Below are positions 1-22,399 of a DNA stretch of 22,399 nucleotides, piece after piece (positions within the stretch are counted from its first letter, which is position 1; each line of letters starts with the position of its first letter). The notes below the pieces were generated by a model, which was given only the letters and a program-made list of their open reading frames with translations, ran no database searches and was not told the DNA's origin. Where the stretch lies: IMG/VR virus record IMGVR_UViG_3300035670_001330, positions 1 through 22,399 of that record. One strand, 5' to 3'. The position numbers were made by a program, and so were the translations under genes. The stretch is from a virus.

Positions 1-45
1 CTCTTCTACACACACTGTCAAAATTAATTCTTTGCTGGAGGAATA

Positions 46-462
46 ATGGCTGGTCGCGGTAGGCCGCCTAAGCCTGTGGAATCGCATCGCCGAACTGGTA
101 CGTATCGGAAGGATCGGCATGGTTCTAATTTGGCTCTGGTGGAGGCCGTGGATCAGTCTCCGTATGAGCTGAGCGCTGCTGATGCCTTCGAATCGGTGAT
201 GGCTGATGGGGTCGGCTGGCTGGCTCGGACGGATGCGCCTGCTTTGGCTTTGCTGCGTTCGATGCTCGAGGAGCGTGAGGGTTTACGTGATCTCGCGTTT
301 CAGGGTTCGAATGAATCGCGGAAGGCGCTTCGGGATTTGGATAAGCAGATTATTTCTCTGCTGGCGAATCTGGGTTTCGATCCTGCTTCGCGTGCCAGGC
401 TCGGTCTGGCGGAAGTGAAGACGAAGAGCGTTCTCGAGCAGCTGCGCGAGAAGCGCACGTAG
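46..462 (+). CDS. terS: Terminase small subunit (P27-like)
   Basis: Probable DNA-recognition subunit of the packaging motor, 138 residues. The start is very basic (GRGRPPKP, then a run of Arg, His and Lys to about residue 27), followed by a mostly helical body. This is the usual form of P27-type small terminases. The call also rests on position, directly before a clear large terminase. GGAGGA at 37-42 serves the ATG at 46. The 45 nt upstream are AT-rich compared with the genes, and I see no confident promoter there. The HTH fold cannot be confirmed by eye. Confidence 0.8.
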   Translation: MAGRGRPPKPVESHRRTGTYRKDRHGSNLALVEAVDQSPYELSAADAFESVMADGVGWLARTDAPALALLRSMLEEREGLRDLAFQGSNESRKALRDLDKQIISLLANLGFDPASRARLGLAEVKTKSVLEQLREKRT

Positions 463-478
463 GTTCTGGTTCCCTGCC

Positions 479-1993
479 GTGGCGAAGGTTAAAGGCTGGC
501 CGCCAGCGATTATCACGCCTGTTCCGGCTGCTGATGTGCGGCGTGGTGATGGCCTGCTGGTGAAGGAATTTATCGAGAACCTGTGTCCTCAGGTGAAGGA
601 TTCCATCGGTGGCCGCGCTGGTGAGCCGCTGATCCTTAGGCCGTGGCAGGAAAAGACGCTTTCTAGCCTGTTCGCTCGGAGGCCGGATGGACGGCTCAGG
701 CATCGGACGGCTCTGATCGGTTTGCCTCGGAAGAATGGCAAGTCGGCTCTGGGTTCTGGGATCGGCCTTTATGGCCTGATGATGGGTCCGAATGGCGGCG
801 AGGTTTACAGCTGCGCGGCTGATCGGGATCAGGCTCGGATCGTGTTCGGTATGGCTCGATCTATGGTGGATCAGTCTCCGGAACTGGCGGAAGCCACGAA
901 GGTTTACAGGGACGCGATTGAGGTTCCTTCTACAGGCTCGGTTTACCGCGTTCTGTCTAGTGAAGCTTTCACTAAGGAAGGCTTATCTCCGACTCTGGTT
1001 ATCTATGATGAGCTGCACGCGGCTCCTAATGATGAACTGTGGAACGTGATGAGCCTCGCTCAGGCGGCCAGGCGTGATGCTCTGGTTCTGGGTATCACTA
1101 CGGCTGGAGTGAAGACGGATAGCACCGGTCAGGATTCGGTTTGCTATCGGCTGTTCCAGTATGGCTCGAGGATCGCTGCTGGCGAAGTTGAGGATCCTAG
1201 TTTCTTTATGTCCTGGTGGCAGGCGGCGGATGATGCCGACCACAGAGATCCGGCGGCGTGGAAGATCGCTAATCCTGGCTTCGGGGATCTGCAGGATCCG
1301 GAGGATTTCGATTCCGCGGTTAAGCGGACTCCGGAGAATGAATTCCGCACGAAGCGGATGAATCAATGGGTAAATGCTCAGACAGCCTGGCTGCCGAGCG
1401 GTTCCTGGGAATCGCTAGAGAAGCAAGATCCACCAGACGCGAGCGTGCCAGTGGTGTTATTTGTGGATGGCTCTTTCTCTGGCGACTCCACTTTCATCGC
1501 TGGCTGCACTGTCGAAGAGAAGCCGCGTATCTGGAAGGTAGCGGCCTGGGAGAAGCAGCCGGAAGATACCGATGACTGGCGCGTCGATATCGCCGAAGTC
1601 GAGGCTACGGTTCTGGAGGCGTGCCAGCGCTGGAACGTAGTCGAAGTTCCTTTCGACCCTTTCCGCTGGCAGAGATCGATGCAGGCGCTCGCTGATGCTG
1701 GTCTGCCTATCGTGGAATATCCGACTTCTTCGCCTGCTCGCATGGTTCCTAGTTGCGCGAAGTTCTATGATGCCGTGATGAGCGGCGGCGTGGCGCACGA
1801 TCACGATCCGCAGCTGGCTAGGCATTTATCGAATGCTGTTGTGAAAACGGACCGGCTCGGTCCGCGTATCGTGAAAGAATCCAGGAACAGTCCGCGTAAG
1901 ATAGACGGCGCTGTCTGTGCCGTAGGCGCGTTCGATCGCGCTACCAGTTATAAAGAAGCCGCTAAACCAGCGGCTCCTATGTTCTTTGCTTAG
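479..1993 (+). CDS. terL: Terminase large subunit
   Basis: ATPase and nuclease that drives DNA into the prohead and cuts concatemers, 504 residues. A Walker A-like loop GLPRKNGKS lies at residues 81-89, Walker B LVIYDE at 173-178, and a coupling motif GITTAG at 205-210. The C-terminal half looks like an RNase H-type nuclease with candidate metal-binding Asp at 330 (LFVDGS), 393 (PFDPF) and 476 (KIDGA). Length and motif order fit the phage terminase 1 family. The start is GTG with no obvious ribosome site, 16 nt after the small subunit stop, so translation is probably coupled. The stop at 1993 is followed closely by a tiny membrane gene. Confidence 0.96.
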   Translation: MAKVKGWPPAIITPVPAADVRRGDGLLVKEFIENLCPQVKDSIGGRAGEPLILRPWQEKTLSSLFARRPDGRLRHRTALIGLPRKNGKSALGSGIGLYGLMMGPNGGEVYSCAADRDQARIVFGMARSMVDQSPELAEATKVYRDAIEVPSTGSVYRVLSSEAFTKEGLSPTLVIYDELHAAPNDELWNVMSLAQAARRDALVLGITTAGVKTDSTGQDSVCYRLFQYGSRIAAGEVEDPSFFMSWWQAADDADHRDPAAWKIANPGFGDLQDPEDFDSAVKRTPENEFRTKRMNQWVNAQTAWLPSGSWESLEKQDPPDASVPVVLFVDGSFSGDSTFIAGCTVEEKPRIWKVAAWEKQPEDTDDWRVDIAEVEATVLEACQRWNVVEVPFDPFRWQRSMQALADAGLPIVEYPTSSPARMVPSCAKFYDAVMSGGVAHDHDPQLARHLSNAVVKTDRLGPRIVKESRNSPRKIDGAVCAVGAFDRATSYKEAAKPAAPMFFA

Positions 1994-2002
1994 GGAGTAT
2001 CG

Positions 2003-2146
2003 ATGGCGGCGGTTCTGCAGTTGCTAGGCGCGGTAGCGATAACTACCGGCGCTGCTTTCGTGGCTCCTGCTGCCGGTTTCATAGTCGGCGGAGTGTTTCT
2101 CATGCTGATCGGTATCGCTGTGGAGCGTGGAACGAATGCTGAATAA
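2003..2146 (+). CDS. Small hydrophobic membrane peptide
   Basis: A 47-residue reading frame beginning MAAVLQLLGAVAITTG and ending ERGTNAE. Residues 4-40 are almost all hydrophobic or small, consistent with one long or two short membrane segments. GGGAG at 1993-1997 is correctly placed for the ATG at 2003. Its last 11 nt overlap the preferred portal start at 2136, so it fills the terminase-portal gap exactly. Small membrane peptides at this position occur in some actinophages, but I do not recognise a named family. The function is unknown. Its tight packing and ribosome site argue that it is a real gene. Confidence 0.65.
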   Translation: MAAVLQLLGAVAITTGAAFVAPAAGFIVGGVFLMLIGIAVERGTNAE

Positions 2147-3653
2147 TCTTTTCCCTGGCTCCGAGAAGCGAGCGGTAACTTTCCAGAAACTGTTCGAGAT
2201 CGGCCTGGATGCTCCGGCTGGTACTCGAGCAGGCGTGAATATCACTCCTGAAAACTCCTTTAAGATCGGTCCCGTTTACGCGGCTATCCGGCTGATATCG
2301 GATTCGATATCTACGCTGCCGATGGACTGTTTCGTCCGCGTGGATGGAGAGCGGCGACCGTTCCGGCCTAAGCCGATCTGGGTGGATTTCCCCGAACCAG
2401 ATCAATCGATGCAGCGGTCCGATCATTATCAGGCGATGCTAGTTTCCTTGCTGATCGATGGTAATTCTTTCAGCCGAGTGATCCGGAACAGCGCCGGAGA
2501 TGTTGTCGCGCTGAGCATCCTGGATCCGCGGCGCGTCGAAGTGAAGCGCAATCGCGAAACCGGCCGGATCGAATTTCACATCGATAACGGCCAGCGGATC
2601 CTGACGGAAGATGAGATCGTCCACATCACGGAACTTCGCCAGCCTGGATCTCTGCGCGGAACTTCGCGAATCAAGGAACTACGCGAAACGCTCGGCCTAA
2701 CGAAGGCGCTCGAGGAATTCGCGGCCGCCTTCTTCGGAAGCGGAAGTACCACAAGCGGAGTCATTTCTGTTCCGCAAGAATTGACGGCCGAGCAGGCGAA
2801 GGATCTTCAGGACTCCTGGGAGCGTGGTCACCGCGGCTGGCGAAAGGCTCACCGGCCAGGAATCCTGTCCGCTGGAGCCACCTATCAGAAAACCAGCGTG
2901 GATCCCACAGAAGCTCAGGCACTGGAATCACGCGAATTCGCGGTAGAGGAAGTCGCTCGAATCTTCCGCATTCCAGTTCACATGCTCCAGTCCACCAGAG
3001 CCGGAGCGATGAGCTATGCCAGCGTGGAAGAATCCTCACGCCAGTTCGTCACTTACACTCTTCTTCCCTATATCGCGAAGATCGAAGGCGCGTACTCGCG
3101 GCTTCTTCCAGGGGATGCTTTCCTCCGGATTAACGTGGACGCGTTGCTCCGCGCCAGCCTGCAGGATCGCTACTCGGCTTATTCAGTCGCGATGCAGGCC
3201 GGTTTCCTATCGATTAACGATATTCACCGGCTCGAGGATCTTCCGCCAGTTCCGAACGGTGGCGATGAGTACCGCGTGAGCCTGGCGAACGTGAATCTCG
3301 GCGCTGCGAATGTGGTCGAAATGGAAAAGCGCGTGGAGATGGCCGCGAAGCTGGTGCAGGTCGGCTACGAACCTGCAGCCGCTCTGGCTGCTGTTGGCAT
3401 GGACGCGATCGATCACACTGGCCTTCCGACTGTGCAGCTGCAGAACGCTACTCAGGCGGCCGAATCGCCAGCCGATACAGGAGATGCCTATCCGGTTCGG
3501 AATGTGGATCCGGCCGATATCGGTGATGCGATATCAAGCGCTATCCGTTCGATGCCTGCTCCCGTGGTGAATGTGGCTCTTCCTGAACCGTCGAAGCAGC
3601 GGAAGATCGAACGCGACGAAGACGGCAATATCACTAGGATCGTGGAGGAATAA
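2136..3653 (+). CDS. Portal protein (HK97 family)
   Basis: Dodecameric ring at the DNA entry vertex, 505 residues from this start. Family features include an N-terminal segment YAAIRLISDSISTLP (about residues 48-62), a central NSFSRVIRN stretch and an acidic end KIERDEDGNITRIVEE that is common in phage portals. The ATG at 2136 is preferred over GTG 2127 because GGAG at 2122-2125 sits 10 nt upstream of it but only 1 nt from the GTG. The gene overlaps the membrane peptide by 11 nt. Its stop overlaps the next start (TAATG). Unlike many HK97-like phages, the protease does not follow directly: three other genes intervene. Confidence 0.94.
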   Translation: MLNNLFPGSEKRAVTFQKLFEIGLDAPAGTRAGVNITPENSFKIGPVYAAIRLISDSISTLPMDCFVRVDGERRPFRPKPIWVDFPEPDQSMQRSDHYQAMLVSLLIDGNSFSRVIRNSAGDVVALSILDPRRVEVKRNRETGRIEFHIDNGQRILTEDEIVHITELRQPGSLRGTSRIKELRETLGLTKALEEFAAAFFGSGSTTSGVISVPQELTAEQAKDLQDSWERGHRGWRKAHRPGILSAGATYQKTSVDPTEAQALESREFAVEEVARIFRIPVHMLQSTRAGAMSYASVEESSRQFVTYTLLPYIAKIEGAYSRLLPGDAFLRINVDALLRASLQDRYSAYSVAMQAGFLSINDIHRLEDLPPVPNGGDEYRVSLANVNLGAANVVEMEKRVEMAAKLVQVGYEPAAALAAVGMDAIDHTGLPTVQLQNATQAAESPADTGDAYPVRNVDPADIGDAISSAIRSMPAPVVNVALPEPSKQRKIERDEDGNITRIVEE

Positions 3654-4006
3654 TGGCGCTGAACGCTAATGGCCTGAATGCTCAGGTAGGCGGCCTTACT
3701 GCTGTTGCGTCATACGCATCACTTCACACAGCCGAGCCGGACTCTAACGGCTCCAGCGAGGTTTCTGGCGGCTCTTACACTCGAGAAACGATCTCCTGGG
3801 GATCCGCCAGTAACGGAACGGCCGTGAGTGATTCTCCGATCGTTTTCGATGTGCCTGGATCCACCACGATCACTCATATCGGGTACTGGTCTGCTGCGAC
3901 TTCCGGCACTTTCTACGGATCTCGGCCGCTGAACGCGCAGCAGACATATGCGACCGATGGCACGTACACGATCGCTAGTGGAAATCTTTCTGAATCAGTC
4001 AGCTAA
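3653..4006 (+). CDS. Virion structural protein, fibre or decoration type
   Basis: A 117-residue, Gly/Ser/Thr-rich and probably all-beta protein. The stretch LHTAEPDSNGSSEVSGGSY (residues 25-43), then a beta-rich body with THIGYWSA and FYGSRPL, matches a widespread small phage protein usually annotated as tail-fibre or minor structural protein. A strong GGAGG lies just before the ATG, and the start shares one base with the portal stop (TAATG). The stop likewise shares one base with the next ATG. Position between portal and protease suggests a capsid-associated accessory protein rather than a tail part, but this is inference from gene order. Confidence 0.6.
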   Translation: MALNANGLNAQVGGLTAVASYASLHTAEPDSNGSSEVSGGSYTRETISWGSASNGTAVSDSPIVFDVPGSTTITHIGYWSAATSGTFYGSRPLNAQQTYATDGTYTIASGNLSESVS

Positions 4007-4734
4007 TGGCTGGCTTATTTACCCTTGATGACACTGCTCTAGGTGTTCTCGATACTTCACCGCTAGGCGGTTTCGGTACAGGATTCAGTACGGGATCCGG
4101 CACTTCAGCCGGTTCTGTTACCGGATTTCAGGGTTTCAGCGGCTCGGCCACAGGAGCAGGGACCAGCCAGGGGGTTATTTCCGGCTCTGTCGGCTACACA
4201 GGGACCATAACTGGCTCTTCTAGTAGCCTCGGAACAGCCTCAGGCTTTACTGGCTTCTCCGGCTCTGTCAGCGGCTTACAGATTTCGAGTGGATCCGCCA
4301 CGGGAGTCGAAGGAAACACCGGAACGGCCGAAGGATCCACTACAGCAGCCGGATCCGCGGCAGGTAATCCTCAGATCACCGGATCCGCGATCGGCTCGAG
4401 CAGTAATGCTGGATCCGCGACTGGAACGAAAAGCGAACCAGAGCCACCAGCTCCACCAGCACCAGCTGAAGGAGTCGGATCCGCAGCGCCGCGCTGGTAT
4501 CTGCCGCCAGCCGAACCTATCCGGCACACGGGTAACGCTCGAGGAAACCAGCGCAGCCGTGGAAGCGTTAGTGGACTGTGTTCGATCAGTGGTAGCGCCA
4601 TAGGTAGAACAGTCACGCGATCCACGATCATCGGCCGCCGAAGCTTACCGATCGTTATCGAGCAGAAAGTGATCGATCATGCCGCGATCCGTCGGCGTGC
4701 TGAAGATGAAGCCTTAATCCTGGAGATCTTGTGA
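4006..4734 (+). CDS. Ser/Gly/Ala/Thr-rich decapeptide-repeat protein
   Basis: Unrecognised 242-residue protein, probably a virion component. Residues 5-22 hold FTLDDTALGVLDTSPLGG, a motif also found twice in the minor tail protein at 17835. From about residue 31 the chain follows an exact ten-residue period ending in G-S/T-A/V/I-x-G: GSVTG 36-40, GSATG 46-50, GSVSG 86-90, GSATG 96-100, GSAAG 116-120, GSAIG 126-130 and GSATG 136-140. A Pro-rich insert (141-185) breaks the pattern, which resumes in the same phase at 186-190 and 196-200. Residues 201-242 are charged and probably helical. It overlaps its neighbours at both ends (TAATG, GTGA). It could be a fibrous spike or a substrate for the glycosyltransferases at 8578-12461. 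Confidence 0.7.
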   Translation: MAGLFTLDDTALGVLDTSPLGGFGTGFSTGSGTSAGSVTGFQGFSGSATGAGTSQGVISGSVGYTGTITGSSSSLGTASGFTGFSGSVSGLQISSGSATGVEGNTGTAEGSTTAAGSAAGNPQITGSAIGSSSNAGSATGTKSEPEPPAPPAPAEGVGSAAPRWYLPPAEPIRHTGNARGNQRSRGSVSGLCSISGSAIGRTVTRSTIIGRRSLPIVIEQKVIDHAAIRRRAEDEALILEIL

Positions 4735-5444
4735 GTATCAGCAGCACCATTTTCACTGTCGGCGCAGCCGCTCAGACGATCGCGGCTCCTGACGATATGG
4801 CTCAGCGCGTAACTGTGACGAACCTGCAGCCTGGTCAGAATGTCGGCGAACTAAGCCGCGATGGGTACGTATTCGTGGCCGCTAATCGCTTCACGATCGC
4901 GAATAACGGCACTGCTCACCTACAGATCACTACCGGACAGTACGGCGCTCAGCTCGAATTCTACGAAATCGTGGCGACCAGTTCGAACGTGTCAGCGGAA
5001 CTGATCGAGGGAGCGACATTCGGCAGCGCTACCGCTTTCACGGCCTATAACCTGAATCGGCAGTCATCAATCACTCCAGAATCGACTCTCTCAGCCGCTA
5101 CGGCTGTATCTGGCGGCACAGTGATTAGTTCGGAATACATTCCAGCGAGTAATCAGGCTGGCGGAGCGCAATTCTCTAGCAAGATCCATACCCTCGAGGC
5201 TAATACTTCCTACGTAATGCGGTTCGTGGACGTAGGCGGAGTCGGAGCAGTGTGCTTCCTTCAGCTCGGCTTCGCTGAGCAATACAATGGAGGCCACGAC
5301 GTTCATCTAAATAACACTGCAGGCAGCGCGTTCGTTCTACGCGGCGGCGAGCGGTGGGATGGCGTGCTATATCCGACGCAATCGCTGGACGCTCGATCTA
5401 CCGGCCAGGACTGCCGCATCGCGGTACTGAAGCAGGAGCAGTAA
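4731..5444 (+). CDS. Putative virion decoration or fibre protein
   Basis: A 237-residue, beta-rich protein starting at GTG 4731 inside the previous stop (GTGA). The N-terminal third (VTVTNLQPGQNVGEL, then a beta repeat) and the C-terminal third (HDVHLNNTAGSAFVLRGGE) resemble each other and small beta-sandwich modules on phage heads or fibres. The middle (TAYNLNRQSSITPES, then KIHTLEANTSYVMRFVDVG) resembles a module I associate with capsid or tail fibre proteins of Gram-positive phages. No transmembrane or signal segment is visible. It sits between portal and protease with the two preceding genes, so a capsid fibre is the favoured reading. Exact function is not established. Confidence 0.6.
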   Translation: MSISSTIFTVGAAAQTIAAPDDMAQRVTVTNLQPGQNVGELSRDGYVFVAANRFTIANNGTAHLQITTGQYGAQLEFYEIVATSSNVSAELIEGATFGSATAFTAYNLNRQSSITPESTLSAATAVSGGTVISSEYIPASNQAGGAQFSSKIHTLEANTSYVMRFVDVGGVGAVCFLQLGFAEQYNGGHDVHLNNTAGSAFVLRGGERWDGVLYPTQSLDARSTGQDCRIAVLKQEQ

Positions 5445-7123
5445 TGCCATATTTCGTGACAGGTGAGAACGAAGTCGAAGGCTGTAGCGGTTACGCGACC
5501 GTGAAGGAAGACGGCGAAGTCATCGGCTGCCACGACACTAAGCAAGCGGCTGTAGATCAGATGATCGCGGTTTCGCTGGCCGAAGATATGGAGCCAGGCG
5601 GCGAATACAGCGAGCGAGCCGCTGCTGATGCTCTGGAGATCGGCGATTTCGTTTCCTGGAACGCTGCTGGCGGTCGCGCTCGAGGTCAGATAACGCGAAT
5701 CGTCCGCGATGGACGGCTGAACGTTCCCGATTCAGATTTCACGATAAATGGCGAGGAAGACGATCCGGCAGCACTTATCAGGATCTGGCGACCAGTCGAA
5801 GGCGGATGGCGCGAAACAGATACCTTAGTCGGACACAGATTCAGCACACTCACGAAAATCGATCCATTACCGGAAGCTCCCGAAGATCGTGAATTACCGT
5901 CGAATTACCGTCCGGCTCTAGAAGCTGACGTTCCCGAAGGCCGCGCCTGTGGTAACTGCCGCTTCTATGACGAAACACAGACTATGGACGATATGGCCTG
6001 GTGCAATCGCTGGAGCGAATTCGTCCGCGGTGATTACTATTGCAACGCTTGGGAAGCTGATGAAGCCGAAGCACGAGCCGAAAATATTCCGCAATACATC
6101 CAGGAAGCGGCCGCTCGAGGTTTAGAACTACGCCGAGAAGGTTTCGGTGGTGACGGCCTGACAGAAGGCACGATCCGCGAAGCGCGTGCTATGGCACGCG
6201 GCGAAATGACTGATGACAAAGTGGTCCGCGCTAATGCCTGGGCCGCTCGGCACGCTGTAGATCTGGAAGCCGAGCAGAATTCCGATCCGGACGCCGATGG
6301 ATGGCCTGGAGCCGGAGCAGTCGCACATTATTTATGGGGAATCGATCCGCTGAATCCAGAGCCTGCGCGGCGCTGGCTGGAAAGGGAAGTCGCCAGAATC
6401 CGCGACGAAAGGAATCAGATGAGTAACGTGGAAATCCGTACATTCGATGCCAGCATCTGCGAAATGCGAGCAGCCGAAGACGGAAACGGTATGACCTTCG
6501 GCGGCTACGCATGGCGCTATAACGAACCGAGCCTTCCGCTGCCTTTCACTGAGCGAATCGCTCCTGGTGCATTTACGCGCACACTGAAAAGCAAGAATGA
6601 TATTCGCGCCTACGTAAACCACGACGATACGCGGCTGCTCGGCTCCTCGCGAGCGAAGACGCTCCGGATCGAGGATCGTCCAGAAGGCGGATGGGTAGAG
6701 ATAGATCTGCCTGATACCACTGACGGCCGCGATATGCGTACCCTGGTTGCTCGCGGTGACATAACCGGCATGAGCTTCGGATTCTCTACTGTGAAGGATT
6801 CCTGGTCATCCAGCGGAGAAGAGCGCACCCTGCTAGAAGTGCGCCTACATGAGGTCAGCATCGTCACTTCTCAGCCAGCGTATCCCAGCACGACAGCATC
6901 AGTACGTAATCTGAAAGTGATTGCGAAGCGCAGCGAAACCGATGCCGAGCAACTAGCCGACGCTATTTCAGCGCTTGAGGCTGGCGAACTGAACGAAGAT
7001 CAAGCCGCAATTCTGCGGAAGGTAGTGGATAACGCTGCAGGAGTGGACACGAAGGCCACCGAGCCGACAGTTCCGCTCTCAGTTCTGATGAAGCAGCTGG
7101 ATCTTCTGAGCAAAGCAATTTAA
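5444..7123 (+). CDS. Composite prohead maturation protease
   Basis: A 559-residue protein with an HK97-type (U35) prohead protease in residues 326-490: GMTFGGYAWRYN, FTERIAPGAF, YVNHDD (likely catalytic His393), TGMSFGF (likely Ser444) and LHEVSIV (likely Glu470). It would cut scaffold and capsid N-termini. N-terminal modules, in order: a short domain with GEVIGCHDTKQAAV (about 10-45); an HVA1/DUF2945-like, Tudor-type domain (65-139, GDFVSWNAAGGRARG to VGHRFSTLTKI); a four-Cys module (Cys169, Cys172, Cys187, Cys200) resembling HiPIP-like iron-sulphur domains; and a helical domain (215-320, AARGLELRREGFGGDG). ATG 5444 overlaps the previous stop (TAATG). The usual protease length is about 200-230, so the extension is large. 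Confidence 0.88.
   Translation: MPYFVTGENEVEGCSGYATVKEDGEVIGCHDTKQAAVDQMIAVSLAEDMEPGGEYSERAAADALEIGDFVSWNAAGGRARGQITRIVRDGRLNVPDSDFTINGEEDDPAALIRIWRPVEGGWRETDTLVGHRFSTLTKIDPLPEAPEDRELPSNYRPALEADVPEGRACGNCRFYDETQTMDDMAWCNRWSEFVRGDYYCNAWEADEAEARAENIPQYIQEAAARGLELRREGFGGDGLTEGTIREARAMARGEMTDDKVVRANAWAARHAVDLEAEQNSDPDADGWPGAGAVAHYLWGIDPLNPEPARRWLEREVARIRDERNQMSNVEIRTFDASICEMRAAEDGNGMTFGGYAWRYNEPSLPLPFTERIAPGAFTRTLKSKNDIRAYVNHDDTRLLGSSRAKTLRIEDRPEGGWVEIDLPDTTDGRDMRTLVARGDITGMSFGFSTVKDSWSSSGEERTLLEVRLHEVSIVTSQPAYPSTTASVRNLKVIAKRSETDAEQLADAISALEAGELNEDQAAILRKVVDNAAGVDTKATEPTVPLSVLMKQLDLLSKAI
6419..7123 (+). CDS. Possible internally initiated stand-alone protease
   Basis: Within the composite protease gene, an in-frame ATG at 6419 (MSNVEIRTFDAS) is preceded by AAAGGA at 6408-6413, five bases upstream, a near-ideal ribosome site. 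Initiation here would make a 234-residue protein that contains only the protease domain and matches the usual length of HK97-type proteases. The start falls exactly at the domain boundary. This is a predicted second product from one gene, not a separate locus. It could equally be a chance purine run. Confidence 0.45.
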   Translation: MSNVEIRTFDASICEMRAAEDGNGMTFGGYAWRYNEPSLPLPFTERIAPGAFTRTLKSKNDIRAYVNHDDTRLLGSSRAKTLRIEDRPEGGWVEIDLPDTTDGRDMRTLVARGDITGMSFGFSTVKDSWSSSGEERTLLEVRLHEVSIVTSQPAYPSTTASVRNLKVIAKRSETDAEQLADAISALEAGELNEDQAAILRKVVDNAAGVDTKATEPTVPLSVLMKQLDLLSKAI

Positions 7124-7134
7124 ATACCTGCCTA

Positions 7135-7213
7135 GGGCGTGTCAGGTTAGCGGATAGATCTAAATCACAAGTTTAGAAATGTCCATACTCCGGTTCGATT
7201 CCGGACACGTCCA
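7135..7213 (+). tRNA. tRNA-like element with unclear anticodon
   Basis: The 5' strand GGGCGTG (7135-7141) pairs with CACGTCC (7206-7212) over seven positions with one G-T wobble. Immediately inside lies a perfect T arm: TCCGG (7189-7193), loop TTCGATT, CCGGA (7201-7205), followed by A as discriminator. CCA is not encoded. The D and anticodon arms are irregular. CTAAA (7160-7164) pairs with TTTAG (7172-7176) around the loop TCACAAG, which lacks T at position 33 and leaves a 12-nt variable region. A D stem AGGT/ATCT (7144-7147, 7158-7161) would share two bases with that arm. It is either a degenerate tRNA gene or a tRNA mimic in the capsid leader. I assign no amino acid. Confidence 0.45.
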
Positions 7214-7217
7214 CACT

Positions 7218-7242
7218 CGATCGCGTAGGAGCCTACGGATCG
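7218..7242 (+). promoter_or_regulatory. Bulged hairpin A in the capsid leader
   Basis: CGATC (7218-7222) pairs with GATCG (7238-7242), one unpaired G at 7223 is bulged on the 5' side, and CGTAGG (7224-7229) pairs with CCTACG (7232-7237) around AG. In RNA the apex is probably a GAGC tetraloop. There is no T-tract after it, so it does not look like an intrinsic terminator. Confidence 0.5.
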
Positions 7243-7244
7243 TG

Positions 7245-7265
7245 CCGTCAGCGGAGCCGCTGCGG
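7245..7265 (+). promoter_or_regulatory. Bulged hairpin B in the capsid leader
   Basis: CCG (7245-7247) pairs with CGG (7263-7265), one unpaired T at 7248 is bulged on the 5' side, and CAGCGG (7249-7254) pairs with CCGCTG (7257-7262) around AG. Architecture and the GGAGCC apex copy hairpin A, three bases upstream. It ends about 40 nt before the capsid start. Confidence 0.5.
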
Positions 7266-7305
7266 ATTTCCCTGATAAATGAACCCCTTTCTAAGGAGAA
7301 AGAAA

Positions 7306-8490
7306 ATGGAGTACCTGAAGCGCCAAATCGAGGCGCGTCAGTCGGCCTGGCACGCGGCTAAGGCTCTCCTGGATGGTGCGGCGGCGGAAAACCGCGATCT
7401 CACCGGAGAAGAGCAGCAATCTTACGACCGCATGATGGCCGATATCGACGAGCGCAGCCAGAAGATCGCCGATCTGCAGGCTGCAGAATCTCGCGCACGC
7501 GATATCGAAGCATCCTTGATCGATGCTCCTGAGGTCCGCGAGGCCGCCTCTGTGCGTCCCTCCGGCGACCAGGAGATGCTGCGTAAGCTCATCGCTGGCG
7601 AGATCCGTTCCTACACGTTCGAGAAGCGCGATCTGAACACCACTGACGATTCGGCTGTGGTTCCTCAGACGTTCTACGACGTGCTGCAGGAGAAGCTGGT
7701 CACTGTTGGTCCGATGCTGGATTCCGGCATCGTTACCTTGCTGAACACTGCTTCTGGCGAGGATATTAAGGTTCCGGTTGAGGCTTCACGTCCGGCCGCT
7801 ACCGCTGTGGCTGAGGCCGCCGGTTTCGCTACCGCGGATCCGACGTTCAGCACGATCACGCTGAAGAGCGAGAAGGTCGGCGTTCTGACCAAGGTCAGCC
7901 GCGAACTGCTCCAGGATTCGGGAATCGATATCGTTTCCTACCTGGCTCGCACTCTCGGCACTTCGGTCGGCATTAAGGTTAATAACCTGCTGACTGTTGG
8001 AACTGGCACGAATGAGCCGAACGGTATTGTTACCGCTGCAGGCTCCGGCGTGACCGGCTCGACCGCGCTTTCAGGCGCGTTCACTGCGGATAACCTCATC
8101 GACCTTGCTCACTCGGTCGATGGCGCTTACGTCCGCCTCGGTGGCGCGTTCATGATGCGTCGGACCACGATGGGCGCTCTGCGGAAGCTAAAGGACACTG
8201 CAGGTAACTACCTGTACGTTCCGGCCGCTACCGTCGGCGCTCCTGATGTGTTCATGGGATTCCCCGTGGTGGAGAATCCGGACGTTCCGGCAGTTGCTCT
8301 CAGCGCGAAGTCGGTTCTCTTCGGATGGCATGGTTCGTACCATGTGCGCCAGGTCGGCGGTATCGAGGTTGCTCGCTCGGATGATGCTTACTTCGCATCT
8401 GATGAGGTCGGCTTCCGCGTGACCATGCGTGTCTGGGGTGACTTGGGTCAGTCCGACGCGGTTAAATACTTCATCGGTAACGCTGCCTAG
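7306..8490 (+). CDS. Major capsid protein (HK97 fold)
   Basis: Main shell protein, 394 residues. Residues 1-70 are charged and coiled-coil-like (KRQIEARQSAW to AADIEASL region), the typical built-in scaffolding (delta) domain removed by the maturation protease, probably at a site around 80-110. The body from SAVVPQTFYDVLQEKL onward, with VSRELLQDSGIDI and the closing DDAYFASDEVGFRVTMR, fits HK97-family capsids. ATG 7306 is chosen over ATG 7279 because AAGGAG at 7293-7298 lies 7 nt upstream of it. Many codons end in C or G here, as expected for the most expressed gene. Structured RNA lies on both sides (7135-7265, 8509-8544). Confidence 0.95.
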   Translation: MEYLKRQIEARQSAWHAAKALLDGAAAENRDLTGEEQQSYDRMMADIDERSQKIADLQAAESRARDIEASLIDAPEVREAASVRPSGDQEMLRKLIAGEIRSYTFEKRDLNTTDDSAVVPQTFYDVLQEKLVTVGPMLDSGIVTLLNTASGEDIKVPVEASRPAATAVAEAAGFATADPTFSTITLKSEKVGVLTKVSRELLQDSGIDIVSYLARTLGTSVGIKVNNLLTVGTGTNEPNGIVTAAGSGVTGSTALSGAFTADNLIDLAHSVDGAYVRLGGAFMMRRTTMGALRKLKDTAGNYLYVPAATVGAPDVFMGFPVVENPDVPAVALSAKSVLFGWHGSYHVRQVGGIEVARSDDAYFASDEVGFRVTMRVWGDLGQSDAVKYFIGNAA

Positions 8491-8508
8491 CGTTCGGTGA
8501 CGTAAACT

Positions 8509-8544
8509 GGGGAGCCGGTCCGAAGGCAGGCGGATCGGCTCCCC
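8509..8544 (+). terminator. Strong hairpin after the capsid gene
   Basis: GGGGAGCCG (8509-8517) pairs perfectly with CGGCTCCCC (8536-8544). The stem continues as GTCCG/CGGAT (8518-8522, 8531-8535, one wobble), giving 14 bp around the loop AAGGCAGG. Only TTAA follows, so it is a weak intrinsic terminator at best. It may attenuate transcription or protect the 3' end of capsid mRNA. The loop is complementary to the repeats just downstream. Confidence 0.6.
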
Positions 8545-8546
8545 TT

Positions 8547-8564
8547 AACCTGCCAAACCTGCCA
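8547..8564 (+). repeat. Tandem 9-bp repeat AACCTGCCA x2
   Basis: Two perfect head-to-tail copies of AACCTGCCA (8547-8555 and 8556-8564) lie directly before the ribosome site of the first glycosyltransferase. Each contains CCTGCC, the exact complement of GGCAGG (8525-8530) in the loop of the upstream hairpin. Confidence 0.75.
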
Positions 8565-8577
8565 CATGGAGGAAACC

Positions 8578-9792
8578 ATGAATCGCGCTGAGCGGCGTAG
8601 AAGGAATCGAAACGGGATAGAGCCGATCGCTGGCATCTGGGTATCTAACGCTGCCTGGGCGCAGACGGGATATGGCACACAGACTAAGCAAGTGGTTACG
8701 CGCATGGCGGCCGACGGTCACGCTATAGCGGTAGCCGCTAACTATGGCCTAGAAGCCACCATGAGCGCCTGGGAAGGCATTGAGCATTTCCCTCGAGGGT
8801 TCGAAGCGTATTCGAACGATATGATCCATCCGTATTTCGTGGACTGGTCTAAGCAGCACGCGAATCACAGGCATCACGTTTTCACGCTTTATGATGTGTG
8901 GGTATTTAATCATCCCAGGTGGGATGAGATGCCTACGGTTTCCTGGGTTCCTATTGACCATATGCCGATTCCTCCGAAGGTCGGGAACTTTCTAGCGAAG
9001 CCGAATGTGTTCCCGATCGCTATGAGCAAATTCGGCGCTGGCCTGCTCGAGCGTGCCGAACTGGATCACGCTTACATTCCTCACGCGATAGATACGAATA
9101 TTTATCAGCCGAAGCGATCAGTCACTGATGACGCGAATCGTCAGCGGACCGGTCGTGAACTTATGGGAAATATCGATCCTGATGCTTTCTTGGTCGGGAT
9201 CGTTAATGCGAATAAAGGCCAGGCTCCGATGCGGAAAGCCTTCGACGCGCAGCTGCTCGCCTTCGGCCTGTTCGCTGAGAAGCACGAAGACGCTGTTCTC
9301 TACTTCCATACGGAGCGCTTCGGCGGTATGGGTGGAATCCCTCTGGATCCGCTGATCGAAGCCTGTGGCATCCCTCAGGAGAAGGTTCATTTCGTTAATC
9401 AGTATCAGAACCGTATCGGGATCCCTGATAACGCGATGGCCGCTATCTATACCGGCCTGGATGTTCTCCTGGCTCCGACGCTCGGCGAGGGTTTCGGGAT
9501 CACGGTTATCGAAGCGCAATCATGCGGCACGCCTGTAATCGTGAATAACTTCTCCGCGCAGCCGGAACTGGTAGGAGATGGCTGGATCGTTAATGGTCAG
9601 CCGATCTGGGATGCTTCACAGTCAGCCTGGTTCCAGATGCCGCTGGTTTCTGAGATCCTGAACGCTCTGGAATCTGCTTATGAGCGGCGCGGAGAGAAAA
9701 GCGATCAGGCTCGGAATTTCATAGTGGATAACTATGATGCGGATAAGGTTTACGCGGATCTGTGGCGGCCGCTGCTCGAGGATCTGCCGTGA
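8578..9792 (+). CDS. Glycosyltransferase, GT4-like (GT-B fold)
   Basis: A 404-residue predicted retaining-type glycosyltransferase that would move a sugar from a nucleotide donor to an acceptor. The C-terminal half has the GT4 hallmark TLGEGFGITVIEAQSCGTPV with the E-x7-E pair at Glu304 and Glu312. The N-terminal half carries the open Rossmann-like region (WVSNAAWAQTGYGTQTK, residues 21-37). ATG 8578 is chosen over ATG 8566 because GGAGG at 8568-8572 sits five bases upstream of it. It opens the six-gene sugar cassette inserted between capsid and connector genes. The next gene starts within its stop (GTGA). Donor and acceptor cannot be read from sequence. Confidence 0.85.
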   Translation: MNRAERRRRNRNGIEPIAGIWVSNAAWAQTGYGTQTKQVVTRMAADGHAIAVAANYGLEATMSAWEGIEHFPRGFEAYSNDMIHPYFVDWSKQHANHRHHVFTLYDVWVFNHPRWDEMPTVSWVPIDHMPIPPKVGNFLAKPNVFPIAMSKFGAGLLERAELDHAYIPHAIDTNIYQPKRSVTDDANRQRTGRELMGNIDPDAFLVGIVNANKGQAPMRKAFDAQLLAFGLFAEKHEDAVLYFHTERFGGMGGIPLDPLIEACGIPQEKVHFVNQYQNRIGIPDNAMAAIYTGLDVLLAPTLGEGFGITVIEAQSCGTPVIVNNFSAQPELVGDGWIVNGQPIWDASQSAWFQMPLVSEILNALESAYERRGEKSDQARNFIVDNYDADKVYADLWRPLLEDLP

Positions 9793-10529
9793 AGGTCGCG
9801 TGGCTGACTCATCACGTTCCGCGTGATGGATCGGAGTCCTGGCTGCTGCCTGGTGGGGTAGGTGGCGCGGAGATGACTGATGCCGCTATGATTGAGCAGG
9901 CTCCCATAACTATCGATATCGAAGTGGTATCGCCGGAGAACTGGGAGACAGCCTTAACGGCTGATCGGATCGTTATTACGGGGACTGATCTTCTGAGCGA
10001 TGAAGCGATGCTACGGCTGGCGGATGAATCTCCGCTCGTCTGGGTTCACCATGAGCAGACTCCGAGCAAGGCTCGCCAGGAGCTGTTCGCTCGAGCGAAA
10101 CCGTTCGTGACTATGAGCAGCCAGCATTCACAGGTCGAGGAACGCTGGTCCGGCGTGAAGTCGGAGTGGTGTCACGGTCACATGGATCTGAGTGAAATCC
10201 CTCACGCGGAGAAGACGAAGGAAGCGCTGTGGGCCGCTCGGAATCATCCGCAGAAGGGTCTTCTGGCGGCTCGGCGCTGGTGTCGCGCTAACGATATGGA
10301 TCTCACGGAGTTATCCGGCGTGGATCGCTGTGAAGTGCTGCAGGCTATGGCCGCTCACGAATTTTTCGTTTTCTTGCCTCAGGCTTTCGATTCCTGTCCA
10401 CGAACACTAATCGAAGCGGAAGCCGCTGGCTGCTGGATCCAGACTAATCATCAGGCAGGCCGGATCGATGACGGTCCTATCGAGGAAGTGATGGCCGCTC
10501 AGGCTCCGAAATTCTGGAACTGGCTATGA
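9789..10529 (+). CDS. Glycosyltransferase-like protein (GT-B type)
   Basis: A 246-residue protein starting at GTG 9789 in the stop of the preceding gene. KVAWLTHHVPRDGSESWLLPGG (residues 2-23) resembles the donor/acceptor entrance of GT-B enzymes, including a GGVGGAE loop at 22-28. ARNHPQKGLLAARRWC (150-165) and FFVFLPQAFDSCPRTLIEA (192-210) match the second Rossmann half of GT4-type enzymes, with Glu209 near the expected E-x7-E region, but the full motif is degenerate. It is shorter than most GT-B proteins (about 350-400), so it may be a reduced phage form or partner its neighbour. It overlaps the next gene by 4 nt (ATGA). Confidence 0.7.
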   Translation: MKVAWLTHHVPRDGSESWLLPGGVGGAEMTDAAMIEQAPITIDIEVVSPENWETALTADRIVITGTDLLSDEAMLRLADESPLVWVHHEQTPSKARQELFARAKPFVTMSSQHSQVEERWSGVKSEWCHGHMDLSEIPHAEKTKEALWAARNHPQKGLLAARRWCRANDMDLTELSGVDRCEVLQAMAAHEFFVFLPQAFDSCPRTLIEAEAAGCWIQTNHQAGRIDDGPIEEVMAAQAPKFWNWL

Positions 10530-11155
10530 GCATCGGGATAGTCACTTCAGTCTATGGCGAGGCGTATCACGATTTCCTGCTGCCGTGGTCGGAAGCCATT
10601 CTGGATCTGAACACTGATCCGGACTGGATCACGATCGCTCATGATGGAGTGCCGGAGAATATCCGTAAGAAGATCGATCAGCGGCTAGATCCGATCTGGA
10701 TCACCGATAACACTTACGTAAACCTTCATCCTCAGGTGCATGTGAACGCTGCGATAGCAGTCACTTTCACGGACTGGATCATTAAGGCAGATGTGGATGA
10801 TCTGCTGCTGCCGCACGCGCTGGACGGCTGGCAAGAATCATCAGCGGATGTTGTTAATTTCGGATACCGGATCGGCCAGAACGATCACGTTTCCAGGAAG
10901 GTTCCTGGCGAGATAATCGCTCAGAAACTGGATAATCCCATCGGATCCTGCTCGCCTTTCCGTCGATGGGTATGGGAGATGAACGAATTCCGAGATCTGC
11001 TCTTCGATGACTGGTGTTTCTGGATTGAGGCCGCTCGAGAAGGCGCGATCTTCGATGCTACTGAGCGAGTGGATTACATCTATACGGTTCATCCGCAGCA
11101 GATGACTCGGCGGCACGATAACCAGTTCGCTCTAGCTCAGATTCAGGCGCTGTGA
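10526..11155 (+). CDS. Glycosyltransferase-like protein (GT-A, GT2-like)
   Basis: A 209-residue, short GT-A-type protein. It begins with a Rossmann-like strand (IGIVTSVYG) and has an acidic DVDD (89-92) after WIIKA at the place where GT-A enzymes carry the metal- and donor-binding DxD. A second acidic cluster FDDWCFWIEAA (160-170) resembles the acceptor-base region. It starts at ATG 10526 inside the previous stop and ends inside the next start (GTGA). The size is typical of minimal phage or capsule glycosyltransferases. Activity is inferred from motifs and the surrounding genes; the sugar is unknown. Confidence 0.7.
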   Translation: MSIGIVTSVYGEAYHDFLLPWSEAILDLNTDPDWITIAHDGVPENIRKKIDQRLDPIWITDNTYVNLHPQVHVNAAIAVTFTDWIIKADVDDLLLPHALDGWQESSADVVNFGYRIGQNDHVSRKVPGEIIAQKLDNPIGSCSPFRRWVWEMNEFRDLLFDDWCFWIEAAREGAIFDATERVDYIYTVHPQQMTRRHDNQFALAQIQAL

Positions 11156-11832
11156 TTACCTACTCACGGCTAGGGGAGAACGGCCGCCTAGGTAATCAGC
11201 TGTGGCAGATAGCGTCCACTATCGGCCTTGCAAGGCTCCATAAAGAGGTTTTCACCTTTCCTAAGTGGAAATACGCGGACCGCTTCGAAATGCCGCCAGA
11301 ATGGTTTACAGGCGCTCTGGGGACCGAATCCGACACTCTGGCGCTTCGGCTTCCTGTGGCGGCTCGGCCTTATCTGCAGGATTCGTATTACGTCCGCATA
11401 GCCGAGCCAGTCATTCGTAAGACGTTCCGCGTTAAGCCGGATGATTTCATTCGCGATATGTCGAACTGGCTGAACGTCCGAGAATGCTCAGCAGTTCACG
11501 TCCGCCGCGGAGACTACGCGGAAGAGTGGCGCGGCCACGGGATGCTCGAGCGTGAGTGGTATCTAAGGCACTGGCCGGAAGATCCAGTTCTAGTTTTTAG
11601 CGATGATCCTGAATGGTGCGAAGAGAATCTGCCTGGCAGGGTATGTCACTTCGACGAAATCGATGATCTAGCGCTGATGAGTCGATGCCGCGAACTGATC
11701 ATTAGTAATAGTTCCTTCGCGTGGTGGGGAGCCTGGATCTCCGGCAATCCGGTTACTTATCCGGATCCGTGGTTTACGTCTGCTCAGGTCGGCGATATGC
11801 ACTGGTGCGGCTGGAAGCGCGTAAGCCGATGA
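11152..11832 (+). CDS. GT11 fucosyltransferase-like protein
   Basis: A 226-residue protein with the clear signature of family GT11 (alpha-1,2-fucosyltransferases, which use GDP-fucose): GRLGNQLWQ (11-19), HVRRGDY (116-122), FSDDPEWC (149-156) and SNSSFAWWGAW (185-195). This is the most specific call in the sugar cassette. It is shorter than many bacterial GT11 enzymes (about 280-300). The start is GTG 11152, four bases inside the previous gene, with no separate ribosome site, so translation is probably coupled. Family members may use other donors, so fucose itself is an inference. Confidence 0.85.
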   Translation: MITYSRLGENGRLGNQLWQIASTIGLARLHKEVFTFPKWKYADRFEMPPEWFTGALGTESDTLALRLPVAARPYLQDSYYVRIAEPVIRKTFRVKPDDFIRDMSNWLNVRECSAVHVRRGDYAEEWRGHGMLEREWYLRHWPEDPVLVFSDDPEWCEENLPGRVCHFDEIDDLALMSRCRELIISNSSFAWWGAWISGNPVTYPDPWFTSAQVGDMHWCGWKRVSR

Positions 11833-12461
11833 GTGTGGCAGTGGTTTCGATCGCCTGGGGTGATCGATACGCGAGATTCGTTCCGCGCTGGTGGGAAATG
11901 GTTCAGGCGCTGGATCCGAAGCCAGATGAAGTGATCGTGGCGCATCATCCCGAAGATGCTACAGGCGTAGCACAACTGCCGGTGACTCTAGTTCCATGCC
12001 TGCATCGATCGCTTCCGCGGATGCTGAATGCTGCAATAAATGCAGCAGAATCTGACTGGATCCAGCAGTGTCCGTTAGATGATCTGCTGACCACAGATGC
12101 GCTCGATGTGTTAAATCACATCAGGCCAGATACGGATCTCGTTATCCCTGGCGCTGTAAGCCTCGCCACAGGAAACCGCTGGATGGGTGATTTCGGGACT
12201 ATCTGGGGACCGCCGAGCGAGTACCGGATGAATCATCACGCTCCCATAAAGAAGGATCTCTGGAAGCGTGTAGGCGGCTTCGCAGATGAACACTGGTCCG
12301 ACTGGGGTTTCTTCCTGAGAGCTGCAGCTGCTGGCTGCAGTCCTGAATACTCCGATCGCGTAACTCTGATGTTCGATGACACTCACGATGGCCGTTACTC
12401 GAATCTAGGTGGAGAAGCAGCGAATCAGGAGATCCGAGAGTTGCAGGAGAGTCTGAGATGA
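11829..12461 (+). CDS. Second GT-A-like glycosyltransferase
   Basis: A 210-residue protein with AVVSIAWGDRYARFVPRWW at the N-terminus (residues 4-22), an acidic LDD at 83-85 after WIQQC in the DxD position, and KRVGGFADEHWSDWGFFLRA (146-165), which matches the acceptor-site region of GT2-type enzymes (the usual G-F-D-E pattern). It has the same layout as the protein at 10526 but clearly different sequence, so the two may add different sugars. The start at ATG 11829 overlaps the previous stop, and its own stop overlaps the next start at 12458. The substrate is unknown. Confidence 0.68.
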   Translation: MSVAVVSIAWGDRYARFVPRWWEMVQALDPKPDEVIVAHHPEDATGVAQLPVTLVPCLHRSLPRMLNAAINAAESDWIQQCPLDDLLTTDALDVLNHIRPDTDLVIPGAVSLATGNRWMGDFGTIWGPPSEYRMNHHAPIKKDLWKRVGGFADEHWSDWGFFLRAAAAGCSPEYSDRVTLMFDDTHDGRYSNLGGEAANQEIRELQESLR

Positions 12462-13102
12462 TCGGCCTTCTGCCAGCGAGCGGTAAAGCCACGCGCATCG
12501 CCGGTATCCCTAAGTTTTTGCTGCCGACGATCAGCGGAGATCTACTGATCGAGCATCACATACGGCTTATGCGGCCTTACTGCGATGAGATCCGAGTCTG
12601 CACGAACAGCCGCTGGATCGATCTGCTTGAGGAACTTCTCACGGACGTTACGATCCTAGAAATTCCGCCTAGCACCATGAATACGGCTCTGCTGGATATG
12701 TCCGGCGATCAGAATCTGATCGGAATGCCAGATACATTCTTCACGGGTTTCGAGAATCCTTATCAGGCTCTAGCGGAGAGCGAAATGCCGGTAGGCGTGG
12801 CTCTGTGGAGATGCACTGAGGATCTGCGCGGCAAGGTCGGCCAGGTGGACTATCGAGATGGCTTAATCCACGATATCCGCGATAAAGATCCGAAATGCGA
12901 TTACGGATATATGTGGGGAGCGCTCCGCCTGGACGCTGAACCGATCACATACCTAAAGCCAGAAGATCCGCACCCTGGCTATAATTTAAAGGAAATCATC
13001 TCGCGATTCCCTTACCACGATTCCCCGATAAGCGGCCGCTATATCGACGTAGGAACGGCTGAAGGTTTACGCGATATGTTAAATGCTGGAAAGGTTGGCT
13101 GA
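12458..13102 (+). CDS. Sugar nucleotidyltransferase-like protein
   Basis: A 214-residue protein resembling enzymes that make NDP-sugars from sugar 1-phosphate and NTP. LLPASGKATRIAGIPKFLLP (4-23) is a divergent form of the G-x-G-x-R...P-K nucleotide signature, with Arg13 and Lys19 in place. GMPDTFF (89-95) sits where the family has its metal-binding Asp (Asp92). GRYIDVGTAEGL near the end is also typical. It could supply an activated sugar to the five transferases upstream. It starts at ATG 12458 inside the previous stop and ends with a TGATG overlap into the connector gene, so the cassette is joined to the head-tail genes without a gap. Confidence 0.78.
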   Translation: MIGLLPASGKATRIAGIPKFLLPTISGDLLIEHHIRLMRPYCDEIRVCTNSRWIDLLEELLTDVTILEIPPSTMNTALLDMSGDQNLIGMPDTFFTGFENPYQALAESEMPVGVALWRCTEDLRGKVGQVDYRDGLIHDIRDKDPKCDYGYMWGALRLDAEPITYLKPEDPHPGYNLKEIISRFPYHDSPISGRYIDVGTAEGLRDMLNAGKVG

Positions 13103-13713
13103 TGGCAATCACGAACGGTTATGCCACGCTGCAGGAAGTGAAAGCCGCAGCCAGGATCACGGACGCAGTAGATGATTCTCTGCTGGAGATCAGCATCGAA
13201 TCAGTCTCGCGGATGATCGATGGCTACTGCGAGCGCCGATTCTTCACGAACGGCACAGAAACACGATTCTTCGCTGCACACAGCCAGTATGTCTGCCTCA
13301 CGGACGATATCGCCGGAACAGCGATCACACTGGAAACTGCTCCAGCGCTGGATGGAGATTATTCGGAAACCTGGACGCCATCTGATTACCAGCTGGAGCC
13401 ACTGAACCGATCGGCGAGCGGCCTGGCCTTCCCAGTCACGCGGATCCGCGCTGTCGGCGATTATGTCTTCCCTTATGACAGCCTGGGGGAAACCGGCGTG
13501 AAGATCACAGGTGTATTCGGCTTCGCCACAGCAGTTCCGATCCAGGTGAAGCAGGCCACGATCATCATGAGCCTTCGTCAGTTTAAGCGCTACGATTCTC
13601 CGCTCGGCATCGGCGGCTGGAACGATCTCGGCGCTGTGCGCGTAGGTAAGTTCGATCCGGATATGCAGATGCTTCTAGCGCCATACCGGAAGACGAATCC
13701 AGGCGTGGCCTAA
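13102..13713 (+). CDS. Head-tail connector (gp6-like adaptor)
   Basis: A 203-residue protein of the kind that docks under the portal. The N-terminal helices (ATLQEVKAAARITDAVDDSLLE, then IDGYCERRF) are the signature of HK97 gp6 and SPP1 gp15-like adaptors. A beta-rich insert and a C-terminal helical part (IKQATIIMSLRQFKRYDSP region) follow. Position after the capsid, interrupted only by the sugar cassette, agrees. The next gene begins in its stop (TAATG). Confidence 0.82.
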   Translation: MAITNGYATLQEVKAAARITDAVDDSLLEISIESVSRMIDGYCERRFFTNGTETRFFAAHSQYVCLTDDIAGTAITLETAPALDGDYSETWTPSDYQLEPLNRSASGLAFPVTRIRAVGDYVFPYDSLGETGVKITGVFGFATAVPIQVKQATIIMSLRQFKRYDSPLGIGGWNDLGAVRVGKFDPDMQMLLAPYRKTNPGVA

Positions 13714-14117
13714 TGGCATCGATAACCACTATGCGCCAGGCGATCGCCACGAATCTTTCGAGCATCAGCGGCCTTCGCACTGCAGCGCTGATCCCTGAGG
13801 ATCCGAAGCCGCCGATCGCGGTAGTTACCTTCGATAACGTTAATTACGATACTTCGATGGGCCGCGGCCTGGATGAATATACGTTCCGCGTGATCGTTGT
13901 GGTCGGCCGCGTGAACACTCGAGGCGCGGAGCAGAATCTAGATGCGTTTATGAGCGGTAGTGGAGCCTCATCAGTGAAGGCCGCTATCGAACGGGATAGA
14001 TCTCTCGGAGGCGAAGCAAACGATCTCCGAGTGACCACAGGCACGAACCTTCGTGAAGTGGTAGTAAGTGAAGCAACCTATCTGGCGACTGATTTCGTAG
14101 TCACCGTGTATGCCTAA
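13713..14117 (+). CDS. Tail terminator or tail completion protein
   Basis: A 134-residue protein beginning MASITTMRQAIATNLSSI. It has one helix followed by beta strands and a closing strand pair (EATYLATDFVVTVYA), the general form of proteins that cap the tail tube and bind the head (lambda gpU-like). It lies between the connector and the major tail protein, where such genes usually are. The sequence is not strongly diagnostic, so the role rests mainly on size, fold pattern and position. No separate head-closure (stopper) gene is visible between it and the connector. Confidence 0.65.
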   Translation: MASITTMRQAIATNLSSISGLRTAALIPEDPKPPIAVVTFDNVNYDTSMGRGLDEYTFRVIVVVGRVNTRGAEQNLDAFMSGSGASSVKAAIERDRSLGGEANDLRVTTGTNLREVVVSEATYLATDFVVTVYA

Positions 14118-14128
14118 GGAGAATGACA

Positions 14129-14545
14129 GTGGCAAAGTTCGTAGTTACTGATCCGGTGATCGTGTTCGCTGGATCTACGGTTACCAGTTCATGCGCGAGC
14201 GTGACCATTAATCTAGAGGCCGATGATGTGGAAACCACGGCCTTCGGCGTTTCCGGAGGCTGGCGCACTCGCATCGGCGGCCTGAAGTCCGGTTCGGTCG
14301 ATTTCGAGTTTCATCAGGATATGGCGAGCGGCGCGATCGATGAGCTGGTCTGGTCGAATCTCGGTGGCACTGCTGCCGTTAAGGTTCGTCCTGGCGGCAC
14401 AGCTGCTATCGGTCCATCGAATGCCGAGTACCAGTTCGACGTTTTGGTGCAGCAGTCGAATCCAATTGATTCGGCGGTAGGCGATCTCGCTACCATTTCG
14501 CTCTCATTCCCGATCACTGGTCCGGTCACTCGCGCCACTGCCTAA
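14129..14545 (+). CDS. Major tail tube protein
   Basis: Building block of the tail tube, 138 residues from this start. It is beta-rich: ASVTINLEADDVETTAFG, then GWRTRIGGLKSGSVDFEFHQD, then a closing strand LATISLSFPITGPVTR. This matches the short major tail proteins of Gram-positive siphoviruses. GTG 14129 is preferred over ATG 14123 because AAGGAG at 14116-14121 lies one base from the ATG but seven from the GTG. It directly precedes the tail chaperone pair, as expected. Confidence 0.85.
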   Translation: MAKFVVTDPVIVFAGSTVTSSCASVTINLEADDVETTAFGVSGGWRTRIGGLKSGSVDFEFHQDMASGAIDELVWSNLGGTAAVKVRPGGTAAIGPSNAEYQFDVLVQQSNPIDSAVGDLATISLSFPITGPVTRATA

Positions 14546-14575
14546 ACGAATCATTCCTAGAAAGGATCACCTGCC

Positions 14576-14866
14576 ATGATGCGTTTAATGCTGCACGTTG
14601 ATTACCTCGACGGATCGGGAGCGGATATCGACGCGACCGCTCCCGATCTGCTCGAGTTCGAACGGAAATTCGATCGTTCGTTCGTTAGCATCGGCGACCA
14701 GACTCGCCTGGAGTGGATTCTTTATCTCTGCTGGTATAACCAGCGGCGTAAAGAGAAGACTGCACTGGATTTCGAACCGTGGACTGAGACTGTCTCGAGT
14801 GTGCAGTTCAGGGATTCAGAGGCAGCTCCTGTCCCTTTGGAGAGCAATCCGCGCACTGGTTCCTGA
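14576..14866 (+). CDS. Tail assembly chaperone, short form (G-like)
   Basis: A 96-residue product of the zero frame (MMRLMLHVDYLDGSG to NPRTGS). It is acidic and helical in the middle (LLEFERKFDR, LEWILYLCWY), as in lambda gpG-like chaperones that bind the tape measure during tail assembly. AAAGGA at 14561-14566 precedes the ATG. It sits between major tail protein and tape measure, and a second frame continues past its stop (see the long form). Confidence 0.85.
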   Translation: MMRLMLHVDYLDGSGADIDATAPDLLEFERKFDRSFVSIGDQTRLEWILYLCWYNQRRKEKTALDFEPWTETVSSVQFRDSEAAPVPLESNPRTGS

Positions 14867-14994
14867 TTCATCTCGCCTATGAGTTCGGTTTAGCGCCGAG
14901 CGAGTTAGCGAAGGAATCGCCACGGATGCTGATTACCATGAATCGGTATCTCCGCTGGAGAGCAGTGGAGCAGCGGAAAGCGAGCAGGAAATAA
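14576..14994 (+). CDS. Tail assembly chaperone, frameshifted long form (G-T-like)
   Basis: Predicted fusion made by a -1 ribosomal frameshift: read 14576-14839, slip one base back, continue 14839-14994, for 139 residues. The -1 frame has no start of its own, is open from 14788, and encodes HWFLIHLAYEFGLAPSEL and PRMLITMNRYLRWRA. This is a helical extension very like the T part of actinophage chaperones, ending exactly on the next start (TAATG). The short and long forms are normally made in a fixed ratio and hold the tape measure ready for tube assembly. Confidence 0.83.
14833..14839 (+). promoter_or_regulatory. -1 ribosomal slippery heptamer C CCT TTG
   Basis: The sequence CCCTTTG, read in frame as C CCT TTG, fits the X-XXY-YYZ slippery pattern. 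It is the only such site I found in the overlap of the two chaperone frames (14788-14866). I see no convincing stem or pseudoknot just downstream, so efficiency may depend on the heptamer itself. Confidence 0.75.
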
Positions 14995-15521
14995 TGCCAG
15001 CCGGTTATGAAGTGCGCGTGGAAGGCGCTGCTCGAAAGATTGAGCAGATCTTCCGGTTCGATAAAGATATCTGGAATGAAATCCAGAAAGGCGTTCGTTC
15101 GGCCACGGAAGGCATAGTTCAGGAAGGCCGCGGCAACTATCCGAGCGATAACGCGCTACGGAACTGGGGAACGTGGATCACGGCTAAAGGCGGCCGCGAT
15201 CTATCGTTCGAGCCTTCTCGAGCCAGATCCGGAGTTAGGTCGCGTTTCCGTTCCCGTGGTCGGCAAGGATTCCGTGAGATCCGCGGCCAGGTGTATAACA
15301 AAGATGCAGCTGGCGCGATCTACCTTCTGGCTGGATCCAGAGATAAATCTGGAGAATTCTTTAACAGAAATATAAATAACAGGCGCGGCGGCAGCGTAGG
15401 ATCTCGCGGTGACGGTACTTGGCCGAGAGCGCTCGGTCCGGCCTGGACTAATAACGTCGAAGAAGCACGCGATGAGATCGGCCGCGTGGTAGAAGCAGCC
15501 ATCCGTAAAGTGAATCGATAG
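14994..15521 (+). CDS. HK97 gp10-like neck or tail protein
   Basis: A 175-residue basic protein. The first half (GAARKIEQIFRFDKDIWNEI, then SATEGIVQEGRGNYP) and the later GQVYNKDAAGAIYLLAGS resemble the HK97 gp10-like group of head-tail or tail-completion proteins, which often have an N-terminal helix, a YP/NP turn and a beta core. That gene usually precedes the major tail protein. Here it lies between the chaperones and the tape measure, so its role may have changed. It starts inside the chaperone stop (TAATG). Confidence 0.5.
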   Translation: MPAGYEVRVEGAARKIEQIFRFDKDIWNEIQKGVRSATEGIVQEGRGNYPSDNALRNWGTWITAKGGRDLSFEPSRARSGVRSRFRSRGRQGFREIRGQVYNKDAAGAIYLLAGSRDKSGEFFNRNINNRRGGSVGSRGDGTWPRALGPAWTNNVEEARDEIGRVVEAAIRKVNR

Positions 15522-15529
15522 GAGTCTTC

Positions 15530-17848
15530 GTGGCTAAGAGCTATGGCGGCATTTCAGTCGATATCACTGGCAATTACGAGAATAAGGATATTAAGCGAGC
15601 AATCGCTGACCTTAAGGCTCTGGATACCAGTGGCAAGCAGACTCAGGACTCTATGCGAGCCTTTAAGTCTCTCAGCGCTACCGCGAAACTGGCTATCGCT
15701 GGCTTCACTGCTGGAGCCGGTGCTTCTCTCGTCGCGTTCGCTGTTAAAGCGATTAACGCTGCTTCAGACGTAGAGGAATTAGGCTCAAAGGTCGAACAGA
15801 TCTTCGGCGAAGACGCTGCAGCGCAGATCCAGGAATGGTCCACGACCACGACCGAGAATTTCGGTATCAGTGGCGCGGCTGCGCTCGAGGCGGCCGGTAA
15901 TTTCGGCGTATTCGGTAAGGCTGCTGGCCTGACTGGTGATGAGCTGGTCGGCTTTAGCACTGAACTTATCGAGCTTTCCGCCGATATGGCTTCCTTTAAT
16001 AACGCGACGATCGAGGAAACGATCCAAGCGATCGGAGCCGGTCTGCGTGGTGAGGCTGAGCCGCTGCGCCGCTTCGGCGTTCTCCTGGATGACGCAACTC
16101 TCCGCGCTAAGGCGATGGAGATGGGGATCTACAGCGGATCCGGCGCTCTCACACAGCAGCAGAAGGTTCTAGCCGCTCATCAGGTGATCCTGGCGCAGAC
16201 TACGGATCAGCAGGGAGATTTCGAGCGGACCAGCGATGGCCTAGCGAACCAGCAGCGCATTCTTCAGGCTCGCTTCGCGGACGTTACAGCGCAGATCGGT
16301 GCTGCTCTGCTTCCGGCCACGCTTGAGATCGTCAGCGGCTTTAGTGATTTATTTAAAGGCGTAGAGGATCTGGTCAGCGCTCTTACAGGCGGCGGCGGCC
16401 TGGCGAGTGCTCTGCAGGACAGCGCTAAGGACGTTCGGACCCTGTTCGAACTGACTGGAGATCTTGCTAGTAACCTCTCGAATCTAGGCGATTCGGCCGA
16501 TGAAGCCGAACGTGAAAATAAAGGCTTCGCTGATAGCCTCAGTGAACTATTCGGCCGCCAGAACGCTCTAATTCCAGTCTTTAATACTTTCTTTAACGCA
16601 TATCAGGCTAATAACGCTGTAACTGAATACGCGGAGAAAGTAACCGATCAATACGCTGATGCACTGGCTCGCCTGGAGGGCGGAGCGGCACGTACTCAGC
16701 AGGCGCTATACCGAACAGCAGATGCCACGAATGCGGCCGCGAGCGCTATTGAGCGCTACGAACAGTCTACCGGCGTACAGGTATTCCAGATTAAGGCTGC
16801 TAATAAGCTGTATCAGGATGCAGGCGTTCGTGCTCAGCGGCTCTCCCTGGAGATGGAAGAAGCCGCTAAATCGACGGCTAAATTAGGTGGCTCGAGCAGT
16901 TCTGCTGGCAGCAGCGTAAACGAACTGGCGACCAGGATCGAAGAGGCTCGAGGTCGCGCTAAGTCCGCTATAGCGGATATGACTGCGGAGCTGCGAAGCA
17001 AACTGGAGGAAAGCCGCCAACAGTTCCAGGATTACGCGACTTCGGTTAGCCGATCGATCGTCGGAGCCATTAATTTCCGCGATGCGGCTCCTACGTTCGA
17101 TGAAGAAGGTAACCGAGTCGGCCTTACCTTCATCGAAGCTCTGCAGGAGCAGGCCACGAAGGCTCAGGAATTCGCTACGAAGGTGAAAACCCTTATCGCG
17201 ATGGGATTGAGCCAGGAAGCGCTTCAGCAGGTTCTCCAGGCAGGCGTTACCGCTGGCACGAATATCGCGAATGAGCTGATCTCAGGTGGATCTACAGCGA
17301 TCGAGCAAACTAACGAACTGGTTAATACCACACAGGCAGCAGCTGATGAGGTCGGCCTTCTGGCTGCTCAGAACTTCTATGGAGCAGGCGTAGAAACCGC
17401 TCAGAAGACTTACGAAGGCTTTAAGGCTAATTTCGGTCCAGGTGGACCGGCTCGCAAGGCTCTTATGCAGGTGATGGATAACCTGGCAGCGAAAGCCGCT
17501 AGGGATGTTCGTATCGATGTGGCAGTCACACGCTCGATTAATGAAGTGGTTACTCGAGTGGTTCAGACGATCAGCGCTCCGGAAGCGCGTGCTATGGGTG
17601 GTCCCGTGGATCGTGGATCCCCGTATCTGATCGGCGAGAAGGGTCCGGAGCTGTTCGTTCCGAATGTCGGCGGATATGTGGTTTCGAACGCTGATCTGAG
17701 AGCCGGTAATGGTACGCCTGTAGGCGGCGGCGTGAATATCGTGGTTAATGCTGGTATCGGCACTGATGGCGCTGAAGTAGGCCGGAAGATCGTGGATGCT
17801 CTGAAGGCATATGAGCGCCGGAATGGTCGCGTTTATGCCTCGGCCTGA
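15530..17848 (+). CDS. Tape measure protein
   Basis: The protein that sets tail length, 772 residues. At the usual ratio of about 1.5 angstrom per residue this suggests a tail of roughly 115 nm (family knowledge, rough). It has a helical body, a hydrophobic Gly/Ala segment at about 52-76 (LAIAGFTAGAGASLVAF) that may help membrane penetration, and a C-terminal GGPVDRGSPYLIGEKG then PELFVPNVGG motif (about 690-715) very common at the ends of such proteins. The start is GTG 15530, with TAGGAG eight bases before it. Its end overlaps the minor tail gene. Confidence 0.92.
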   Translation: MAKSYGGISVDITGNYENKDIKRAIADLKALDTSGKQTQDSMRAFKSLSATAKLAIAGFTAGAGASLVAFAVKAINAASDVEELGSKVEQIFGEDAAAQIQEWSTTTTENFGISGAAALEAAGNFGVFGKAAGLTGDELVGFSTELIELSADMASFNNATIEETIQAIGAGLRGEAEPLRRFGVLLDDATLRAKAMEMGIYSGSGALTQQQKVLAAHQVILAQTTDQQGDFERTSDGLANQQRILQARFADVTAQIGAALLPATLEIVSGFSDLFKGVEDLVSALTGGGGLASALQDSAKDVRTLFELTGDLASNLSNLGDSADEAERENKGFADSLSELFGRQNALIPVFNTFFNAYQANNAVTEYAEKVTDQYADALARLEGGAARTQQALYRTADATNAAASAIERYEQSTGVQVFQIKAANKLYQDAGVRAQRLSLEMEEAAKSTAKLGGSSSSAGSSVNELATRIEEARGRAKSAIADMTAELRSKLEESRQQFQDYATSVSRSIVGAINFRDAAPTFDEEGNRVGLTFIEALQEQATKAQEFATKVKTLIAMGLSQEALQQVLQAGVTAGTNIANELISGGSTAIEQTNELVNTTQAAADEVGLLAAQNFYGAGVETAQKTYEGFKANFGPGGPARKALMQVMDNLAAKAARDVRIDVAVTRSINEVVTRVVQTISAPEARAMGGPVDRGSPYLIGEKGPELFVPNVGGYVVSNADLRAGNGTPVGGGVNIVVNAGIGTDGAEVGRKIVDALKAYERRNGRVYASA

Positions 17849-19082
17849 TACTAGGGTCCGGATCGCCTTCGATCTCGCTGCAGGCGGCGCTGGCGACTTC
17901 TTCACCCTGGATGATCCCGTTAAAGGTGAACTAGATGATGGACCGTTCGGCCTGGCTGGAGATATTCTCGAGGACGTAACCGAAGACGTGCAATCAGTGA
18001 CGGTCCGGCGCGGCCGCTCGAGGGAACTGGAGCGCTACCAGGCTGGCGCTCTCACAGTTGATCTGGATAACAGCAATCGGAAATATGATCCGGCTGCTGG
18101 CACTGCTATCACTCCCTATGGAGCTTCCATGCGGCCACGGAAGGCGATCACAGTTACCACGGCCGGTTACCCTGTGTTTTCCGGAGTGGTCGAAGACTGG
18201 GATCTCATTTACAGCCTGGATGGCGGACACGTTTCCAGCGTGAAAGCGACGGACGGTTTCGTTTTCCTCGCGAACCAGGAGATCCAGCCGCACACTGCCA
18301 CTAGCCAGACTTCCGGCGCTCGAGTATCAGCGATCCTGGATCGTTCTGAGATCGCCTGGCCGGACGGTAAGCGGAGCATCGGCACAGGCATCGCCACGCT
18401 CCAGGCCGACGCTATCGGCGGCACAGCTGATCCCTCGCCAGTGAATGCGCTCCAGTACCTGCAGAAGGTGGACGAATCCGAGCAGGGAGCGCTGTTCATC
18501 GCAGCTGATGGAGTCCTGACGTTCAGGGATCGAGCGAACCTGCAGATCATCACCACGACAGTCTTCGCCGATGATGGCACTGGAATACCATTTACGAATA
18601 TCGATGCCAGTTATGGAGCGGAAGAGCTTAGAAATCGGATCACCGTTACGCGCCTGAATGGCGGTACGGCTACCGCTACCGGAACAGCCTCAGTGGCGGC
18701 TTATGGTGCGATCGATTTCGAGATCAGGGATACCCTATTCAGCGATGACACACAGGCACAGGATCTAGCGGATCTGATCCTTTCGCGGTATGAAGAGCCG
18801 CTGCTTCGCATCGATGGGATCGAAGTGGTAACGAATGCGCTGACGGAAGCGCAGATCGCGGAAGTGCTGGATCTGGAACTAGGCGATCTGGTGCAGGTGA
18901 AATACACACCTAGCGGCATCGGAGATCCCATAGATCAGTTCGTCAGGCTCGATTCTATCGAGCATGACATAGACGCTAGTCAGCACAGAATCAGGTTATT
19001 CTTCAGCCAGGGAGAAGCGCCTGCTCTGGTGCTGGATTCGGCTACCTTCGGCATACTCGATACGAATACGCTCGGATTCTAG
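17835..19082 (+). CDS. Minor tail protein (hub type)
   Basis: A 415-residue protein of the kind found at the tail tip of actinophages. Diagnostic parts are VQSVTVRRGRSRELERYQAG (52-71), LDNSNRKYDP (77-86), VFSGVVEDWDL (114-124) and a C-terminal beta domain ending LVLDSATFGILDTNTLGF. An LD-x5-G-x-LD motif occurs near both ends (residues 25-40 and the last 17). The start is uncertain. ATG 17835 (MPRPDTRVRIAFD) gives a typical N-terminus and a 14-nt overlap with the tape measure. ATG 17823 or 17811 would add four or eight residues, and 17811 has a GAAGG rather close upstream. Confidence 0.85.
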   Translation: MPRPDTRVRIAFDLAAGGAGDFFTLDDPVKGELDDGPFGLAGDILEDVTEDVQSVTVRRGRSRELERYQAGALTVDLDNSNRKYDPAAGTAITPYGASMRPRKAITVTTAGYPVFSGVVEDWDLIYSLDGGHVSSVKATDGFVFLANQEIQPHTATSQTSGARVSAILDRSEIAWPDGKRSIGTGIATLQADAIGGTADPSPVNALQYLQKVDESEQGALFIAADGVLTFRDRANLQIITTTVFADDGTGIPFTNIDASYGAEELRNRITVTRLNGGTATATGTASVAAYGAIDFEIRDTLFSDDTQAQDLADLILSRYEEPLLRIDGIEVVTNALTEAQIAEVLDLELGDLVQVKYTPSGIGDPIDQFVRLDSIEHDIDASQHRIRLFFSQGEAPALVLDSATFGILDTNTLGF

Positions 19083-19094
19083 AAAGGAATCTAA

Positions 19095-19607
19095 ATGGCA
19101 GTGAGAGATGACTTCGCACCAGGCGAAGTCCTAGCAGCAGCAGACCTCAACGATACGTTCGCGTCCAAACTTGACTTAGCAGGCGGCAAGATTCTTCAGA
19201 TTGTGCGAGCGACGGATGTAACACAAAGGACAACTAGCAGCACGACATTTGTGGATGTTACAGGCATGTCCGTAACTATCACGCCACAGAAAAATACGAG
19301 CGCGGTTCTGCTTCTGGCAAGTTTCATGCACGAAATGACGTCAGGAACAACACAAACGACAGGCCGTTTCCAAATAACTGATGCAAGTAACAACACGATT
19401 TCCGGAGCCGAGCAGATGCTTAGCGGTATGGCTGGCTTAAATAGTTACCACCACCGTGCAGTCGTCTTGATTGCCTACGCGACACCAGCCACGACCAGCG
19501 CAACGACCTACAAACTGAGGTTTAGGACCGATAACGCTCTTAGTCAGTGTTCATTGCTCAACCAACTAACGACAGGCCAGATGTATGCGATTGAGGTAAG
19601 CGCATGA
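19095..19607 (+). CDS. Tail fibre or receptor-binding-like protein
   Basis: A 170-residue protein. FAPGEVLAAADLNDTFASKLD (residues 7-27) is the short N-terminal anchor common in phage tail fibres. The rest (SSTTFVDVTGMSVTITPQKN, then VLLLASFMHE and a Thr/Ser-rich beta region) fits a small trimeric head domain that meets the host surface. AAAGGA at 19083-19088 serves the ATG. Codon use and tetranucleotide content differ from all preceding genes: no GATC occurs here, against many elsewhere, and CAA, ACA and ATT codons are frequent. This suggests recent exchange. Confidence 0.7.
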   Translation: MAVRDDFAPGEVLAAADLNDTFASKLDLAGGKILQIVRATDVTQRTTSSTTFVDVTGMSVTITPQKNTSAVLLLASFMHEMTSGTTQTTGRFQITDASNNTISGAEQMLSGMAGLNSYHHRAVVLIAYATPATTSATTYKLRFRTDNALSQCSLLNQLTTGQMYAIEVSA

Positions 19608-19876
19608 TTACAACAGCACAAGCCGTCGCGTCACTCCGTCCCGGCGTTGAGTGGACGATGAATGGCGACGACGTAGAAAACATCATCTGGCACACCGAGG
19701 GCGTGGAGCCGCTTACGTCTGCTGAGGTAGCCGCCGAGGTCGCACGCTTAGAACAGGCCGCGCTAGATAAAGATGCCGCAGACAAGGCAGCACGTGACGC
19801 CGCTATCGCTCACGCTAAGAGTCTTGGCTTCACCGACGAGATGATCGCGGTGATGTATCCGAACCTCGCCAACTAA
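19604..19876 (+). CDS. Tail fibre assembly or XkdW-like small protein
   Basis: A 90-residue protein: TAQAVASLRPGVEWTMNGDD (4-23), IIWHTEGVEPLTSAEVAAEV (27-46), then a charged helix rich in Ala, Asp and Lys (47-75). This layout, one small beta part with a Trp and then a helix, matches small proteins encoded right after tail fibres in many phages (XkdW-like). They are thought to be fibre chaperones or short fibre parts. It starts in the stop of the fibre gene (ATGA) and shares its unusual composition, so the two probably travelled together. Confidence 0.65.
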   Translation: MITTAQAVASLRPGVEWTMNGDDVENIIWHTEGVEPLTSAEVAAEVARLEQAALDKDAADKAARDAAIAHAKSLGFTDEMIAVMYPNLAN

Positions 19877-19914
19877 CCGTCACGTTCGTAGACAAAGGTT
19901 CCTGAAGGCGTTCT

Positions 19915-19926
19915 GAACTTCGGTTC
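19915..19926 (+). promoter_or_regulatory. UUCG-tetraloop hairpin
   Basis: GAAC and GTTC flank TTCG, giving the very stable C(UUCG)G loop in RNA. The stem is only 4 bp and no T-tract follows, so it may be an RNA end-protection or weak stop signal rather than a terminator. Confidence 0.4.
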
Positions 19927-19971
19927 TGTCTGAGGGTCGCAGCTGAGCATCTGCCTAAACTGCTCGCTTTA

Positions 19972-19986
19972 TTGGCTCTGAGCCAA
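19972..19986. repeat. 15-bp interrupted palindrome, possible operator
   Basis: TTGGCTC and GAGCCAA are perfect inverted repeats around a single central T, 69 nt before the lysis genes. It could be a dimeric regulator site or a small RNA hairpin; nothing else in the window repeats it. Confidence 0.45.
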
Positions 19987-20054
19987 GAATCCTGCTATTA
20001 AACACTTTGCAGGCTTTCTACCTTACACTTTGGCAGATCCAGAAAGGTCGATCT

Positions 20055-20315
20055 ATGTCGGATGAGACTCCAGTGGTGCGGATCACCATGCGAGAACTGT
20101 ATGACGCGCTTCTCCGAATAGATCAGAAGGTAACCGGCCTGGCTGAATCTCGCGCACATGAAACCCTGGCGCGAGAGCAGATGAGTAAGCGGATTGACGA
20201 TATCGAAGACACACTGGAAAGCCTTCGCGCTCGAGTCCTGGCCTGGCCTAGCCTCGCCGGAGCCGCTGCCGTGGTTGCTATCGTGGTGGCATTAGTACCG
20301 CGCTTCACTGGCTGA
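20055..20315 (+). CDS. XhlA-like membrane protein (lysis block)
   Basis: An 86-residue protein. The N-terminal two-thirds is charged and coiled-coil-like (ELYDALLRIDQKVTGLAESR to DIEDTLESLRARV). A single hydrophobic segment AGAAAVVAIVVALV (about 69-82) then runs to the end. This matches XhlA-type accessory lysis proteins, which anchor in the membrane and cooperate with a holin. ATG 20055 has AGAAAGG at 20041-20047. It lies directly before the holin. Confidence 0.72.
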   Translation: MSDETPVVRITMRELYDALLRIDQKVTGLAESRAHETLAREQMSKRIDDIEDTLESLRARVLAWPSLAGAAAVVAIVVALVPRFTG

Positions 20316-20346
20316 GAAATCAGCAAATACCTGCTAAGGAGCGATT

Positions 20347-20577
20347 ATGTGGAATTTAGCATTCTGGAAAACGGCCGCAGAGCGAGCGCTTCGAACACTG
20401 GCACAGGTTCTCCTGTCCCTGATCGTGGTCGGCGAAACCGGATTTATGGACGTGGACTGGATCCAGGCGCTTAGCGTGGCTGGTCTGGCCGCTTTGGCTT
20501 CGATCCTCATGAGCATAGTTGCCACTGGCATCGGCGATAAGGGAACAGCGAGCCTGGTTCGTGAGGGTGATTCCTGA
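20347..20577 (+). CDS. r1t-like holin
   Basis: A 76-residue pore-forming protein that times lysis by letting the endolysin cross the membrane. FWKTAAERALRTLAQVLLSL (6-25), then DVDWIQALSVAGLAALASIL (35-54), GIGDKGTASLV (61-71) is the recognisable r1t holin pattern with two membrane helices and a short hydrophilic tail. AAGGAG at 20334-20339 precedes the ATG. The stop overlaps the endolysin start (TGATG), so the pair is coupled. Confidence 0.9.
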   Translation: MWNLAFWKTAAERALRTLAQVLLSLIVVGETGFMDVDWIQALSVAGLAALASILMSIVATGIGDKGTASLVREGDS

Positions 20578-21239
20578 TGCGCGTAAGGCCGAAGCGCCTG
20601 GCGAATAAACTGAAGCGCTATAAGGTTCGCCGGAAGTTCGTTGCTGACTGGGATTCCTCGAGGATCGATCCTTATAACGGCCGCTCTGATTTCGTCGGAG
20701 TGATGCTGCATCACACTGCAGGAGTCGATTCGCTGCGCTACATCTGTTATACGAATCCGTATCGGCCTGTGAGAGCTGCTCATTTCCTGGTGCAGCGTGA
20801 CGGCACTGTCGCGGTCTGCTCAGGCGTAGGCGCGTATCACGCTGGTAAAGGTGGTCCCTGGGTATTCCAGGGGAAGCGGAAAGATATCCGGATTTCAGCG
20901 GATCAGGGAAATTCCAGGTTCTACGGCATCGAAATCGAATCGAAGGGAACTAGCCGGAAGATCGATGGCTCCCTCGAGGGTATGACTGTGGAGCAGGTGG
21001 TGGAGACTGCGATCCTGACTGCTGCTCTGCTGAACGCTATGAGGCGCGGCTGGCGCTCGCTGCCTGTGTCACGGGTGATACGGCATCGGGACTGGACCAG
21101 CCGGAAGATCGATGTGCAGCAGGATCTGGAGTGGTGGCACGCTGTTATAGGGATTGCTCGCCGGAATCGAAAAAATCGAAAGATGGCTGAGCAGCTGATC
21201 CGCCAGTTCGTGGAGGAGCATCCGAAAGGCCGGATATGA
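20577..21239 (+). CDS. Endolysin, N-acetylmuramoyl-L-alanine amidase
   Basis: A 220-residue enzyme that cuts the bond between muramic acid and the peptide stem of peptidoglycan. It shows an Amidase_2/PGRP domain (about 35-190): MLHHTAG with zinc ligand His45 or 46, GVGAYHAGKGG (83-93), YGIEIES (116-122), and IRHRDWTSRKIDV (168-180) with His170 and Asp179 in the remaining zinc positions. The start is very basic. No separate wall-binding domain or signal peptide is visible, so export should depend on the holin 5' of it. The next gene begins in its stop (ATGA). Confidence 0.92.
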   Translation: MRVRPKRLANKLKRYKVRRKFVADWDSSRIDPYNGRSDFVGVMLHHTAGVDSLRYICYTNPYRPVRAAHFLVQRDGTVAVCSGVGAYHAGKGGPWVFQGKRKDIRISADQGNSRFYGIEIESKGTSRKIDGSLEGMTVEQVVETAILTAALLNAMRRGWRSLPVSRVIRHRDWTSRKIDVQQDLEWWHAVIGIARRNRKNRKMAEQLIRQFVEEHPKGRI

Positions 21240-21466
21240 GCCTGAAGGATGCGCTGAACGCAGCGGCTCCTAAGAAGCGTGGACCGGCTTGCTCGGTCTG
21301 TCGGCTGCTTCAGGATCTGCCGTCTGAGGATTCTCAGGCTCTCCAGGATGCTTTAGATGCAGGTTTAGCGGAGTCCGCACTTACTCGAGCGATTAGATCG
21401 GAAGGTCATTACGTGGGTAAAGGAGCGATCGGCAGGCATCGGCGCGGAGATTGCGCTGGCCTGTGA
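21236..21466 (+). CDS. Small Cys/His protein, possible DNA binding
   Basis: A 76-residue protein that I know only as a recurrent uncharacterised actinophage type. CSVC (Cys19, Cys22) and a final RHRRGDC (His68, Cys73) could together bind zinc. In between, ALTRAIRSEGHYVGKGAIGRH looks like a helix-turn-helix that reads DNA. It overlaps the endolysin and the following phosphoesterase by 4 nt each (ATGA, GTGA), so all three are probably made together. A regulator of packaging or transcription is possible but unproven. Confidence 0.65.
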   Translation: MSLKDALNAAAPKKRGPACSVCRLLQDLPSEDSQALQDALDAGLAESALTRAIRSEGHYVGKGAIGRHRRGDCAGL

Positions 21467-22399
21467 GCCTTTCTAAGCGGCTAGAAGATCTCGCGGCTGT
21501 GGGGAATACCGGAAAGCATTCTGAGCCTTCTCCGCGTGGCTGGGAGCCTGGAGTCCGGTATGAGCCGGATGGCTCTCAGGTAGTCACCAGCGGTCCGATC
21601 CCTGAGAGCGATTCGCCTGAGGAAACACTGGCGGCGATGCGTATCGATGTGCCTGCAGGTTTCCGAGCCAGGCTCGCTGAAGTGCGGCACGATCCGGCCG
21701 CCTGGACTCGAGCCGCTCAGGGTGAAGACGCTGTTACCGCTCCGATAGTTCGCTGCCGATGGGTTATCGAACCGAGCCTGAAATCTCTGGATCTTGAGGA
21801 TCTACTGAAGCACGCTAAGCAGAAAAAGAAGCACACTCCGGCCGGTGGGCCGGAGCTTTTCGTATTTCTGGCCGGAGATCTGCAGCTCGGTAAACCGGAC
21901 GGCGATGGAACAGAAGGCACGGTTCAGCGTTTCTATGATTCCCTCGAGCGCAGCTTAGATCGATATAAGAAGCTGCGTAAGGCAGGAAAAGCCGGACCGG
22001 TGCTGCTGGCCTGGGTAGGTGATTGCATCGAAGGAGTCACCAGTCAGGGAGGAAACCTGATCGGCCGCCTGGAATTGACGATCACTGAGCAGGTTCGCGT
22101 TTATCGTCGGCTCCTGCTGGATCAGGTGCAGGCTTTCGATGATTTAACGGATTCGCTCGAGGTCGCGGTGATAGGCGGTAACCATGATGAGGCGCTTCGC
22201 GTAGGTAATCAGATGGCTTCGACGTATGACGATTCGTGGGCTGTGGAGGGTGCTGCTCAGGTCGCGGACGTGATGAAGGCTTCTGGAAGGGATATTGCCT
22301 GGTATCTCCCTGGTCGGGATCAGTTGCATCTGACGCTGGATTCTCATGGCACGCGGATCGGCTTGCTGCATGGTCATCAGACGAAAGGCAAGATGCAGC
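21463..22399 (+). CDS. Calcineurin-like metallophosphoesterase (partial)
   Basis: Open from GTG 21463 to the window end (312 codons seen) and cut there, not broken. The metal-binding motifs appear in order: AGDLQLGK (about 136-143), WVGDCIEG (about 184-191), GGNHDE (about 238-243) and LHGHQ (about 304-308). These fit a dinuclear phosphoesterase that cleaves phosphodiesters, of the SbcD/Mre11 superfamily. The first 125 residues are a Pro/Asp-rich, probably separate region. It starts in the stop of the small Cys/His gene. It probably works in DNA processing rather than lysis. Confidence 0.85.
   Translation, partial: MSLSKRLEDLAAVGNTGKHSEPSPRGWEPGVRYEPDGSQVVTSGPIPESDSPEETLAAMRIDVPAGFRARLAEVRHDPAAWTRAAQGEDAVTAPIVRCRWVIEPSLKSLDLEDLLKHAKQKKKHTPAGGPELFVFLAGDLQLGKPDGDGTEGTVQRFYDSLERSLDRYKKLRKAGKAGPVLLAWVGDCIEGVTSQGGNLIGRLELTITEQVRVYRRLLLDQVQAFDDLTDSLEVAVIGGNHDEALRVGNQMASTYDDSWAVEGAAQVADVMKASGRDIAWYLPGRDQLHLTLDSHGTRIGLLHGHQTKGKMQ

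Follow-up and report, generated by a model that had tools for sequence, protein, structure and literature searches.

Results

A cassette of six overlapping genes among the head genes

The window, the whole stretch of 22,399 nucleotides analysed here, carries six co-directional open reading frames, designated G1 to G6, at positions 8578-13102. The major capsid protein (MCP) gene forms the left edge of this array and a head-tail connector gene the right edge. Both flanking genes were identified by profile, bearing out an earlier note on this DNA that had placed a six-gene cassette between the capsid and connector genes. The features are:

7279..8490, + strand: MCP, HK97-type major capsid protein (PF05065, Phage_capsid, E 8e-59; phrog_10, E 7e-70)
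8578..9792, + strand: G1, GT4-type GT-B glycosyltransferase (PF13692, 3e-11; PF00534, 8e-11; phrog_2170)
9789..10529, + strand: G2, compact 246-aa protein, predicted GT-B glycosyltransferase (AlphaFold fold; GTG start in a 4-nt overlap)
10526..11155, + strand: G3, GT-A/GT2-like glycosyltransferase (phrog_9549, E 3.7e-17; DxD-type motif KADVDD)
11152..11832, + strand: G4, GT11-type transferase, alpha-1,2-fucosyltransferase-like (PF01531, E 6e-15; phrog_2644, E 1e-35)
11829..12461, + strand: G5, second GT2-like transferase (phrog_9549, E 7.5e-8)
12458..13102, + strand: G6, possible sugar-1-phosphate nucleotidyltransferase-like protein (sub-threshold profile matches; LLPASGKATRIAGIPKFLLP ... YIDVGTAEGL)
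13102..13713, + strand: gp6-like head-tail connector/adaptor (PF05135, E 2.4e-6; phrog_442, E 2.5e-15)

All of the overlaps previously claimed were located. Four-nucleotide overlaps join G1 to G2 (GTGA, 9789-9792), G2 to G3 (ATGA, 10526-10529), G3 to G4 (GTGA, 11152-11155), G4 to G5 (ATGA, 11829-11832) and G5 to G6 (ATGA, 12458-12461), and G6 shares a single nucleotide, at 13102, with the connector gene. Start sites were assigned on this basis for G2 (9789 preferred to 9762, the start of the longest ORF) and for G5 (ATG at 11829 preferred to 11721 in a longer ORF). For G1, the upstream ATG at 8566 (longest ORF) was dropped in favor of 8578, which is preceded by a Shine-Dalgarno sequence (GGAGG, 8568-8572). 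A search of a phage collection returned no sequence nearly identical to this stretch.

Enzyme classes

G1 scores above the cut-offs of both GT4-related Pfam families and has a GT-B C-terminal domain with an E-x7-E type motif. In 19 aligned homologues, GEGFG and E304 are invariant and the second acidic residue of the E304-x7-E/D motif is either E or D. G2 matched no family in profile searches. Structure prediction, proposed in the earlier note as a check on the enzymes, was run on this protein and yielded a confident model (pLDDT 90.5; 12-sequence alignment) with the two Rossmann-like domains of a GT-B transferase. The best PDB matches in Foldseek are GT4-type glucosyltransferases, MshA and PimA (E 7e-7 to 4e-6, prob 1.00, TMq up to 0.68), and a viral library also returns glycosyltransferases. 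As the rmsd is large, the likeness to the PDB enzymes holds at the level of the fold only; on this model, G2 is predicted to be a small GT-B glycosyltransferase.

G3 falls under the cut-off of the Pfam GT2 family (PF00535, E 0.022) and has relatives, 22-63% identical, at the corresponding place in other phages (see below). G4 is clearly of GT11 type, scoring 55.7 bits with PF01531 against a cut-off of 23.9 and carrying the motifs HVRRGDY and NSSFAWWGAW; homologues 51-62% identical occur in two relatives, L008 and L009. G5, which gave no match in the Pfam scan, is a diverged paralogue of G3 (25% identity, BLASTP E 7e-11). For G6, the matches are below threshold but concordant among Pfam, NCBIfam and PDB (IspD 0.2, MobA 0.088, CTP:inositol-1-P cytidylyltransferase 0.21). 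No G6 homologue was found in the viral contigs or phages searched, and a single-sequence AlphaFold model is unusable (pLDDT 31.5). A distant relative, L084, has a clear MobA-like NTP transferase in the equivalent region, to which G6 shows a weak BLASTP match (18%). Thus, of the five glycosyltransferases and one sugar nucleotidyltransferase originally proposed, the former stand, four by profile and G2 by fold, and G6 may be, weakly, nucleotidyltransferase-like.

A universal first gene and a variable slot

The comparison with related phages suggested in the earlier note was made with 80 relatives collected using the MCP as query, that is, independently of G1. In all 72 that have usable sequence, G1 lies directly behind the MCP gene; this synteny indicates that the placement of G1 is not due to chance. 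In keeping with a gene tied to this backbone, G1 distances track those of the MCP (r 0.85) and of the connector (r 0.91). What follows G1 differs widely. The comparison thus indicates a cassette made of two parts, a core, G1, and a variable slot reaching to the connector gene. In some relatives the slot is empty, in others it consists of a further transferase domain that is fused to G1, and in the rest it has between one and five genes. Among 30 MCP clusters, with classes set by gap length, seven have no slot gene, four have the fused domain and four have four or more genes. Relatives with an empty slot retain G1, and their connector gene lies 15-32 nt downstream from it. The 4-nt overlap style is seen again at most of the slot junctions sampled. 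The MCP gene of one relative, L079, contains two in-frame stop codons.

G2 and G3 are common to a subset of relatives, and G4 is present in two sampled slots and, as a truncated copy, in a third. For G5 and G6 the sampled slots show no direct counterpart at this position. The view that the cassette as a whole is long resident is therefore wrong as it was put: across the group, G1 is the sole long-resident gene. The base composition cited for that view does not help it. GATC occurs 297 times in the window against 294 expected from trinucleotide content and, rather than matching its flanks, the cassette is denser in GATC (16.1/kb versus 12.1 and 12.9/kb). For these reasons GATC richness by itself is no sign of long residence, and we dropped it as evidence. 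At the other extreme, L038 and L041, phages whose backbone proteins are 98.5-99.3% identical, have slots that are alike but for a single methyltransferase gene, present or absent as a clean 549-nt indel. This one-gene change is recent.

Such variability could mean that the locus is a moron hotspot, a place where insertions are tolerated, in which G2 to G6 are mostly passengers while the virion function resides in G1 only. The loss or gain of one gene without other change in L038/L041 fits this idea, as does the lack of direct counterparts for G5 and G6. A tolerant site, however, should gather unrelated cargo such as nucleases, toxin-antitoxin or HNH genes, whereas nearly all identifiable slot genes are of glycan type (GT2, GT11, sialyltransferase-like, epimerase, methyltransferases). 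Moreover, the reading frames are open and the overlaps kept. We regard the passenger interpretation as improbable.

Probable host and state of the phage DNA

The nearest cultured relative is Pontimonas phage phiPsal1, and WhiB genes are present in several relatives. A search of prokaryote genomes with the MCP yielded a single binned contig, whose bin has no detectable 16S gene; hence, assignment of the host, probably an actinobacterium, rests on the WhiB genes and phiPsal1. Both point to an aquatic actinobacterium other than a mycobacterium, which makes it unlikely that this is a mycobacteriophage.

The short words GCCC/GGGC and AGCT are depleted in the window and in some relatives. In L033 they are absent altogether, against 26, 68 and 54 expected. 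The pattern looks like restriction escape through site loss. It bears on the possibility that the enzymes glycosylate modified bases of the phage DNA, protecting it against host nucleases in the manner of T4-type and hypermodified phages: were the DNA glycosylated, the depletion would be largely superfluous. DNA glycosylation is a frequent explanation of phage glycosyltransferases, including those of the freshwater actinophages E7 and F5 (PMC10202952), and T4 alpha-glucosyltransferase (1y8z) does appear in the Foldseek list for G2, but below many small-molecule GT4 enzymes. The early region of the phage itself lies outside the record of the window. On the other hand, a Pfam scan of the non-structural genes on the contigs of three relatives (31-32 kb, close in length to the complete phiPsal1 genome) identified no TET/JBP dioxygenase, dCMP hydroxymethylase or thymidylate-synthase-like gene, and the phiPsal1 annotation lists no base-hydroxylating companion enzyme either. 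The position of the cassette among head genes, not replication genes, also argues against DNA as the target, making this explanation quite unlikely.

Comparison with known glycosylation loci

Virion glycosylation of phages has been established experimentally in a few mycobacteriophages, where it is linked to escape from animal antibodies. The mycobacteriophage precedent cited in the earlier note held up: both Che8 and Wildflower have clusters of overlapping glycosyltransferase genes, the virions of Che8, Corndog and Myrna are reported to be glycosylated, and in Che8 the phage glycosyltransferases are reported to be required for capsid glycosylation (PMC12363180, PMC11256854). Glycosylation of both capsid and tail tube is also reported for such phages (PMC12363180, PMC12619734). 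The Che8 (cluster F1) genes gp108-gp110 are, like the present set, clustered and overlapping; having several glycosyltransferases in one overlapping cluster is typical of Che8/Corndog-type cassettes, and five are found here by profile or fold. The Che8 locus differs in lying at the right genome end rather than among head genes, in having three enzymes versus six, and in not being known as an anchor-plus-slot arrangement. Homology to the proven mycobacteriophage enzymes was assessed with Che8 only: none of G1-G6 matches gp108-110 better than E 0.3 in BLASTP, and a G1 profile finds none of them. By analogy, the best explanation is that the cassette would work like the Che8 system, without detectable homology to its enzymes.

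The nearest architectural match is gp33-36 of Wildflower (cluster O), an O-methyltransferase and three glycosyltransferases that overlap slightly and lie within the head genes, although between portal and protease instead of MCP and connector. Wildflower is Corndog-like, and Corndog gp38 is the studied relative of the cluster-O glycosyltransferase cassette.

The hitherto unstudied locus of phiPsal1 (MG835450) is of the same type as ours (MCP 40% identical, GT4 39% to G1). It has the order MCP, GT4, GT2, neck gene, and this phage too carries a WhiB gene; unlike the window, it has two glycosyltransferases only, plus an opposite-strand methyltransferase. In Microcystis phage Mae-JY09 (PP395641), a G1 homologue (39%) is followed by three genes, one epimerase-related, and then a head-tail adaptor. 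The MCP backbone is different there, an extra gene separates MCP and transferase, and the recorded host is cyanobacterial. Conserved flanks around variable transferases, epimerases and tailoring genes are also the layout of bacterial O-antigen and capsule loci. Those loci differ from the cassette, which lacks a lipid carrier, a flippase, a polymerase and a ligase, has at most six genes and presumably acts on a virion protein.

Discussion

We propose that the locus serves virion glycosylation in a tailed phage, with G1 priming and the slot enzymes extending, and give this reading a probability of roughly 0.6. Translated in the late head operon right after the MCP, G1 would use a nucleotide-sugar donor, in the cytoplasm, to attach a first sugar to one of the structural proteins of the virion, with the capsid protein as the likeliest acceptor. 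G2, G3, G5 and G4 would then lengthen and cap this sugar in some sequence, G4 adding a deoxyhexose such as fucose, while G6 might help provide an activated sugar. The end product would be a short glycan, linear or branched. Given that the slot varies among phages (other transferases, epimerases, methyltransferases, or none), the group would have a core sugar in common and ends that differ between lineages. Of the readings considered, a virion bearing a glycan of several sugars has the best support; we infer the acceptor, as well as the sequence of reactions, the sugars involved and the purpose, which may be particle recognition, protection or adsorption.

Gene position alone cannot separate a capsid from a tail or host-envelope target. 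Phage glycosyltransferases can change host surface sugars, and the slot recipes (GT2, GT11, methyltransferase, epimerase) look like cell-envelope polysaccharide loci. The cassette might therefore alter host surface glycans during infection, leading to receptor masking, superinfection exclusion or release of progeny from receptor debris. Serotype conversion of the Gtr type involves membrane GtrA/GtrB and a multi-pass Gtr; here, all six proteins lack TM-like segments (maximum KD19 1.35), and scanning of the slots revealed neither a flippase nor a GtrA/B-like membrane transferase, polymerase or ligase. A host-surface role also sits poorly with the location in the late head operon and with the retention of G1 beside an empty slot, and we consider it unlikely.

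A variant of our preferred explanation has the same enzymes acting on another virion protein (tail tube, connector or tail fibre), in which case the location in the operon would determine only timing and dosage. Mycobacteriophages carry glycans on the tail tube as well as on the capsid (PMC12619734). In our set, the correlation of G1 distances with those of the connector (r 0.91) is no weaker than with those of the MCP (r 0.85). Furthermore the MCP ends in AVKYFIGNAA and has no obvious Ser/Thr-rich tail, unlike the C-terminal sites reported in mycobacteriophages. Against this stand the invariable position of G1 directly behind the MCP gene in every testable relative and the finding that in Mae-JY09, despite its different MCP backbone, the G1 homologue again lies just behind head genes. 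While a different virion acceptor is a possibility to be taken seriously, it is the less probable one, and the MCP is our favored candidate.

If virion glycosylation is correct, the locus might, more tentatively, be viewed as a "glycotype" determinant throughout a lineage of tailed phages that probably infect actinobacteria: an obligatory priming transferase beside the capsid gene and a set of interchangeable extension and capping enzymes, so that coats would diversify by gene swapping in the manner of bacterial O-antigens. The near-identical natural pair L038/L041 makes the effect of a single cassette gene directly testable. The enzyme set is apparently unrelated to the proven mycobacteriophage ones and always occurs at the same point of the head operon, its first gene universal and the rest exchangeable. 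The phages concerned form a widespread, largely uncultured group that is not obviously exposed to animal immunity. Should the glycotype reading be true, host receptors, enzymes on the host surface or grazers would be the source of selection, and not animal antibodies. If the virion is indeed the target, sugar coats would be a core trait in this lineage, needing another explanation than the one offered for mycobacteriophages.

Gene order, junctions and enzyme classes

Profile searches identify the 22,399-base window as the late region of a siphovirus-like phage, in the order terminase, portal, protease, HK97-type capsid protein, the six cassette genes (G1 to G6), connector, tail terminator, major tail protein and tape measure. 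Outside the cassette, these features were annotated:

5354-7123, prohead protease, with an N-terminal Hva1_TUDOR-type domain (PF11160, E 1.3e-6) before the peptidase S78 domain
20577-21239, N-acetylmuramoyl-L-alanine amidase (PF01510, E 1.9e-13), a probable endolysin

The protease gene overlaps the ORF preceding it. The cassette occupies 8578-13102, and its junctions are as the earlier note described them: G1 to G6 overlap in succession by 4 nt (GTGA or ATGA, five times), and G6 overlaps the connector gene by 1 nt. G1 has a good Shine-Dalgarno sequence (GGAGG, 8568-8572) ahead of its ATG at 8578; G2 to G6 are probably started by translational coupling.

G1 matches the Pfam profile of GT4-type GT-B glycosyltransferases (GTs); its GEGFG is invariant and its E-x7-E/D motif is kept in 19 homologues. 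G2 has no match in Pfam, PHROGs or NCBIfam. Its AlphaFold model, built on twelve homologues (mean pLDDT 90.5), is closest among solved structures to the GT-B enzymes tetrahydrobiopterin glucosyltransferase, MshA and PimA (probability 1.00). G3 and G5 are paralogues (25% identity) in the phage GT family phrog_9549, and G4 scores as GT11 far over the Pfam cut-off.

The identification of G6 as a nucleotidyltransferase is uncertain. Searches for G6 homologues in viral contigs and phages found none, and with too few relatives fold prediction gave no usable model. The top match in each of three libraries is a nucleotidyltransferase, each below significance. The N-terminal LLPASGKATRIAGIPKFLLP and C-terminal YIDVGTAEGL resemble the two ends of sugar-nucleotidyltransferases, and we count them in favour of the assignment. 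This reading gains from a distant locus in which a true MobA-like NTP transferase (PF12804, E 2.7e-16) lies behind a GT2-like gene:

L084:8531-9705, G1 homologue, GT2-like gene, MobA-like NTP transferase

Here tail-fibre-type genes follow instead of the connector.

A fixed first gene and a variable slot

An IMG/VR scan that used only the capsid protein, with no information on the cassette, yielded 80 relatives; with the window added, they fall into 38 capsid clusters at 95% identity. G1 lies within 400 nt behind the capsid gene in all 72 relatives having at least 300 nt there. Pairwise G1 distances track those of the capsid protein (r 0.85) and connector (r 0.91), so G1 is inherited together with the head module.

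The stretch from G1 to the connector (the slot) varies. In thirty clusters, the window's among them, the whole span between the capsid and connector genes is present; the slots of these were classed by gap length, one cluster being counted in two classes. The slot is empty in 7 clusters (connector 15-32 nt behind G1), holds one or two additional genes in 12, three in 4 and four or more in 4; the window's is the longest. In 4, G1 is fused to a second transferase domain. Loci with a fused G1 are:

L052, L055, L056, L060, L065, in-frame fusion of G1 with a C-terminal domain (in L055 a GT2 match, about 670 aa in total)

Such natural fusions support the idea that G1 and a second transferase may work on the same glycan.

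Transferase-type slot genes in the representatives scanned are GT2-like, galactosyltransferase-like (phrog_29879), MptE-like/sialyltransferase-like, GT11, TOD1/MUCI70-like and DXD sugar-binding GTs; others encode NAD epimerases, FkbM and other SAM methyltransferases, and a few have no assigned family (e.g., L088:12508-13056). No unrelated cargo (clear nuclease, toxin-antitoxin or other) was seen among the slot genes scanned. Were the slot a mere insertion hotspot, this glycan-type cargo would be left unexplained.

A sub-core of G1-G2-G3 recurs (L008, L009, L021 and others) with differing contents beyond it: an epimerase and a GT in L021, GT11 and one more gene in L008 and L009 (an FkbM methyltransferase in L009), and GT11, G5 and G6 in the window. 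The clearest example of recent change is the pair L038 and L041, whose capsid, G1, connector and tail proteins are 98.5-99.3% identical. Their slots differ by a clean 549-nt segment with one methyltransferase gene (L038:8743-9288), in surrounding DNA that is 95-96% identical.

Host and short-word avoidance

Among cultured phages, Pontimonas phage phiPsal1 is the closest relative (40% in the capsid protein, 39% in G1); its sequence, found alongside the marine actinobacterium P. salivibrio, is described as that of a lytic phage. phiPsal1 and six other relatives carry WhiB genes; according to PMC10202952, these occur only in actinobacteria and serve as an actinophage marker. The early region is absent from the window, so we can only infer its host. 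One distant G1 homologue belongs to a phage recorded from Microcystis.

On the window's plus strand GCCC occurs 0 times (27 expected), GGGC 10 (56) and AGCT 55 (149); in L033 (18.7 kb) all three are absent (26, 68 and 54 expected for GCCC, GGGC and AGCT). L003, L004, L008, L012 and L019 are also avoiders, and GCCC is normal in other relatives. CCAGG is likewise scarce in the avoiding group (7 versus 70). This looks like restriction-site purging involving at least two specificities. G2 to G6 are depleted like their flanks (AGCT 5 versus 19 expected, GGGC 1 versus 10), which is better evidence of residence than the GATC composition invoked in the earlier note.

Glycosylation of phage DNA by the cassette is disfavoured, as such purging is a sign of restriction escape through site loss; moreover, no base-hydroxylating enzyme was found among the non-structural genes of three relatives with 31-32 kb contigs or in the phiPsal1 annotation.

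Proposed function

We favour cytoplasmic glycosylation of a virion protein, in which G1 would prime with the first sugar and the slot enzymes would extend and cap the glycan. This reading is based on the position in the late head operon, the universal G1, the glycan-type slots, precedent, and the absence of membrane segments from the six cassette proteins. Modification of the host envelope would be expected to involve membrane machinery, and none was seen in the slots scanned.

As to precedent, in such phages the capsid and tail-tube proteins carry glycans, according to reports cited in PMC12363180, PMC12619734 and PMC11256854. The mycobacteriophage Che8 carries an overlapping trio of GT genes (gp108-110); in the phage Wildflower, one methyltransferase gene and three GT genes lie between portal and protease. 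The Che8 enzymes have no detectable homology to G1-G6, which would suggest convergence. The weak point of virion glycosylation is the identity of the acceptor: the C-terminus of the capsid protein lacks a Ser/Thr-rich tail, making the tail tube or connector a possible acceptor.

The six-gene glycosylation cassette of the earlier note was correctly observed, and its interpretation, which is plausible, can be sharpened to a fixed first gene followed by an exchangeable extension set.
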